Below, piece by piece: positions 1 through 64,000 of a stretch of DNA of 64,000 bases. Made by a program: the position numbers and the translations under genes. Positions within the stretch are counted from its first letter, which is position 1; each line of letters opens with the position of its first letter. A model generated the notes under the pieces. The model had not been told where the DNA came from and searched no databases. It saw only the letters and a list, made by a program, of their open reading frames with translations. Origin of the DNA: SAR324 cluster bacterium (GTDB taxonomy: Bacteria; SAR324; NAC60-12); the NCBI GenBank assembly GCA_028281495.1, contig JANQJU010000070.1, positions 1 to 64,000 on the forward strand. Reading direction: 5' to 3'.

Positions 1-282
1 CGGCAAAGCATGAATTTGGAAGATGAATATTTGGAAGATTTGCAGGCTCAAGAACGCCAAGTCCTCAAAGCTAAAGAAGAAACCGCGCAAGCGAGGCGAC
101 AAGCTGATGAAGAACGGCAACGCGCCGAGCAAGAAAAGCAAATTGCACAGCAAGAACGGCAACGTGCCGAGCAAGAACGGCAACGGGCACAGCAAGCCGA
201 TCAAAGAGCAGAGCAAGAAAAAAAACGCAGCGAACAGTTGGTCGAAATTCTCAAAAAGCATGGTATCGACTTCAACGAATAA
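1..282 (+). CDS. Rpn-family nuclease/transposase, C-terminal end (5' cut by window)
   Basis: The frame is open from the first base (codons for R-Q-S precede the first ATG), so this is the tail of a longer gene starting left of the window. The visible part is a charged coiled coil rich in Q, E, R and A with repeats of QERQRAEQE type, ending in KKHGIDFNE. It aligns closely with the last ~90 residues of the intact Rpn protein at 52214-53104 (shared EDEYLEDLQAQERQ and KKHGID). Rpn proteins are PD-(D/E)XK nucleases related to transposases and linked to RecA-independent recombination. The catalytic part is not visible here. Identity of the tail is firm by internal homology; activity cannot be judged. 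Confidence 0.75.
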   Translation, partial: RQSMNLEDEYLEDLQAQERQVLKAKEETAQARRQADEERQRAEQEKQIAQQERQRAEQERQRAQQADQRAEQEKKRSEQLVEILKKHGIDFNE

Positions 283-368
283 CTCTACGTGAAGTTCCGG
301 CAAACGTGCGTGCAATCCACCCATTTCCCTCCTAAAACCTCATTCACGTTGTTCATCATTGATTTGCT

Positions 369-1045
369 GGTAGTGTCCCTTTTGCACTGATACAGATTTA
401 AGTTGCTCAGTGTGTTATTTCCTCTAAGAAACAAAATTTAGGAGGAATATGATCACCGAAACCATCATCCACAGTTGTCATGGCTGTCAAAGCATGAATA
501 TCCGCAGAAACGGTTGGGACCACCGCGGTAAAAAGCCCCGTCAGAAATACCATTGCCTCGACTGCAATACTTATGGGACCTTGAATCCAGATGGCCATTA
601 CGACGAAGCAACCAAAGAACGTGCTTTAGCAATCTATCAAGAACGAGCCTCGATCCGAGGAACGGCACGAGTAATGGGTGTTCATCGCAATACGATTTGC
701 CGTTGGATTAAAAAAAAGCAGACTCGCTTCCCGAATTAGAAGAAAGTTTAATTCCTGCTGATCCAGAGGATACCTTAGAACTCGACGAAATCAGAACATT
801 TATAAAAATTAAAGGTTATGTCCAATGGATATGGCTGGGATTAAGCCGCTCTACTCGTCAGATTGTCGCTTATCATGTGGGACATCGAGATGCCTACGAG
901 TGCCAAGAGTTTCGTTCTAAAACCCCTGTGGACTATCGATATTTGGAATCAAGAAGTGATTTGTGGGCGGCTTATAACACAATCTTTCCGCATGCTTATC
1001 ATTGGCGTGCTGCCAAGCAGCATGGTCAAACTAATCATACCAACC
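369..1045 (+). mobile_element. IS1-like element, decayed, right end not found
   Basis: The left end is a GGTAGTG start followed by an ACTGATA block, matching the inverted ends of the second IS1-like remnant at 2804-3406. Inside lie an InsA-like reading frame and, in another frame, a broken InsB-like segment. Similarity to IS1 transposase fades near 1045, and no matching right inverted repeat or target duplication was found, so the right boundary is approximate. Confidence 0.6.
449..1045 (+). pseudogene. IS1-like transposase (InsA/InsB), degenerate
   Basis: Positions 449-739 encode a 96-residue InsA-like protein: a CxxC...CxxC zinc-finger pattern (SCHGCQ, HCLDCN), then a helix-turn-helix (ASIRGTARVMGVHRNTICRW). 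A good Shine-Dalgarno sequence (TAGGAGGA) precedes its ATG. The InsB half follows in another frame from about 775 (LDEIRTF, WIWLGLSRSTRQIVAYHVGHRD, SDLWAAYNTIFP), matching the DDE transposase of IS1 elements. It starts without its own start codon, as expected for frameshift expression, but carries changes at conserved places (TFIKIKG instead of TFVGKK) and loses similarity before the conserved C-terminal part. I infer an inactive copy. Confidence 0.65.
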
Positions 1046-1176
1046 TTCACGCACCACCGCCCCGCTCACTCAAGGCAACACGCCTGGTGTCAAAATTCCA
1101 CAAGCTCAAACTCGCCAAGCCTGAGCAATCTTTGGAGCAAAGGCAACGCCTTCCAAAAGGCCATTGATTCCTATGT

Positions 1177-1720
1177 TTAGGAATCCGGATCCAAACCGGC
1201 CTGCTTGAGTTTCTCCCGTAAACGGGCATTCTCTTCTTCCGCTTGTGCCTTTTCCTGCTGCACTTGTGCCTTTTCCTGCTGTACTTGTGCCTTTTCCTGC
1301 TCCGCTTGGTTCGCTTTGGCTTCCGCTTGAACCTTTTCTTGCTCCGCTTGGCTTGCTTTGGCTTCCGCCTCAACCTTGTCCTGTGAAGCCTGCCTCGCTT
1401 TCACCTCCGCTTGAACTTTTGCCTGTTGCGCTCGCTCCGCGGCTTCTTCTAATTCTCGCAGATGACGACGAAGCGTCGCTTCTTCCAAGGCCAAACTCCG
1501 ACGCGTCTGATACACCGCCAAATAATCCTCTCGATTCGATACATCCTTCAATACACTCATGGCTTTTTCCATAATCGGGTCCTGTAAACCTGCTGGCAAA
1601 TCCTCATCATCTAAACTCGATCCATAACAGAAAATCCTAGGTCAAATCCAAGTTTGCTTCTTGACCCAGCAATAACTTGCCCACAAAATCGATTTTGAGA
1701 TCAATTTCATAAATCATCTG
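1177..1720 (-). pseudogene. Rpn-family nuclease/transposase remnant
   Basis: The open part (1177-1599) encodes the tail of an Rpn-like protein: a short helical region (MEKAMSVLKDVSNREDYLAVYQ), then a coiled coil of nearly identical AEAKASQAEQEK / VQQEKAQ units ending in KLKQAGLDPDS. Further upstream (to ~1720) another frame gives MIYEIDLKIDFVGKLLLGQE followed by an in-frame TAG, so the gene is broken by a stop and a frame change. The nuclease domain is missing. It differs in sequence from the other two Rpn tails in this window, so it is a different Rpn lineage rather than a recent duplicate. Confidence 0.55.
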
Positions 1721-1740
1721 TCCTCCGTCCTTGGATATAG

Positions 1741-2071
1741 GTGGAAAGGGGGAATCCTCTGTAAGACTCGACCTCCTCAGTGTCAATGGGTTCCCAGGCC
1801 CTTGTCAAGATACCAAAAGAAGGGGCACATGGCACAAATTGAGTGGATAGCTACCGAATCGGGCACCATAGTAAAATCACTCGGTCCCTAGTTCAGACTG
1901 ACCAATATATTGATATTGCTGGTAGTTCCTCCTAAATGGTGAAATCGAAAAACCCGAGAAGCTGGTTAGAGACTCAAGAAAAAAATCAATGGGATCCTCC
2001 TACGATTCCCAACAATTCCTCAAGGGAGAAAAAGACATGATGAAATGATGAAGAGATGAAAAATAGGCAGG
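1741..2071. other. Gap without a recognisable gene
   Basis: About 330 bases between the Rpn remnant and the toxin gene. The only coding-like item is a 20-codon frame beginning at the ATG in AAGGGGCACATGGC near 1830 (MAQIEWIATESGTIV...). It has a plausible Shine-Dalgarno but no family I recognise. The rest reads as decayed DNA. Confidence 0.4.
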
Positions 2072-2365
2072 TTAGTTGTTGTGACCAAAATGGCTTGTTT
2101 CCAAGTTGATCACTAATATGTACGGCGTCGCCGGACTCGTATCATGAACGCTATACACGATACGATATTCTTCGATTGTCCCCATGTCCGAAAGCTCCCC
2201 ATGACCAATCACCACTTGATACACATTGGTCGCCAGCAGCTCCCCTTGCGAACGAGGGGTTTTACTCAAATGGCGGACTCGCTCTTGAATCGAACGACGA
2301 TGAGATGGGTGAAGCGTCGTCATTTGCCAATAAACCCAACGTTTGTAACGGATCGAATAACTCAT
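2072..2365 (-). CDS. RelE/ParE-superfamily toxin
   Basis: A 97-residue protein with the layout of RelE/ParE-type toxins: an N-terminal amphipathic helix pair (SHRRSIQERVRHLSKTP) and a C-terminal beta-sheet core (YQVVIGHGELSDMG, EEYRIVYSVHD, YILVINLETSHFG). RelE-type members cut mRNA at the ribosome while ParE-type members poison gyrase; the sequence does not decide between them. Its ATG overlaps the stop of the upstream small gene (ATGA), typical of antitoxin-toxin operons where translation is coupled. The pair sits among mobile-element debris, a common setting for such modules. Confidence 0.75.
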   Translation of the reverse strand: MSYSIRYKRWVYWQMTTLHPSHRRSIQERVRHLSKTPRSQGELLATNVYQVVIGHGELSDMGTIEEYRIVYSVHDTSPATPYILVINLETSHFGHNN

Positions 2366-2568
2366 TGCATCGGCCCTTCTTCCAAACGGCGATCCAACTC
2401 TTCCTCCGAAAACGTGTGAGGGTCTTCGTCCGCTAATTCACTCAGCCGTTCATAAAACGTGCTGTCCCGACGATCTAAAGGGACTGTCAGCACCATCCGT
2501 AATGCTTCCTTTTCCGGGTCCACGCTCCGTTGGACGGGAGACACCACGCGTTCGACTAATTTTTCCAT
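2362..2568 (-). CDS. Antitoxin of the RelE/ParE-type module
   Basis: A 68-residue acidic protein directly upstream of the toxin gene and overlapping it by 4 bases. A Shine-Dalgarno (AAAGGA) lies 7 bases before the ATG. The sequence shows a short basic/hydrophobic N-terminal part and a C-terminal acidic region (ELADEDPHTFSEEELDRRLEEG), as is usual for the toxin-binding half of labile antitoxins. I cannot assign a DNA-binding fold (MazE, RHH or Phd) with certainty. The call rests mainly on gene order, size and coupling to the toxin. Confidence 0.65.
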   Translation of the reverse strand: MEKLVERVVSPVQRSVDPEKEALRMVLTVPLDRRDSTFYERLSELADEDPHTFSEEELDRRLEEGPMQ

Positions 2569-2803
2569 AAGAGTTCCTTTCAGTCAGATGCTAATCATTG
2601 ATCACGCCCTAAACGATTCAGGACTATCCTCAAGAGATGTAGAAGCAGGCTCCCTTGTCTCATTGAGTTGTTCTAGTTTAGCGAAATGCCGAGATCTCAA
2701 CAACCCCAAGAAGAACATGCAAAGCAGCAGGGGAAACCAATTCCTCAATAAAGCGCGGACTTGCTGGGCAGAAATAAATATTCGTTAGGCTGACTAAAAG
2801 GCC

Positions 2804-3406
2804 GGGAAGTGGCGTTATTGAACTGATTTGATAGCAAGATTGTAATTCCAAACAAACCAATCCAATGTCCATTGGAGGTAATCGGAATCTTTGGAAAAAG
2901 AGAGTGTCTTTCGAGTCCACCTTCCAAGCCTTTGCCTCCAGGTATTGTTGAAGCGTTCGACATGATTCGTGATTCGGTTTGGCTTCCCAGAAATGTAGTG
3001 TTTGTGCTGTGGAAAAACGGCTTGGTACGGTGCCCAATTGTCACTGGCAGTGTCTAATTCTCGATAAGAATCAGGAATCTTTTCATAGAGTTGAGTACGT
3101 TCAGACTGATCGCGGTACCCAATATGAAACGCAATGACCTGTCGCGTACATCGAGAGAGGGCAATCCATATCCATTTAGCGCTTTCCTTCTTCCCTACAA
3201 ACGTCCATGTCTCGTCGAGTTCCAATAATGGTACTTTGGCTGACCATGACGGTCTTTGCCATTTTTTCTCAAGTCAGTGCTGCCACATCGACTACAAGAA
3301 AAACTTTGCGTAATCATAGGTGCTCCTACTAAATCTTTATTAATTAATAGTGAATAGTCGCATAGTAAATCACATTATCTTTATCAGTTCAAGAGCGCCA
3401 CTACCC
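2804..3406 (-). mobile_element. IS1-like element, internally deleted, both ends present
   Basis: The left end (from 2804, GGGAAGTGGCG...TTGAACTGAT) and the inverted right end (reading back from 3406, GGGTAGTGGCG...TTGAACTGAT) match at about 20 of 24 positions. Between them lies an InsA start joined to a nearly full InsB. At 603 bp it is shorter than a typical IS1 (~770 bp), consistent with loss of the second half of InsA. No convincing 8-9 bp target duplication was seen. Confidence 0.7.
2815..3317 (-). pseudogene. IS1-like transposase with internal deletion
   Basis: An ATG at 3317 opens an InsA-like N terminus with one zinc-finger half (SCSRCGSTDLRKNG, then QPKYHY), but the helix-turn-helix part is missing. 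The frame then changes, and from about 3234 the sequence reads VPLLELDETWTFVGKK, WIWIALSRCTRQVIAFHIG, SDNWAPYQAVFP and NHVERFNNTWRQRLGRW, a well-kept InsB catalytic half. The open frame at 2815-3225 has only a TTG to start from. The DDE-like part looks intact, but without a complete InsA/InsB fusion it is probably inactive. Confidence 0.7.
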
Positions 3407-3656
3407 AATGCCGTTAACATCACGTTGCCAGGGGTCGTTCATCAATTCTGTCTTGGTCCCTCTGGCCCGCTCACTCAAGTAACCCCGCTCATTGCCAAAC
3501 GGTTTCTTGCTCGACCGCACCACTTATGTGGTACCCCCGGTCTCAGCTTCGCTGCCACCGGGACGGCGCAAAGCGACGTTCTACATTCTACCCGCAGACC
3601 AATTCTGTCTCTCACGAGTTGAACAAGGAAAGCTCCCAACGATAAATTGATAAAAA

Positions 3657-4049
3657 CTACAAATTGACCGGATACAATTGTAAGCTCTGTACCTTAAACT
3701 CCACTTGACTCGATATGCCCCTGGGCGCTCCTTCCACCTCCAATAATATTACGCTCTCTCCCAATTGAACGGAAAGACAATCATCCTCTTCGTAAGAGAT
3801 AATCTCACCTACCAAACGGACTCCTGAACCTTGCCGAGCCATCTGCATTCTGCCAATGTTGGTCAACTCGATATCTTTACCCCAAACAAATTCCTCGTCT
3901 ATTTCAAACTCCACTTCCGATTCCATTCCTATTTCTGGAATCGATCCTATCCAAATTCCAATACCTCCCCCAAAACTCGTCTCAAATTCGATCAGGCTTC
4001 CACCTTCTTCCTCCTGCAATATCTTCGCTATTTTTATCTGCATGTTCAT
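3657..4049 (-). CDS. Acidic protein, candidate immunity protein of the toxin domain upstream
   Basis: A 130-residue, strongly acidic protein (many E and D; FEIDEEFVWGKDIE, ISYEEDDC). I do not recognise a family. Its ATG overlaps the stop of the preceding toxin-like frame (ATGA at 4046-4049), so the two are translated as a pair. In polymorphic toxin systems a small acidic gene immediately after the toxin C-terminus is usually the cognate immunity protein, which blocks the toxin in the cytoplasm. There is no signal peptide. The function is inferred from position, size and charge only. Confidence 0.5.
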   Translation of the reverse strand: MNMQIKIAKILQEEEGGSLIEFETSFGGGIGIWIGSIPEIGMESEVEFEIDEEFVWGKDIELTNIGRMQMARQGSGVRLVGEIISYEEDDCLSVQLGESVILLEVEGAPRGISSQVEFKVQSLQLYPVNL

Positions 4050-4375
4050 CTCTTTGGTAAAGGGACCCGGATCACTGTGTTGTCTACATTGAACACGTTA
4101 TTCGCAGGATCATAAGTCCACGTTTCCTCATGATAATGGTGTTTGGTCGGTTTGCCATTCATTTCATGATCCCCATAACGAATGTTGCGCTGACCATCAC
4201 GCGAAACTAGGCGATCCGCATCCGCATCTCCCGTTCGAGGATGCTTATTCGTGTAAGGACCGTGACCCAAAAATTCTTCCCACTTGTCCGTCGTATCTTG
4301 AAGTTTGACCGGTTTCTTATCGTAAACTTCTTTGTGGTTGCCACGGCCAGGCGGAGCTTTAGGAAAATGTGGGCG
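4046..4375 (-). pseudogene. Polymorphic-toxin-like C-terminal domain, no start codon, in frame with the MG2 gene
   Basis: Immediately after the TAA of the MG2 gene (4378-4376) the same frame continues open for 109 codons and reads PKAPPGRGNHKEVYDKKPV, DKWEEFLGHGPYTNKHPRTG, RNIRYGDHEMN, KHHYHEETWTYDP and ends VIRVPLPKR. From memory this resembles C-terminal toxin tips of Rhs-like and other polymorphic toxins; the H/E-rich HHYHEETW segment is the most distinctive block. There is no ATG; the first usable start is a TTG at 4270, which would cut off conserved-looking residues. It therefore looks like a displaced (orphan) toxin module or a fused tip separated by a stop. The 3' end is coupled to the putative immunity gene. 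Confidence 0.5.
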
Positions 4376-7300
4376 TTATTGCTCTGGAACGTTTGCGGTG
4401 CGGATCACGGTGCCGTGGGTTTCGCTGAGAAGGAGGAGGGCAAATCGTCGGATCTGAGAAAGTTGGTTTTGATTCAAAGAAACGTAATCAAAACGGCCCT
4501 GGTAATCGGTGTAGCCGTCTTTATAAAAACGGATCTCTCCATTGGCATATTCTGCATAGACTTTCACATAGACTTTGGAAAGTGGCTGACCCCCATCGCG
4601 ATCCGTGATCTGAAGTTGGCCATAGTTTTCCGCGATATGGGGGATTAAGGAATGCGAATAATACACAAGTGATTGCTGTTGTCCTCCACAGACGGCCTCA
4701 ATGATCAAATTGCGATTGGCTAAACTTCCGGGAGATTCCACAACGATCAATCGTTGATCCTCAGGAAGTGAAACTGTTTGAGACATGTGAGGACGGATGG
4801 TTGTCAACTGCTTGGCATTTTGCTGGGTGAACGGATTTCGAGAAAATAATAACTCCACGTCCATTGGATAATAGTTCACTTTGCACTCGGTCAGATTGTT
4901 GTAAGCTAGCCAAATTTTTTGATTGTCAATTTGCAGATCAAAACTCGGTTCCGAGGCTGCCAACTGAGTTTGACGTTGATCACGTGAAGTCGCCTCAACC
5001 GTTGTTTCTTCTAAAATTGCGTCGAATCGTTCGCGCCACCGTTTGACTGGATAATCCCGGTATTGCGCTGCGATAGTCTTAGCCCGATCAGGTTCCTCTT
5101 GAAAAAACGCTAGATAGGCGTCCAGATAGTCGTATTGCAAACGAGGATGGATGTTTTCGGGTTGAACATAACGGAAGAGCGCCAATGCTTCGTCAATACG
5201 GTTTTGCAAAATGAAATAATAAATCATGGCTAAATAATCTTTGTCGTCCAAACGAGCTTTTTGACTCAGGCTCAGAAGCAATAGACGATATTGCTCCTGA
5301 AGGCGGTCATTGAGGATTTGGCGTTGGGACCCCAAGCGGTGCGCCCGTGCGTTCACCAACGGATAGTATTCTTTGTGTTCGTACAACAGGCGTTCGACCG
5401 CATCAATGGAAACCAATGTGCTTTGCAAATAGTATCCACTGAGACTCATTAAGTGAGAATTCTCTAGAAACTCTCGAAGACGCAATTGATCATTGTGATA
5501 GACGCTGTAAGACCACAAACGAGAGTCATAGCGATGACGAGTCGCTAGAACCTCCAGAACCTGAGTAAAAAATTCGTGATCGCGGAGGCGAAAGGCGATT
5601 CGATTCAGGTCGTATTGCCTTAGGTTTTTGGATTCGAGAAAGCGCAACACTTGAGCGTCGGTACCTTGCTGAGACACGAAATCCCACGAATCTTGATCAA
5701 AGGATTGCGGACTTTCTTTAACGACTAATGCTCGGAAACTTGTTTTGGCTACAGTCTTTTGCTGCTGGGTCACATGGGCTGGGTAGTGGTTGAATTCTCC
5801 AGGGCTGGGGAAATAGAATTGATACTCCAAACGGGAGGTTGCAAACGGTTCGAGGCGAATTGTTAAATTCTTAGTGGATGCTCCCAAAAGGTTCAAAATC
5901 CTTGCTTGGTATGTACCAGATCGACTCGGGCCTTCTTCCCAGATGGGCAGAGAGCCTTGAGGAATTTGAACCAGCAAATCCACCTTTTGAGGTATCGCCG
6001 TGAGATTGGTGAGAATGATTTCACTTCCATACACAGTATCTACCAGAAATTCACCTTCCACATATTTCGGGTGACTTTCGTTCCCAACTTGGCGACTCCG
6101 ATCTCCCCGCTTGAAGTAATTTCGATTCACGAATAGCTGAGAAGAGGCATCTGCCTCAACCTCCGACTGCTGGATCGTTTGGTGCACAACAATCAGAGGG
6201 GTTCGTGCCGTCAACGTGAGCTGATCTCCGTTTCGCTGAACTTCAGGAGCAGTGGCTTCTAAGGGAAGAGCCAGCAAGGCCAAAGCCAGGGCCATCTCGG
6301 TGAAGTTGGAAGCGGCTTCTAAAAAATTCTTAGAAATAAATCCACCTTGCGTGGAATCATGATGTGCATAATCTCGCCAAAATCGATCCATGGAGATGGC
6401 ATTTGGATTTTTTTGATCCCGTGCAAGCTGGTAATAATACGTTTCTACCCATTCTTTGGTTTGGTCCAATTGCTGAAAAAAGGGTCGAGGTTGTGCCACT
6501 TGAAATGCGTTTAAATCGGTCGTCTTCGATTGCAGTGTCTTTGCCTTGAGTCCTCTGGGAGCCATCTCGATTTGTTGTTGGCTTTGTTGGCTCAGTTGCT
6601 CCATTTCCAATTCATCCATCATGGCTTCTGAGACCGATTCTATGGAATCTGAAGGCATTGGAGGCATTTCTGCCGATAAGGTCATCAACTGTATTTCCAG
6701 ATTCCCTCGATTCAATGCCATTTGAAACAGACGCGACTGTTGGTCAGGATCATCTGGAATCGTTTCCCACCAGTCGTCAACGTAGCGACGGACCGACTCA
6801 AGCATTTCCGGAGTTTTTTGGGCAAGAAGAATTTTTTCCAACAAATTCAATGTTTCGAATCGCCAAAGTTCTTGATAGGGCGTGAGGTCGTTTTCTAATA
6901 GCCAGTCATCGAAGAAATCAGGATCAATTTTATTAGCCAGGTGAGGGCGAATGACCTCCTCAAAAAAAGGCCGATCGTGATGGAATAGAAAGAAATGAAC
7001 TTCGTGGCTGGCGTACTTGGAATACTGTTCTAATTTCTGTTTTGGATCCAAATGATGCCATTGAGGCAAAAATTGAAATTCCTGCCAGGATTGATCCGTG
7101 TGCAATGTGGCATACAAATCGTAAACCGATTGCAAATCGTCATACAACTCCCAGCGAGTCGCGCTGACGTCTTCAATCGTAAGCGAATCTCCAGGTTGGA
7201 GAACCGAGATTTGCTGAAGTTGGCTGTAGTTTCTTTGAGCATCAAAACTGTTGGCAAGCCGAAGGTCCTGAAGTTCGACTGTAGATTCTGGCAAAACGAT

Positions 7301-10300
7301 ATCGCGATAAATCGATTGTGACCCTTCGATGGCCACGATGTGGACGTGAGAGCGATTCTCGAACGTTGCTAAATCAATGGAAATCAGTCCGTCCTCATTG
7401 GGTTTTAAGTTCGCGAGCACCACAGAGTTGTCACTAAGAAAATTCAGATTAGCCAGTCCTAATGTGATGCCTAAATTTCGGCTGTCCCGGAGACGCTTGC
7501 TGGGAGCAGCTGCGGGGCTGGGAGGAGCGATATCAAACATTTCTCCGGCCTGGGCACGCTCTTCTTGGGCTTCTGTGTCTCGCACGCTCATTGGATTGAG
7601 CAATAATCCAGGGGTCGGAAGCAGAGTACCGGGAAACTTCTGAGCATATTGCCGTTCCAAGATGTACCGGTATTCGTCTCCAATACGACGCTCAGAATGA
7701 TAAGTGGATGTGGGAGGCTGTAGTATTTTGGATTGTGGGTTGGGATACGGTACTTGCCACAGATCCCATAGGGAAGTTGTCGGCAAATAGCGAACTGCCA
7801 CCACATGAACTCTGGTTTTGGGAGAGTGATTTTGAAGCTGAATGTGCAATTGTTCACCCGCTCTAGTCACACTTTCGATTTGTAAGGGGTGAGCTGAAGA
7901 AGCTTCCCTCATGTGAAGATCGGTCAGCAAGATATCTTCTTCTAACACTCCGTCAGTGATCTGGAGTTGAATGAGCGTTTGAGAGGATTTAAGAAACAGT
8001 TCGTAATTCCCTGCTAACAGCCCTGTAATTTTCAGAAAACCCGGTTCCCATTGAATCGCATCGAAATGGTCGGACACATATCGATTGCCATGACGCTTTA
8101 GCAAAGCCACGTTTTTACGGGTTTGGGGTTCCTGCGACTCATAAGGAATCAAAATGGGGCGGTTCACCGGATGGTGTTGTCGAGTCGAATAGGAAATTTG
8201 ATGGCCAAGGAGAGGCCAGGTTTGGGTTGGATTTCCCGAAAGCGTGGTCTCTAACCATTGAATGTCAACGAGTTCTCCCAATCGAATTTGTCCGTTTTGA
8301 TCCGTTTGCAAAGCAACCGAAACCGGATCTTGGAAGTCCTTATGTTTTAACAAGAGCACCATGGGCCTATGTGGTTTCGGTTCACCATTTTTCCCTAAGG
8401 CTTCCAGGACGTAGCCACTTTCGTTTTTTTGGAGCAGCACGGCCTTTGTCAAAGCAGTTTGATCAATTTGATTGAGGGGAAAAATGACTTCGTCCGAAAG
8501 CACGATGGGATCGTTTTGGGTCTGTACCGGCATCTTTGTCCTCAACGTCACCTGGAGCATTGCCAAGTTAGAAGGAACCCGGAATTGATGAAGCGCCACC
8601 AGATCATCTTTCAACTCGAAATCGGTGACAGTTTGGATGCTGCTGATCCCTTGCGTATCCACGGTTTCCAGCACCAGTTCAGTGTCTTCTAAAAACGACA
8701 AGGTCACCGGCTGTTGATTGAGGTAAAGCGTGGGCCTCACCCACAAAGTCGCGATTTGCCCTGCAATGAGTTGCTCCCTATCAATATAAAGTCCCGCAGA
8801 CAGACTGTAGATTTCAGAAGCGTGCGAGAAGGTACCCAAGGACGAAAAATTTCCATGGGTCAACACGATTGGGTGGGATTGGGGACGGGAACTGAACGGA
8901 ACCCAAATGTAACCATTGTCGTCAGGATGGTATTCGTGACCGGAAAGCCATAGGGATCCGTCGGAAATCTTGTGATGCGTTTCGTCGAACAAAGTGAAGC
9001 GATGTCCGGCAACCGTCAAGGCTCCGGTAAAACGTATCTGACCTTTGCGAATCAAGGCACGGCTGCTTTTTCCATTGCCAATCAGTTCCACCACATACAC
9101 ACCGCGCTTGCTGAGAGAATCCAATTTAAAACTTCTCAACACACGACGAAATGGGGATTCTTCGTAAGTGAATATTTGCTCCTCATTCGCTACCAAACCT
9201 TCCACTTGAACATTCAGTTCAATCGGTTTGCCATTTTGACGGTAATATCCGGTCGTGTTGATTTCGTAAACACGAAGGATCAATTGCGAAACGTTTTTAA
9301 CAAAAACTTCCAACTCGACTGGGGCGTCCGGGGCGAAATGCACTGGATTGGAGAGGGCAAACTCCAAATCAACACGCTCCTGCAAGGCTCGGTATTTCTC
9401 GGCAGACAACATCGTGGCCCAACGTTCACCGTCTCCAATTCCATCGAGAATTTTGGTTTCGGCGAATACTTCGCGAAGGTAGTCGTTTTCGAGATACGGT
9501 GCATACTCTGAAAAATCTTCGGCTGGTGCCAAAAAATGATGCAAGTAGTCGCGGATAAGGGGTTCTTCATTGCCCACAGGAGGCAATAGGGTCACGTTGC
9601 GAAAATCCTGTCTCAGGTTGGCAGAAATCGCCCGTTTCTTGGTATTCAACTGAAACGATTTTCGTGAAGCTTTCTTGGGAAGGTAAGCACTCGGCTGGTC
9701 TCGGGGCAAATTGAGGTATTCCAGAAATAACTCACGGTTGTATATTTTTTCTCGGCGATCCAGATCCAAGCGATGATAAAGCACCTGGGCTTTTAATGAA
9801 CTAAAGCTGGGAGACAAGCCATTGAGAAACTCGGAAAGTCGCTCAAAATAAGCTCGTGTGAGGGCTGGATTGTTCTTCCAATCTTCCTCGTCAGAAGGCC
9901 ATAAAGTGCGCAAATACGCATGAACGAATCGGGATTCTTCGGCGAGCTCAGGAAGCAGCTGTCGAGCTTCATCGAGTTGAGACCGAAGCATTTGTTGATG
10001 AATCGGTATATGACCAAAACCCCGGCTACGTGGATTTCGAAGGTCTTGTACGACCAATGAGGCCAACCGGGGGTGATCCGGACGTTTCATTCGACGCAAC
10101 CATTCCCTTAAACGGGTGGGGGATAGCGAGTCGTCCCAAAGTTCCTCAAGTGCGTGGTCTTCGAAACCTTGCAAACCCGTATGTTTTTGTAATGCCAAGG
10201 TTTTTAAAGATGGGGCACTGATTAACTGCGGGTCCAATTGTGAGGGAAATTGTTCCGGTTGAGCTAATTTTTGTTGCTGATGGTCAAATTGTAGTTGGAA

Positions 10301-10627
10301 GGTGTTTTTAAGATATTGAAGCGTTTTTTGAGGGGATTGGTCGTATTCCAAGAAGGCTTGTCGATTCCGAATTTCTTGCCAACGGGGGGACTTGCCGTGA
10401 CGCTGTTGCCAGGCCTCCAAACGAGAAGCCACAGCCTCTAGATTTCCTTGAGATTGGTCGTAGAGACTGCGGAAATATTGGTAATCTTCTGTGCCGGGAA
10501 CAAGTTCATCAAGCACTTGGGAACGGTCTTTGGATAATGCAAACTTTTCTAAGAACTCCAGATCTTCCGCCCCGCTGAGGATGGGACAGAGCAACAGTAG
10601 GGCTGCGAAAATCCATCGAGTTTTCAT
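4376..10627 (-). CDS. Very large MG2 / alpha-2-macroglobulin-like secreted protein
   Basis: A 2083-residue protein starting with a clear signal peptide (MKTRWIFAALLLLCPILSGA). The N-terminal ~400 residues are helical and TPR-like in feel. A macroglobulin MG2-like beta-domain follows near residues 420-530 (DAPVELEVFVKNVSQLILRV...), then a long series of beta-sandwich segments. The last ~150 residues are a carboxypeptidase-regulatory-like fold (LQITDRDGGQPLSKVYVKVY...). I see no CxEQ thioester motif, so it is unlikely to trap proteases as classical alpha-2-macroglobulins do. It should act in the periplasm or at the surface. The start lies 17 bases from the M48 peptidase gene, so they form an operon. 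The natural-looking C-terminus is followed in frame by a toxin-like segment. Confidence 0.7.
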   Translation of the reverse strand: MKTRWIFAALLLLCPILSGAEDLEFLEKFALSKDRSQVLDELVPGTEDYQYFRSLYDQSQGNLEAVASRLEAWQQRHGKSPRWQEIRNRQAFLEYDQSPQKTLQYLKNTFQLQFDHQQQKLAQPEQFPSQLDPQLISAPSLKTLALQKHTGLQGFEDHALEELWDDSLSPTRLREWLRRMKRPDHPRLASLVVQDLRNPRSRGFGHIPIHQQMLRSQLDEARQLLPELAEESRFVHAYLRTLWPSDEEDWKNNPALTRAYFERLSEFLNGLSPSFSSLKAQVLYHRLDLDRREKIYNRELFLEYLNLPRDQPSAYLPKKASRKSFQLNTKKRAISANLRQDFRNVTLLPPVGNEEPLIRDYLHHFLAPAEDFSEYAPYLENDYLREVFAETKILDGIGDGERWATMLSAEKYRALQERVDLEFALSNPVHFAPDAPVELEVFVKNVSQLILRVYEINTTGYYRQNGKPIELNVQVEGLVANEEQIFTYEESPFRRVLRSFKLDSLSKRGVYVVELIGNGKSSRALIRKGQIRFTGALTVAGHRFTLFDETHHKISDGSLWLSGHEYHPDDNGYIWVPFSSRPQSHPIVLTHGNFSSLGTFSHASEIYSLSAGLYIDREQLIAGQIATLWVRPTLYLNQQPVTLSFLEDTELVLETVDTQGISSIQTVTDFELKDDLVALHQFRVPSNLAMLQVTLRTKMPVQTQNDPIVLSDEVIFPLNQIDQTALTKAVLLQKNESGYVLEALGKNGEPKPHRPMVLLLKHKDFQDPVSVALQTDQNGQIRLGELVDIQWLETTLSGNPTQTWPLLGHQISYSTRQHHPVNRPILIPYESQEPQTRKNVALLKRHGNRYVSDHFDAIQWEPGFLKITGLLAGNYELFLKSSQTLIQLQITDGVLEEDILLTDLHMREASSAHPLQIESVTRAGEQLHIQLQNHSPKTRVHVVAVRYLPTTSLWDLWQVPYPNPQSKILQPPTSTYHSERRIGDEYRYILERQYAQKFPGTLLPTPGLLLNPMSVRDTEAQEERAQAGEMFDIAPPSPAAAPSKRLRDSRNLGITLGLANLNFLSDNSVVLANLKPNEDGLISIDLATFENRSHVHIVAIEGSQSIYRDIVLPESTVELQDLRLANSFDAQRNYSQLQQISVLQPGDSLTIEDVSATRWELYDDLQSVYDLYATLHTDQSWQEFQFLPQWHHLDPKQKLEQYSKYASHEVHFFLFHHDRPFFEEVIRPHLANKIDPDFFDDWLLENDLTPYQELWRFETLNLLEKILLAQKTPEMLESVRRYVDDWWETIPDDPDQQSRLFQMALNRGNLEIQLMTLSAEMPPMPSDSIESVSEAMMDELEMEQLSQQSQQQIEMAPRGLKAKTLQSKTTDLNAFQVAQPRPFFQQLDQTKEWVETYYYQLARDQKNPNAISMDRFWRDYAHHDSTQGGFISKNFLEAASNFTEMALALALLALPLEATAPEVQRNGDQLTLTARTPLIVVHQTIQQSEVEADASSQLFVNRNYFKRGDRSRQVGNESHPKYVEGEFLVDTVYGSEIILTNLTAIPQKVDLLVQIPQGSLPIWEEGPSRSGTYQARILNLLGASTKNLTIRLEPFATSRLEYQFYFPSPGEFNHYPAHVTQQQKTVAKTSFRALVVKESPQSFDQDSWDFVSQQGTDAQVLRFLESKNLRQYDLNRIAFRLRDHEFFTQVLEVLATRHRYDSRLWSYSVYHNDQLRLREFLENSHLMSLSGYYLQSTLVSIDAVERLLYEHKEYYPLVNARAHRLGSQRQILNDRLQEQYRLLLLSLSQKARLDDKDYLAMIYYFILQNRIDEALALFRYVQPENIHPRLQYDYLDAYLAFFQEEPDRAKTIAAQYRDYPVKRWRERFDAILEETTVEATSRDQRQTQLAASEPSFDLQIDNQKIWLAYNNLTECKVNYYPMDVELLFSRNPFTQQNAKQLTTIRPHMSQTVSLPEDQRLIVVESPGSLANRNLIIEAVCGGQQQSLVYYSHSLIPHIAENYGQLQITDRDGGQPLSKVYVKVYAEYANGEIRFYKDGYTDYQGRFDYVSLNQNQLSQIRRFALLLLSETHGTVIRTANVPEQ

Positions 10628-10644
10628 GAAACCTCCTTGGAAAG

Positions 10645-11721
10645 TTATCGTGTTTTATCATCGTCTCCAAAAAAACTATCCCATACTTCTTCAGCTTTTC
10701 CTTTAAGATTTCCCGCCGAGTCCCCGGCCTTGTCTGAGAATGAACCCAAGGTATCGAACACTGTATTGGTAAATCCGGCAATCGGGTCCTCAGAGTTCTT
10801 CATGTCGTCCTTGTACTGCTTGCCTGCGGATTTGACGTTTTCCCATGTACTGTCGTCTTCCCCACGTTCGATGAATTCTTTATTTAGAATTTTGTAATAT
10901 CCACCTTGATCCACCCAGGTTTTGAGTTCCGTTAATCGAAGTACAGGAAAAGGATGGGTGGTGAACAACAGATTCATCCATTTGTGGATGCTATCTGAAA
11001 GCGAATTGGCAGCTTCGTAATCAGCCGCTTGTACGAAAAATTCATTCACGTCCATTTGTGAGTAATCGGCTCCTCCGGCCATTTTCATCAGCAAATTGTA
11101 ATAAACCATCGGTTCTTGAACGACCAAAACCGCAGCTCGATCGGCACTCAGCTCACTTTTTCGATCCCATTCCAACAACGCCATGATGATGGCGTACAAC
11201 GCAATGTTTCCCAAGGGAAGATTGGCGATATACAATGCCAATCGAAGGAGAACCACGAGTAGTGTTTTGTAAAGCACGTGTCCGCTCATGATATGGCCAA
11301 TTTCATGACCAATGACGGCGAGCAGTTCGTCATCAGACAACTTTTCAACAGTGGAGGTATTCATCACAACAAAGGGTTGATCGACACCATACGCTCCTGC
11401 ATTGAGGAACGGGTTTTGCGCCACATACAATTCTGGAATGTAGGGCATATCCAGGATACGGCATGCTTCTCGATGCAAGTTGTAGATGCGACTGAACTGA
11501 TTTTCACTCACACGGACGGCCGAAGCGAGAAAAAGTAAGCGAAAGGACTGTTCTGTCGTTTTACCAACAAATCTTTTCAAAAGGGCATCGAGTCCTGGTA
11601 CTGCCTCTAAAGCAGATAGAGCCGCTCGGTCAGCAGGATGCTCCCAGGCTTTTGCACTAATATTGTTGAATTTTTTACGTTTTTTCTTTTTTCCTACGTT
11701 TTTTTCATTTTTTTGAGCCAT
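10645..11721 (-). CDS. M48-family zinc metallopeptidase
   Basis: 358 residues. The zinc-binding HExxH motif is at residues 139-143 (AVIGHEIGHIMSGH), followed by a hydrophobic stretch (LLVVLLRLALYIANLPLGNIALYAIIMALLEW) that may be a membrane hairpin. Then comes the third-ligand region with the usual ELSADRAA (E...D) block. The N-terminus is very basic (KKKKRKK) without a signal peptide; the C-terminus is charged and amphipathic. M48 enzymes (HtpX, Oma1 and BepA relatives) degrade misfolded membrane or envelope proteins. This one resembles the YugP/HtpX-like cytoplasmic-membrane type more than BepA. It is the first gene of the operon with the MG2 protein. Confidence 0.85.
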   Translation of the reverse strand: MAQKNEKNVGKKKKRKKFNNISAKAWEHPADRAALSALEAVPGLDALLKRFVGKTTEQSFRLLFLASAVRVSENQFSRIYNLHREACRILDMPYIPELYVAQNPFLNAGAYGVDQPFVVMNTSTVEKLSDDELLAVIGHEIGHIMSGHVLYKTLLVVLLRLALYIANLPLGNIALYAIIMALLEWDRKSELSADRAAVLVVQEPMVYYNLLMKMAGGADYSQMDVNEFFVQAADYEAANSLSDSIHKWMNLLFTTHPFPVLRLTELKTWVDQGGYYKILNKEFIERGEDDSTWENVKSAGKQYKDDMKNSEDPIAGFTNTVFDTLGSFSDKAGDSAGNLKGKAEEVWDSFFGDDDKTR

Positions 11722-11834
11722 GCTACCTCGTAGAGTGAATTGTGATAATAAAGGGGGGCTTCAATAAACGACGACCTGTCGTGGAAGCAAACCTATTTTG
11801 GAAAAATACGTCAAACCCTATTTATGGTCAAACT

Positions 11835-13523
11835 ATGACCTCCGACTATTGGATTCTCGCACTATTGGTGGGCACGGTTGTGTGGATCATTTTATTGCGT
11901 AAACAGATTCAAGAGCGAACCCGTGCCAACCGGCAACTGTTGATTGAAATCGGAGAACGGCGCAATGCAGAGGCCGCGCTAAGAGAAAGCCAACGTCAGC
12001 TTTCTACCCTGTTGGGCAACCTGCAAGGAATGGCGTTCCGTTGCTGGAATGACGAATACTGGACCCTAGAATTTGCAAGTGACGGATGTGAGCATATGAC
12101 TGGCTATCTACCAGAAGAATTGATCCAGCATCACAAACGGGCATTGCGTGAGATGATTCATCCGGAAGATAGAAAGAAAGTTTGGGATAAGGTTCAAACC
12201 GCATTGAAGGAACAAGCTCCTTTTCAAATCGAATATCGCTACTTCACAAAAGCCGGGGAGCAGAAATGGGCCTGGGCGCAAGGCGTGGGTGTCTGGACTG
12301 AAGACAATGAAGTCATCGCTCTAGAAGGGTTTGTCACCGACATTACTGAAAAGAAATTTTTGGAAGAAAAACACTTGTCTCTTGGGCGACAATTGCGCCG
12401 TGCTCAAAAACTAGAAGCTATCGGAACGTTGGCTGGAGGGATCGCTCACGATTTCAATAATATCCTGTTCGCCATCATGAGCTACGCGACGATGGCGAGT
12501 AAAAAAATTCCTCAAGGCAATCGCGGGTACCATCATGTTTCTCAAATCATCAAAGCGAGCGAACGTGCTCAATCCCTCATTCAACAAATTCTGACATTCA
12601 GTCGTCAGCACGAACACCATTTTGAGACGATTGAACTGAGCAAGTTAGTAGAAGAACCCTTGGCATTGATTCGGTCGACGCTTCCTAAGACCATTGAAAT
12701 CCAACTGAAAATTGAAACGGACCAAAGCACCATCGCTGCCGTGCCGTCCCAGATCCATCAGTTGTTAGTGAACCTTTGGACCAATGCAGGTCACGCGATG
12801 CGCCAAACGGGGGGATTATTGGAGATCCGGCTCACGAAGACTTGGGTCGATGGAGGGATGGCCCAACGGCATGATGTGAAAACGGGTAATTATTTATTGT
12901 TGATTGTAAGCGATACCGGATGCGGCATGGCCCCTGAAGTGATGGAACGTATCTTTGATCCGTTCTTCACAACGAAGCCCGTGGATGAAGGCACCGGCTT
13001 GGGCTTAGCTGTGGTGCATGGCATCGTTAAAAGTCATCAAGGCATCATTACGGTCACCAGCGAAGAAGGCAAAGGCACGACCTTTTTTATCTATTTTCCT
13101 GTTTCGGAAGAACGGTTCCGCCATTCGGTGGAAGAACATTATCGGATCTCTCGTGGACAAGGACATATTTTGCTAGTCGATGACGAGAAAATAATCGTCG
13201 AACCTATTCAGGAAATGCTAGAGGCCCAGGGGTATCAAGTCACCAGCTCTTTGACAGGAGTCGAAGCGTTAGAATGGTTTCAAACGCAGCCTGATCAGTA
13301 CGATTTGGTTATCACGGATCAAATCCTCCCCAAACTGACCGGAACTCAACTGGCGGTTAAGCTAATGAATATTCGAGAAGACATTCCTGTGATCATCATG
13401 ACAGGATACCAAGATCTCCTTTCGGCAGATCATGTGAAACAAATTGGAGTGAGGGAACTGTTGATCAAACCGGTCACGGAAGTCACCTTGTCGCAAACGA
13501 TTCAAGATGTGTTGAGACAGTAA
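11835..13523 (+). CDS. PAS hybrid histidine kinase with C-terminal receiver
   Basis: I prefer the ATG at 11835; the frame is open from a GTG at 11742, but neither start has a strong Shine-Dalgarno. From 11835 the protein has one N-terminal membrane segment (DYWILALLVGTVVWIILL), a short coiled coil, a PAS domain (~65-180, ending ALEGFVTDITEKK), a HisKA domain with phospho-acceptor His205 (GGIAHDFNN, the HWE/NtrB-like variant common in PAS kinases), a HATPase domain with N, G1 and G2 boxes (NLWTNAGHAM, VSDTGCGM, GTGLGLAVVHGIV), and a receiver with phospho-acceptor Asp495 (LVITDQILPKLTG). No Hpt or output domain. It is divergent from the M48-MG2 operon. Confidence 0.88.
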   Translation: MTSDYWILALLVGTVVWIILLRKQIQERTRANRQLLIEIGERRNAEAALRESQRQLSTLLGNLQGMAFRCWNDEYWTLEFASDGCEHMTGYLPEELIQHHKRALREMIHPEDRKKVWDKVQTALKEQAPFQIEYRYFTKAGEQKWAWAQGVGVWTEDNEVIALEGFVTDITEKKFLEEKHLSLGRQLRRAQKLEAIGTLAGGIAHDFNNILFAIMSYATMASKKIPQGNRGYHHVSQIIKASERAQSLIQQILTFSRQHEHHFETIELSKLVEEPLALIRSTLPKTIEIQLKIETDQSTIAAVPSQIHQLLVNLWTNAGHAMRQTGGLLEIRLTKTWVDGGMAQRHDVKTGNYLLLIVSDTGCGMAPEVMERIFDPFFTTKPVDEGTGLGLAVVHGIVKSHQGIITVTSEEGKGTTFFIYFPVSEERFRHSVEEHYRISRGQGHILLVDDEKIIVEPIQEMLEAQGYQVTSSLTGVEALEWFQTQPDQYDLVITDQILPKLTGTQLAVKLMNIREDIPVIIMTGYQDLLSADHVKQIGVRELLIKPVTEVTLSQTIQDVLRQ

Positions 13524-13546
13524 TGAAAGATGGCATTTAAGCGAGG

Positions 13547-15268
13547 TTATTTACTTTCTTCATGAAGGAAATGAAGGAGTTGTTGGACGGGAGCCTTCTC
13601 ATGGGATTCATCAGGCAGGCTATCGATCACTTTTATGAGTGCTGGAAATAGCTCGGATTTATGAGAACCGATCTGATTGAGAGGAACACGTTGGAAAACG
13701 ACATCACCCATTTTGCTGAAATCCCAACTCATGCCACTTTGCTCAGTTCGCTCATACCATAGGAAATAGCCGTAAGGCGCTGGATGTTGATTATATTCTT
13801 TAAAATCGATCTCAAAATAGGTGTTGCCCAATACAAGTAGGTTTTTATCTTCGATAGGCAGCATCAACACGTGTTCCTCAAACTCAAACGAACGTTGAGT
13901 CCCGACCAAAGTCAGCTCATGGGCCGTGTTTTCAATACAGGAGAAGTCACGTTCCTCATAGACCATCAGGATTTCGAGAATCGCATCTTCAAAGGCAGAG
14001 TAATAGTTGGTACGGCCTCGTGTAAAAAATAATGAATACTGTTTGGCAATCGAGCCTGGATAATCCTTTGGAAAATCAGGACCAAATCGCGGACGATTGG
14101 TTTTTGTAGTGGACAACAAATTGTCAGGATATGTTCGTCCAATATAGGCAATACGGGCAGCTGGCTCTTCTTCCTTAGGTGAGAAAACTTTTTTAATTTT
14201 TTCCACCAGGCCACCAAGCCAGGACCCGGTGCTACCATCTATTTCTTCTGCTTCGATGATGTCTTCCACCAAATCGTTATAAAGTGAACTTTCGTCAAAA
14301 GCGCTTTCTTCAACACCCAAATCCACTTCCTGCACATTTTCTTCTTTTCGCATACGAGCACGCATCTTACCGATCAAATCGATCAGGACGTTGGATGGTA
14401 GTCGTCCAAGCATTACTTTTTCTGCACGGATTGTCGTTTCCACATCAAAGGTCTGCCGGTGTCGTAAGTTGGCATTGAGGCGTTTGGCGATCTTGGTCCA
14501 ATTGATATATTCTACATACAACTCTGCCTTTGCCGTGCTGAGAGATGGCGTTGGGGAAGTATCGAAGCGATCTTCTTCTCGCAAGGCGTAGACTAGCCAA
14601 TATCGCAAGTAGGCATCCTTCCATTCCAAATAGTATGGCATCAATTCATGGCTAAAAATTGCATACAACAAGTCGGCAAATCGTCGAACAATTTCGCTAT
14701 AAGGAATTTCTCGTTCGTTAAACAAGGGATCTGCGGCCGAAACCAATTGCTGAAGTTGCTTCACTGAAAGGGATTTGGCATCCCCTCCATCCACGACCGA
14801 AGGCGGGATCAAGCTAAGATAGTTATTGGTGAGGGTGATGATGAAGGACTTCAACTTATGTTGCACCTCTTCTGCGATTTCGGGGGTGTCGAATAAGGAT
14901 TCGGTCGACAGGATGCATTGGGTCACGTCTTGAGTGGCTTTGAGCTTTTTGAATAGGGAGCGATAAACGTTTTCTTTCGTCTGTACGTTTCCATGAAACA
15001 TCAGCTTCAGAAAATTAGTAAATTGGTAGGTGGAAGAAAAAATTTCATAGTTATGTAAAACGAGTACTTTTTCCTCTTGAGTGAGGTTTTCAAAGCAGAT
15101 GTCCATTTTTTCACAGAGACGAATCGCATTATCGATACTATCGGAATCGAACTCCTGGTCCCCGCGCAAGTTGGTCATTTCTTGAATCACCTCCTCAATC
15201 TTTTCTGATGAGAAGATTTGCATATGAGCGGCATCAGCTGAACTAACAAATCGGCTGGGTTCGACCAT
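13547..15268 (-). CDS. Conserved-looking hypothetical protein, 573 aa
   Basis: I do not recognise a family. The protein has no signal peptide and no clear membrane segment, and is largely helical in its first ~330 residues. An acidic linker follows (VDLGVEESAFDESSLYNDLVEDIIEAEEID), then a short amphipathic stretch (SWLGGLVEKIKKVFSPK), then a mixed C-terminal domain ending in a helix. It is the last gene of a three-gene minus-strand operon (hypothetical, alr, this gene), 22 bases after alr, and converges on the hybrid kinase at 11835. A cytoplasmic role is likely. Confidence 0.6.
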   Translation of the reverse strand: MVEPSRFVSSADAAHMQIFSSEKIEEVIQEMTNLRGDQEFDSDSIDNAIRLCEKMDICFENLTQEEKVLVLHNYEIFSSTYQFTNFLKLMFHGNVQTKENVYRSLFKKLKATQDVTQCILSTESLFDTPEIAEEVQHKLKSFIITLTNNYLSLIPPSVVDGGDAKSLSVKQLQQLVSAADPLFNEREIPYSEIVRRFADLLYAIFSHELMPYYLEWKDAYLRYWLVYALREEDRFDTSPTPSLSTAKAELYVEYINWTKIAKRLNANLRHRQTFDVETTIRAEKVMLGRLPSNVLIDLIGKMRARMRKEENVQEVDLGVEESAFDESSLYNDLVEDIIEAEEIDGSTGSWLGGLVEKIKKVFSPKEEEPAARIAYIGRTYPDNLLSTTKTNRPRFGPDFPKDYPGSIAKQYSLFFTRGRTNYYSAFEDAILEILMVYEERDFSCIENTAHELTLVGTQRSFEFEEHVLMLPIEDKNLLVLGNTYFEIDFKEYNQHPAPYGYFLWYERTEQSGMSWDFSKMGDVVFQRVPLNQIGSHKSELFPALIKVIDSLPDESHEKAPVQQLLHFLHEESK

Positions 15269-15290
15269 GCTTCTTTCTCCTTCCTTGCAG

Positions 15291-16445
15291 TTACGATAGC
15301 TCCGGTATTATCTGGTCGTTTTCCAGATAGATTCGGGGCAGGCGGTTATTAAAGCCGGTGAGAATTTCGTAAGGAATGGTGTCAGCCCATTCCGCCATTT
15401 CTTCGACCGTGACGGACGCGTTTCCTTGCTTTCCGACCAAAACAATCTCGTCTCCATTGTACGCAGAGTCCCATTCGATGTTTACCATGAATTGATCCAT
15501 ACAAACTCGTCCTACGATAGGATATCGTTTTCCCCTGATGAGCACCGATCCTCGATTGGAAAGGGCGCGGCGATACCCGTCACCGTATCCGATAGGCACT
15601 GTCACCACTCGGATCATATGATCGGACCGCCAAGTGGCTCCATAGCTGATAGGACAATTCGGTTGCACGACTTTGAAATAAACCACCTTGGAGGTCAAGG
15701 TTAGAAGTGGCTTGAGATCCAAAATGCGTCGACTGGCTGGGTCGGGATAGATCCCATAAAGGATGATTCCAGGACGTATAAAATCATAATGGGATTCAGG
15801 GAAATGAAGAATGCCCCCGGAATTGGCCAAGTGCCGCAGTGGCATTGGAGCGCCAATTTGATCAAAATAGGAAAGCGTTTGTTCGAACCGTGCAATTTGT
15901 TCCATGGTCATGGGAGAGCTGGGATCGTCTGCACAAGCCAAATGGGAATAGATCCCTTTGAGGGTGCAATGCTGGGTCTGAAGGGCGGCTTCGATAAACG
16001 GTTTTGCAGAATAACTGTGAACGCCGATCCGTTCCATGCCAGTATCGACTTTCAAATGAATCACTGCTTGTTTTTGTTTAGTGGCTGCCACAGCCTCCAC
16101 TTGACGCAGCTTGGCAATAGAAGACACCGTCAATTCAAGATCAAAATCTAAAAAGTGATGAATCTGGGAATGTAAGATACCTCCCAACACCAATATCGGG
16201 AGTTTCAAGCCTGCACGGCGTAACGTGATTCCCTCTTCCAGAAAGGCGACCCCCACTTGTTCCACACCCAATTTCACGAGGTGTTGCACCACAGGAACAA
16301 GGCCGTGACCATAGGCATTTGCTTTGACAATTGCCATGACTTTGCTACCGTTGGCGCACTGTCGGATCAACTCTAAATTATGTGTCAAATGATCTAAATT
16401 GACAGAAGCAATTGTGGGGCGTGGTGTTAGAGGCATCTCGTTCAT
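15291..16445 (-). CDS. alr: Alanine racemase
   Basis: 384 residues, normal length for Alr. It interconverts L- and D-alanine with pyridoxal phosphate, supplying D-alanine for peptidoglycan in the cytoplasm. The PLP lysine is Lys41 in AIVKANAYGHG. The second catalytic base is Tyr287 in VPIGYGDGYRR, followed by the usual GRVCMDQFMV block. The substrate-side SYGATWRS motif is also present. A weak Shine-Dalgarno (AGGA) precedes the ATG; a second ATG three codons later is an alternative. The gene lies 9 bases after a hypothetical gene and is transcribed with it. Identification is secure. Confidence 0.95.
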   Translation of the reverse strand: MNEMPLTPRPTIASVNLDHLTHNLELIRQCANGSKVMAIVKANAYGHGLVPVVQHLVKLGVEQVGVAFLEEGITLRRAGLKLPILVLGGILHSQIHHFLDFDLELTVSSIAKLRQVEAVAATKQKQAVIHLKVDTGMERIGVHSYSAKPFIEAALQTQHCTLKGIYSHLACADDPSSPMTMEQIARFEQTLSYFDQIGAPMPLRHLANSGGILHFPESHYDFIRPGIILYGIYPDPASRRILDLKPLLTLTSKVVYFKVVQPNCPISYGATWRSDHMIRVVTVPIGYGDGYRRALSNRGSVLIRGKRYPIVGRVCMDQFMVNIEWDSAYNGDEIVLVGKQGNASVTVEEMAEWADTIPYEILTGFNNRLPRIYLENDQIIPELS

Positions 16446-16453
16446 ACGTATTC

Positions 16454-17074
16454 CTATTGCAGTTGGCTATAAAACCCAAACAATGCACTGCAAAACAGTT
16501 CAAAGTTTTCGATTTCCGAATCGAGGCTGATTTTGGCTAGGGTTTCCAAGAATTGATCAATGCTATAGAAGGTTCGGAACGCGTCATAAACTTTAATTCG
16601 GATCTCATGCTCAACAAAGAGCGGAACTAACTCATTCACAATTAAAGACAACTCATTTGGGTCATGCTGCAAACGCCCTAAGATGTGTTTAAAAAAAGTC
16701 TCAATACTGGGGCTGAGTTTCCCGGAATCCTCTTTCAAAGTTTCTGCTGAGACAAAACGGGTCTCTTGAGAGGCCCCCCCTCCCGGATGTGCGATCTTGC
16801 GACGGTTATAGGGCGATCTTTCGGTTGTGAATCCAAGTTGGTATTGTTTTTTATCGCGAATGTGTTGGAATAGCGCCTGAGCTTTTTGAGGAGCCATTTG
16901 GGTAGGTTCCGCTTCTGAAGCCAACACCCTCTCAATAAAGGGGTTCTTGCGATTCGAATATCGCTCGTAAGTATCCGAACCATGGCGGTAAGGAACAGGC
17001 CCCTTCTGAACCGCTTTGGACCGATTTTGTTTGAGGATGAGAGGGATTTCAGGTTGCTTTTTCTGTTCACTCAT
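16454..17074 (-). CDS. Hypothetical protein, 206 aa, upstream of alr
   Basis: I do not recognise this protein. The first ~120 residues are basic and low in hydrophobics (KQNRSKAVQKGPVPYRHGSD, RSPYNRRKIAHPGGG), probably disordered. The last ~85 residues look like a compact helical domain (ETFFKHILGRLQHDPNELSLIVNE...). No signal peptide or membrane segment is visible. It is the first gene of the operon with alr and the 573-residue hypothetical, with a 9-base gap to alr. Confidence 0.55.
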   Translation of the reverse strand: MSEQKKQPEIPLILKQNRSKAVQKGPVPYRHGSDTYERYSNRKNPFIERVLASEAEPTQMAPQKAQALFQHIRDKKQYQLGFTTERSPYNRRKIAHPGGGASQETRFVSAETLKEDSGKLSPSIETFFKHILGRLQHDPNELSLIVNELVPLFVEHEIRIKVYDAFRTFYSIDQFLETLAKISLDSEIENFELFCSALFGFYSQLQ

Positions 17075-17113
17075 TTTGCTTTCCTTCCGATTTTTTAGCT
17101 AACACAACGACTC

Positions 17114-19324
17114 ATGCTTTTTCCAGTAGATTCCCCCCATACAGCTATTGTGAAGTCACGAATCTTGAAGTCAGGATTCATGTTTTTAGTCAGCCTTATT
17201 TTCTTTGGAAATTGTCCAATATTTTCTCAAACGGAAACCACGACCGACTGGCCTCAGGTGATGCAAGCGTATCAAGATCGGTCATGGAAACAGGTGGTAC
17301 TATCACTCTCTCAAGTGGTTGCTTCCGAAACTTATTCAATTGAGAATCGAAGGCGAGCTTGGTTCATCTTAGGTCAAAGTTATCTGCGCATGAAAGCTTA
17401 CGACTTAGCGGAGCAGAGCTTTCTAGAAGGCCAAAAACTGGACAAAGAATATCCGCTGCTATGGACGTATCATTTAATGCGTGTTTATTTGCGAAGCGAT
17501 CAGCAACAAAAAGCCTTGCCGTTGATTCAAAAATTGCTTCAACCCCCTGTCAATGGATTTTACCTAAGAAAGATCCGAGCCAATATCAAAAACTATTACA
17601 ACACTAACGAAACACTACCTCTCATCCACCCGGTCTTAAAAAAATCCGAAGCAACCCCCAGTCTTTTTTTTAACGACCATGAATTAATCAATATTTACGC
17701 CAAATCGTCCTCACTTTTAAAAAAAACGATCCCCAATTCTTTGTACGTGCGACAGTGGCGTCGCCCGGAAAATCTAGCCTTAGCGAAAGAGTCCGATGCG
17801 AAGATTGCTGAATTGAAGAAAGCAGGAAAGGTGAAGCTGACTTCCAATGACTATCGAACCCGGTATGAGCGGTTGGATAAGTTGAGGTTGTACAAATATT
17901 TGACCGAGGTCATTCCTAAACAGATCAATCAGATTTCTGATCGAAACGTTCGTACCAAGGTTTCCAATATTTACTTAGAGGCACTTTTCAAGCGAAAGCA
18001 GTATCAAAAGATCCTCACATTACGAAACAAGGGAACCCTGGCCAAGACTTATAACACGCTTCCTACGACTCAAGTATTTTGGACCATTCGCTCTCAACAA
18101 CGCTTGCGCCAGATTACCAAAGCCGCCGAATCTTTAAAAGAATTGGAAAAAATACATCCAGGTTCGACATGGCTTCCACTGGCTTATCGAAAAATGGCTG
18201 AGTCTTACGAGATTATCGACAATGATCCAAAAGCGGATGTGTATTGGAAAACTTTAGCCAAACGTTTTGCCGGTACAAAAGAGGCAGAAGTCGCGTTTTG
18301 GAAAGCCGCATGGTTTCGCTATCGTAACAAGCGCTACAAAGATGCCTTGTACTACGTGGATCAGGCCATGACAAAACAGGTATTGAGTCCAGAAGTTTTT
18401 GCTAAATTCATGTATTGGCAGGGCAAACTGCAGCATTTGCTAGGTCGAAACAAACAAGCGGATCAAACATTTAAGACTTTGCAACGGGACTGGCCGAACA
18501 CCTATTATAATCTCAGATTTTTGAGTCAACCGGGACCATGGACCCAAAAAATCACGACTTTCGGAACGAAACCTCCACAGCGAAAATTTTGGCACAGTGA
18601 TCCTCCTGCACCCGAAGGCAAAATGGCCAAATTGACCAAGCGCCATGAATTTCTTTTTGCATTGGGAGAAAAAGAACATGCGGTTTATGAGGTGATGCGG
18701 GATATCGGCAACCATGGAAAGTATTCTCTGATTTGGCGCGGTAGCGAATTATTATACGAGAATCAAGAACACCATTCTTTGCAAAGGCTCATCAGCAATT
18801 ACTATTTGGTCAATCTAAAAAAATTACCCATTCAGAACCAGGCCGCCTGGAAATTCGCGTACCCTCGTGCGTATTGGTCGTTTGTAAAAAAACAGGCAGA
18901 CAAAGCAGGGATTGATCCGTATTGGGCACTTTCAATAATGCGCGAAGAGAGCCGATTCGATCCAGAAGCCAAGTCAATTGCCGATGCACACGGTTTGATG
19001 CAGTTGATTCCCCCAACGGCAAAAGAAGTGGCAAGGCAACAAAAGTTGAAATTCCACCGAGTGCCTCAACTTTATGATCCTTTTTTCAACATCCGATTGG
19101 GAACCCATTATTTGGGGGGGCTTGCCAAACGCTTCAACCAAAACATCATATTTGCTTCAGGTGGTTATAACGCGGGGCCTCACAATATGAAAAAGTGGGT
19201 AAAACGAGACGGCAAATTGCCTGCCGATGAATTCGTAGAAATGATTCCTTACCGAGAAACCCGGAACTATGTGAAACGGGTTTTCATGACTTACAGTCTT
19301 TACAAAAGAGTATACGGTTCCTAA
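17114..19324 (+). CDS. Slt-type lytic transglycosylase
   Basis: 736 residues. An N-terminal hydrophobic segment (FMFLVSLIFFGNCPIFSQ) gives export; the annotated ATG has no Shine-Dalgarno, and a GTG at 17150 or an ATG at 17180 could be the real start. A long helical superhelix of TPR-like repeats (~60-560) resembles the U/L domains of Slt70. The catalytic SLT domain is at ~590-735, with catalytic Glu612 (IMREESRFDPEA), HGLMQLIPPTA, the GTHYLGGL block and GGYNAGPHN. It cuts peptidoglycan glycan strands, forming 1,6-anhydro-MurNAc ends, in the periplasm. A hairpin terminator candidate follows at 19402-19423. Confidence 0.9.
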   Translation: MLFPVDSPHTAIVKSRILKSGFMFLVSLIFFGNCPIFSQTETTTDWPQVMQAYQDRSWKQVVLSLSQVVASETYSIENRRRAWFILGQSYLRMKAYDLAEQSFLEGQKLDKEYPLLWTYHLMRVYLRSDQQQKALPLIQKLLQPPVNGFYLRKIRANIKNYYNTNETLPLIHPVLKKSEATPSLFFNDHELINIYAKSSSLLKKTIPNSLYVRQWRRPENLALAKESDAKIAELKKAGKVKLTSNDYRTRYERLDKLRLYKYLTEVIPKQINQISDRNVRTKVSNIYLEALFKRKQYQKILTLRNKGTLAKTYNTLPTTQVFWTIRSQQRLRQITKAAESLKELEKIHPGSTWLPLAYRKMAESYEIIDNDPKADVYWKTLAKRFAGTKEAEVAFWKAAWFRYRNKRYKDALYYVDQAMTKQVLSPEVFAKFMYWQGKLQHLLGRNKQADQTFKTLQRDWPNTYYNLRFLSQPGPWTQKITTFGTKPPQRKFWHSDPPAPEGKMAKLTKRHEFLFALGEKEHAVYEVMRDIGNHGKYSLIWRGSELLYENQEHHSLQRLISNYYLVNLKKLPIQNQAAWKFAYPRAYWSFVKKQADKAGIDPYWALSIMREESRFDPEAKSIADAHGLMQLIPPTAKEVARQQKLKFHRVPQLYDPFFNIRLGTHYLGGLAKRFNQNIIFASGGYNAGPHNMKKWVKRDGKLPADEFVEMIPYRETRNYVKRVFMTYSLYKRVYGS

Positions 19325-19401
19325 CTTCAGTGGTTTTGAACTCAATATCTTTGCCTTCCTCCTTTTAGATTCATTTATTCTCTGCAAAATATCTTCGAAG
19401 C

Positions 19402-19428
19402 TGGATGCTCCAATGAGCATCCAACTTT
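19402..19428 (+). terminator. Candidate rho-independent terminator after the transglycosylase
   Basis: TGGATGCTC and GAGCATCCA form a perfect 9-bp stem with a CAAT loop (19402-19423), followed by AACTTTTG. The U-run is short, so termination strength is uncertain. Confidence 0.5.
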
Positions 19429-19608
19429 TGAATAAAACTTTCGTTAGATTGGTTGACCGGAAATATATTGCAATATTGCTTTGCATCCGGGGTATACTGA
19501 CTGTCGGGGTGGTTTTGTTCTTGTGTTTTACTGAACGCAGGAACCATGAGAAATGATCTTCGACGGATGTCAACTGAAAGAAGGCATACTAACAAAGAGG
19601 AGGCGACT

Positions 19609-20382
19609 ATGGGGCACGTAATCGGACAATGCTTGGGGGGATTAGTCCTAATAGGGCTTTGCCTTCAACCCACGATTTTTGCGCAAGACCGATTCGATAT
19701 GGCGGTGGTGACAGGCTATCCGCCATTTGCTGGAGAAGATCTGTATAAAGGAGGGATCGTCTCCGATGTAGTGATGTCAGTGCTGGATGAAATGGATGAG
19801 CATGGCCAAGTGGAATACATGCCGTTGAAACGGGCTTACATCAAGGTTTCTAAAGGTCAAATGGCTGCCGCGTTTCCGTTTACCAAAACCAAAGAACGTG
19901 AAGCTGAAGTGTATTTTTCCGATCCCTTGTATCTGTCGATTGATCGTTTTTTCGTAACCATAGATTCAGGGATAATCACCTGGAATCCCAAAAATTTGAA
20001 GGGGCGGAAAGTTTGCAAACCGATTGGAACCGCGACGGATGAAATCCAATCCTTATTGGATCAAAAAGTTTTAGAATTGGTTCGTAGTGTCAGTCTTTCC
20101 AATTGTTTTCGTATGCTGGCTAAACAGAGGGTTGATCTGGTGCCGAGCGATGAAAAGGTCGGTTGGGCCATTCTGAATCAGTTTCCGAACAAACAAGGAT
20201 TCAAAGCGTTGCGAAAAGATGTCCGAGTGGCTGGTCTACATTTGATATTAGGAAAGCATGTTTCTGATGCACAGGGGTGGATAACCCGGTTTAATATTGC
20301 TTTGGCCAAGCTCAAGCAAGAAGGGATGATGCAGGAAATGATCGACCGGCATTTCAACAGGATCGCTTCAAACGTGAATTGA
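19609..20382 (+). CDS. Periplasmic solute-binding protein (PBPb type, SBP family 3)
   Basis: The ATG at 19609 is preceded by GAGGAGG and starts a signal peptide (MGHVIGQCLGGLVLIGLCLQPTIFA), so I choose it over the upstream frame start at 19546. The mature ~230-residue part reads like amino-acid-type binding proteins (MAVVTGYPPFAG, GGIVSDVVMSVL, AAFPFTKTKEREAEVYFSDPL, LKGRKVCKPIGTATDEI). No permease or ATPase gene is nearby; instead a soluble PAS/Hpt hybrid kinase follows ~125 bases later. It may be a detached sensor domain or an orphan transport component. The ligand is unknown. Confidence 0.8.
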   Translation: MGHVIGQCLGGLVLIGLCLQPTIFAQDRFDMAVVTGYPPFAGEDLYKGGIVSDVVMSVLDEMDEHGQVEYMPLKRAYIKVSKGQMAAAFPFTKTKEREAEVYFSDPLYLSIDRFFVTIDSGIITWNPKNLKGRKVCKPIGTATDEIQSLLDQKVLELVRSVSLSNCFRMLAKQRVDLVPSDEKVGWAILNQFPNKQGFKALRKDVRVAGLHLILGKHVSDAQGWITRFNIALAKLKQEGMMQEMIDRHFNRIASNVN

Positions 20383-20385
20383 ACT

Positions 20386-20405
20386 CAAAATAAAATTTTG
20401 TTTTT
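20386..20405 (+). terminator. Weak terminator-like hairpin
   Basis: CAAAAT and ATTTTG form a 6-bp AT-rich stem with an AAA loop, followed directly by TTTTT. It lies 4 bases after the stop of the solute-binding protein gene. The stem is weak, so it may only reduce read-through to the downstream kinase. Confidence 0.35.
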
Positions 20406-20508
20406 CCTCTTCTGATTCATGGTTCGACTAGGAGAATAAGCAATTGCATTTGTTTGCCTCAGAGTACTGTTTGATCTTTAACGATTGCACCAAAAGGCGG
20501 GACGAGTG

Positions 20509-23500
20509 ATGAGCGGGAATTCCTCGAATTTTATGGTGCTAACTCAGAATGTGAAAGACGTATTGAATCGGCTCAACACACCGATTTGGGTTTTTGATAT
20601 TGATCAAAAGTCGATGCATTGGGCCTCTGTTGCAGGTTTGCAATTTTGGCATAGTGAGTCGGTAGAGGAGTTGCGTCTTCGAGATTTTCGAAGCGATATG
20701 ACGCCCGCCACCCTAATTCGCCTAAAAGATTATTTGAGGCGTTTCCTCAACGGAGAATCGATTACGGAGCAATGGACTTTATATCCCAAAGGAGAGCCTG
20801 TCAGTTGTATTGCGCAGTTTTCAGGAATTCAGATGGAAAACTCTGAAATCGCGATGTTGGTCGAGGCCCAACCGGTGGTACCAGTGAGTAACAACAACCT
20901 AAGGATGGTGGAAGCGTTGCGCCATGTTCCGGTAGGAATCTCTTTGTTTAATTTTTCTGGGGAATTGTTTCTGCAAAACCCGCACGCAATGCAAACATTT
21001 GGAGATGCGAGATTGAGCACGCGCTTTGTGAATGTTTCCGATTTTTCTGCCCTGATTCAAATTTTGCAGGCTGGGCAGGTCTTTCAATCTGAGGTTCAAA
21101 TGAAGACACTTGCGGGGAACTCGTGGTTTTCAGTCGAAGCGCGTCCCGCTGCCGACCCTGTGAGTGGCGATTCCTGCATTTTGATGCATGTGGTGGATAT
21201 TCAAGAGAATAAGGTCGCCCAAGAAGAATTACGTCAACAACATCATTTAATGCACTCCATACTGGATGCAGTGCCCATCAATATTTTTCTAAAAGATGCC
21301 GAAGGTCGGTTCGTTCTATTCAATCGTCATGCCTCTGAAACCACAGGCAAACCCAAAGAACAAGTGCTCGGTTTAACCGACTATGATATCTTTCCTTCCG
21401 AAACAGCCAAACGCTTAAGAAAAGTAGATTGGGAGGTGATACGAGATCAAAAGATGGTGCATTATGAGGAACGCCTTGAATTGCTAGGAGAGATAAAATG
21501 GATGTATGCTGGAAAGCAACCGATTCATCTGTCGGAAGATGAACCCCCATTTCTGCTGGGATTTTCGGTTGATATCACAAACCGAAAACGGATCGAACAA
21601 GAGTTGGATAACCAACGGAAATTCATACGGCAAGTGATCGACACCGATCCCAATCTCATCTTTGTCAAAGATGCGTTTGGTCGGTTTCTTTTTGTCAACC
21701 AAGCAACAGCGAATGTATTTGGAAAAACAGTTGAAGAAATGGAAAGGGGCAGCAATTCGGATGTCCATCATCAAAAAGAAGCGGTCCAGGGTTATAATGC
21801 AACGGATCAACAAGTCATTGAAGAACGGTGCACAATCACGTTAGAAGAATGCTTCACCTTTCCCAATGGGGACGTGCATTGGTATCAAACGACCAAAACA
21901 CCCTTGGTTCAGCCCGATGGCGAGATATACGTTTTGTGTATCGCCGTGGATATCACCCGCCATAAAGAGGATGAAGTCGCTTTAATTGAAGCTAAAGAAA
22001 TGGCTGATGCCGCCAACCGGGCCAAGTCGCAATTTCTGGCCAACATGAGCCACGAAATCCGGACCCCTATGAATGGAGTCTTGGGAATCACTGAGTTGCT
22101 TGCGCATTCTCCTTTAAATTCTCAGCAACAACGGTATGTCAACGCTTTGCTGACCAGCGGGCGGCATTTATTGCATTTGATTAACGACATCCTGGATTTT
22201 TCGAAGTTGGAAGCTGGTAAATTGGAGTTAAAATTCGCCCCGTATGACGTAGAAGAGTGTTTAAAAGAAATTGTGGAGATGCTCGGAGTGCAAGCTCAAG
22301 AGAAAAACTTGGGTTTGCAATACCACGTGGATTCACGCCTCCAGTTTCCAATCGTTGGAGACGCTCGTCGATTAAAGCAGGTCTTGGCCAATCTCATTGG
22401 CAATGCCATCAAGTTTACGGATCAAGGGCACATCGATGCCACGACGCAATTGATCCACGAAGAAACATCCTCCATCAAAATATTATTCAGTGTCAAGGAC
22501 ACGGGAGTGGGCATTCCAAAATCGGAACAATCCTCCTTGTTTCATGAGTTTTCTCAGCTGGATGGTTCGGTCACTCGACGCTATGAGGGGACTGGATTGG
22601 GTTTGGCCATCTCCAAAAAATTGATCGGTTTGATGGGGGGAGAAATATCCGTTGAGAGCGAGGAAGGGAAAGGTTCCGATTTCCGGTTTACTATTGTCGC
22701 AGAGCGGGCTGAAGCTCCGCAGCATTCTCATAGCCCCTTACTGAATCGAGAAAACCATTCTAGCCTATCGGTCGCTCAACACTTCCCTCTGAACATTTTA
22801 CTAGCTGAAGATAACCCTTTGAATCAGATGGTAACGCTCGGTTTTTTGGAAGCTTTAGGATACACCGCGGTGGTGGCACACAACGGTAAGCAAGCGATCG
22901 AAAGCTTGCAACAGAAACATTATGACTTGATATTCATGGATTATCATATGCCAGAAATGGATGGTGTGGAAGCCACCCGTCACATCTGCGAAAACTGGCC
23001 CTTAGAAAGGCGTCCGGTCATCGTAGCAATGACCGCTGATGCGTTTTCTGATGATCGCGAAAAATTGCTTAAGCTGGGGATGAACGAATACTTGAGCAAA
23101 CCGATCAACCTGGAAGAATTGCGAGCCACAATCGAACGTAGCTACAAACGCCTGAAAGCTCGTAATCTGAAGCCTTCGGCAACGGTTCATTCTTCCGCGC
23201 TAGCAGAGCCGTTTCCAAGGAAAGATTTGGATCAAACTTCAGTCGAACTCATCGATACATCGATCCTGAAAAACTATGACCCTGACTTGCAAACTGAGCT
23301 GCTGGAAATATTTTTTGCAAGCTCTTTGGAGGCCCTTTGCAATATTCGAACCTATGCCGAGGCGGGAAAGGCCGCTAAAATGGGAGAGGAATCTCATAAG
23401 CTAAAAGGGGGGTGTTTGGCAATTGGAGCTGTAGAACTGGCCAAACAATGCACCGTGTTGCAGGCTTGCGGAGAAAACCAAGACCTTTCCAATGTCCATG

Positions 23501-23583
23501 ACAAAATTCCTGCCTTGGAACATTGCTATCAGAAAACCCAACAAGCGCTACAAGTCTTATTTCAAGAGCTTTCCACCAGATAG
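20509..23583 (+). CDS. Soluble multi-PAS hybrid histidine kinase with receiver and Hpt
   Basis: The ATG at 20509 follows AGGCGGGACGAG. No membrane segment is seen. Residues ~10-500 contain four PAS-like segments; the last two are clear (VPINIFLKDAEGRFVLFNRHA and TDPNLIFVKDAFGRFLFVNQAT, each followed by a PAC-type ending). HisKA follows with His515 (ANMSHEIRTPMNG), then HATPase (NLIGNAIKFTDQG, DTGVGIP, GTGLGLAISKKL), a receiver with Asp811 (IFMDYHMPEMDG) and an Hpt domain with His963 (ESHKLKGGCLAIGA). This is a complete phosphorelay up to Hpt, so it needs a separate response regulator. Its 3' end overlaps the convergent kinase gene by 22 bases. Confidence 0.9.
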   Translation: MSGNSSNFMVLTQNVKDVLNRLNTPIWVFDIDQKSMHWASVAGLQFWHSESVEELRLRDFRSDMTPATLIRLKDYLRRFLNGESITEQWTLYPKGEPVSCIAQFSGIQMENSEIAMLVEAQPVVPVSNNNLRMVEALRHVPVGISLFNFSGELFLQNPHAMQTFGDARLSTRFVNVSDFSALIQILQAGQVFQSEVQMKTLAGNSWFSVEARPAADPVSGDSCILMHVVDIQENKVAQEELRQQHHLMHSILDAVPINIFLKDAEGRFVLFNRHASETTGKPKEQVLGLTDYDIFPSETAKRLRKVDWEVIRDQKMVHYEERLELLGEIKWMYAGKQPIHLSEDEPPFLLGFSVDITNRKRIEQELDNQRKFIRQVIDTDPNLIFVKDAFGRFLFVNQATANVFGKTVEEMERGSNSDVHHQKEAVQGYNATDQQVIEERCTITLEECFTFPNGDVHWYQTTKTPLVQPDGEIYVLCIAVDITRHKEDEVALIEAKEMADAANRAKSQFLANMSHEIRTPMNGVLGITELLAHSPLNSQQQRYVNALLTSGRHLLHLINDILDFSKLEAGKLELKFAPYDVEECLKEIVEMLGVQAQEKNLGLQYHVDSRLQFPIVGDARRLKQVLANLIGNAIKFTDQGHIDATTQLIHEETSSIKILFSVKDTGVGIPKSEQSSLFHEFSQLDGSVTRRYEGTGLGLAISKKLIGLMGGEISVESEEGKGSDFRFTIVAERAEAPQHSHSPLLNRENHSSLSVAQHFPLNILLAEDNPLNQMVTLGFLEALGYTAVVAHNGKQAIESLQQKHYDLIFMDYHMPEMDGVEATRHICENWPLERRPVIVAMTADAFSDDREKLLKLGMNEYLSKPINLEELRATIERSYKRLKARNLKPSATVHSSALAEPFPRKDLDQTSVELIDTSILKNYDPDLQTELLEIFFASSLEALCNIRTYAEAGKAAKMGEESHKLKGGCLAIGAVELAKQCTVLQACGENQDLSNVHDKIPALEHCYQKTQQALQVLFQELSTR

Positions 23584-26500
23584 TGTGAATACGACTTTAA
23601 TAAACGCGGCACAAAGCTCTTTCCTACCCGTAAAGCGATCGAGGCTTGCTCGTTCGTGCCCACCACAACATCCACCTGGTAATTTTTGCTTTTAGTGAGT
23701 TTCTTGTGAATTCGAAGGATTTTTTTGGGATTCACAAGATGTGATTTATGAATCTTGAGCAACATTGAGTCATCAAAATACAACTCAAGGTTAGAAAGCG
23801 AGACTTGAACCAATCGCGGGTCTTGCTCATTTTCCAGATAGACCTTGCAATAAGGAGAATACGACGAAATGTGAGTGATCTGGGGCAAATACGGTTGGAT
23901 TTCGGGGAGTGCCTGAATCATTTTGTCAGTGAGCAACGCTTTGAGATTGCTTTCAATCAATTGCGCCTGTTCCAGCAAATTGAGAAGGTACTCGCGTTCT
24001 AAAGAATTGAATGGTTCTCGATGTGCTTCTCGGAACAGACATAACAAGGCATCATGTTTGATCCATTGAACAAATACGAAATGGGTACCAAGGAGCTGTT
24101 GGGGTTGATCCGGAGTATAAAATAAGGCCAGTGGCGATTGTTCTTGCACTAAATTGACAATGATCAGTGGAAATTCTGGCCTCTCCCGATATACGTCTAG
24201 CAACGGCATTTCCGGTGGTTTCGACAAAAATTCATGGTGAGGGATCGTCAGCGAACTCAATTGGCCGTCTTTCCACAGGATCACATCCGATGCCAATTGC
24301 ATCGCTTGAATCTGAGTAATCGCAAAATGGAAGAGTTGTTCGTGATCTTTAAACGTTGAAATGCGATTGGCATATTCTCGTAATGAGAGCAATTGTTTGC
24401 GAGCCAACAACACTTGTAAATGGGCTCTGCTGCGGGCCAACAGTTCCGCCTGTTCAAATGGTTTGGTTAAATAATCGTTCGCTCCCAATGAAAAACCCGT
24501 ATCCCGATCCACTTGCCGATGCGAAGCCGTTAGAAAAATGATCGGCAATGCTCCTAAGGGATAGTGCTGTCGAAGTTCGCGGCATACATCGAAACCATGC
24601 ATGACTGGCATCATCACATCGAGCAAAATCAAATCGGGTGGACCTTGGGCTTGTATCCATTCCAGTGCCGAGACCCCATTGCTTTGGCAAATCACTGTAT
24701 ATCCTTGAGGGCCAAAACTGTTGAGGATGATCTGTAAGTTCGTGGGATCGTCATCGATAGCTAAAATTTTCAGAGCTTTTCCAGTGTTAGAAAACGCGAC
24801 GGGAGCTGGATGTATTTCAGGAGGTGGCAACAAGTCCACAGATAGAGGAGCTTCCTTCAGAGGAAATGGAGCTTGCTCAATCGACGAGGCCAACGGCAAA
24901 GTGAAAGTAAATCGACTGCCAATCCCTTTCACACTATTGACGGTAATGTTGCCACTATGCAATTCCACCAGTTGTTTGCTGATGGAAAGCCCCAATCCCA
25001 ATCCTTCGTATTGTCGAGAAATCGAATCATCTTCTTGTTCGAAGGAATGAAAAATCCGGTCGATGCGATCTTCCGCGATACCCACCCCCGTGTCAGTGAC
25101 CATGATGGCGACAAACGTGTCTCGGATTTCCGTTTCGACGGTAATTTCGCCTTGTTCTGTGAACTTGATGGCGTTGCCAATTAAGTTGTGAAGCACTTGA
25201 AGCAATCGTTTTTCATCGGCAAAAGCCGCAGGTAGGTCAGGCGGGATGAGATTGCGCAATATGACCGGCCTTCCAAGCAATAGTGGGGAAGAAAGGTGTA
25301 ACACGAGCTCCACCACTTGATGAGTATCCACTTCTTGCATTTCTAGCTGCAACGTATCGTGTTGGAGCTTGGAAAAGTCCAAAATATCTCCCACGAGTCC
25401 AGCCAGACGCTTACCACTATTGATAATCATGGCAAGGTTGCTTCGCAAATAATCAGAAAGTGATACATCCGGATGGGTCAATAAGGTTTGAGCGATTCCG
25501 ATGATTCCATGCAATGGGGTCCGCAGCTCATGAGACGTCTTTGCTAAAAATTCGTCCTTCAGCTTGTCAGCTTTTTTGAGTTTTGCGTTCGATTCCGCCA
25601 AATCGGAATAGGATTGCTCCAGCTTTTGAACCATTTCGTTGAACGACTTTCCCAAAAACCCAATTTCGTCAGAAGAGATCACAGGGACTTGCAACGTTAA
25701 GTCGTTTTTCTCGATGATCTGCCGCACCCCATGCGTTAGCGATTCGATGGGTTTACTGATGGAATTGGTGAGGTAAAAAATGAATGGCAAGGCAAATAAC
25801 AAGCTCCCTAAACCCACTAGGCTCAGTAGCAGAATAGTCTGCTGGGTTAGCTGCTCCGCAATAGCTTTCGAATACAGGATTTGAATCGATCCAATCGGAC
25901 TGTATCCTTGATAAACCCCCAGAACACCTTGATAGAATCCCTTGTCTCCCAATATGATTTCATTCGTAAGAATGGATTGCTGAGTGAGATCAAGCCGCTC
26001 CTTGAGTTTTGGAACCATTGCTGGACTGGGAGCTTGGTAAATGTGGCTGATCCCTACGCTTCTGCGAGAATTTAAGAAAATGTTGATCTGCGTGTCTGTC
26101 AAATAAGAAACCGTTTCAACAAAAGGTTGATCCAGTGTTTGAGCCACCTTCACAAAACCAATTTGTTGCTTTTCGATTTCCAGGGTTTCAACGTTGACTA
26201 TGCTGCGTAGCAATGGAGCGTAAGCTACCGAAGCCAAAGCACCATCCACGCGTTCAAAACGAACAAACCGTCGTTTGGGAATCGGTTCAGTAAATCGAGA
26301 CGGTAGTAAAACCAAAGTTTCCGTGAGTTCGCCTGATGTGCTGCTAATCCTTCTCAACTCTTCTTTCACAAGAATCTTCCGGTAGCCTGCCCTGGCAATC
26401 GAGATCGGTTGGCGATATCCCACCCAATGATTTTCTCCGTTGCGGTAGCTGAAAAGCAACAAATCGCCATCATTGTCGTAAACTGCGATTTGGCGCAGAT

Positions 26501-26831
26501 TGCTTGCCACGGCCATGTTTTGCATGTCGGTAAGGATCTGTTGCCGGGTGTGCATTGTCAGGTCGGGTTCGTCAAGAAGCTTGTATTCCCGCAACAATTG
26601 AAACTTGGTCGGCATTTCGTTGATTCCGGTCAATTGCTGGGCATTGGCCAGGATCTTTTCCTGACGAGCCAAAATTTCATCAATGACAATGTGAGCGGCG
26701 TGCTGAAGACGGTTGTTGGAGTTTTCTTGATTTTGACGGTTGATGACAAAGGAAACAATCACGATTGAAACGAGCATGGTGAGCAGAATCATGCCTAGCA
26801 TGCTCAGAGTAAACCTCCATTTAATATTCAT
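23562..26831 (-). CDS. Membrane hybrid histidine kinase ending in a LytTR DNA-binding domain
   Basis: 1089 residues. Order: membrane segment (~10-30), a ~300-residue periplasmic sensor domain, second membrane segment (LLLSLVGLGSLLFALPFIFYL, ~332-353), HAMP, coiled coil, HisKA with His434 (AKTSHELRTPLHG), HATPase (NLIGNAIKFTEQ, DTGVGI, GLGLGLSISKQL), receiver with Asp738 (LILLDVMMPVMHG), a ~180-residue linker that may be GAF-like, and a C-terminal LytTR domain (~985-1085; PYCKVYLE, LKIHKSHLVNPKKILRI). Input, phosphorelay and DNA-binding output are therefore on one membrane-bound chain. The start overlaps the stop of the LivK-type binding protein gene by 11 bases. Confidence 0.88.
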   Translation of the reverse strand: MNIKWRFTLSMLGMILLTMLVSIVIVSFVINRQNQENSNNRLQHAAHIVIDEILARQEKILANAQQLTGINEMPTKFQLLREYKLLDEPDLTMHTRQQILTDMQNMAVASNLRQIAVYDNDGDLLLFSYRNGENHWVGYRQPISIARAGYRKILVKEELRRISSTSGELTETLVLLPSRFTEPIPKRRFVRFERVDGALASVAYAPLLRSIVNVETLEIEKQQIGFVKVAQTLDQPFVETVSYLTDTQINIFLNSRRSVGISHIYQAPSPAMVPKLKERLDLTQQSILTNEIILGDKGFYQGVLGVYQGYSPIGSIQILYSKAIAEQLTQQTILLLSLVGLGSLLFALPFIFYLTNSISKPIESLTHGVRQIIEKNDLTLQVPVISSDEIGFLGKSFNEMVQKLEQSYSDLAESNAKLKKADKLKDEFLAKTSHELRTPLHGIIGIAQTLLTHPDVSLSDYLRSNLAMIINSGKRLAGLVGDILDFSKLQHDTLQLEMQEVDTHQVVELVLHLSSPLLLGRPVILRNLIPPDLPAAFADEKRLLQVLHNLIGNAIKFTEQGEITVETEIRDTFVAIMVTDTGVGIAEDRIDRIFHSFEQEDDSISRQYEGLGLGLSISKQLVELHSGNITVNSVKGIGSRFTFTLPLASSIEQAPFPLKEAPLSVDLLPPPEIHPAPVAFSNTGKALKILAIDDDPTNLQIILNSFGPQGYTVICQSNGVSALEWIQAQGPPDLILLDVMMPVMHGFDVCRELRQHYPLGALPIIFLTASHRQVDRDTGFSLGANDYLTKPFEQAELLARSRAHLQVLLARKQLLSLREYANRISTFKDHEQLFHFAITQIQAMQLASDVILWKDGQLSSLTIPHHEFLSKPPEMPLLDVYRERPEFPLIIVNLVQEQSPLALFYTPDQPQQLLGTHFVFVQWIKHDALLCLFREAHREPFNSLEREYLLNLLEQAQLIESNLKALLTDKMIQALPEIQPYLPQITHISSYSPYCKVYLENEQDPRLVQVSLSNLELYFDDSMLLKIHKSHLVNPKKILRIHKKLTKSKNYQVDVVVGTNEQASIALRVGKSFVPRLLKSYSHYLVESS

Positions 26832-28056
26832 AAAACCTTTCTAATCGACAACCCGTGTTTTGTGGATCTCGGTAGGCTTGGCTGACCGGAACGGTTTCCA
26901 GTACCTCATAAATATCCCAGGGTTCTTCATTTAAATGGGGTGGTTTGACTTTGACGATCAAGACATCATTCACTTGCTGGTGATTCCCTGAATAAACTTT
27001 GCCAGGATTGGCTAGGATATCGCGAAAACTGTGGCCTTCCAACGCTTCAATTACCTTTTCTGCTTCTTTACTATTAGCGCGTTCTACCGCTTTTAAGTAC
27101 TGCATTGTTGCGCTATAACTCACAGCATGCAAGAACGAAGGGGGGCGTTTGAAACGCTCGTTCCATTCAGTAATGAAACGTTTTGCCCCTGGATAGTTCA
27201 TATGGGTTTTCCAATACCAGGGAACTGTGCCGTAATCTCCCGCAAAAAACATCTGATTTTCCTTAATCGTTTCGTCATAAAATACCCCGTGTGCGACGAC
27301 TAATCCTTTTTCTTTCAAGCGAAACTCAGTGATTTGTTGAGTCGAGGTGATATGGTCCCGTGCAACGGTAATGTTTAGTAAGATATCGGGTTTCGCTTTC
27401 AACGCTTCCAAGAGAAACTGAGAAAAATCCGTTGTCCCTCTAGGAATCATGCTATTGCCGACATGCATGAATCCCAAAGGCGTTAATATGTTTAAAAAGT
27501 CTTCCAGCTGACGATGCCCCCAAGCGTAGTCATTTGTTAGAGTAAAAACCCTTTTTCCTATTTGATTTGCAGCCCAAGCGGCGGTGTTCGAAGCAAGTGC
27601 ATAGCTGTTAATACCCCATTTGAATGTGTAAGGATTGCATCGATTCCCGACCAATTGACTGGTAACGGCTGTGGTCACAAACAGCAATTTTTTATAAGCC
27701 AGTGCCTCCTTGCTAACCGCCAATGCAATGGAAGAAAACGGGGTGTCAAAAATCACATCCACCTGCTGCTGTCCATATAACTCCCTCGCCATTTCCACGG
27801 CTAAAGAAAGTTGACCGTGCATGTCACGAAACACAAGTTCAATGGGTTGTCCGTTCCACATCCCCCCGAAGTCACGAATCGCCATCTTGATGGCTTCCGC
27901 ATTATTTTTAACAATGTAACCAGCAGGGCCTTCAATCACACTGAGAACACCAATCTTCAATGTATCTTGAGACAAAATCAATGGAGGTTTCCCTAGATAA
28001 ATAACGATGGTGATTAGCCATATTAGGATCATTGATTGGAATTTCATTGTTCTCAT
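26821..28056 (-). CDS. LivK-type periplasmic binding protein, probable co-sensor of the adjacent kinase
   Basis: The ATG at 28056 has AAAGGGG five bases upstream and starts a signal peptide (ILIWLITIVIYLGKPPLILS). The mature part is a type I periplasmic binding protein of the branched-chain amino acid / amide family (LKIGVLSVIEGPAGYIVKNN, FRDMHGQLSLAVEMAREL, FTLTNDYAWGHRQ, PDILLNITVARDH). It overlaps the kinase gene downstream by 11 bases, and no transporter genes are present. By analogy with the TorT-TorS type of partnership, I infer that it binds a ligand and presents it to the kinase's periplasmic domain. The ligand is unknown. Confidence 0.85.
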   Translation of the reverse strand: MRTMKFQSMILIWLITIVIYLGKPPLILSQDTLKIGVLSVIEGPAGYIVKNNAEAIKMAIRDFGGMWNGQPIELVFRDMHGQLSLAVEMARELYGQQQVDVIFDTPFSSIALAVSKEALAYKKLLFVTTAVTSQLVGNRCNPYTFKWGINSYALASNTAAWAANQIGKRVFTLTNDYAWGHRQLEDFLNILTPLGFMHVGNSMIPRGTTDFSQFLLEALKAKPDILLNITVARDHITSTQQITEFRLKEKGLVVAHGVFYDETIKENQMFFAGDYGTVPWYWKTHMNYPGAKRFITEWNERFKRPPSFLHAVSYSATMQYLKAVERANSKEAEKVIEALEGHSFRDILANPGKVYSGNHQQVNDVLIVKVKPPHLNEEPWDIYEVLETVPVSQAYRDPQNTGCRLERFYEY

Positions 28057-28362
28057 AATGTCCCCTTTGCTGTTGGTCAATCCTTCAAAGCACCTAGTTT
28101 TGTGCTATCCATTCAAGCAACGTCCGGTCATCGCATTGTTTGAGAAAAATTGTCAATAGGGGGGAGCTTTAGTTTATCCCATTGGCTGGCATAGGTCCTG
28201 CTCTTCCGTATTTGTGGCGGTTTGACGCAAACGATGGATTGAATCTTCAAAGAACATGGAACAAACGGTATCTTGCAGTTAGCAACGAAGTTACTAACAT
28301 CAGGTATGTTTTCAACGTTGTAAATCAAAAGCTTAAATTAAAGTACACGTATCTCGGATCCT

Positions 28363-29343
28363 ATGGAGTGGAACGACTACTTCAAAAACTCGATTTTTCG
28401 GAAATCGCTCGTGATTTCATTGATTCTGCACGCCGGGTTGATTGGTGTGTTGTCTGCAATGGGACTCTATATTCCACCACCGGTGCCGAAGGTCATTCGT
28501 TTGTCGTTGGTGCGTTTGCCTCCTCCCCAGCAGGAAATTCCTATGGTATCTCCTTCGGAATTACCCCCACAAGGAAATCCCGATGGCAAAAGTTCGGATA
28601 AAGCGTTTCTGTCGAAACCCAAAGCCACACCGAAGGAAAAAAAAGCAAGCACTCAGAAATCTGTAGTCAAACCGAAACCCAAACCAACATCAAAGCCAAC
28701 GCCGAAACCCAAGCCTAAAGAAGCTGCCAAGCCCAAACCTAAAAAACCCGTCAATCCTTCTCCTAAGCCAGAGTCTGAATCAAAACCCAAACCGGTTGTG
28801 CAAAAAAACAAAGAAGCGGCTGCCCCCGTTCCGTCGACTCCTGAAGCTGCACACGAAGAGCCGGCGCTTAGTTTGGACGATATTCTTGATGCGACTTCAG
28901 ATTTTGAAGCCACGCCTACTCATGAAAACGTTCCTCAACAAGAACTTTCGAATGCTGCCAAATCGCTTTTGGAAGGCATAGACACAGTAGACGTGATCGA
29001 ATTTGGAACTGATGAGACGTCAACTTTAGGTGTTCCAGGCGGTACCCAAATCAGCCCCGAAGATGCTTCAATTTTTCATCAACATTTGAAATCCACTATC
29101 ACTCCGATATGGGGATTGCCTCCCCAGCTACGCGGGTTGAAACTTCAAGCCATGGTCCGGTTTCGAATCAAACGAAATGGAGAAATCGTTTCAGCCACAC
29201 TTGAAAAGCGATCCGAGAGTGATTTATTCAACAGTTCGATCCAAGCCCTACTCAAACATCTGAAATACCTCCCGGCTCTGCCCGATTCGTATCCAGATCA
29301 ACAATATGAATTGGGAGTTCGTTTCACACCGGGACAGTTCTAA
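28363..29343 (+). CDS. tolA: TolA/TonB-like energy-transducing protein
   Basis: 326 residues. A single N-terminal membrane anchor (KSLVISLILHAGLIGVLSAMG) has the SxxxH pattern typical of TonB/TolA. A long periplasmic spacer follows, rich in Pro and Lys (PKPKPTSKPTPKPKPKEAAK...). The C-terminal TonB/TolA domain (~235-326) reads FRIKRNGEIVSATLEKRSES and LKHLKYLPALPDSYP. Such proteins carry proton-motive energy from TolQR or ExbBD to the outer membrane. The gene directly upstream of tolB argues for TolA rather than TonB. TolQ and TolR are not in this window. The 28-bp gap before the tolB GTG shows a shared transcript. Confidence 0.75.
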   Translation: MEWNDYFKNSIFRKSLVISLILHAGLIGVLSAMGLYIPPPVPKVIRLSLVRLPPPQQEIPMVSPSELPPQGNPDGKSSDKAFLSKPKATPKEKKASTQKSVVKPKPKPTSKPTPKPKPKEAAKPKPKKPVNPSPKPESESKPKPVVQKNKEAAAPVPSTPEAAHEEPALSLDDILDATSDFEATPTHENVPQQELSNAAKSLLEGIDTVDVIEFGTDETSTLGVPGGTQISPEDASIFHQHLKSTITPIWGLPPQLRGLKLQAMVRFRIKRNGEIVSATLEKRSESDLFNSSIQALLKHLKYLPALPDSYPDQQYELGVRFTPGQF

Positions 29344-29371
29344 AGCAACACCAAGATTGAAGGAGTATAAA

Positions 29372-30670
29372 GTGAATAGGCAGCAACGGAAGTGGATATT
29401 TAGATTTTGGAGATTGCTATTGGCGGTCGGAATCTCAATCGAACTCAGTATTGGAATCCCCTGGGCACAGGAGATTCAGTATTTTGATATCGATAGCCCT
29501 CAGTTCAAACCAGTCGTCTTGGAAATCGATGCCCCCTCCAACAACATGGATGCAAGAGCATTTTTCGGAATCGTTCAACGGAATTTGAAGCAAAGCATTT
29601 TTTTAAAAAATAGCTTACGGCTGAAAGCGTACCTACCGAGCGAAAATAACGCCACGTCTCCGGATTTGACGTTTCGACTCAAACTCTCGGTGCCGGAAGA
29701 TGCTCCAGCCAAGATCCAGTACCGCTTACAAAATTTAGCCAACGATCAGGTGCTTATTGAAAGTCAGGTTTCTTTGGAATCATTGGACAACCTGAGACAA
29801 AGAGCCCTGAGATTGAGCGATCAAATTCTTAAGGAAACCCTTAACCTAACAGGACTCGCTCAGACGAGGATTGCTTATGTGCAATCCACTCTGGATTTTA
29901 AAAAGAATATCATGCTGATTGATTTCGATGGAGACGATGAGCAGCGGTTGTCTTACAATCTGTGGATCAACAGTTTGCCTTTATGGTCTTCGGATAACAA
30001 ATCATTGCTATATACAAGTTTCACTCACAATGAATCCAAAATTCATATCCAGCCAACACACCGTTTGAAGGCTCAGTCGTTGAGCTTTGAACAAGGTCAA
30101 AGCCTGAGCGGAAGCTGGGCGCCGGATAATCAAAGCATCCTGTTGACTTTAATGCAGGAAGGCAATTCCGATATCTACCTATATGAACTCGAAAACAAGA
30201 GATTACTCCAAATGACCCCCTGGAAAAGCTTGGAGACCTCCCCGGCTTGGTCTCCGGATGGCACCCGAATGGCTTTTGTTTCGGATCGCTTGCGCCATCA
30301 GTTCCCACAGATTTTTCTCTACGATTTTCGAACTCGAAAATTCGAGCGATTGACCGTGCAAGGGCCTTACAATTCGTCTCCGAAATGGTCACCGGATGGT
30401 CAGTGGTTGGCCTATGAGGGGAGGGTGAATGGAACCTTTCAAATCTTTAAAATCCACACAACGATTCGTAAACCTCAGCAGCTCACATTTGGCAATTATG
30501 ATTCGGAAAAACCGGATTGGTCCCCGAACGGCAGACAGCTGGTGTTTTCTTCCAAGCGTGAAGGCAACCCCAAGTTGTATTATATGCGAGCCGACGGTGG
30601 AAATATGGTCCGAGTCACGGATGCACCGGATTTCGTTTCGGAAACCGATCCATCATGGAGCAGGCCCTAA
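29372..30670 (+). CDS. tolB: TolB, periplasmic beta-propeller of the Tol-Pal system
   Basis: I choose the GTG at 29372, which has AAGGAG 6 bases upstream; the frame runs back to 29306 inside the previous gene. A signal peptide (WRLLLAVGISIELSIGIPWAQ) is followed by an N-terminal alpha/beta domain and a six-bladed WD40-like propeller with repeated W-S-P-D-G blocks (SPAWSPDGTRMAFVSDR, SPKWSPDGQWLAYEGR, KPDWSPNGRQLVFSSKREG, and SWAPDNQSILLTL). TolB couples TolA to Pal and helps outer-membrane constriction at division. The gene ends 1 base from the convergent binding-protein gene. Confidence 0.93.
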   Translation: MNRQQRKWIFRFWRLLLAVGISIELSIGIPWAQEIQYFDIDSPQFKPVVLEIDAPSNNMDARAFFGIVQRNLKQSIFLKNSLRLKAYLPSENNATSPDLTFRLKLSVPEDAPAKIQYRLQNLANDQVLIESQVSLESLDNLRQRALRLSDQILKETLNLTGLAQTRIAYVQSTLDFKKNIMLIDFDGDDEQRLSYNLWINSLPLWSSDNKSLLYTSFTHNESKIHIQPTHRLKAQSLSFEQGQSLSGSWAPDNQSILLTLMQEGNSDIYLYELENKRLLQMTPWKSLETSPAWSPDGTRMAFVSDRLRHQFPQIFLYDFRTRKFERLTVQGPYNSSPKWSPDGQWLAYEGRVNGTFQIFKIHTTIRKPQQLTFGNYDSEKPDWSPNGRQLVFSSKREGNPKLYYMRADGGNMVRVTDAPDFVSETDPSWSRP

Positions 30671-30671
30671 T

Positions 30672-31883
30672 TTATTTCGAAAAAACATCCTTCCTTGCTT
30701 GCTCCAGCTTTTCAGTGACTTCCTTCAGATTTCCGGTGCTGAGAAAGTCAGCTAATATCGGAACCGCTCTTTTGTCAAATTCTGGCAAGGTGTCGCGGTC
30801 AAAATATTGAGCCACGCCTTTAGCCTGATTGAGTAATTTTGCTCCCGACTGGATGAAGCGATCTTGCCCCACCGTTCCCTCCTTATGAGGAGGCAAATAC
30901 CCGAGACCTTGATTGAGCTGAGACTGGATCTCGGCTCGTGATAAAAATTTGATAAAGGCCTCGGCGTTCTTTCGGTTTTTCGTGTTCTTCGGAATCATAA
31001 ACACATCCATCGGGGCCTCTTCATACAGAGGAATGTCTCGAATTTTAGGAAACGGCATGAACTCTATATCTTGTATCAGCTTTTCAGAAAATCGATTGGT
31101 TACGAAATTTCCGATCAAGAAAAAACCGATTTGTTCTCGATACAACTGGGGCAACACTTCATCCCAGGTAAGCAATTTGGCCGAATCGTTAAAGAACCGC
31201 TGATCGATCAGTTTTTTCCATTCCTGCAAGACTTCCTGAACGCGCGGATCGTGGAAAGAAACTTCACCTCTTAGAACTTGTTGATGAAAGGTCAGTCCGT
31301 TCATGCGTAGATTGATGTAGTCAAACCAAGCTGCGGCAGGCCAATTGTTTTTGGTGCCAATACCAATGGGGGTGATTCCCGCTTTTAGCAACCGTTGTCC
31401 TAGAGAAACAAACGCTTCCCACGTGGTTGGCACTCCCCCATGCTTTTCGATGAGCGACTTTTTATAAAAGATGCCCCAATGGTAATAGGAAAACGGTAGG
31501 GCATAAACTTCCCCATCGTACATCACACCGCTTTTCACGTGCGAAAGGTGCTGGTCCAGATTTTCTTCATTCCAGAGGTCGGTGATGGGGTGAATGACCC
31601 CTTGTTTTGCATAAGCAAACAATCGCTGCGAGGCTTGCCAATACAACACATCAGGATGGTTATTTTCTTCCGAAAGCCATCGATTCAATGCCTTTTTGTA
31701 GTCTGCATCGGACTTAGCGATAGTCCTTATTCGAATACCGGTTTCTTCGGTAAAAATTTCAAAGATATGATTGTAAGCACTCCGTTGTTTAGGTGCCATC
31801 AGAACACCGACCCGAATTTCGGATGCAGCCAATGGCACTATCCCGAATTCGAAGATCAGCAGTAAACATAAAATAATTCTCAT
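30672..31883 (-). CDS. Sugar-type extracellular solute-binding protein (family 1)
   Basis: The ATG at 31883 is preceded by GAGGAGGGCA and begins a signal peptide (MRIILCLLLIFEFGIVPLAA). The mature protein resembles family 1 (MalE/UgpB-like) binding proteins: IRVGVLMAPKQRSAYNHIFE, YWQASQRLFAYAKQGVIHPI, YALPFSYYHWGIFYKKSLIEKHG, GIGTKNNWPAAAWFDY, GFFLIGNFV and the late FIKFLSRAEIQSQLNQGLGYLP block. No permease or ATPase gene accompanies it. It is divergent from an AraC-family regulator at 32069, so the two are likely functionally linked. The ligand is probably a sugar or sugar derivative (inference). Confidence 0.87.
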   Translation of the reverse strand: MRIILCLLLIFEFGIVPLAASEIRVGVLMAPKQRSAYNHIFEIFTEETGIRIRTIAKSDADYKKALNRWLSEENNHPDVLYWQASQRLFAYAKQGVIHPITDLWNEENLDQHLSHVKSGVMYDGEVYALPFSYYHWGIFYKKSLIEKHGGVPTTWEAFVSLGQRLLKAGITPIGIGTKNNWPAAAWFDYINLRMNGLTFHQQVLRGEVSFHDPRVQEVLQEWKKLIDQRFFNDSAKLLTWDEVLPQLYREQIGFFLIGNFVTNRFSEKLIQDIEFMPFPKIRDIPLYEEAPMDVFMIPKNTKNRKNAEAFIKFLSRAEIQSQLNQGLGYLPPHKEGTVGQDRFIQSGAKLLNQAKGVAQYFDRDTLPEFDKRAVPILADFLSTGNLKEVTEKLEQARKDVFSK

Positions 31884-32068
31884 TGCCCTCCTCAGTTTTT
31901 TGTAAAATATTGAATTCCCCTCAAATAAGATATTCTTCACACAGGCATGACGCTACTTGCCTCTGCAACAAACGGGAATTATACTCATTTAGCTTTTGAG
32001 AAAACTTCCGTTTTTGTGCAGAAAGATTCCGGAATTCTAAGATTTTTTGTTCCTAGTGATAGCAAACC

Positions 32069-32968
32069 ATGACCTCACATTCGTTCTCTCACACGTCGGT
32101 TACTGTTTTAGATCACATCGTGGATTTGGAGAGAGAAGCCCTGCTCCACAATTTTTTGATTGAGCGCCATCCTCCAGAAATCATGCGGCAGCCGCATTGG
32201 CACAGCCAGGTGGAGATTAATTTTCTAAAAGACTGTCAGGTGACTTACCGTCGAGCGGGAGAACACATGTCACTTAAGGCGGGGCAAATGGGAATTTTTT
32301 GGGCCATGATCCCTCATCAGGTTGTGGATATTCAGGGGGTGGGAAATATTTTGGCCATCTCGGTTCCGCTTCATGACTTTCTGCAATGGTTGCTTCCCAA
32401 CGATTTCAAATATGCGATTCTGCAAGGAGCATTGCTATTTGTACCCGAACCGGTACCGACCGATGTGCCAATTTTTGAAAGGTGGTTTCATGAGTGCCAG
32501 CGGGGAGATTTGGCATTGATATCGCTAGTGTGTGAAGAAATCCGTTCCCGAGTGAAACGCATGGCCTTGACCGGATGGTCGAGTCATTCGCCCCAGGTTT
32601 CTAGGAAAAGATATAAGAAGCATAAGCCCGCCCTGGAAACACAGCATGTTGAGAAAGGGTTGCGATTCATTGCACATAATTATGCGGATCGAATCACTGT
32701 CCAAGACATCGCAAACTACGTTGGGATTCATCCCAATTATTTGATGAATCTCTTTCGCAAAGTGATCGGGATGTCGGTGATGCAGTACGTGACCCGGCAC
32801 CGGCTGAGTCAGGCCCAAGTCCAATTGATGGATACCAATCTCACAATATTGACGATTGCTATGAACACCGGATTTGGGTCGCAAAGCCGTTTTTACGAAG
32901 CCTTTCGAGAGCACTTTGGAGGGATGAGCCCGGGTGCTTTTCGAAAGCAATTCCATCCCTCTGCATAA
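32069..32968 (+). CDS. AraC-family transcriptional regulator with cupin-like N-terminal domain
   Basis: 299 residues. The N-terminal ~170 residues contain a cupin-like ligand pocket (HWHSQVEINFL, GEHMSLKAGQMGIFWAMIPHQV). The C-terminal ~100 residues are the double helix-turn-helix of AraC regulators (VQDIANYVGIHPNYLMNLFRKVIGMSVMQYVTRHRLSQAQ and the conserved NTGFGSQSRFYEAFREHFG). Cytoplasmic DNA-binding protein. Divergent arrangement with the sugar-type binding protein gene across ~185 bp suggests it controls that gene and itself. A carbohydrate effector is likely but unproven. Confidence 0.9.
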   Translation: MTSHSFSHTSVTVLDHIVDLEREALLHNFLIERHPPEIMRQPHWHSQVEINFLKDCQVTYRRAGEHMSLKAGQMGIFWAMIPHQVVDIQGVGNILAISVPLHDFLQWLLPNDFKYAILQGALLFVPEPVPTDVPIFERWFHECQRGDLALISLVCEEIRSRVKRMALTGWSSHSPQVSRKRYKKHKPALETQHVEKGLRFIAHNYADRITVQDIANYVGIHPNYLMNLFRKVIGMSVMQYVTRHRLSQAQVQLMDTNLTILTIAMNTGFGSQSRFYEAFREHFGGMSPGAFRKQFHPSA

Positions 32969-32974
32969 CTGAAA

Positions 32975-33838
32975 TTGAACAGGTTAGAGCTTCAAGTTAT
33001 GGATCTCCTTAATAGGGTCATGAAAATGATAAGTCGTCGGGTTGGAATTGGAATCCTCTCAGTTTTTTGCTTTTGCATCGGAGTAATCTCGCTCCCCGCA
33101 AAAGCGATTGCCGACTCAGTGATGCTTGCCGATGCAACTTTGGACGGAAAAATTTTAGAATTTCATTGGCCTGCCGAACAACACGGTGCCCGGTATACGA
33201 TTTCTTGGGGATCCCGTGAGCAGTATCATCAAGTCATACGGCTCGCGCAAGGGGGGGTCAATCGAGTCGATCTTAGGTCTCACCCGCATTGGGAAGGTCA
33301 AGTCTCAGGTGTCATTTTAGATATCAAACCCATTTCGTATCGACTGGTCGAACCCAATTGGAGAGACGAGTTCGGCATCTTCATGAGTCCAGAAATTCTA
33401 AGTTCGCAGACCAGTAATTTTTTGTGGGGACACACCTTCCTTAAACTCCCCACAGTGTTTTGGATTGGACTGGCTGCCGTGGGAGTCCTGTTTATTCTCA
33501 GGTTTGTGTTTCGCCGATCATGGCAAACTGCTTTTTTCATTTCACTGGTCCTTGCCTTCAGCATGACAGACATCCGTTCCATGTATGATCATTTTCAGGC
33601 CACTCAAACCCGGAGCCTCGATCAAAAGGCGGTGGACTATGTCAAACAAGCCACCCAGCTATTTGGCCCCCAAATCGGGGATCGCTCATGGAGCCTGGAT
33701 GGTGTGATCATCCCTTATAATTTCCTATTGAAGTACCACTTGGCGGAATATCAACAGTTTCCTGATTCCAAAGCTTCCCAAGCCGATGTTGTGATTCGTC
33801 AACATCCCAACCGGGAATTGTATATTCAAACTCGGTAG
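32975..33838 (+). CDS. Hypothetical exported/membrane protein
   Basis: The frame opens at 32975; an inner ATG at 33020 (MKMISRRVGIGILSVF...) gives a better signal peptide ending near AKAIA, so the true start may be there. An extracytoplasmic ~120-residue beta-type domain (ILEFHWPAEQHGARYTISWG) is followed by two or three membrane segments (TVFWIGLAAVGVLFILRFVF and TAFFISLVLAFS). A soluble C-terminal tail ends ADVVIRQHPNRELYIQTR. I do not recognise the family. It sits 6 bases before a GT-C-like membrane protein gene and is probably co-transcribed, suggesting a role in surface glycan assembly (inference). Confidence 0.55.
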   Translation: MNRLELQVMDLLNRVMKMISRRVGIGILSVFCFCIGVISLPAKAIADSVMLADATLDGKILEFHWPAEQHGARYTISWGSREQYHQVIRLAQGGVNRVDLRSHPHWEGQVSGVILDIKPISYRLVEPNWRDEFGIFMSPEILSSQTSNFLWGHTFLKLPTVFWIGLAAVGVLFILRFVFRRSWQTAFFISLVLAFSMTDIRSMYDHFQATQTRSLDQKAVDYVKQATQLFGPQIGDRSWSLDGVIIPYNFLLKYHLAEYQQFPDSKASQADVVIRQHPNRELYIQTR

Positions 33839-33844
33839 TGCTTC

Positions 33845-35236
33845 ATGCTGATCACCTTAATCACTTCAAGCCTTCATCTATTTCTAAATATTTTATGTGG
33901 TTTTGCCGTCCTCAACGGAGTTCATTGGGATCGCAATGCAGAACCTCGATCTTTCACGGAAACCTGTGTTGCCGCCTTATTGGTGGGAATGCTGATCGAA
34001 ACTTTAGGAACTTTTGTGGGCATGTTGCTAGGGTTTCCTCACACCTCGATGGCTCTTTCAATCTGGATTATTGGGCTGGGACTCTTTATCGGACGTGTCC
34101 GAGTCATTCGGAATCGAACGAGGTTCCCTCGGTTATGCCGAGTGCACTGGTTCGAGTGGGGACTTGGATTGTTCATCATCGAAAAAGTCGGGTTTGGCCT
34201 GTGGCAATTGATCGAACGAGGCCTGCTTTACGAAGACGGTTACCTGCATTGGGCACGTATTGGACGTCTTCTCTATAGCGGCATCAATTGGTCGCTTGAT
34301 CCGACAAGCGATCATTTTTTAGGAGATCCGAATGGAAAAATTTACTACCCGTTGCATATTCCAATTTGGCGAGCCAACGCAGCTTTGTTGAATTCTCAAT
34401 GGAATGACTTATTGGCAGGGTTTGATTCTATTGTTTATTTCTTATTGATAGTCGCTAGTGTTTGGCTGATGGTGTTTCGCTTTTCAAGTAATCGAAGATT
34501 GGCAGCGATTGCCTCATTGGCAGTGGTTACCTACCCACTCATCGGCTGGCATATGGGGGCAGGGTTTGCCGATTTACCCGTTGCTAGCTACGGGATCGCC
34601 GCTGTTGCTGCATTGCTCCGACGTGAATGGATTCTCGCTGGATTTTTAATCATTGGAACGGCTTGGACCAAAAACGATGGACTGGCCTTATTCATTCCCG
34701 CTCTGTTGGCAGGATTGGCGGTGCAGCAGGTGTTGGTAGGAACACGTCGAACAGACTGGGGGATACGCATTCGTGCCTTTGGTGGAATGATTGGAGGCAT
34801 GCTGCCTTTGTTGCCTTGGTTGTGGATGCGGACTCATTATGAGCTGCGCCTCACTCCAAGTTCCTTTCAGACATTTCAACTGTACCCTGAGGCTTTTCCT
34901 ATGATTTTTCGAGATATGTATTGGGGGACGGAAGCCAGTTGGCATTGGTGGACGATGAGCTTTCTGGTCGTTTTTCCACTGGTTCGATTTTGGAAGGATT
35001 CCGATGGACGCACACTGCTTACTATTTTCTTCGCGTTGCTGGTGGGAGTTGTGACAATTTTTAGTGGCACCGATCTCTTTGTATTTTTAGAAAACAAAGC
35101 AACTTTTCAGCGAAGCTTGCTTCAGATTGTTCCCATCGGCATTGTGTGTGCGGCTTACGGTGGGTGGCTCATGCTGGGTGCTAGGTCTCGATTGGGTCCA
35201 ATCGAGTCTTCGACCAAAAGAGGCGGCATTTCTTGA
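33845..35236 (+). CDS. Polytopic GT-C-like (family 39-like) glycosyltransferase
   Basis: 463 residues with about ten hydrophobic segments. The first extracytoplasmic loop carries an acidic motif followed by His (LLYEDGYLHWARIGRLLYSG), as in lipid-sugar-dependent GT-C enzymes, where the acidic residues serve catalysis. Later blocks include GWHMGAGFADLPVASYG and TAWTKNDGLALFIPALLAG. Family assignment is by topology and motif, not by close match. It likely transfers a sugar from a polyprenyl-phosphate carrier on the periplasmic face. It is co-directional with the 32975 gene; downstream are 23-bp tandem repeats. Confidence 0.6.
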   Translation: MLITLITSSLHLFLNILCGFAVLNGVHWDRNAEPRSFTETCVAALLVGMLIETLGTFVGMLLGFPHTSMALSIWIIGLGLFIGRVRVIRNRTRFPRLCRVHWFEWGLGLFIIEKVGFGLWQLIERGLLYEDGYLHWARIGRLLYSGINWSLDPTSDHFLGDPNGKIYYPLHIPIWRANAALLNSQWNDLLAGFDSIVYFLLIVASVWLMVFRFSSNRRLAAIASLAVVTYPLIGWHMGAGFADLPVASYGIAAVAALLRREWILAGFLIIGTAWTKNDGLALFIPALLAGLAVQQVLVGTRRTDWGIRIRAFGGMIGGMLPLLPWLWMRTHYELRLTPSSFQTFQLYPEAFPMIFRDMYWGTEASWHWWTMSFLVVFPLVRFWKDSDGRTLLTIFFALLVGVVTIFSGTDLFVFLENKATFQRSLLQIVPIGIVCAAYGGWLMLGARSRLGPIESSTKRGGIS

Positions 35237-35345
35237 AAACGATCTCATGAGGGCAGAAAAACAAGATTGCTCGATTCATTTCAGCTTTTTTTTAATGTCG
35301 TTTCTGGCAAAGTTGGCGCATTGTTTTCTGTAGTGTTGATGGCAG

Positions 35346-35450
35346 CCCGTTTGATGACAGGACGTGAACCCGTTTGATAGTAGGGCGTGAACCCGTTTGA
35401 TAGTAGGGCGTGAACCTGTTTACGGATAGGGTGTGAACCCGTGTGACGGC
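35346..35450 (+). repeat. 23-bp tandem repeat, four copies plus a partial fifth
   Basis: Units start at 35346, 35369, 35392 and 35415, with a partial copy from 35438. The core is CCCGTTTGATAGTAGGGCG followed by TGAA. Units two and three are identical; the first and fourth have diverged. The array sits between the GT-C-like gene and the CpoB-like lipoprotein gene. Confidence 0.9.
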
Positions 35451-35507
35451 AAGTGGTTGTTGATTCAGAAAAATTTCAATTCATAAACAATTAAAGGAAA
35501 TAGGCCT

Positions 35508-36269
35508 ATGTGGAAGAGGTGTTGGATTGTAATCGGCATGGCATTGATCATGGGGGGATGTACCCTCACTCAAGAAGAAGCAGATGCTCTCAAAACTCAA
35601 CAAGAAACGCTCAATAAAGAAGTCGAAGCTTTGCAAGATCGCGTGGGAACCATGCAACAAACGTTGCAAGTAACCGGTGGTCAGGAAACAGCGGACCAGT
35701 CCAATGCTCTATTTGAAGAGCAATTGCGCCTTTCGGAAGAGTTCACCCGGCTTCAAAATCAATTGGATGGCATCACCGGTCAATTGGATAACCAGCTTGA
35801 CATCATTCGCCGCGATACCCAACAAACCATCAGCGAATACAGAGAGGACCAAAAACGGTATCAAACCCTTTTGCTAGGATTTGTGGCCCTGCAAGGGGGC
35901 AACCCAGCTGAAGCCGCGGGGCATTTCGACCCCTTTTTGAAAGATCCGAATTCGGTCATACCACACGACCTACTATTGCATTTGCTAGCTGAAAGCTACT
36001 TGCAACAAAAATCTTTTGAGGCCGCTATCGTGCAATATCGAACTATTTTCAAAAATTTTAAAAAAAGCCCGTACCGCCCCAACGCCTTGTTCTCAATGGG
36101 AGTTGCGTTTGGAGCCAGAGGGCAAATTCCTGAACAAAAAGTCATTTTGAGAGATTTCATTCGGATCTATCCAAAGTCTCCATTAGCCTCTCAAGCCCGA
36201 AACATCTTAGACCAATTGAACCCACCCAAACCGGTCAAACCACCCGAAGCATCATCTGTGAGCGAATGA
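35508..36269 (+). CDS. cpoB: CpoB/YbgF-like lipoprotein with coiled coil and TPR
   Basis: 253 residues. A lipoprotein signal ends in the lipobox IMGGC (Cys18), so the protein is lipid-anchored. Residues ~20-115 form a coiled coil (EEADALKTQQETLNKEVEALQD...). The C-terminal ~130 residues are TPR-like (LLLHLLAESYLQQKSFEAAI, SPYRPNALFSMGVAFGARG, YPKSPLASQARNILDQL). This matches the architecture of CpoB (YbgF), which coordinates peptidoglycan synthesis with Tol-driven outer-membrane constriction. E. coli CpoB has a cleaved signal and no lipid, so this is a variant. Distance from tolA/tolB is 5 kb. It begins an operon with mqnD and a TPR glycosyltransferase. Confidence 0.65.
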   Translation: MWKRCWIVIGMALIMGGCTLTQEEADALKTQQETLNKEVEALQDRVGTMQQTLQVTGGQETADQSNALFEEQLRLSEEFTRLQNQLDGITGQLDNQLDIIRRDTQQTISEYREDQKRYQTLLLGFVALQGGNPAEAAGHFDPFLKDPNSVIPHDLLLHLLAESYLQQKSFEAAIVQYRTIFKNFKKSPYRPNALFSMGVAFGARGQIPEQKVILRDFIRIYPKSPLASQARNILDQLNPPKPVKPPEASSVSE

Positions 36270-36290
36270 GGCGCAAACTAAGGACGAATT

Positions 36291-37118
36291 ATGATTCCAA
36301 TACGATTTGCCTACTCCCCATGCCCCAACGATACGTATCTTTTTTATGCATTGGCTCATCAAATCTTTGATACAGATCCGTTTTCGATACAGATTGAGCA
36401 TCATGCGATTGATCAACTCAACGCCCTTGCTCAACAGCAAGCGGTCGATGCGACCAAGGTTTCCCTGTTGGCTTATGGCAGTGTTCGAGAGCACTATTCC
36501 CTGTTATCCTGCGGGGCGGCTTTGGGGAAAGGTTATGGCCCAGTCGTAGTCGTGCACCCAGAAGCAGACAAGAATCCTAATAACTGGAAACTGGGGTTGC
36601 CTGGGCCTCACACAACCGCTCACTTGTTGTCCCGTTTATGGCAACCTTCACTAGAGGAGGTTTTGTTTTTGCCTTTCAATGAGATTCTAACACGATTGAA
36701 AGCACGGCAATTGGATGCCGGAGTGATCATTCACGAAAGCCGTTTCACCTACAATCAACATGGATTGCTTCTTCACACCGATCTCGGAGCTTGGTGGCAG
36801 GAAACTCATGATTTGCCATTACCCTTGGGTGTGATTTGTATGGCTCGTCGATTTACTCCCGAACAACGAGAAGCAATGAATGCTCTGCTTTTGACGAGCC
36901 TGGATTACGCACAATCCCACCCAGAAGAACCCCTCGATTATCTCAAAGCCCATGCCCAAGAAACGGACGAATCGGCCTTACTGCAACATATCGGGTTATA
37001 CGTGAATGAATACACGGAAGAATTGGGAGAAGACGGACAAGAAGCGATCCGATATTTGCTCCAACAAGCGGAAAACTTAGGCTTAGCCCCTACCTCAAAC
37101 CAGCCCCTATTTTCGTAA
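36291..37118 (+). CDS. mqnD: 1,4-dihydroxy-6-naphthoate synthase (futalosine pathway)
   Basis: 275 residues, the usual MqnD length. The start FAYSPCPNDTYLFYALAH is the characteristic MqnD opening, followed by the TKVSLLAYG block, GAALGKGYGPVVV and the later DAGVIIHESRFTYNQHGL. The enzyme converts cyclic dehypoxanthinyl futalosine to 1,4-dihydroxy-6-naphthoate in menaquinone biosynthesis and has a periplasmic-binding-protein fold but acts in the cytoplasm. Its presence suggests that this organism makes menaquinone by the futalosine route; the partner genes mqnA, mqnB and mqnC are not in the window. It is located between cpoB and the TPR glycosyltransferase with short gaps. Confidence 0.88.
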   Translation: MIPIRFAYSPCPNDTYLFYALAHQIFDTDPFSIQIEHHAIDQLNALAQQQAVDATKVSLLAYGSVREHYSLLSCGAALGKGYGPVVVVHPEADKNPNNWKLGLPGPHTTAHLLSRLWQPSLEEVLFLPFNEILTRLKARQLDAGVIIHESRFTYNQHGLLLHTDLGAWWQETHDLPLPLGVICMARRFTPEQREAMNALLLTSLDYAQSHPEEPLDYLKAHAQETDESALLQHIGLYVNEYTEELGEDGQEAIRYLLQQAENLGLAPTSNQPLFS

Positions 37119-37125
37119 AGGAACG

Positions 37126-38862
37126 ATGGGAATCGTTTGGAGAGCAATCTTGATGTGGGTTGTTCTGATTTTGATTTATTTCCCGGTTTCTAAAGGGACC
37201 TACCTGATTGACGATATTGACTACATTGTCAACGATGCCGTGTTGGAAGACCCTGCCGGAATTTTTCGAATTTGGCTTAGCCCATTCGAAAATAATGGGG
37301 TGTGGCCTTACATTCCTGTCACTCGGACTTCTTTTTGGTTGGAACGACAGCTATGGGGGCTATCTCCCTCAGCCAGTTTGTGGATCAATGTGGGGTTGCA
37401 TGGTCTGACCGCCTCCTTGCTTTGGATCGCTTGTTGGATCATACGCATTAAGTATCCTTGGTTGATTGCAATGGTGTTTTTAGTTCATCCGGTTCATGTG
37501 CAATCGGTGGCTTGGGTTATCGAACGAAAAAACACCTTATCGGGACCATTTTTTTTACTGTGTATTATTGGCTATCTGATGTTCATACGGACATTTGAGG
37601 TTTCGAATCCAGCATCGGCTAAGAAACACAAAGCCCCTTGGAAAGGAGTGTATTTTCTTACCTTGACCTCGGCAGTTTTAGCGTTTCTCAGCAGTGCCAA
37701 GACCGTTATGCTACCGTTGGTATTGGTCGGTTGCCACCTAGCGATGGGAGCACCCTGGAAACGGAAGATGGTTATTGCCCTTATCCCTATTTTGCTGTTG
37801 GCCGTCGGTGCTGGAATGTTTCGGATCTATGCCGAAGCCAACCTGATGGGAGACTCTGGCTTAGCCTATACTTACTCTTTCCAAGAACGGGTTTTGATTG
37901 CCACCCAATCTCTGTTCTTTTACTTAGAAAAGCTCGTATTCCCGCATCCGCTGATGTTTACCTACCCTAAGTGGAATCCATCGGAAGCATCACTATCGGC
38001 TTATCTTCCAATCTTCAGCGTGTTTGCCATTGCCGGAATCACCCTATGGAAATTTAACGCATGGGGTAAAAACTGGTTTTTAGGCCTGGGAGCTTTTTTG
38101 CTCCTTCTGTTTCCGATGCTTGGTTTTTTTTATACAGGGTGGTTTCAGTTCTCATTTGTCACCAATCATTGGTTGTATTTGGCGTCATTTCCCATTGTGG
38201 GAATTCTAGTAGGAACGATCCTATGGCTTAGAAGAGAATTGGAGCGATACCGACAATTTTACCTGAAACCGCGTGTATTCGAGATTTCCCTAATCCTGGC
38301 AATACTCAGTTGCTTTACCTACTTGGCACGACAAGAAGTATTGATTTATCAGTCTCCTGAAAGATTGTGGACGACAAACCTCCGACACAACCCGGAGGCA
38401 TGGTTGGCACACCAAGAATTGGGGAAATCTTTTTTAGAGGCAGAAAACTTTTATCAGGCTGCCAATCACTTGAATCGTGCCATCGAACTGAATTCCAGAG
38501 CACTCGTTGCTTTGAATAACCGGGGCGCCATTCACGTTTATAGAGAACAATGGGATAAGGCGATTGAGGACTACAGCCGAGCCGCCGAAATCAATCCGCT
38601 GTATGTGCTCCCTTTTCTCAATCGAGGAAACATTCATCTAGAACAACACAACTACTCCCTGGCATTGGAAGATTTTTCGCATGTGATCCAGGTCTCGCCT
38701 TACGAAGTGCGAGCATGGGAACTGCGAGGTGAACTATTCTTTAGAACCGGCACCCCCAAACAAGCTTGTTTGAATTGGGGACGTGCTTGCGAGCTGAATT
38801 CCTGTGGAAAATGGCAACAGAATCGATGTGAAGCCGTATTGGAGGAACTTCCAGCGGATTGA
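37126..38862 (+). CDS. TPR-containing polytopic membrane protein, TMTC-like glycosyltransferase
   Basis: 578 residues. About ten N-terminal membrane segments include an early periplasmic acidic motif (LIDDIDYIVND) and the block FLVHPVHVQSVAWVIERKNTLSG, which I recall from bacterial TPR proteins related to eukaryotic TMTC O-mannosyltransferases. The last ~170 residues carry at least three TPR units (PEAWLAHQELGKSFLEAENF, ALVALNNRGAIHVYREQWDKAI, LPFLNRGNIHLEQHNYSLAL). Likely a lipid-linked sugar transferase acting on exported proteins (inference). It starts 8 bases after mqnD; the ~470-bp region after it holds a tiny opposite-strand gene. Confidence 0.7.
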   Translation: MGIVWRAILMWVVLILIYFPVSKGTYLIDDIDYIVNDAVLEDPAGIFRIWLSPFENNGVWPYIPVTRTSFWLERQLWGLSPSASLWINVGLHGLTASLLWIACWIIRIKYPWLIAMVFLVHPVHVQSVAWVIERKNTLSGPFFLLCIIGYLMFIRTFEVSNPASAKKHKAPWKGVYFLTLTSAVLAFLSSAKTVMLPLVLVGCHLAMGAPWKRKMVIALIPILLLAVGAGMFRIYAEANLMGDSGLAYTYSFQERVLIATQSLFFYLEKLVFPHPLMFTYPKWNPSEASLSAYLPIFSVFAIAGITLWKFNAWGKNWFLGLGAFLLLLFPMLGFFYTGWFQFSFVTNHWLYLASFPIVGILVGTILWLRRELERYRQFYLKPRVFEISLILAILSCFTYLARQEVLIYQSPERLWTTNLRHNPEAWLAHQELGKSFLEAENFYQAANHLNRAIELNSRALVALNNRGAIHVYREQWDKAIEDYSRAAEINPLYVLPFLNRGNIHLEQHNYSLALEDFSHVIQVSPYEVRAWELRGELFFRTGTPKQACLNWGRACELNSCGKWQQNRCEAVLEELPAD

Positions 38863-38968
38863 CTAGGGATCAACCCGCCAAAAGCGAGGCATCAAAAAGT
38901 GAGGAGGGAGGAAAGAGTTAAAATAAAAACGTAAGAAACAAACAACTTAGAGAGACAACAGCATAGAA

Positions 38969-39055
38969 TTACGATGTGATTGTTTTTTTCAAATACCATC
39001 CAAGCAGACCCATCACCCAGCCTGATACGACAACTAACGTAATGATATCTAACAT
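38969..39055 (-). CDS. 28-residue membrane microprotein
   Basis: A short frame of 28 codons plus TAA. AAGGAG lies 6 bases before the ATG, an optimal ribosome-binding site. The peptide begins MLDIITLVVVSGWVMG and ends WYLKKTITS: one predicted membrane helix followed by a positive tail, which would place the C-terminus in the cytoplasm. Codon choice is unremarkable. Tiny single-pass proteins of this kind often regulate membrane enzymes (CydX- or KdpF-like cases), but I recognise no specific family. It is transcribed toward the TPR glycosyltransferase and divergent from the TlpA-like gene. Confidence 0.6.
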   Translation of the reverse strand: MLDIITLVVVSGWVMGLLGWYLKKTITS

Positions 39056-39233
39056 GTTCAACTCCTTATAATGTTGGTAAAGTAACTTAAGGCAGCTTTC
39101 ACTGAAAAATTTTGTATCTTTATATCACCATATGAAATTTAGTCAATAATTAAAGAACTATTAGTTTTCAATTAACACGTATGATCATTGCTCGAAATTT
39201 TCAGCAACGAATGTCAATATACCTGAAACCTGC

Positions 39234-39297
39234 AACAACACGAGTGATCCTTTGTTACAAAGTGTAACAACACGAGTGATACTTTGTTACAAAATGT
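39234..39297 (+). repeat. Two 32-bp direct repeats each holding an inverted repeat
   Basis: Units at 39234-39265 and 39266-39297 differ at only two positions. Each contains a dyad: TTGTTACA-AAG-TGTAACAA in the first and TGTTACA-AAA-TGTAACA in the second. The second ends 32 bases before the ATG of the TlpA-like gene, where an operator overlapping the promoter would be expected. Confidence 0.85.
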
Positions 39298-39329
39298 AAC
39301 AGCGTCTCTTTTCGTTAGAGTGAGCTAAT

Positions 39330-39878
39330 ATGTCTCCATCTGCTGTACTTAAGTTCATTAGAAAACGATGGTGGTCATCCTTGATGCTGGATGCCTGTTT
39401 CATCGTGATCGTCATTTATGGCGTGTATTTATGGCAAACGCGCAATTTACTCCCCGATAGCGGAAACATTCCTGCTCCTGATTTTTCCTTGGCTGGACTG
39501 GATGGCAACACCTACCGACTATCCTCAGAACAAGGAAAACCCGTCTTGCTGTATTTTTTTGCACCTTGGTGCACGATTTGCCACCTGAGCGTGGACAACT
39601 TAGAAGCTTTGCGCCAAGCTCGAACCTCAGATGAATTGCAAATCTTTATCGTGGCTCTCAGTTGGGATCGAGTGGAGGAAATCGAATCTTTTGTCAAAGA
39701 TCATGAACTTTCGATTCCAGTGCTTTTAGGTTCTTCCGTTCTCAGTAGGCAATACCGAATTTCAGCATTTCCTACTTACTATGTACTTGATTCTCAAGGC
39801 ATGATCCAACATCGTTCGGTCGGCTATTCGACCGAACTGGGAATGCGTTTTGTGACTGGTTTGCACAATCCAAGTTAG
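39330..39878 (+). CDS. Membrane-anchored TlpA/ScsD-like thioredoxin
   Basis: 182 residues. An N-terminal anchor (SLMLDACFIVIVIYGVYLWQ) is followed by a thioredoxin fold with the redox pair Cys81-Cys84 in APWCTICH. The usual AhpC/TlpA-like opening (IPAPDFSLAGLDGNTYRLS) is present, and a cis-proline region near FPTYYVLDSQG. It should reduce or exchange disulfides on the periplasmic side. No ScsB/DsbD or cytochrome-maturation genes are adjacent, so its partner is unknown. Two operator-like repeats stand just upstream. Confidence 0.85.
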   Translation: MSPSAVLKFIRKRWWSSLMLDACFIVIVIYGVYLWQTRNLLPDSGNIPAPDFSLAGLDGNTYRLSSEQGKPVLLYFFAPWCTICHLSVDNLEALRQARTSDELQIFIVALSWDRVEEIESFVKDHELSIPVLLGSSVLSRQYRISAFPTYYVLDSQGMIQHRSVGYSTELGMRFVTGLHNPS

Positions 39879-39897
39879 AGCTTCCTTGTTAGCGTGC

Positions 39898-40641
39898 TTA
39901 TCGAAGTTGGGCAACAAGGTTGATTCGGCCGTGAATGTGCTCCGCTAGTTCCAAATAGAAGCCGCATTTTTCAAGCTGGCCCTTCATCCACTCAAAACCG
40001 ATTCTAAGCTTCCGATAAACGCTTTTTTGTATTTTCCATTCCCCGTCGGTTTGCTGATAAACCAAATCGTGTACGTTCACATGATTGGGTTCATACTCTA
40101 AAAAGCAACTGAAGATGCGATGCGCATCGGATTTGATGGGGATGAACCGATCCGTGGTTTCTAAAGAAGGGGTCAGGTCTCGAAAGCTGAGAATGAACCG
40201 CCCACCCTCCATCAAAGTGTTAGAGACTTTCTGACACAAGACGACCACCTCTTCGTAAGAAGATAGATGTGTCAGTGTGTCTCCCATACAAACGACCAAC
40301 TCAACATTGGACTCACCGTATTCCGACCGACCATGCTGCTCAAATTCAATCAAATCGGCTTGGATGGTGCGGATCGATAAATGCCCTCTGTGATTTTCTA
40401 ATTCCGAAAGGAGGGTCGAGTTGAGGTCAATGGCAAGGACATCAAATCCAAGATTGGCTAAAGCAACGGATTGAAAACCAGAACCTGCCCCAAGATCAAT
40501 AGCGTTTTTAGAATGCTTAGGCAAAATTCCGTTCGAAACGAAAAACTCTTCGTTTTCTTGTCTCCGAGGTTCGAAACCTCCGCTCATCCACGTGTAATGT
40601 TTTGCTAGAAGCTGATCATAATGTTCGGTCACCGTTGCCAT
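39898..40641 (-). CDS. SAM-dependent class I methyltransferase
   Basis: 247 residues. Motif I is AIDLGAGSGFQSVALANLG (~47-65) and the acidic end of beta-strand 2 is VLAIDLNS, both of which hold S-adenosylmethionine in Rossmann methyltransferases. ELVVCMGDTLTHLSSYEEV matches motif IV, and GGRFILSFRDL the following strand. No signal peptide; cytoplasmic. The substrate is not evident. It converges on the TlpA-like gene with a 19-bp gap. Confidence 0.8.
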   Translation of the reverse strand: MATVTEHYDQLLAKHYTWMSGGFEPRRQENEEFFVSNGILPKHSKNAIDLGAGSGFQSVALANLGFDVLAIDLNSTLLSELENHRGHLSIRTIQADLIEFEQHGRSEYGESNVELVVCMGDTLTHLSSYEEVVVLCQKVSNTLMEGGRFILSFRDLTPSLETTDRFIPIKSDAHRIFSCFLEYEPNHVNVHDLVYQQTDGEWKIQKSVYRKLRIGFEWMKGQLEKCGFYLELAEHIHGRINLVAQLR

Positions 40642-40761
40642 GTCCTTCCTTTAAAAAGTGAGTGAAACCCTGATCGACGTTCAGGGAATTGGGTGAAATT
40701 TGGAGAATCAAATTTTAGGCGAATGCTTAGATTTTTGAGAGTAGTAATGTTTTTTGGTCAT

Positions 40762-40898
40762 AAATCACAAAATCATAATATTGTGATTTATTATCAAAAT
40801 CAACATATATCCATATTGTGATTAGCATACAAGCAATAATGTCTTTTCATCAAATTTTGTTCGTTTCCACGGCTTACTCTTCGTTAGTCTTTGTGATT
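40762..40898. promoter_or_regulatory. Cluster of TTGTGATT sites upstream of a hybrid kinase
   Basis: A perfect 9-bp inverted repeat, AAATCACAA (40762-40770) and TTGTGATTT (40781-40789), is followed by further TTGTGATT copies at 40816 and 40891. The region is AT-rich and lies between the divergent methyltransferase and kinase genes, so an operator cluster is likely. The same gap holds a possible 33-codon frame (40839-40940, MSFHQILFVSTAYSSLVF...), hydrophobic but without a Shine-Dalgarno, which I do not call as a gene. Confidence 0.5.
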
Positions 40899-40984
40899 TT
40901 GTTGTTTTTTAAACTAGCTTCCGGAATGCACTTGGGATAAAATTAATATAAACCTAACATTAAATTATAGAACGTGGAGAGAAC

Positions 40985-43108
40985 ATGAAGTTGTATCACA
41001 AACTGCTACTCGGTTTTTTTGTGGTCGCGTGTTTGGTTGCAGCCGTGGGTGGCGTTTCGTATTGGGCAAGTTCTCAAATGGAGCGAACGGTGAATCAAGC
41101 TTTGCATAGTTCCGCACGAGAGGCTCAATGGTCTGTGGAAATGGGCCGGCATCTGAATCGTTCGTATGCGGCGGTGCAGGAACTCGTTCAAGAAACCCTA
41201 TACAAAGAACTTCATCCACATCATCAGGATGAGCAGGAGCGAGATATATCTCATTCCAAACTCGCCATTGCTGTTTCAATTCAGGAAATAAAAAAGGCAT
41301 TCGCTTTGAGCTATAAAGCGACCGAATTGGGGGCGAGTCTTGCTGAGGAATGGGGAGAAGAGGAGACTCAAGAAGAAGAAGAAGAGGAATTGGAAATCTT
41401 GGACGAATTGCAGAAGAAGTTGGACGTCTACGAACAACACGTAGAACAACTCCAAATCTTGTTGGAACAAGATCTCGATCAATCGATTGGATATTTGGAA
41501 AACACGGTGGAGCCTCATTTTGCTGCTCTGTTGCCGTTGTTAGCCGAATACCAAGTGGATGCTTTTAATGAACTTCATGAAGAGTCCGACGAAATTGAAG
41601 AGTCGCTTCACATGACCGGTCTTTGGATATTGCTAGGAACCATCGCTGCCTTCATCGTTTCGATTCTGTGGGCGCTTGTCGTAGCTCGCTATGTGTTTGA
41701 TCCGATCTCTGAATTGAGACGAACAACCCAAGCTATCAGCCAGGGCCAAAGTGAAGCCCGTTTGAACTTGAGCCGACATGATGAAATGGGAGAATTGGCC
41801 AGTGCCTTCAACAAGATGCTGAACGAATTGACTGCTTCTCATGAAGAGTTGAAGCAAGCAAAAGAGAAAGCTGAAACGGCCAATCAAGCCAAGTCTCGAT
41901 TTTTAGCTAGCATGAGTCATGAAATCCGAACTCCTTTGAATGCAATCGTGGGGTTGAGTCAGGTGTTATTGAAACAAATGAACTCTCTATCGGTGCCGAA
42001 AACCTTCCAAAATCACGTGGAAACAATTCAGACAAGTGGGCAAATTTTGACTGAACTGATCAGCAACGTATTGGATCTTTCCAAGATCGAAGAAGGACAC
42101 ATGGAACCGTTTAACGAAACTTTTGCCATTCGAGACCGGATCCAAAAAATTTTTGAAGTGTATCGGGTTCCGGCTTTAGAGAAATCCATTCAATTCACAT
42201 TCGGAGCATCGCCCGGATTGCCAGCCTATGTTGTTTCAGATGCTGGCAAGCTTTCGCAAATTCTGATGAATCTGATTGGCAATGCCATCAAATTCACTCC
42301 CTCTGGCAAATCGGTTCATCTCGAAGCCAAACACGATAAGGCTTGGTTGGTGTTTCATGTTGTTGATGAAGGAATTGGGATTGCGGATGATCAGCAAGCA
42401 AAGATTTTTGAAGCGTTCGAACAGTTGGATGGAAGCATCACCCGCAAGTTTGGAGGAACGGGATTGGGACTTGCTATCACAAAACGATTGGTGACCTTGC
42501 TTGGCGGGGACATCTCGCTCAAAAGCAAATTGGGAGCGGGGACACGTTTTACTGTCAAATTGCCATTGGTCGTGGCCACCCCACCCCAAAAGGCTTCCGA
42601 GAATGCGGTCCAGGAGACGATAGGATCAGATCTCACTGAAGAGACGACAGTTTTTCTTCAAGAACCGTCTTCTCCGGAAAAGGTAAACGGTTCCAAGGCG
42701 ACCTCCGAAAATCAGTCCGAAGTTTCCTCGAAGTACTTTAAGAATGCAGTCATTTTGGTAGTTGAAGACAATCCGATCAATCAACTCACGATTGCAGCCC
42801 TGTTTAAAGAGTTTGGGTTGCGGGTCCATCTTGCCAAGGATGGACAAGAAGGGATCGTCAAAGCAAAAGAATTGCAGCCTGACTTGATCCTGATGGATTT
42901 GCATATGCCAAAGATGTCGGGCATCGATGCCACCCGAAAAATTCGTTGCAATCCCGACCTCGGTCAAACCCCGATCATTGCGCTTTCTGCGGATGCGTTC
43001 ACCGACAAACAGCAAGAAGCGTTTGATGCGGGAATGGTCGGTTACCTGACCAAACCCGTAGAGCTGGAAAGCTTGACCCCTCTGTTAGACAAATACCTCC
43101 AAGTTTAA
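40985..43108 (+). CDS. Hybrid histidine kinase with four-helix-bundle-type sensor
   Basis: 707 residues; GGAGAG precedes the ATG. A membrane segment (LLGFFVVACLVAAVGGVSYW) and a second at ~215-240 (LWILLGTIAAFIVSILWALVVA) enclose a helical periplasmic domain like the 4HB_MCP sensors of chemoreceptors. That domain has a His/Asp/Glu-rich patch (LHPHHQDEQERD) and a run of glutamates (EEETQEEEEEELE). HAMP follows, then HisKA with His312 (ASMSHEIRTPLNA), HATPase (NLIGNAIKFTPSG, DEGIGI, GTGLGLAITKRL) and a receiver with Asp638 (LILMDLHMPKMSG). No Hpt or output domain is fused. Its promoter region has repeated TTGTGATT sites. Confidence 0.9.
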   Translation: MKLYHKLLLGFFVVACLVAAVGGVSYWASSQMERTVNQALHSSAREAQWSVEMGRHLNRSYAAVQELVQETLYKELHPHHQDEQERDISHSKLAIAVSIQEIKKAFALSYKATELGASLAEEWGEEETQEEEEEELEILDELQKKLDVYEQHVEQLQILLEQDLDQSIGYLENTVEPHFAALLPLLAEYQVDAFNELHEESDEIEESLHMTGLWILLGTIAAFIVSILWALVVARYVFDPISELRRTTQAISQGQSEARLNLSRHDEMGELASAFNKMLNELTASHEELKQAKEKAETANQAKSRFLASMSHEIRTPLNAIVGLSQVLLKQMNSLSVPKTFQNHVETIQTSGQILTELISNVLDLSKIEEGHMEPFNETFAIRDRIQKIFEVYRVPALEKSIQFTFGASPGLPAYVVSDAGKLSQILMNLIGNAIKFTPSGKSVHLEAKHDKAWLVFHVVDEGIGIADDQQAKIFEAFEQLDGSITRKFGGTGLGLAITKRLVTLLGGDISLKSKLGAGTRFTVKLPLVVATPPQKASENAVQETIGSDLTEETTVFLQEPSSPEKVNGSKATSENQSEVSSKYFKNAVILVVEDNPINQLTIAALFKEFGLRVHLAKDGQEGIVKAKELQPDLILMDLHMPKMSGIDATRKIRCNPDLGQTPIIALSADAFTDKQQEAFDAGMVGYLTKPVELESLTPLLDKYLQV

Positions 43109-43165
43109 AGGGGCCGTTCCAAAACATCGACCTAGACTAAAGGGCCTTTCAAAAAAAGACTTCAA

Positions 43166-46100
43166 CTATGGAAAAGGAAGCACCGTATAGTCGCTGCTGC
43201 CACGCCAGAACACATTGACTTGACCACATTGCGCAACATGGTTTTGAGAAGGATACGGTGTGTTGGCTTGCTGTACGTTGCCTTCCCAGCCTGGACCATT
43301 GGTGATGAAGGATTTCAGCTCGAAACTTCCATTGACGGTTTTGGAGCAATCCATATCGACATCCAACATCCAATAATGTTGCCCCCACTGATTCAATGTT
43401 TCCTGACCATATCCATCGACAGGCACGGTCCGGAGCGCTCCCCAACTAGAAGGCCAAACGTCAGTGGTCCAATCCATAGCACTCCCATCGGCACCGGACT
43501 GAGTGGGTTCGATTCCATACCAATCGAGATAATCGTCACCAGCCTTCCAACCAGCCGTGGTGGCATTGAGAAGGTTACGATGGCGTATGGGAATTGCACA
43601 TTCGTAATTGGAGCTAGTGCACGTTCTACCTAAATTAGCAGCAGCATAGTCGTGATCAATCCCTCCTCGAAGCAACATATCTTGGCCAGATTGAGTGACA
43701 CCGTAGATGAAAACAACCGTTCTTTGCCAATCTTCCATGCTTTCCGTGATGGTGATACTCACCGAATCGGTAGCGGAGGCTCCGTTGTCGTCGGTTACTA
43801 TTAGTGTCAGGACATACGTGCCTGGACTGCTAAAGCTGGTGGTGGGTTGGACTCCTTGTAGGCCATTATCCCAAGCATATGACACGATAGTTCCGTCGGA
43901 ATCAAAGGAAGCTCCTCCATCTAATTGGATTGATTGGCCCACTCCCGCTTGGATGTCAGTACCTGCATTGGCAGTCGGGGCGACATTGGCATTGACGGTT
44001 ATGGTTACAGTATCGGTTCCGGTAGCTCCTTCGTCATCGGTTACCGTCAAGGTCACTGAATAGGTGCCGGGGGTGTCATATTGCAGACTGGGGTTGATTC
44101 CAGTCAATCCATTGCTCCAAGTATACAAAGTGATGGTGCCATCGCTATCGGTGGATCCACTGGCATCAAAACTAACGACGCTTCCTTCTTTCACAGAGAC
44201 ATCTGCCCCCGCATTTGCAACAGGATGGCTATTGACAGGAGCGGTTGGAGTTCCTGGTGTGATGGTTCCCGCATCAAATACGGAGCTGCCCAAGGGAAAC
44301 ATGTAGTTCTGACCACCATTGCTATCCCAGTTGCCTGCCCCATCATTGAAAACTCCTTCCACAGCAGTGGCATTCGGAACCGGGACGGTGATTACACTAT
44401 AACCTGGAAACGTGGAATCCGACATCGCAACACCCGGAGCAACGGTCCAAGTTCCGCCTTGAGGTCGATAGTGGAAATAAGGTGACGCGTAACCTCGTTT
44501 ATAATAAACCGTTGCGCTGCAACCTGAACAAGGAGGAAGGCCAGCTTGTGAGGTGCCGTCGTTCAATAATGTCCAGGTTCCGGCGGTCAAAACGACCCCG
44601 GAGACAGAAGGCTTCCAGGTGCTACCGCTATCTTCAGAATATCGGACTTGTGGATTGGTTTCTGACACCACGTAGCTCAAATTGGCGGTCAAAAATCCGG
44701 GAAAGTTAGATGCCGTCATCGGGGTTTCCACCCAGGTTCCGTTGTCGTTGATTTGTGCAATGACGGAAGGAGCATCACTTTCCACATACAGTGTGATTTG
44801 AGCACTCGGGGGACGGTCTGTTACAAACGGGTAAGTGCCTTCCACGCTACCGTTGATATCTTCAATGTACTTTCCATTTTCGAGACGATATCGTCCCGCT
44901 CCCACATACACTTGTTGAATTTCGCTTTTGGTGACATTGCCGTTCGCATCGACCGCCTCAATATAATAGTCGATCAACTCGTCTCGATAGTCGCCGATAT
45001 ACGCATAAAATAGGTCGCCAATGAGTTGTGCTGGCAGGATTTGCATGGTTTCTTTGGTCGCTGCTTGCCAATCCACTCCATTCATTTCGGGAGTCAAATC
45101 TCTTCGGGTCATCGAATATTCAACCCAATTGCCTACGCGACTTGGATCAATATTAGGCACCCCTTGAGCATGCAACGTGACCGGATCGTATACGCGGAAG
45201 GAGTTATCCGAAGCATCGGCCTGCTTGTTGGTATGGCGTCGAATTTTCACTTTGATGTCTTGGATTCCACTGACATCGAATCCATAGGTGTAGATAGCGA
45301 AATTGTTGTCAAAGTGGTGCAGCGTCCAGCCCTCGGCTTTGCTCACGTTGGCACTCCCTGGATTGTAAGGCCATCGTTGAGGCCACCAAACTGAAGGCCC
45401 GGTTTGATCGGCATTGGAATTTGTATCCACATACGGCTTGGAAAAATGCAACGATTGATTGAACGACAAGGTGGGTTTCACATGATCATCGACATTTTCA
45501 TCATAGTAGCCAAAACCAGAATCAATCGAAGCCATCAAGAAATACCATCCCAATTCAGCGGGATTCGCCCCACCGGCATAATCGTTGTTGGCATCTCCTT
45601 TGACAGGATATGAGAGCATCCAGGGATTCAACTGATTGCCTGGATAGGTGATTTCGTTGTCCAGTGCGGTCGTCGGACTCCAATGATCGGGGTGCGCGTC
45701 GAGCCAAATCTGTTCGGCTGTTTTCGCGTAGTTCAATGCCGCTTGAAGCAATGCAAAGTTTCGTTCGAGGTAGTGATATCCGTATTCAAACGAAACGGTC
45801 ATGCCTTCTTCCACGCCCGAAAGGTTGATTTTGGGTTGGTAGTCAAAACCATGAACGGTATTGAAATCAGGAAACTGTCCTTTCCAAATGCCAAACGGTA
45901 AGTGCCAATGGTACCAGGTGGGGTCTGCCGAAGAATCACGGGTGTCGATCCAAGAGCCATCTTGCACATGCACCACGTCGTCGTGTGGAATTGGGTTGGC
46001 CAGTAGGTACTCATCCACACCCACTCCATCCACTTGGGGATCTGCGTAAGTGACGTTGCCGGAGTTGGCCCAAGTCCCCCCATCCCCTGCACGACCTGAA

Positions 46101-47218
46101 GAGTTGTCGCCGTCGTGCGCAATCACGAAGTACTGCTTTCGATTTCCAGCAGCCGCTACAAAGGGCTTGAGCACATCTGCGGTGACTGAGCCTTGATAAC
46201 CTTCTTCCCACGAACTCGCTTGTTCTACCGGAATTCCCGCGATTCTTTCTTCAAGTCCTGTTTCAGGGTCCACATGCTTGACCCAATGAGGAATCGAGGC
46301 AAACGGGAACTTGTTCTGCGTGACTTGCGATTCGTTGAACATCTGTAAAGAAACCCATTCACCGACGTCGCTGACATTTTGGAGGTCGGCTCGATTGGGA
46401 GGCGACGTCAAGGTATCGATCCCAGGATCGTTGAGATAGGGGTAATCTCGCAACGTTCTAGAAAAGTGCACGTTGCCAATCACGGACCACTCAATTCCTA
46501 ATTTTTTCAAGGAGGGGATTAAACGCTCGGAAAATCCAAGCTCTGTGGGGAAAAATCCTTTGGAAGATTTAAAGTTGGAACCCAAGAAGTAGTCCTGGGC
46601 TAACGTAGCATTTTGATAAATGAGATCTTTGAGAAAATACTCCGCTCCCACGGTCGGTCCCATCGAATGATGTCCGGTGAAGTGAATCAAATCCAATGCC
46701 CGGTTGCCATTGGTTGTGAGCGTTCCGTAGTAAGCATTCCTCCACTTTTCTCCCCAATTGGGATTGCTATAACCGCTGAGTTTGCCCACCAAACTATTGA
46801 CGTTATTAATCACTGATCCTGACATCGTTACATGGGTTTGACTTCGAGGATACCGGCCATGATTTCCATTGGCTGTGTCGGCAGGCCAGTCTTGATACGC
46901 GCCAACCTTAGCGTGATGCGTGTAATACGAAACCAAGTCGTCATGGGGCATTGGCGCGCCATTGGGTAGAAAGTAGGTGTAGTTGGCAGGAGGGTTGTTT
47001 TTCAAATCGATAACGGGACCGTCGTAAGTATAACGAATGGGTGCTCCTACCGGAGTCGATTCATATTGGCTGACATCGTAATACGGCCAAAAGTTTGGCA
47101 TGTGATTGTGATAAATGTGAGTCGCACTGATGTCCTCGGCATGCACTGCCATCGGCATCAGGCCTATACCGGCAATAACGCCAGAAATGATCTTTTTGAG
47201 TCGATGTAGTGTGGTCAT
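43166..47218 (-). CDS. Secreted GH57-like alpha-glucan hydrolase with two PKD domains
   Basis: 1350 residues. Signal peptide ([20 protein letters not shown]), then a GH57-like catalytic domain with the opening [12 protein letters not shown] (HxHxP motif), the likely nucleophile Glu226 in [10 protein letters not shown] and the likely acid/base Asp369 in AHDGDNSSG. Middle beta-domains follow, then PKD domains at ~998-1078 and ~1080-1160 ([10 protein letters not shown] and SFDSDGTIV types). The C-terminal domain (~1165-1350; [19 protein letters not shown]...) is homologous to the N-terminus of the neighbouring pullulanase and resembles a terminal domain of secreted marine amylases as I remember them. 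It likely degrades starch or glycogen outside the cell. Confidence 0.82.
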
Positions 47219-47225
47219 AAGCCTC

Positions 47226-47279
47226 TTATTGGATTGGAGTTTGGTGAGGAACGGATGGGATGCACCAGAGTTTGCTCAT
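47226..47279 (-). other. Possible 17-codon upstream reading frame of the GH57-like gene
   Basis: GGGGGTAA precedes ATGAGCAAACTC; the frame runs 17 codons to a TAA, 7 bases before the GH57-like ATG. A second frame (47276-47350, 24 codons) begins with the same GGGGTAAATGAGC motif and its TGA overlaps this ATG. Whether either is translated is unknown. Confidence 0.3.
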
Positions 47280-47396
47280 TTACCCCCGGTGCACCTTGGG
47301 TTGTGTTGAAGTGATTGTGTTGAAATGAAAGCCTTTCGGGGTTCGCTCATTTACCCCTTCGGCTGGGTGAAAAAGGACTGACGTTGAATAGATTTA

Positions 47397-47410
47397 TGCA
47401 AACGTTTGCA
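47397..47410. promoter_or_regulatory. Perfect palindrome TGCAAACGTTTGCA, LacI-type operator candidate
   Basis: A 14-bp perfect dyad with a central CG, the shape of LacI/GalR-family operators. It lies ~180 bp upstream of the GH57-like ATG and just beyond the pullulanase terminator, so it should act on the GH57-like gene. Related sites occur upstream of the pullulanase gene. No LacI-family gene is in the window. Confidence 0.65.
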
Positions 47411-47420
47411 ATTTTGATTC

Positions 47421-47450
47421 AAAAAAAAGGGTGGAACCGAAATTCCACCC
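47421..47450 (-). terminator. Rho-independent terminator of the pullulanase gene
   Basis: On the minus strand GGGTGGAA and TTCCACCC form a perfect 8-bp stem with a TTTCGG loop, followed by eight T. It lies 20 bases after the pullulanase stop codon and separates that transcript from the GH57-like gene. Confidence 0.92.
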
Positions 47451-47469
47451 AAGTTGGAGGGGGGTACAA

Positions 47470-50400
47470 TCAATTGGATGTGTAAACCAGTACGGTTTGC
47501 GGGGGCACGCTGATGGTGCTGTTCGCTTGATTGACAAATGCAGTCGCTCGTCCAGCGCCGGTGCAGCATCCGTCCAGCAGGTCTTTCAGGTAATGGCTGC
47601 TAGTGTTCTGCAATACAGGATGCAATTTGAAACCAGAGCGGTTGACATCGGTATCCCAGTAGTGAATCCACTGATCCCAAGAGGCATTGAACAAGACCCA
47701 TACCACTTCTCGATTAGGGTCTAAATCTTGAGAACCAAAGTCGGTCAGTTTGAGAACGATCAACCGACCGTCGAAGTTGCCTTGGTCGTTCCAGATGGAT
47801 CCTGGCAAGCTCAAGTTGGACTGAATGTCTCCTTTAGTTCGCATGCGGAACAGAGGCGAACTCTTGCGAATCTTAAGCATGTCTTGGAAATGATTGAAGG
47901 CCGCCATGATTTGAACATTGTTCGCAACTGGAACGGAGTTCAAGCGTGCTCGCCAGTCATCCCAAGCCTCTAGGTTTTCTGGTTGCCATCCAGGGGGAAG
48001 GCCTTTTTTCCAGTTGTTGGTTTGATAGTTGTAATCCAAGCGGTTGAACCAGTCCCCTGAGTTGTAGCTGTTTTCGTCTCCTGACTTCGAGCGAAGGACC
48101 TCCACACCCGCATGGAAAAACGGAACTCCTTGTGACAAGGCCACCATACTGACCCCGAGATTGTGCATCTTAGCCATTTGATCGGCAGTAGCAAACGCGC
48201 CGACCTTCGCAATCATGTGGTCCCACAAGGTGGCTTTGTCGTGCGCCGTGACATAATTGATGCTTTCCTGAGGATCGTTCACATAACCATTGGCCCAGTC
48301 GTTTAACGTGCTCCTTAAACCAGAAAGCACTTGGTCACGATTCTGGGTTTTGTCGGTGATGAAGGCATCATCAACAAACAAGTCGTGGGGGTTTTGGCCC
48401 TTCCCTTTCACGGAATCTCGGATTCGATCATTGAACGTTCCCAAGCCCATTGCCGAAGCAACCGCATTGTATTGATGCATGGCTTCTGCGGGCAGCTTCC
48501 ATTCCAAAGAACCAAATTGCCATCCTTCTCCGTACAGGTAGATTTTGGATCCATCGATTCCATCCTGAGCTTCGGTCAACTGATCCAAACCTTGTCGGAT
48601 ACCCCACATCGAAGCTTCCGTGTGGAAGCCCATCAGGTCAAAGCGGAAAGAATCGACTTTGTAAGTTTTGGCCCAGTGAACGATAGCATCTCGCATCAAA
48701 CGAGCGAACATGTAGTGCTCGGAAGCCGTATCAGGACAACAACTGGTGCTAAGGAAGTTCCCGTCGTGATCCAAGCGGTGGTAATAGTCAGGAACCACTC
48801 GTTGCAAAATATCGGTATCGAACAGGTGATTGAACACCACATCAGGCACGACACGCAATCCGATGCCATGAAGGGCTTGGACCATCTCTCGGAATTCTAA
48901 GATTCGTGTGGCTCCATCTGGATCCGAAGAGTAACTGCCTTCAGGAACCATGTAATGGAAAGGATCATACCCCCAATTGTATCCGTCAATGGCTCGTAGA
49001 TCGGTCGCAATGGCTTGCTGTTGCTCAGAATCGGCAGCGTAGCTTTCCATGACTTGTAAAATCGTGTTCCCGGTTTGAGGGTGCCCCGGATAAAGCTTTT
49101 CAATATTGTCCGTGAGGTCGATTCGCTGATTTTTGTCCTCGTTCACGGACTTGATGTCATTCACCGGTAAAAGATGAATATGGGTGAGTCCTGATTGAGC
49201 GAGCTTTTCCAAATGGTCACGACCGGTGGAGTTTTCCATTGCAAATGCTTTGAAAGTGCCTCGGTACGCTTCGGGGACAGTTGTGTCCAACACGCTGAAG
49301 TCACGAACATGCAATTCGTAGATGGCGATGTCTTCAGGAGCTTGCACATCATTGACTTGCACTTGAACCCCGTCGATTGTGTCCATTTGTGGAGTGATGG
49401 TGTGAGAATCCCAACCCGCAGGCTTCAAGGTGGTGTCATTTTCAATATCCACCATCTGAGAGCGCTCACTGTTCATAGAGAGGCTGATGGAATAAGGATC
49501 GGTGGCCAAGTAGGTTTGCAAAGTGCCCGAGAACCGATCAAACACGGTGACTTCATACAGATAAAACATGTTTTTCCAAGAAGAAGCTCCGCTGTAAGTC
49601 CACGCTCCAGTCCACTTGTTGTTGACCATCACTTTGTTCATGGTGAACGGGCTGCCTCCGACCATTGTAGAGGTAGTGGAATCAGGATAAACCATCAGTC
49701 TGACAGAATGAGCGGTCGGCGCCCAAAGGCTCAAGCTCGGGATGCCGTTTTGGAATTTGAGTCCTAAGTCTCCATCGTAGGAGTAAAGCTCATCAATCAC
49801 ACCGGCTTTTTGTATAGAAGTCGCGTCAACTACATTTCCGTTGGAATCGCGCTTGGCAATCACCACTTGTCCCAGAAGCATTTGCTCAATTTGAGCATCT
49901 GAAACGGAAACACTGATTTTGGTGAAACCGTGGTCTCGCATGAATGCAAACTTTTCGTAAAACACACCACTTTCATTGTTGAAATTTCCAACCGATCCCA
50001 AAGCGATTCCAGCGTCAACCGTGCTGAAATCGGCGCCTACTTTGATTTTTCCGTCGGTATCCCAGATCAAATTGCCATTGACATCGTAATGCAGGGTGTA
50101 GTTGTAGTTGCCTGCGTCGCTGCCCAAGATCCAACCAATTTTGTCGCGAGAGACCCAACGCGCACGGGCATCTGTTACTTTGCGTTCGTCGGGGTTTTGG
50201 GCCAATGGAATGAATTCCACGGTGTTTGAATCGTAGGAAACTTTGGTGATGAACCCCTTTTTAGCCCAGTGGTTGATCGTGGTGTGGGGGGTGTCAGCTT
50301 GGTTGATGTTGCTTTCCCAGAATTCGTTGCTTCCTTCACGAATGAAAGCTTTGAATTCAAACCAGTCCCCGACTTCGCCATCCATCGTGACATCGAACTT

Positions 50401-50772
50401 CCACCAGTGGGGTCCCCATTGATTTTCGGGATCCTCTCCGAAGCCGTTGTCGGCATACGTGTTTTTTGGTCCCCACTCCGCGGGCCAAGAATTGGTAGTC
50501 CAGTCGAGAGCGGACTCAGTACCCCAGTCGAGTTCGGAGTCGTTGGCTTTGATGGCTGCCGTGGTGCCATTCAATGTGTTGTTGTAGGTGATCGCTTCCC
50601 CCATGGTTGGGTAGGAGCCGGGCACTAAACCGGCGTCGTGTCCTCCTTTGATGAAGATATCTTGCCCAGGAGTGGTTTCTTTATAGATGTAGATAACGGT
50701 TCGAATGGGGGCAGCACTCGCAATGGCCATTCCCAACAACCAAAAACACAATAGACTCGCAATTCGCTTCAT
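47470..50772 (-). CDS. Secreted pullulanase (GH13, alpha-1,6-glucosidase)
   Basis: 1100 residues; GAGGAGG precedes the ATG and a signal peptide is present (MKRIASLLCFWLLGMAIASA). Residues ~21-190 are a domain shared with the C-terminus of the GH57-like neighbour (TVIYIYKETTPGQDIFIKGG...). Carbohydrate-binding/Ig-like domains (SLWAPTAHSVRLMVYPD) precede the GH13 barrel. The catalytic residues are nucleophile Asp712 (SFRFDLMGFH), acid/base Glu749 (YLYGEGWQFG) and Asp845 (VTAHDKATLWD). The YNWGYDP block near the barrel start is typical of pullulanase. It debranches starch or glycogen outside the cell, complementing the GH57-like enzyme. Confidence 0.93.
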   Translation of the reverse strand: MKRIASLLCFWLLGMAIASAAPIRTVIYIYKETTPGQDIFIKGGHDAGLVPGSYPTMGEAITYNNTLNGTTAAIKANDSELDWGTESALDWTTNSWPAEWGPKNTYADNGFGEDPENQWGPHWWKFDVTMDGEVGDWFEFKAFIREGSNEFWESNINQADTPHTTINHWAKKGFITKVSYDSNTVEFIPLAQNPDERKVTDARARWVSRDKIGWILGSDAGNYNYTLHYDVNGNLIWDTDGKIKVGADFSTVDAGIALGSVGNFNNESGVFYEKFAFMRDHGFTKISVSVSDAQIEQMLLGQVVIAKRDSNGNVVDATSIQKAGVIDELYSYDGDLGLKFQNGIPSLSLWAPTAHSVRLMVYPDSTTSTMVGGSPFTMNKVMVNNKWTGAWTYSGASSWKNMFYLYEVTVFDRFSGTLQTYLATDPYSISLSMNSERSQMVDIENDTTLKPAGWDSHTITPQMDTIDGVQVQVNDVQAPEDIAIYELHVRDFSVLDTTVPEAYRGTFKAFAMENSTGRDHLEKLAQSGLTHIHLLPVNDIKSVNEDKNQRIDLTDNIEKLYPGHPQTGNTILQVMESYAADSEQQQAIATDLRAIDGYNWGYDPFHYMVPEGSYSSDPDGATRILEFREMVQALHGIGLRVVPDVVFNHLFDTDILQRVVPDYYHRLDHDGNFLSTSCCPDTASEHYMFARLMRDAIVHWAKTYKVDSFRFDLMGFHTEASMWGIRQGLDQLTEAQDGIDGSKIYLYGEGWQFGSLEWKLPAEAMHQYNAVASAMGLGTFNDRIRDSVKGKGQNPHDLFVDDAFITDKTQNRDQVLSGLRSTLNDWANGYVNDPQESINYVTAHDKATLWDHMIAKVGAFATADQMAKMHNLGVSMVALSQGVPFFHAGVEVLRSKSGDENSYNSGDWFNRLDYNYQTNNWKKGLPPGWQPENLEAWDDWRARLNSVPVANNVQIMAAFNHFQDMLKIRKSSPLFRMRTKGDIQSNLSLPGSIWNDQGNFDGRLIVLKLTDFGSQDLDPNREVVWVLFNASWDQWIHYWDTDVNRSGFKLHPVLQNTSSHYLKDLLDGCCTGAGRATAFVNQANSTISVPPQTVLVYTSN

Positions 50773-50822
50773 ATTACCTCCTCTTCACAGGTTGCATCAT
50801 TTGAAACATTGAAATAGTTCAT
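50769..50822 (-). other. Possible 17-codon upstream reading frame coupled to pullulanase
   Basis: GAGGTAA precedes an ATG at 50822; the 17-codon frame (MNYFNVSNDATCEEEVI) ends in a TGA that overlaps the pullulanase ATG (ATATGA). Its length and its GGTAAATGA start match the frame upstream of the GH57-like gene. Translation is unproven. Confidence 0.35.
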
Positions 50823-50843
50823 TTACCTCGTTAATCCAGAGCT

Positions 50844-50903
50844 GCAATCGTTTGCAGAATGAATGTCAATTCTGCCTCAAATTGCTACTGCAATCGTTTG
50901 CAA
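50844..50903. promoter_or_regulatory. Two TGCAATCGTTTGCA sites upstream of pullulanase
   Basis: Identical 14-bp near-palindromes at 50844-50857 and 50890-50903, 46 bp apart, differ from the perfect palindrome at 47397 by one base. They are LacI-type operator candidates; a pair spaced like this could support looping or cooperative binding. Confidence 0.65.
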
Positions 50904-51102
50904 TCGGTGAAGAAATAATTCCGAATTCATGCGCATTGCGCAATGAGAATGTTTCCAAACGTTGTGTGCAAGTTGTGAATAGAGAATCGAATTGTCACAG
51001 AAATGTATAAAATTCAATAGGTTGAATGACAAGAATTCAACCTTCTTGCAAGGTCAACCGTGAACAGGGAAGTTGGGAAGTGCGGATTTCGCCAAAATGC
51101 GT

Positions 51103-51152
51103 CGTTTGCAGTGTAAAATGAAACGTTTGCAGCAAAAAATGAAACATTTGCA
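51103..51152. repeat. Three CRTTTGCA direct repeats with 21-bp period
   Basis: CGTTTGCA at 51103, CGTTTGCA at 51124 and CATTTGCA at 51145; the last two sit in longer copies (AAATGAAACRTTTGCA). A 21-bp period (two helical turns) is the geometry of LytTR-domain sites, and AACGTTTGC in the middle copy fits the published LytTR consensus except at its last base. They lie just after the LytTR regulator gene, in the pullulanase upstream region. Confidence 0.7.
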
Positions 51153-51164
51153 AACGCTTTGTGT

Positions 51165-52010
51165 TTATTCGTGAAACCAATTCGAATATTGAGATTGAAG
51201 AATGGAGAGAAACGCCCGTCCTATAGGAAGGGGTATGGTGCTACCGCTCAAATCCTTGAGGTATACTTCATAATCTGATTTGGATTTCCGGCGGGCGGCC
51301 AACACTTTGTGAGCATGGACCATATGGGATTTATGAATTCGCACTAACGGGGAATCTTGAAAGTAATTTGCCAACTGTTTGAGGCTCACCCGCAGTTCCA
51401 GATTTTGTTCATGCTTGATGTCGAAGTAAATTGTGCAATAGGGAGGAGCGGCTTGAATGTACGTAATATGATTCACGACTGGCCCCAACCGGTCCATTTC
51501 CATCCACTGTTTCAGATGGGCCTGTGAGGATTCACCACCTTCCTGAATTGCCGCTTGGTTTTGACTGGCGTAGTGTCCCGTAATGCCACCTGAAGGCGAA
51601 ACAGGCATTTCTTGAATCGTTTGTTCCAGCCATTCCAAGCCTTCGACTATTTTTTTCCACAACCGGACTTCTTCCTGCAAAACCGCTTCTCGACTCTGCT
51701 GAGTGACCAACGAACTCAATCGGGGGACCGAATACGTGCTTGTCTGTCTTTTCCCGGAACTTCGTCGGATAATCAACAAGTCCTGCCTCTCTAGGGACTG
51801 CAATGCCACGCTGAGCGACTTGCGTGACAACCCCGACCCTTGGCTGAGTTCATCGTAGGTCATGGGGAGTTTTTGCATCCCTTGCTCAATCAGCTTGGCC
51901 GCAACGAAGCTCCACACGCGAAACTCGGCGTTTCCCAAACGATTGAGGTTTTCTAAAATGCCATGAATCAGATGAGGCAAAAGTTCTTCTGAGGGGAGTG
52001 TGATTGGCAT
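51165..52010 (-). CDS. Winged-helix plus LytTR transcriptional regulator
   Basis: 281 residues, no membrane segment, no receiver. The N-terminal ~110 residues look like a winged helix (MTYDELSQGSGLSRKSLSVALQSLERQDLLIIRRSSGKRQTSTY). A helical linker follows (~115-165), then a LytTR DNA-binding domain (~175-281; PYCTIYFDIK, VRIHKSHMVHAHKVLAA). The LytTR part is closely similar to the C-terminus of the kinase at 23562-26831 (shared PYCxxY and IHKSHxVxxxKxL). Two DNA-binding modules on one chain is unusual. It is co-directional with the pullulanase and GH57-like genes and likely controls them. Upstream ATTCACTA repeats may be its own operator. Confidence 0.82.
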   Translation of the reverse strand: MPITLPSEELLPHLIHGILENLNRLGNAEFRVWSFVAAKLIEQGMQKLPMTYDELSQGSGLSRKSLSVALQSLERQDLLIIRRSSGKRQTSTYSVPRLSSLVTQQSREAVLQEEVRLWKKIVEGLEWLEQTIQEMPVSPSGGITGHYASQNQAAIQEGGESSQAHLKQWMEMDRLGPVVNHITYIQAAPPYCTIYFDIKHEQNLELRVSLKQLANYFQDSPLVRIHKSHMVHAHKVLAARRKSKSDYEVYLKDLSGSTIPLPIGRAFLSILQSQYSNWFHE

Positions 52011-52060
52011 GGGAAACTCCGACGCAACATCACGAATTTAAGCGCTTTCCACAAATTCGA

Positions 52061-52174
52061 ATTAGTGAATGGACTCCCTCCCAAACCATTTTCACCTCAG
52101 TCGTGTCAAGTAGTTTCTTTAATTCACTACCGAATTTATCTCAACGAAAGGGAATGGTGTAATTAATTCACTAC
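52061..52174. promoter_or_regulatory. ATTCACTA repeats upstream of the LytTR regulator
   Basis: AATTCACTAC occurs at 52121-52130 and 52165-52174, with an inverted ATTAGTGAAT at 52061-52070. All three lie in the ~200 bp before the regulator's ATG, suggesting an autoregulatory operator array. Confidence 0.45.
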
Positions 52175-52213
52175 GAAAAATCTTGGATTCGAGTAAGAAC
52201 GGAGCCGATAGCA

Positions 52214-53104
52214 TCACTCTTTGGGGTCGATGCCATGTTTTTTGAGAAGTTCCATCAATTGCTCGTTGCGTTTCTTTTCTTCCTCGGCACGTTGTCTTTC
52301 TTGTTCAGCTTGTCGCTTCGCTTCAGCCGCTTCTTCTTTGGCTTTCAGAAGTTGGCGCTCTTGGGCTTGTAAATCCTCCAAATATTCATCTTCCACATTC
52401 ATATTTTGCCGAACTTGCTCTTCCGAATTGGCTTTGATCAATCGACGGACCACCTTACGGAACTTTTCGGGAATCTGCTCGTCGTCGATATCGAGAACGT
52501 GTTTATCATGGCTCACTACGTAGCTTTGATCAAACACACTAAGAAGCCGTTCCAAATCGGTTCTCATCTCCTTCCTCAACTGAGGTATCTGAATCACAAT
52601 GCTATCATGGGTCAAGCTTTCGATGAATTCTTCCCGTGCTGAAATGGGTTCGCCTGTGGTTCCATCCCAATAAGCTCGTTTGACCTGAACAATGGGGGCT
52701 TCAATGTTTTCAAGTCGGTGACCCAAAAAATAGATGCTGTGGATCGGCAAGGCGTGCCTGATTTCCTTTCCTTTGTTTTGTTCGAGGACAGCATTTTCTT
52801 TGTTGGAGTATTGCATTCCCAAGTAATTTCGAAATCGCATGATATCGGTATGAAACTTAGCCTTCTGGATTTCGATAAGGACTTGTTTGAATTGTTGGTT
52901 AGGGAGTTGGATTTTAGCAGAGAAGTCCATTCGGTAGATGGTGAAGATATGGGGATCGCGAATTTCACCAATGGACTCTTGAGGTTTGAACTCCAAGTCG
53001 ACAACATTTTCGCTGAGGATTTCCGAGATGAGGAGGATGGCGACTTCTTTATCTTCCATGAGGTATTTGAAGACGACATCGTAGATCGGATTGGCAATGA
53101 ACAT
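52214..53104 (-). CDS. Rpn-family recombination-promoting nuclease / putative transposase, intact
   Basis: 296 residues. The PD-(D/E)XK core is visible: the NPIYDVVFKYLMEDKEV opening, the catalytic Asp in YRMDFSAKIQL and the ExQ element in VLIEIQKAKFHTDIMRFRNYLG. The middle part (SIYFLGHRLENIEAP) is typical of the PD-(D/E)XK transposase-like family. The C-terminal coiled coil (QERQLLKAKEEAAEAKRQAEQERQ) ends in KKHGIDPKE, as in the copy cut by the left edge. Rpn proteins stimulate RecA-independent recombination and some act in phage defence. It looks complete. The neighbourhood shows no other mobile genes. Confidence 0.88.
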   Translation of the reverse strand: MFIANPIYDVVFKYLMEDKEVAILLISEILSENVVDLEFKPQESIGEIRDPHIFTIYRMDFSAKIQLPNQQFKQVLIEIQKAKFHTDIMRFRNYLGMQYSNKENAVLEQNKGKEIRHALPIHSIYFLGHRLENIEAPIVQVKRAYWDGTTGEPISAREEFIESLTHDSIVIQIPQLRKEMRTDLERLLSVFDQSYVVSHDKHVLDIDDEQIPEKFRKVVRRLIKANSEEQVRQNMNVEDEYLEDLQAQERQLLKAKEEAAEAKRQAEQERQRAEEEKKRNEQLMELLKKHGIDPKE

Positions 53105-53249
53105 GGGAATCCTTTCGAAACAGTAGCTGTAAAGACGGGCAGCGTGTTGGATTCATTATACTGCCAAATCGTTTGTATTCCCAATAGAGAGTGGTGTTAA
53201 TCGTTTAAACTCCGTTTCGTCATGGTAGGATCTTCAACAACAAAATTCG

Positions 53250-54113
53250 CTACGGTCTGGGCAAATAACTATTGAACTCTTGATCATACGCATCAAACCC
53301 CACCACCTCTCGCAGGGTTTCAAAGGCTAGTAAATTTTGTGGAGATTCTCCTTGTTTGAGGGAGCGCAAGGCGTGTTGCATGGACCAAATGGCTGTGCTC
53401 AACAGAGTCAGCGGATAGGCCGCAAGTTTGTAACCGATGGCTTCCAGGCGTTGAGGCGGTAATATCGGAGTGGTTCCTTGTTCAAGCATATTGGCGAGCT
53501 TGTATCCAGGAACTTCGGTGCAGAACCGTTCCATCTCCGCCTCGGACTGAGGGGCTTCGAGAAACACAAAATCCACGCCTTTGTCGACGAAGGCGTTGCA
53601 TCGCCACAAGGCTTCTTCCATACCATCCGTGGCACGAGCATCCGTTCGGGCCATGATCAAGATGTCGGCTCCTTCGTCTCTTGCGTCGACAGCGGCCTGA
53701 ATGCGAGTAAGGGCTTCGGCACGATCCACCACCTGTTTGCCTTGGGTATGACCGCATCGTTTGGGAGCCACTTGGTCTTCAATCATGATGCAGGCCAATC
53801 CGGCTTGAGCATAACCCGCGACAGTCCGTTTCACGTTCATGGCGTTGCCATAGCCGGTATCGCCATCGCCCATCACCGGGATGGAAACCGCTTGGCAAAC
53901 CTGCCGAGCTTGATCCACCATTTCTCCGTAGGAAATCAAACCCGTGTCCGGCAGTCCCAACCGAGCAGCGGATACCGCAAAGCCGCTCATGAAGGTCAAA
54001 GAAAATCCAGCTTGCTCGATCAATTTGGCGGAGAGCGCGTCAAAACAGCATGGCATCTGAATCAACCCCGGCTGTTGCAAGAGGTCTCTCAATTTTTTTG
54101 CGGACGACTTCAT
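53250..54113 (-). CDS. PEP mutase / isocitrate lyase superfamily enzyme
   Basis: The ATG at 54113 overlaps the stop of the upstream gene (ATGA) and begins the conserved fold (MKSSAKKLRDLLQQPGLIQM), so I prefer it over the longer frame from 54263. 287 residues, a normal length. The superfamily signature KRCGH is at APKRCGHTQGK. The metal/oxyanion region (MGDGDTGYGNAMNVKRTV) and DEGADILIMARTDAR are also present. Members cleave C-C bonds in 2-methylisocitrate, oxaloacetate or phosphonate-like substrates; the exact substrate cannot be read from the sequence. It is co-transcribed with an EI24-type membrane protein gene. Confidence 0.85.
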   Translation of the reverse strand: MKSSAKKLRDLLQQPGLIQMPCCFDALSAKLIEQAGFSLTFMSGFAVSAARLGLPDTGLISYGEMVDQARQVCQAVSIPVMGDGDTGYGNAMNVKRTVAGYAQAGLACIMIEDQVAPKRCGHTQGKQVVDRAEALTRIQAAVDARDEGADILIMARTDARATDGMEEALWRCNAFVDKGVDFVFLEAPQSEAEMERFCTEVPGYKLANMLEQGTTPILPPQRLEAIGYKLAAYPLTLLSTAIWSMQHALRSLKQGESPQNLLAFETLREVVGFDAYDQEFNSYLPRP

Positions 54114-54865
54114 GATCCTGCCCCCTGAGTAGACCGTTGGCGTTCGATGTAATAAGCCACCCCCAATACTTGTGTGAGTAAAACCCACGGCATGGCCAGC
54201 CAACCCAGAATCGGAACGAACGCCAATCCCATTTGCGGCAATCCCACTTGAATGGGTGCCCACCGTACTGATTGTTTCAGCGAGTCAGTGGATTCCTTTT
54301 GTTCCTGGAGAACTGTCCAGTACGGATTGAAAATGCCTCGCCCCATCAGGTAGGCGGCTCCAATAAACGCCAAGATAGGGCCAACAATGGGGATGAAACC
54401 CACCACAATCAATAGTAGGACCCAGAGGACCTCTTTGAATCCAACAATTGCAGACTGCACGGTCAATCCCAACCACATCCCGAAATTGAACGGAACATCT
54501 GGTAAAGGCCGGAAATGACGAATGACTTGGCTCACCAAAAACTCATGCCACGCGCCCATCATCGACACCGAAAAAAGCAAGGTAGCCACCGCCAGTAAAG
54601 CCCCCACCAAAATTTGGGTGATCCATAAAATAACGCTTCCTAGTGTGGCCCAGAACCCGTCTTCTGATCCAAAGAACGAAGCGATCCAAGGTTCCAATAG
54701 GTAATTGTACAGCAGACCATTGAGGACCAACGAAACCACAATGAAGATGACCAAATTGGCCAAAAATGCCCGGATCGCCTGTCCTTTCAAACCGGGGACT
54801 TGTTGGAAGGCTTGGTTGCCGTTGCGGAGGCCAGTTAAGGGTCCGATGCGAAGAGCTGACTTCAT
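54110..54865 (-). CDS. EI24/CysZ-like integral membrane protein
   Basis: The ATG at 54865 is preceded by AAGGAG. 251 residues with about five or six hydrophobic segments (FLANLVIFIVVSLVLNGLLY, ILWITQILVGALLAVATLLF, VLWVLLLIVVGFIPIVGPIL, VPILGWLAMPWVLLTQVLGV). The hydrophobic pattern and the GFIPIVGPIL block resemble EI24-domain proteins, which include the sulfate channel CysZ. Its substrate is unknown, and no cysteine-synthesis genes are nearby. The end overlaps the following enzyme gene by 4 bases. Confidence 0.7.
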   Translation of the reverse strand: MKSALRIGPLTGLRNGNQAFQQVPGLKGQAIRAFLANLVIFIVVSLVLNGLLYNYLLEPWIASFFGSEDGFWATLGSVILWITQILVGALLAVATLLFSVSMMGAWHEFLVSQVIRHFRPLPDVPFNFGMWLGLTVQSAIVGFKEVLWVLLLIVVGFIPIVGPILAFIGAAYLMGRGIFNPYWTVLQEQKESTDSLKQSVRWAPIQVGLPQMGLAFVPILGWLAMPWVLLTQVLGVAYYIERQRSTQGAGS

Positions 54866-55009
54866 ATATACTCCTTGGAAAAATAGTGGGTACGCATGAG
54901 TTGGAGATTTCCTAAAATATACCAATTTTCATGTAAGACTGTAGTCTTCAAAACGACAAAGGGTGCTTGTGCAAATCCTAACATATGGATGATTCTAGAA
55001 CAGTGTCCA

Positions 55010-55066
55010 TGAGTTCAGTGTGTTTTGTTGTTACTGAACTCAAATCTACACTAAAGATTGTAGATT
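55010..55066 (+). promoter_or_regulatory. Two adjacent perfect hairpins upstream of the chemoreceptor gene
   Basis: TGAGTTCAGT (55010-55019) pairs with ACTGAACTCA (55033-55042), 10 bp with a 13-nt loop. AATCTACA (55043-55050) pairs with TGTAGATT (55059-55066), 8 bp with an 8-nt loop. They abut without a spacer. Neither is followed by a U-run, so they are not simple terminators. Confidence 0.6.
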
Positions 55067-55118
55067 CGTTTACTATCTTTCAAGACAAGTTGAATTCGAT
55101 GGAAACCGCACGAGGCTT

Positions 55119-55253
55119 ATCTTTGTGGGAAAGATAACGTCTTATGCAAAAGCATCCAGATAAAATCAGAAAAGACAAATCTTTGTGGGAAAGATGAGTC
55201 TTTTTATGGCGTTCATCCGAATGCCAAAGTTGGAAAATCCTTGTGAGAAAGTT
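55119..55253 (+). repeat. Three ~60-bp degenerate tandem units with a conserved hairpin
   Basis: ATCTTTGTGGGAAAGAT occurs at 55119-55135 and 55179-55195, exactly 60 bp apart; a diverged copy (ATCCTTGTGAGAAAGTT) is at 55237-55253. ATCTTT and AAAGAT form a 6-bp stem with a GTGGG loop. Weaker similarity (TTATG, CATCC) continues between units. The array ends ~40 bp before the chemoreceptor ATG. Confidence 0.8.
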
Positions 55254-55294
55254 ATGTCGATTGTGGTGTCTCACAATTATCAGGAGGAGAGTTT

Positions 55295-56872
55295 ATGAGC
55301 CGATGGACCATTCAAACACAAATTGTGCTCAGCGCAGTGGTTTTTTATGCATTGTTGTCACCGCTAATCTGCGGTGCCGCTTACGTTTTCACATTGAAAT
55401 TGGAATCCAAGATGGTTTCTTGGGAACAATCGACTCAGCAATGGTGGCAACAGGATGTGGCAGGAACGTTAAATAATCAGGTGTCTGATAAGAAACAAAC
55501 GAGCTTGCCTCAACAATTACCTCAAAACATGATTCAAGGATATCAGGAAATTGTCGGAAGTTTGATGCAGGCGCAGCAATGGCTGCTTATGGTATTAGGA
55601 ATTATGATGATTGGAGGGGCAACGATTTTCTTCATGTGTATCCGAAATATCAACACGTTGCTGTTTAAAATCATTCATCGGTTTTCAGAAGGCATCAAAC
55701 ATTTGGAACACAACGCGGAGCGCATTGAAGGCAGTGCTGAAGTTTTGTCCAAACAAGTGTCGGAACAAGCGTCTACCGTCAAGAGCATCTCATTGACTTT
55801 AGAAGATACGGTGGTGATGATCCGGCAAAACACCGAGAGCACGCTGCATGTGAAAGAAAAGGCTGATACCTCGTCTCGCCAAGTGGAACAATTGCGCGAC
55901 GCGATGCAAGACTTAGAGCAGTCCAACAATGAAATCGCAGGCATCACCAAAACGATTGACGACATCGCATTTCAAACAAACATCTTATCCTTGAACGCTG
56001 CGGTTGAAGCCGCGCGGGCCGGGGAGCGGGGCCGTGAATTTGCCGTAATTGCTGATGAAATACGCGGTCTCGCCGTGCGCAGCGCTACAGCGACGCAAGA
56101 TATTTCAGGAAGAGTGGGCAACGCCCGACAGAACCTCGAAATGGGGGCCAACATGGCCTACGAAATGATTGAATCTTTCATGGGAATCAATCAGCACATC
56201 CACGAAATCACCGATTCCTCACAACAGCAATTCAACCGGATCCAGCAGATCAGCCAATCTCTCAACCAGTTGAAAGGCACAATTGACACCTGTGCAACGT
56301 CTTCCCAGCAAAACACGCTTTCCATCTACCAATTGAATGATGAAATAGAGAATTCCCACAACATCGTTGCCGATCTTAAAAAAGTAGTCGGAGAGGACAC
56401 ATTGCGTTCGAACCGCCAGATCAGTGCCTTTGCACAAACCGCTTTCGCGGGTGGATTGACACCCAGTCATGTCTTCCGTAACACCCAATATATCATTCGA
56501 GACTTGGACTCGATTTTCCAACGATTGAACCTATCCACAGCCGTTGCCGAACCGATTCTTCCCAACAAGCAAATCATACCAAAAGATGTCCTACAACAGT
56601 TGTATCGTGTCTTTGAAAAAGTAGGACAAGCCCAGCGAAAGTTCGGAGTGTCCGCCTTTGTTCCTCCTCCGTTCCCCGAAGGGAACATCCTACCGTCTGC
56701 TCCTTATGATGCGACTGGGCTGATTTTGGCAGAATTGATTAAAATCAAACACCATTTGGATCTTACCGACCGACGAGTGCAATTGGATTTGATACCGGGC
56801 AAAGTGCCCAAAGATGTGTTTTTACAAGTCCTGTTGATCACTGCCAAATTGGAACGATTGATTGGCCGTTGA
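55295..56872 (+). CDS. Methyl-accepting chemotaxis protein
   Basis: 525 residues. The ATG follows AGGAGGAG. A first membrane segment (VLSAVVFYALLSPLICGAAYVF), a short periplasmic part of ~60 residues and a second segment (QWLLMVLGIMMIGGATIFF) precede the cytoplasmic signalling domain. Its tip carries the conserved hairpin (IDDIAFQTNILSLNAAVEAARAGERGREFAVIADEIRGLA). No clear HAMP is visible. The C-terminal ~120 residues after the signalling domain are an unusual extension (VFRNTQYIIRDLDSIFQRL...), not the CheR-binding pentapeptide. The upstream region is strongly structured. Confidence 0.92.
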   Translation: MSRWTIQTQIVLSAVVFYALLSPLICGAAYVFTLKLESKMVSWEQSTQQWWQQDVAGTLNNQVSDKKQTSLPQQLPQNMIQGYQEIVGSLMQAQQWLLMVLGIMMIGGATIFFMCIRNINTLLFKIIHRFSEGIKHLEHNAERIEGSAEVLSKQVSEQASTVKSISLTLEDTVVMIRQNTESTLHVKEKADTSSRQVEQLRDAMQDLEQSNNEIAGITKTIDDIAFQTNILSLNAAVEAARAGERGREFAVIADEIRGLAVRSATATQDISGRVGNARQNLEMGANMAYEMIESFMGINQHIHEITDSSQQQFNRIQQISQSLNQLKGTIDTCATSSQQNTLSIYQLNDEIENSHNIVADLKKVVGEDTLRSNRQISAFAQTAFAGGLTPSHVFRNTQYIIRDLDSIFQRLNLSTAVAEPILPNKQIIPKDVLQQLYRVFEKVGQAQRKFGVSAFVPPPFPEGNILPSAPYDATGLILAELIKIKHHLDLTDRRVQLDLIPGKVPKDVFLQVLLITAKLERLIGR

Positions 56873-56886
56873 TCATGGAAACAAAC

Positions 56887-57864
56887 TCAATCTGGCAAAC
56901 TTAATCCAGGAGTGCCAACCTCCAATCGAAACACTTCCGCAGGAACCACGCCAGTGGCCGGGGGCAAAAACATACCACCATTTGTTACCACATAAAGGCC
57001 GGTTTCGTCGCCAGCTTGCCGACCGAACGCAACGGCTGTACTGCCCGTGGCTCCTTGATCCGCTTCCGCGATCACCGTGACCTTACCTTCTGGAGAAACA
57101 CGGACTACGCTATTAAACACATGCGTTGCCCCATAAAGATTCCCATTTGTGTCAAATGCAAAGTCGTCAATCACTTTTCCCTGGACAAACACGCTTGGAA
57201 TTCCTGCACTTCCATCGTCTTGAAGTGGCACCTTGAGCAGCATGGCTTTGTCAGAGTTGGACACGTACAGCGTGTTTCCAAACCGCTTCAATCCGTTCAC
57301 AGCAGGTGTTTGGCTTTCAGGGGATCGACGAGCCAACCATTCGTGTTCCAACCAAATTGAGAGGCTGTTGGTTGAGACATCGAATTGCCAAATCGCTCCT
57401 AAGAACGAATCTGCAATCAAGTATCGATTGTTTTCAAGCAAGGTGATCCCGTTTGGAAAAATTGCCCCTTCCATCGTAATCGAGTGGATCAACTCGCCCG
57501 ACCGGTTCACTTGAAAAAGAGTTGGCACCTTGCCATCCAACCAGCCGGTAACAAGAAGATCTCCTTGAGGGGTGAACACCAATCCCGCAATTTTTCCAGA
57601 CAGGGTGGCCACGTCTTGACGTTCTCCCGTTTCTGAAAAACGGTAGATTTTACCATCCTCATGACTGGCTACATACACAGCCCCTTCAGGATCGACGGCA
57701 ACACTTTCTAAAAAGGTATAGGCCGGGAACTGAGCGACTTGCCTGACCGGAACCAATTCTACCGGATCATTAGCATACAAGGGGGGTAGCGATTGTGCCC
57801 CCAAGGATGAAACAAAAAAAAGCATCCCCCAGAGAATGCCCATTCCAATAATTTGCTTTTTCAT
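56887..57864 (-). CDS. SMP-30/gluconolactonase-like secreted beta-propeller
   Basis: The ATG at 57864 has GGAGG four bases upstream and starts a signal peptide (MKKQIIGMGILWGMLFFVSSLGA). ~300 residues of mature beta-propeller follow, with the SMP-30/NHL pattern: FLESVAVDPEGAVYVASHEDGKIYRF, VTGWLDGKV, FPNGITLLENNRYLIADS and DDFAFDTNGNLYGATHVFN. Members hydrolyse lactones with a bound divalent metal, or serve as binding propellers. The acidic metal ligands could not be checked position by position. It is divergent from a LysR-type regulator, which probably controls it. Confidence 0.75.
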   Translation of the reverse strand: MKKQIIGMGILWGMLFFVSSLGAQSLPPLYANDPVELVPVRQVAQFPAYTFLESVAVDPEGAVYVASHEDGKIYRFSETGERQDVATLSGKIAGLVFTPQGDLLVTGWLDGKVPTLFQVNRSGELIHSITMEGAIFPNGITLLENNRYLIADSFLGAIWQFDVSTNSLSIWLEHEWLARRSPESQTPAVNGLKRFGNTLYVSNSDKAMLLKVPLQDDGSAGIPSVFVQGKVIDDFAFDTNGNLYGATHVFNSVVRVSPEGKVTVIAEADQGATGSTAVAFGRQAGDETGLYVVTNGGMFLPPATGVVPAEVFRLEVGTPGLSLPD

Positions 57865-57970
57865 AAAACCTCCATTTGAAACCGATGAGAACCCACTGCG
57901 TCTTTTGCGTCCTGAAATGCCAAAACAGACGCACTTTGAAATCAATCAAAAAACTAGCATTTTCCTAATT

Positions 57971-58019
57971 TTGGGACTAGATAGCAGAAACAGAATACTA
58001 GATCCCAATAATGGGACTA
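57971..58019. promoter_or_regulatory. Operator-like inverted repeat between the SMP-30-like and lysR genes
   Basis: TTGGGACTAG (57971-57980) is inverted as CTAGATCCCAA (57998-58008), and TGGGACTA recurs at 58012-58019. Spacing and position between divergent genes fit a LysR-type binding region. Confidence 0.45.
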
Positions 58020-58024
58020 AAAGA

Positions 58025-58108
58025 AATGGATTCCGTTTGAGTGAATAGGAGGAATGGATTCCGTTTGAGTGAATAGGAGGAATGGACTCCGTTTGAATGA
58101 ATAGGAGG
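58025..58108 (+). repeat. 28-bp tandem repeat, three copies, upstream of lysR
   Basis: Units at 58025-58052, 58053-58080 and 58081-58108; the first two are identical and the third has two changes. Each contains ATGGATTCCGTTTGA (a four-codon frame plus stop) and AGGAGGA, so the array can be read as SD-like and ATG motifs in series. Confidence 0.92.
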
Positions 58109-58139
58109 AATCGAATGTTTGTGGAACGAAAGGAATGCA

Positions 58140-59048
58140 ATGTTTGATTACAACGATATGGTCTTGTTTGTGAAGGTTGTGGAAAATGGGAGTTTTATAG
58201 AAGCCTCAAGAAGACTCGGTGTCCCGAAAAGTACCGTGAGTCGCAAAGTTGCCGAATTGGAAAACACATTAGGGGTGTTGCTTCTACAACGGACCTCCCG
58301 AAAATTGAAATTGACCGATACTGGCCAAGCCTATTTTGATCGATGTGTCGCTTTGGTAGCTGGAATTGAAGAAGCCAATCTAGCTGTAACCACGGAGCAG
58401 CCAACCCCCCGAGGTTCCTTGAAGGTTTCTGCCCCCATCACATTGGGCACTCATATCTTAGGGCCTTGGTTGATGGAATTTGTCCAATTGTATCCTGAGG
58501 TGGAACTGGATGTGGAGTTGACCAATCGTGCTGTCAATCTAGTCGAGGAGCAAATTGATGTGACGTTTCGAGTTGGGGGGTTGAAAGATTCGAGCCTGAT
58601 TGCCCGGAAATTGTGGCCAGCGCCATATCGTCTCTGTGCCAACCCTTCTTATTTAAAGCGACACGGGATCCCTCACGTGCCCAAAGACATTCTCCAACAC
58701 ACCTGCATTCGCATTCGCTACACCTCCACTTGGAGTTTTGTTTCGCCTACGGGTGAACTGGAAACGATTTTGCCATCAGGCCGTATTGTTGTGAATGATG
58801 TCACTCTTGCCTGCCAAGCTGCTTTAGCGGGGCAAGGTCTAGTGTACTTGCCTAATATTTTTGTGGCTGATTATTTTAAAAATGAAGATTTGATTCCCGT
58901 GTTAGATGATTGGCCTTCTCACCCCCGTCATGTTTACGCAATTTATCCCACCAACCGCCACCTTTCGGCAAAAGTTCGTGCCTTGCTCGACTTTATCATT
59001 CTGAAAGTGAAGGGACGGCCTGAATGGTTTGGAAAAACCGTCGTATGA
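58140..59048 (+). CDS. LysR-family transcriptional regulator
   Basis: 302 residues; the ATG at 58140 follows AAAGGAA and is preferred over the TTG at 58119. The N-terminal winged helix is typical (MVLFVKVVENGSFIEASRRLGVPKSTVSRKVAELENTLGVLLLQRTSRKLKLTDTG read in segments). The effector domain (~90-300) has GSLKVSAPITLGTHILGPWL and the CQAALAGQGLVYLP block, as in the DsdC/YhjC-like aromatic-pathway branch of LysR proteins. It is divergent from the SMP-30-like gene. Inducer unknown. Confidence 0.93.
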   Translation: MFDYNDMVLFVKVVENGSFIEASRRLGVPKSTVSRKVAELENTLGVLLLQRTSRKLKLTDTGQAYFDRCVALVAGIEEANLAVTTEQPTPRGSLKVSAPITLGTHILGPWLMEFVQLYPEVELDVELTNRAVNLVEEQIDVTFRVGGLKDSSLIARKLWPAPYRLCANPSYLKRHGIPHVPKDILQHTCIRIRYTSTWSFVSPTGELETILPSGRIVVNDVTLACQAALAGQGLVYLPNIFVADYFKNEDLIPVLDDWPSHPRHVYAIYPTNRHLSAKVRALLDFIILKVKGRPEWFGKTVV

Positions 59049-59111
59049 AGCAAATCTTGAAAACAGAGCTAGGATTGAATCGACACACTTTTTTATGGCA
59101 GGTTGGTCCAA

Positions 59112-59151
59112 AACCAAGGTATGGGTTCCTTAACCAAGGTATGGATTCCTT
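59112..59151 (+). repeat. 20-bp tandem repeat, two copies
   Basis: AACCAAGGTATGGGTTCCTT (59112-59131) is repeated with one change at 59132-59151, between the lysR and msrQ-like genes. Confidence 0.9.
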
Positions 59152-59194
59152 TGTTGGACTGGCTCATCAATTCTTTCTTTTGCTGATAGGAACT

Positions 59195-59812
59195 ATGAAG
59201 TGGATAGAAACGTTATTCAAATCGAAATGGTTTGTGGGACTCTTGGTTGCGATACCTGCATTGAGAGTCGCGTATGCGATTTTTACCGAGCAATTGGGCG
59301 GCAACCCAGTTGAATTTCTACTCATCGAATCAGGCGAGTCGGCGGCGATATTGCTCATCGTGACATTGTGGTTGAGTCCGTTGCGGCTCCGGTTTCCCAA
59401 AGTGAGTCTATTTAAGATTTGTGCGCGTCATAGTCGACTCCTGGGAGTGAGCAGCTTTGTCTATGCTTGTGCACATTTGCTGATTTATGTTTTTCTGGAA
59501 AATTCCGATCTCGAAGAATTGCTGGAAAACTTTTTACGCTATTTCATTGTGACTGGTTTGGGAGCCTTCTTGATCTTGTGGGCTTTGGCTATGACCAGTA
59601 CCAATTGGGCGATCAAAAAAATGGGGGCCAAACGGTGGAAGAAGCTTCATCGGACCGTCTATATTGCTGCATTTTTGGTGATCTTGCATATGGTGGCCAA
59701 AGAGAAATCAGATATTTTAAAAACGTTGATTTTCTTTGGACCTCTAATCATTGCAGAAGCAGATCGGTTTTGGAGGTATCGAAAAAACTTGGCGCTCAAA
59801 AAACAGAGATGA
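59195..59812 (+). CDS. msrQ: MsrQ/YedZ-like heme-binding membrane protein
   Basis: I choose the ATG at 59195 (AGGA just upstream; 205 residues, normal for MsrQ) over the longer frame from 59024. Six membrane segments of the ferric-reductase-like fold are visible (FVGLLVAIPALRVAYAIFT, GESAAILLIVTLWLSPLRL, ARHSRLLGVSSFVYACAHLLIYVF, YFIVTGLGAFLILWALAMTS). His residues in RHSRLLG, CAHLL, KKLHRTVYI and LILHMVAK are candidate heme ligands. MsrQ passes quinone electrons to the methionine-sulfoxide reductase MsrP, but no msrP gene is adjacent here. Confidence 0.85.
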   Translation: MKWIETLFKSKWFVGLLVAIPALRVAYAIFTEQLGGNPVEFLLIESGESAAILLIVTLWLSPLRLRFPKVSLFKICARHSRLLGVSSFVYACAHLLIYVFLENSDLEELLENFLRYFIVTGLGAFLILWALAMTSTNWAIKKMGAKRWKKLHRTVYIAAFLVILHMVAKEKSDILKTLIFFGPLIIAEADRFWRYRKNLALKKQR

Positions 59813-59822
59813 GGGAAACGCT

Positions 59823-60281
59823 ATGACGTGGGTCATACGCAAAGAAATCATGGAATTGTTTGATGCAGAGGCTCGTCGACAATTTGAAACAGAAGCGAAG
59901 CTTCAATTGCAACAACGGTTTCCACAAGCCCTTAAAGCCATTGATGAGTTTGGTGGAGAACCAGTACTGCAAAAGTTGTTCAGCAAAGGGGTGGAGGATG
60001 CAGCAACTTACCAAATTGAAGGAGAGGCCAATGTGCTGCGTTATCTGGAACTCATGCTAGGGTTTCATCTCCGTTTTGTCCAACAACCCAATATGCAATG
60101 GGCTGTCACGATCTTAGAAGACGAAACCTTACCCGAAGGTGGAAAAATTGGGCTGATCGATCAGTATTTGCAGCAATCCAAGATGGAGCTGGAAGATCGG
60201 AACGCATTGCCTGAACTTCAAGATTACCTCGCGGCTCCTCGCCTAAATGAACTAAACGTCAACCCTGAAACAAAGCCATGA
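59823..60281 (+). CDS. Small helical protein, possible secretion-cargo accessory
   Basis: 152 residues from the ATG at 59823 (GAGGGAAACGCT upstream). All-helical in appearance (MELFDAEARRQFETEAKLQLQQRF; EGEANVLRYLELMLGFHLRFV; MQWAVTILEDETLPEGGKIGLIDQYL). The middle block resembles, from memory, small proteins found beside PAAR/type VI secretion and polymorphic-toxin genes (YxELM...PWAxxIL type). No signal peptide. The stop overlaps the ATG of the four-repeat protein (ATGA), so they are co-translated. Function unknown. Confidence 0.55.
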   Translation: MTWVIRKEIMELFDAEARRQFETEAKLQLQQRFPQALKAIDEFGGEPVLQKLFSKGVEDAATYQIEGEANVLRYLELMLGFHLRFVQQPNMQWAVTILEDETLPEGGKIGLIDQYLQQSKMELEDRNALPELQDYLAAPRLNELNVNPETKP

Positions 60282-61339
60282 CCACCACTCAAAGTAAAAA
60301 AGTCGGCAGTGCTACGGAACCTTGTGGTGGTATGGAAGGCGGAGTGGTTGTCAAGGTATTGGCCTCTGACAGTGGAAAGCCATTGGGCAGTGGCTGGGTG
60401 CAGTTGACAGGACCGACCACGATTCGCAAGAAAACAAATGATGCTGGGCAGGTGTCCTTCAGTGATATTGAGCCGGGCACCTATGAAGTCACGCTCGGGT
60501 TGAGCAATCGTTTTCTTCGTCGTTATCTCGCTCCGACAGCTGATCCAGTGAGTGTTGAAATGGGACAGTTGGTGCCTGTCATGGTTCAAGCGGACCCCAT
60601 TAGCCCGGCAACCTTGAAAGTCAACGTGGTGCGCATCGGGAGTGGTGACCCCGTACCAAAAGCGATAGTCCGATTGTTGGGACCGACCAGCGAACAAGAA
60701 TCGGCTGATTCCAATGGCTCAGCCCAGTTATCTCAATTGCTTCCTGGAAACTATAGTGTCGCGGTTCGATTGCCGGGTAATCTGAGCCGTGCCTACAACA
60801 AGCCCTCGCCACAAGAGATAACTTTGGCCTCGGGAGCAAACGAAACAATTACGATAGAGCTGGAATATCTACTCAGTTCGTTACAACTGACGTTACGTCG
60901 CGAAGACTCCAAAATCGTCGTGACCGATTCCATTCCGATTCAAATCCGCGGACGTTCTCCCCAAACCCAAAATACCAATGCTAAAGGAATCGCAACCTTT
61001 GATGAACTCCGACCGGGCACTTATGACATCACCGCTCGCATACCCACCGATTTGGAAGAACGTTACGAAGCCGTCGAACAACAAGTCGATTTGAAAGCAG
61101 GCCAAACGATCAAAACAGATGTTTTCGTGAAATGGTTCCAATGGCTCGAATATCGTTTAGTCGATTCGGAAGGGCGTCCCCTTCGCAAGGCTCGGGTTCG
61201 TTTGAAAGGGAAACAAACGATGGAAAAAACGTCAGATGCCGAGGGATGGGTGCGGTTCACTAAGTTACCTCCTGGTTCGTACCAGATCGAATCTATCGAA
61301 ACACAGGAACCAACCGTGCTCCAACAAATAAATTCCTAG
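60278..61339 (+). CDS. Protein of four carboxypeptidase-regulatory-like repeats
   Basis: 353 residues built of four repeats of ~80 residues, each with a beta-sandwich pattern ending in a G-x-Y motif: repeat 1 ~20-75 (FSDIEPGTYEVTLGL), repeat 2 ~108-165 (LSQLLPGNYSVAVRL), repeat 3 ~205-258 (FDELRPGTYDITARI), repeat 4 ~288-345 (FTKLPPGSYQIESIE). These are CarboxypepD_reg/SpaA-like folds, used as structural spacers or adapters. There is no signal peptide, so it is either cytoplasmic or exported by a dedicated system. It lies between the small helical protein and the very large LysM-like protein. Confidence 0.7.
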   Translation: MTTTQSKKVGSATEPCGGMEGGVVVKVLASDSGKPLGSGWVQLTGPTTIRKKTNDAGQVSFSDIEPGTYEVTLGLSNRFLRRYLAPTADPVSVEMGQLVPVMVQADPISPATLKVNVVRIGSGDPVPKAIVRLLGPTSEQESADSNGSAQLSQLLPGNYSVAVRLPGNLSRAYNKPSPQEITLASGANETITIELEYLLSSLQLTLRREDSKIVVTDSIPIQIRGRSPQTQNTNAKGIATFDELRPGTYDITARIPTDLEERYEAVEQQVDLKAGQTIKTDVFVKWFQWLEYRLVDSEGRPLRKARVRLKGKQTMEKTSDAEGWVRFTKLPPGSYQIESIETQEPTVLQQINS

Positions 61340-61389
61340 TTTCATTGTAACAAAAGTGGAAGCAAGCGAAGTCGATTGATGAGGTCATT

Positions 61390-64000
61390 ATGGGAAAAGT
61401 CTATGGCAGTCGTGCGGATGCCAAAACGCATCAGGTCCACGATGGGGAAACGTTAGCAGAGATAGCCGAGAAATATGCAAAAGAATGGTCCACCACTTGG
61501 GAAGATATAGCCCTGTTCAATTGGGGAACTGTCGAAAAAGCAGAAGTCAACCTGGTGCTGCAAGAAATTACCGGACGCTGTGAAGTCAAACCCAGCTCTC
61601 CCGAGAAAACGATACTCTACCCTCACCCTGAAGCCCCTTTGGAATTCTTGATTCCGAAAATTGGCGTTGAAGCGAACATCGATTTGAAGCCGAACGAAGC
61701 CGATCAAAGTCATCCTCAATCTCAAACCATTGTATTGAATCCGTTGAAACCCGCCAATGCCGTGGAATTGAAGAAGCTCAGCCCCTGGTTCCTCCCAAAT
61801 GCAGAAGCCTGCGATATCACCTATTGCTTGTTTGGCGCTCCAGAGGGCGCGGACAAACTAGAGATGGAGGTGTGGGCCAGCAACTACATTGATATTGTTT
61901 GGCAAAACCAAAATTCGACCATTAAACAGAAGCCCGATATCTGTGTCTACCACACGGAGCTGAAAAATTATCAACCACGACAAACCAATCAATACAACGA
62001 ATGGAAAGGGACAACCAATGCCAAAGAAGGACTCCTGAAACCTGAGAAAGGAAATGGATGCATCAATGTTGCGTTTTCACCTTACACCGTGCTGTTGCGT
62101 CACTACAAAGCGGACCAAGATAAAAATGCCCGTCTGGAGCTGAAACCTTTTTGGCCCAGATTTGCACCGGATCACGAACCGATTCCGACTTCTTTAAAAC
62201 TGGGCTGGAGTATTAAAAATACCAACCGGTTGAAACAAGGATTGTTGCAGATTCTCGACAACACAGAAACTTTGGTCTTTCAGAAGCCCCTTCAACCTTC
62301 CGATCTCAGTGCCGGTGAGCATTCTTTTGAATGGGATGGCAAAGACTCAACGGGGGCCTCGATTAGAAAAGAAAAAATGCCCTATCAGCTTCATCTCCAA
62401 ATGCATACTCCCGCTGGCGTGGACAATGGCTTGGCACTGGCTGCAATGCAAACCGAGGTCCGGTTGTATGTGCATCCGGAGACCTTACCCCTTGATGAAA
62501 AGGACTATGCTGCCACCAATGACGAACCTTCGCTTCGATTTTCATTGGGGCCTTTATATCCTAGAGATAATCCTCCACCCCAAACCGCCCGCGTCCTGTG
62601 GAGCAAGATGAAATTGGCAGAAGCCGGTTTCCACCCTGGAAAGGTCAACCGGACTAAAGACGAAAGCTTTTTCAAAGCAGTGGAAGAATTCAAACGGTCG
62701 GTACCTAAGGTTCAGGGCCAATCCAATACGTTTGATCGCTTCAAAATAGAGGATTGGGAGACTTCCCCAAACGTTGACCCGAATAAGCTCGACATCTCTG
62801 ATGACATGATTGCGGCATTGGATGGGTTGAATCTTGGTAAATTTAAAAGGCCTTGGTTTGGAAAATCGGCTAATCGATCCGACTACGATGTCTCCTCATC
62901 CGAATTTCAGTTGCATGTTAATGACTCGCAACATGAACTCATTGTTTGGGTGGACGACCGCAATTACTACACCAATCCCTATTGGGTATTAGGAGGTGCA
63001 GGAGGCAACCAAGGGGCGGCAGGAAAGGTATTAAAAGAAATTACAAAACATCCTACTGCATTGGGAAATGTCGGAGGGGTTTTCAATTGTGGCGACACGC
63101 GAGTTGACCTTGATAAGAAAATAATATGTCGTCCCTGGATTCCACTAAAAGCAGATATTTTACTAATGAAAAAAGATCAGAAATTGAAAGATGTCATTGA
63201 TGTGAAACTTGAAGAGAACGAAATGAATCATATGCGCAAAGCCATTGGCCCCCTGCGTGTGGATTGGACGTTCGACGAAATCGACGACGGCAATAACATT
63301 GCTTCAAATATCGATTCAACACAATACGACAAAATCCGGACCCGAACAAAAACCACGGTCCATCATGTTCTCAACAAAATGAAGAAATCTTATAATCGGA
63401 AAGATGTGGACAAGCAGTCCACTTATTTCAATTGCCCTGAAACTCACGGCGGTATTCGACCCGACGATCTTTCCAATTACTACAAGGCTGCGTTTAGCAC
63501 CGGGGATGACTATTTGGATCCTTGGCAGACCTTTATCGAACCAAGTCGTGAATCGGTTGTTACCCGTATTTATGAACGGATCGGTCTACAGGAAAATTTA
63601 ATTTACCCCAAATATATCGGTCAAACGGGAATATACTTCCGCCCTTCAATCATTGCAGGCGACGGTTATCAAGTTCGTGCACAAATTCGATTTCAGACGT
63701 CAAACGCGTATTCGTTTTCAAATGCCTCGGTCTTAGCAGAACGATACGAACGTTGGCCGCAAGCGCACACCGCGAAAATGAGGGTATGGAGAAAAACCTC
63801 CCTACGTGGTTATGTCCACTGGACCTCAGATCAAAACCAATGGAACGCAAAGAAAGATGAATTCATTAAATATTATCACGCTTCTTATCTACATTTTGTT
63901 TACGAACAAGGAGAAGACGATGTGACACAACCGCTCACTTCGGTGTTTCCGGGAGAGAATGGAGGGGCCAGTTTCAAAGCTGCGGTTAAACAATGTGTTC
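61390..64000 (+). CDS. Very large LysM-like / peptidoglycan-binding-like protein, 3' end beyond window
   Basis: From the ATG at 61390 the frame is open through the last base (870 codons, no stop), so the gene is cut by the window edge. The start MGKVYGSRADAKTHQVHDGE leads into a LysM-like segment (~14-48; HQVHDGETLAEIAEKYAKEW, IALFNWGT). A PG-binding-like helical block lies at ~400-430 (LWSKMKLAEAGFHPGKVN). From ~580 it changes to a mixed domain with Cys (VFNCGDTRVDL, KIICRPW), then LRVDWTFDEIDDGNN and TYFNCPETHGG. No signal peptide. By position and build it could be a cargo or toxin-bearing protein of a contractile or other secretion system (inference); the C-terminal end, which would decide, is not visible. 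Confidence 0.7.
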   Translation, partial: MGKVYGSRADAKTHQVHDGETLAEIAEKYAKEWSTTWEDIALFNWGTVEKAEVNLVLQEITGRCEVKPSSPEKTILYPHPEAPLEFLIPKIGVEANIDLKPNEADQSHPQSQTIVLNPLKPANAVELKKLSPWFLPNAEACDITYCLFGAPEGADKLEMEVWASNYIDIVWQNQNSTIKQKPDICVYHTELKNYQPRQTNQYNEWKGTTNAKEGLLKPEKGNGCINVAFSPYTVLLRHYKADQDKNARLELKPFWPRFAPDHEPIPTSLKLGWSIKNTNRLKQGLLQILDNTETLVFQKPLQPSDLSAGEHSFEWDGKDSTGASIRKEKMPYQLHLQMHTPAGVDNGLALAAMQTEVRLYVHPETLPLDEKDYAATNDEPSLRFSLGPLYPRDNPPPQTARVLWSKMKLAEAGFHPGKVNRTKDESFFKAVEEFKRSVPKVQGQSNTFDRFKIEDWETSPNVDPNKLDISDDMIAALDGLNLGKFKRPWFGKSANRSDYDVSSSEFQLHVNDSQHELIVWVDDRNYYTNPYWVLGGAGGNQGAAGKVLKEITKHPTALGNVGGVFNCGDTRVDLDKKIICRPWIPLKADILLMKKDQKLKDVIDVKLEENEMNHMRKAIGPLRVDWTFDEIDDGNNIASNIDSTQYDKIRTRTKTTVHHVLNKMKKSYNRKDVDKQSTYFNCPETHGGIRPDDLSNYYKAAFSTGDDYLDPWQTFIEPSRESVVTRIYERIGLQENLIYPKYIGQTGIYFRPSIIAGDGYQVRAQIRFQTSNAYSFSNASVLAERYERWPQAHTAKMRVWRKTSLRGYVHWTSDQNQWNAKKDEFIKYYHASYLHFVYEQGEDDVTQPLTSVFPGENGGASFKAAVKQCV

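What the first reader, a model, noticed from the sequence alone, without database searches (positions are those of the whole stretch)
55010..55260. Highly structured leader of a chemoreceptor gene
Two abutting perfect hairpins (10 and 8 bp) are followed by three ~60-bp units each with an ATCTTT-loop-AAAGAT hairpin. Five potential stem-loops in 250 bases before one gene suggests an RNA-level control element or a repeated protein site. I did not recognise a known riboswitch.
Basis: seen in the sequence. Interest (0 to 1): 0.55.

Follow-up and report, generated by a model that had tools for sequence, protein, structure and literature searches.

The report
Hairpin-rich leader before chemoreceptor gene
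The stretch before a chemoreceptor gene really is packed with hairpins and carries three spaced copies of one hairpin, but no relative shares it and short local repeats are common in this genome, so a regulatory role is plausible and unproven.

Summary
Window 55010-55294 holds abutting perfect hairpins (10 and 8 bp), then cores at 55119, 55179 and 55237, spaced 60 and 58 bp. The first two cores are identical (ATCTTTGTGGGAAAGAT); the third has 2 of 6 pairs broken. This is far beyond chance: it is the most strongly folded of 510 window segments tested, and no shuffle reached its 17-bp repeat. No Rfam family matches. The core hairpin is unique in the 9.7-Mb genome, absent from 20 other chemoreceptor leaders, and has no convincing homolog in 57 other genomes, so compensatory changes in orthologs cannot be tested. 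Among the three units two pairs change on both sides (59 of 500 shuffles do as well). Both strands fold equally strongly, so RNA and DNA readings are not separated. New context: in 17% of this genome sampled, 30 of 200 intergenic segments carry an exact repeat of 13 bp or more (0 of 45 in a same-family genome). Repeats are ordinary here; the hairpin density stands out and recurs at few places. Best guess: an mRNA leader hiding the ribosome-binding site, tandem hairpins docking a regulator. Confidence is low.

The parts
55010..55042 (+). hairpin 1, perfect 10-bp stem, 13-nt loop
   Evidence: pairing probability 0.74-0.91
55043..55066 (+). hairpin 2, perfect 8-bp stem, 8-nt loop, abutting hairpin 1
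   Evidence: pairing probability 0.77-0.98
55112..55143 (+). unit 1 hairpin: core ATCTTTGTGGGAAAGAT 55119-55135 plus outer stem
   Evidence: pairing probability about 0.5-0.56 in the ensemble
55172..55202 (+). unit 2 hairpin: identical core 55179-55195 plus outer stem
   Evidence: pairing probability 0.95-0.98
55207..55226 (+). hairpin between units 2 and 3, 8 bp with one G-U
55230..55260 (+). unit 3, degenerate copy: core ATCCTTGTGAGAAAGTT 55237-55253, 2 of 6 core pairs broken
55260..55277 (+). hairpin just upstream of the ribosome-binding site; its 3' part can instead pair with unit 3 at 55241-55248
55283..55288 (+). ribosome-binding site GGAGGA, predicted 0.89 paired at 37 C
55295..56872 (+). 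chemoreceptor gene, 525 aa, MCPsignal domain
54113..54868 (-). divergent gene, EI24/CysZ-like membrane protein (start at 54868 chosen by me; the ORF is open upstream to 54925)

Best explanation
The 285 bases before the chemoreceptor gene are transcribed as a structured mRNA leader. Shown by computation: the leader is unusually foldable and its ribosome-binding site is predicted mostly paired. Inferred: translation is low by default, and a trans-acting factor (an RNA-binding protein or a small RNA) that recognises the three GUGRG-loop hairpins shifts the fold and exposes or hides the ribosome-binding site. Unit 3 is the likely pivot, because its sequence can pair with the segment just upstream of the ribosome-binding site. 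The unit probably arose by the local duplication that is common in this genome and was then kept.
For: Fold z -4.95 and the strongest of 510 window segments. The 17-bp core is identical in units 1 and 2 while the flanks are not significantly alike (58 to 862 of 1000 shuffles as good), so the core may have been kept by selection. The outer stems of the three units keep 93% of their pairs with two double-sided changes. The ribosome-binding site is 0.89 paired; 2 of 20 other chemoreceptor leaders reach 0.88 or more, mean 0.67. Unit 3 pairs with 55269-55276 in about two thirds of the ensemble. The hairpin is specific to this gene.
Against: No homolog in any relative. The covariation among units is weak (59 of 500 shuffles equal it) and unit 3's core changes break pairs. 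Both strands fold equally strongly. No + strand promoter-like site, so transcription of the repeats is assumed. Local repeats are common in this genome without evident function.
Confidence: 0.35

Rival explanations
1. Largely neutral: this genome accumulates short local duplications in intergenic DNA, and this leader is one such repeat-prone, palindrome-rich stretch without a dedicated function.
For: 30 of 200 intergenic segments of 200 bp or more in a 1.66-Mb sample hold an exact repeat of 13 bp or more within 200 bp (0 of 600 shuffles, 1 of 600), 17 of 200 one of 17 bp or more; 25 of the 30 are private to their segment in the sample and 14 of 30 are spaced by 10 bp or more, like this one. 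A same-family genome shows 0 of 45. The element is in no relative.
Against: Hairpin density is the third highest among distinct places of the same 1.66 Mb. Only 3 of 30 local repeats contain a stem of 5 bp or more (about 1 expected), and this is one of them. The core stayed identical while the flanks diverged.
Confidence: 0.33
2. DNA-level: the palindromic cores are three operators of a dimeric transcription factor for the chemoreceptor or the divergent CysZ-like gene.
For: 17-bp odd-centred palindromes with half-sites about one helical turn apart (sequence); unit 3 keeps sequence better than pairing; both strands are symmetric; divergent promoter region.
Against: At up to 2 mismatches only 5 other places in 9.7 Mb match: two lie in ORFs (L005, L007), two were seen as sequence only (L004, L006), one lies outside any ORF of 70 aa or more near a contig end (L003). 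Perfect ATCTTT-N5-AAAGAT occurs at 2 other places, both inside ORFs. No regulator gene is adjacent to the region. The outer stems and the other hairpins stay unexplained.
Confidence: 0.2
3. CsrA-controlled leader, possibly through a short upstream ORF whose stop overlaps the start codon, like E. coli iraD.
For: The genome has one CsrA. GGA lies in or next to the loops of units 1 and 2, and the ribosome-binding site holds two more. A 34-codon ORF at 55194 ends at 55298, overlapping the ATG at 55295; the ribosome-binding site is occluded.
Against: Units 1-3 lack A-N-GGA, unit 3 has no GGA in its core, and GGA is not enriched (99 of 500 shuffles reach 6). Leader ORFs have weak ribosome-binding sites (-0.9 to -4.2 against -9.3 kcal/mol). 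ATGA starts are common: 12 of the 20 other chemoreceptor starts chosen read ATGA.
Confidence: 0.1

Closest known systems
E. coli iraD leader (CsrA, translational coupling; PMC5574718, abstract read)
   Same: Occluded ribosome-binding site, several small leader ORFs, the last one's stop overlapping the start codon
   Different: No A-N-GGA in the repeated hairpins, weak leader ORF start sites, no binding data
c-di-GMP/cGAMP (GEMM) riboswitches, which precede signalling and motility genes in other bacteria (recalled; titles and abstract starts seen)
   Same: Structured leader of a chemotaxis-type gene
   Different: No Rfam match at gathering score, and none to a riboswitch among matches up to E 10
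REP/BIME palindromes of enterobacteria (recalled)
   Same: Repeated palindromes between genes
   Different: Those are dispersed genome-wide; this core is private to one leader

Membership tests
Known Rfam RNA family (riboswitch, thermometer, leader) | covariance-model match at or above gathering score | tested here: not met
   0 matches in the whole window; lowest E-value below threshold is VqmR, minus strand, 17.3 bits against 76
CsrA target leader | A-N-GGA in hairpin loops (passages of PMC7652899 seen) | tested here: not met
   only the GGA at 55101 has A two bases before it; units 1 and 2 read GUGGGA, unit 3 GUGAGA
CsrA target leader | CsrA encoded in the genome | tested here: met
   PF02599, 91.6 bits at G000:C98:18889
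CsrA target leader | CsrA binds the RNA | not testable with these tools
   needs gel shift or footprint
RNA thermometer | ribosome-binding site paired when cold, melting in the physiological range | tested here: inconclusive
   predicted pairing 0.96 at 25 C, 0.89 at 37, 0.78 at 45, 0.67 at 55; gradual, and the organism's growth temperature is unknown
Transcription attenuator | terminator hairpin with T-run before the gene | tested here: not met
   the only terminator-like site is at 55322-55338, inside the gene
Dispersed palindromic repeat (REP, MITE) | many copies in the genome | tested here: not met
   own-genome DNA search gives only itself below E 0.39; model R1 gives only the three units below E 1.4
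Transcription-factor operator array | other sites of the same motif before other genes | tested here: not met
   a single-target regulator is not excluded
Conserved structured RNA | compensatory changes in orthologs | tested here: inconclusive
   no orthologs found; among the three units 2 double changes, 59 of 500 shuffles equal

The most novel reading that the evidence does not exclude
In this large-genome bacterium of a SAR324 family, short segments are habitually copied within one intergenic region, and some leaders have turned such copies into private arrays of identical hairpins, each serving as gene-specific RNA (or DNA) docking sites: a way to evolve gene-private regulatory leaders.
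Probability: 0.12. Interest if true: 0.6.

Novelty: new member of a known kind. Interest (0 to 1): 0.3.

Why it matters
If functional, it would be a gene-private control leader of a chemoreceptor with no relative in Rfam, in an uncultured-type lineage. The wider observation, private short repeats in 15% of longer intergenic segments and none in a sampled same-family genome, would let one test how local duplication feeds new regulatory sites.

Tried and rejected
Rejected: known riboswitch or sRNA. REP/MITE family. CRISPR-like array: three copies only, the third degenerate; cas genes were not searched for, this is a judgement from the repeat layout. Coding repeats: the 58-bp step changes the frame. 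Intrinsic attenuator. Homologous tandem arrays elsewhere: the genome contigs pattern scan gave 27 stretches; the flanks of all 27 were printed and none resembles the units; only one (L064) was followed with ORFs and it lies inside an 894-aa ORF that reads as leucine-rich repeats. The viral scan gave 2 stretches, also dissimilar. Model R1 in relatives gave 9 weak matches in other genomes (E 3.7e-4 to 0.078), one per genome; 7 of 9 lie in stop-free frames of 270 codons or more, two (L115, L122) in shorter ones and remain undecided. Two weak DNA matches in relatives, L039 and L040, are 34 and 50 bp. Plasmids and phages: no match. Paper searches on chemoreceptor leaders, CsrA and riboswitches listed nothing on this element; that is not proof that nothing is in print.

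Led nowhere: strand asymmetry of folding; temperature melting; leader ORFs; Rfam on four other own-genome loci.

Full report
What is there. The region of about 425 bp between a divergent EI24/CysZ-like gene (start 54868, minus strand) and a 525-aa chemoreceptor gene (55295-56872, MCPsignal E 8.5e-35) carries hairpins at 55010-55042 (10 bp), 55043-55066 (8 bp), unit 1 (core 55119-55135), unit 2 (core 55179-55195), 55207-55226, unit 3 (core 55237-55253, two core pairs broken) and 55260-55277. Units 1 and 2 share an identical 17-bp core; spacing is 60 and 58 bp.

Beyond chance. The longest exact direct repeat is 17 nt; 2000 dinucleotide shuffles reached at most 12. Counts of perfect stems of at least 6, 7 and 8 bp exceed all of 500 shuffles each (one hairpin can be counted more than once, in shuffles too). 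The 291-nt segment has fold z -4.95 (200 shuffles). In a scan of 255 positions on both strands it was first and second, with the next segment at -3.66 (20 shuffles per segment, so single z values are rough: the minus strand reads -8.1 there, -4.92 with 100 shuffles and -5.62). Both strands fold equally strongly, so this does not say RNA rather than DNA.

Relatives. No Rfam family matches. The chemoreceptor has no close relative in genome contigs or viral contigs by the pattern search. In 58 genomes (own plus 57) the best other-genome match is E 2.5e-38 at 33% identity over residues 96-376. The leader has no real match in those genomes (two matches of 34 and 50 bp), and the tandem pattern occurs only here. 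Of 27 pattern stretches in genome contigs none resembles it. A model of the hairpin (R1) finds only the three units in the own genome below E 1.4. In other genomes it gives nine weak single matches, 7 of them in long open frames; at E up to 0.1 in 57 genomes about 6 are expected by chance. Twenty other chemoreceptor leaders of the genome (20 of the 24 others scored) have z between -2.29 and +1.07, and R1 finds nothing in them up to E 10.

Units compared. With the named structure 90.9% of cells pair, two outer pairs change on both sides and none in the core; 59 of 500 shuffles do as well, and slid versions pair 45-59%. Unit 3's core changes break pairs, which favours recognition of sequence over pure stem. 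Flank similarity between units is not significant (58 to 862 of 1000 shuffles as good).

Translation. The ribosome-binding site GGAGGA is the strongest in the leader (-9.3 kcal/mol against a recalled 16S tail) and is predicted 0.89 paired; 2 of 20 other leaders reach 0.88 or more, mean 0.67. Its partners differ with the length folded, so the occlusion is robust but no single switch is. Unit 3 pairs with 55269-55276, next to the ribosome-binding site, in about two thirds of the ensemble. A 34-codon ORF overlaps the start codon as ATGA, but its start site is weak and ATGA is common, 12 of 20. CsrA exists, but its loop consensus is not met.

Genome context. Sampling 1.66 Mb (80 stretches of about 20 kb plus the window), 30 of 200 intergenic segments of at least 200 bp have an exact repeat of 13 bp or more within 200 bp (1 of 600 shuffles, 0 of 600), 17 have 17 bp or more, and 25 of 30 are private to their segment in that sample. 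Controls, same script: G002 (same family) 0 of 45, G005 2 of 11 (the same 13-mer in both), E. coli MG1655 2 of 40 (which I recognise as REP-type, from memory). Fisher p is 0.002 against G002 and 0.12 against E. coli, so the contrast with E. coli is not significant. By summed perfect stems per 285 nt the focal segment (38 bp, 5 hairpins) ranks third among distinct places in the 1.66 Mb, behind L193:7151 and L133:4426 (40 each), with others at 37. L138:14907-15200, the leader of a solute-binding protein gene, folds with z -5.24, and L140:13727 before a Ham1 gene with -5.29; neither has a match in 38 other genomes, and the loci L133, L138 and L140 have no Rfam match. So structured or repeat-bearing intergenic regions recur here, each with its own sequence.

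Judgement. The sequence feature is real and unusual. RNA-level control is my first guess (0.35), almost level with a neutral origin by local duplication (0.33), then DNA operators (0.2) and CsrA (0.1). The genome bin is 93% complete with 5.25% contamination.

Noticed in passing
window 35346-35446, 39234-39301, 58025-58111: Tandem arrays (23, 32 and 28 bp units) ending 62, 29 and 8 bp upstream of predicted ORF starts; in 400 kb of the genome 14 of 40 arrays were non-coding and 10 lay within 150 bp upstream of an ORF start.
   Followed up: partly
window 50773-51164: Private repeats of TGCAAACG type, including a repeated hairpin CTGCAATCGTTTGCAG at 50842 and 50888 (one mismatch), before the 1100-aa minus-strand ORF.
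   Followed up: partly
L138:14907-15200: Strongly folded leader (z -5.24) before a solute-binding protein gene, no Rfam match, no match in 38 other genomes.
   Followed up: partly
L140:13727-14092: Strongly folded segment (z -5.29) before a Ham1-family gene, no Rfam match, no match in 38 other genomes.
   Followed up: partly
L198:19116-19195: Hairpin CTCGTGTTCTATTGCACGAG repeated 60 bp apart (one mismatch) in non-coding DNA, followed by further TCTCGT repeats.
   Followed up: no
L067, L078, L060, L077, L082: TTGTGGGAAAG-containing repeats recur in Rhodoferax and Oxalobacteraceae genomes with a shared longer consensus; apparently a separate dispersed repeat.
   Followed up: no
window 54936-54949: Further small palindrome AAGACTGTAGTCTT in the same intergenic region.
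   Followed up: no
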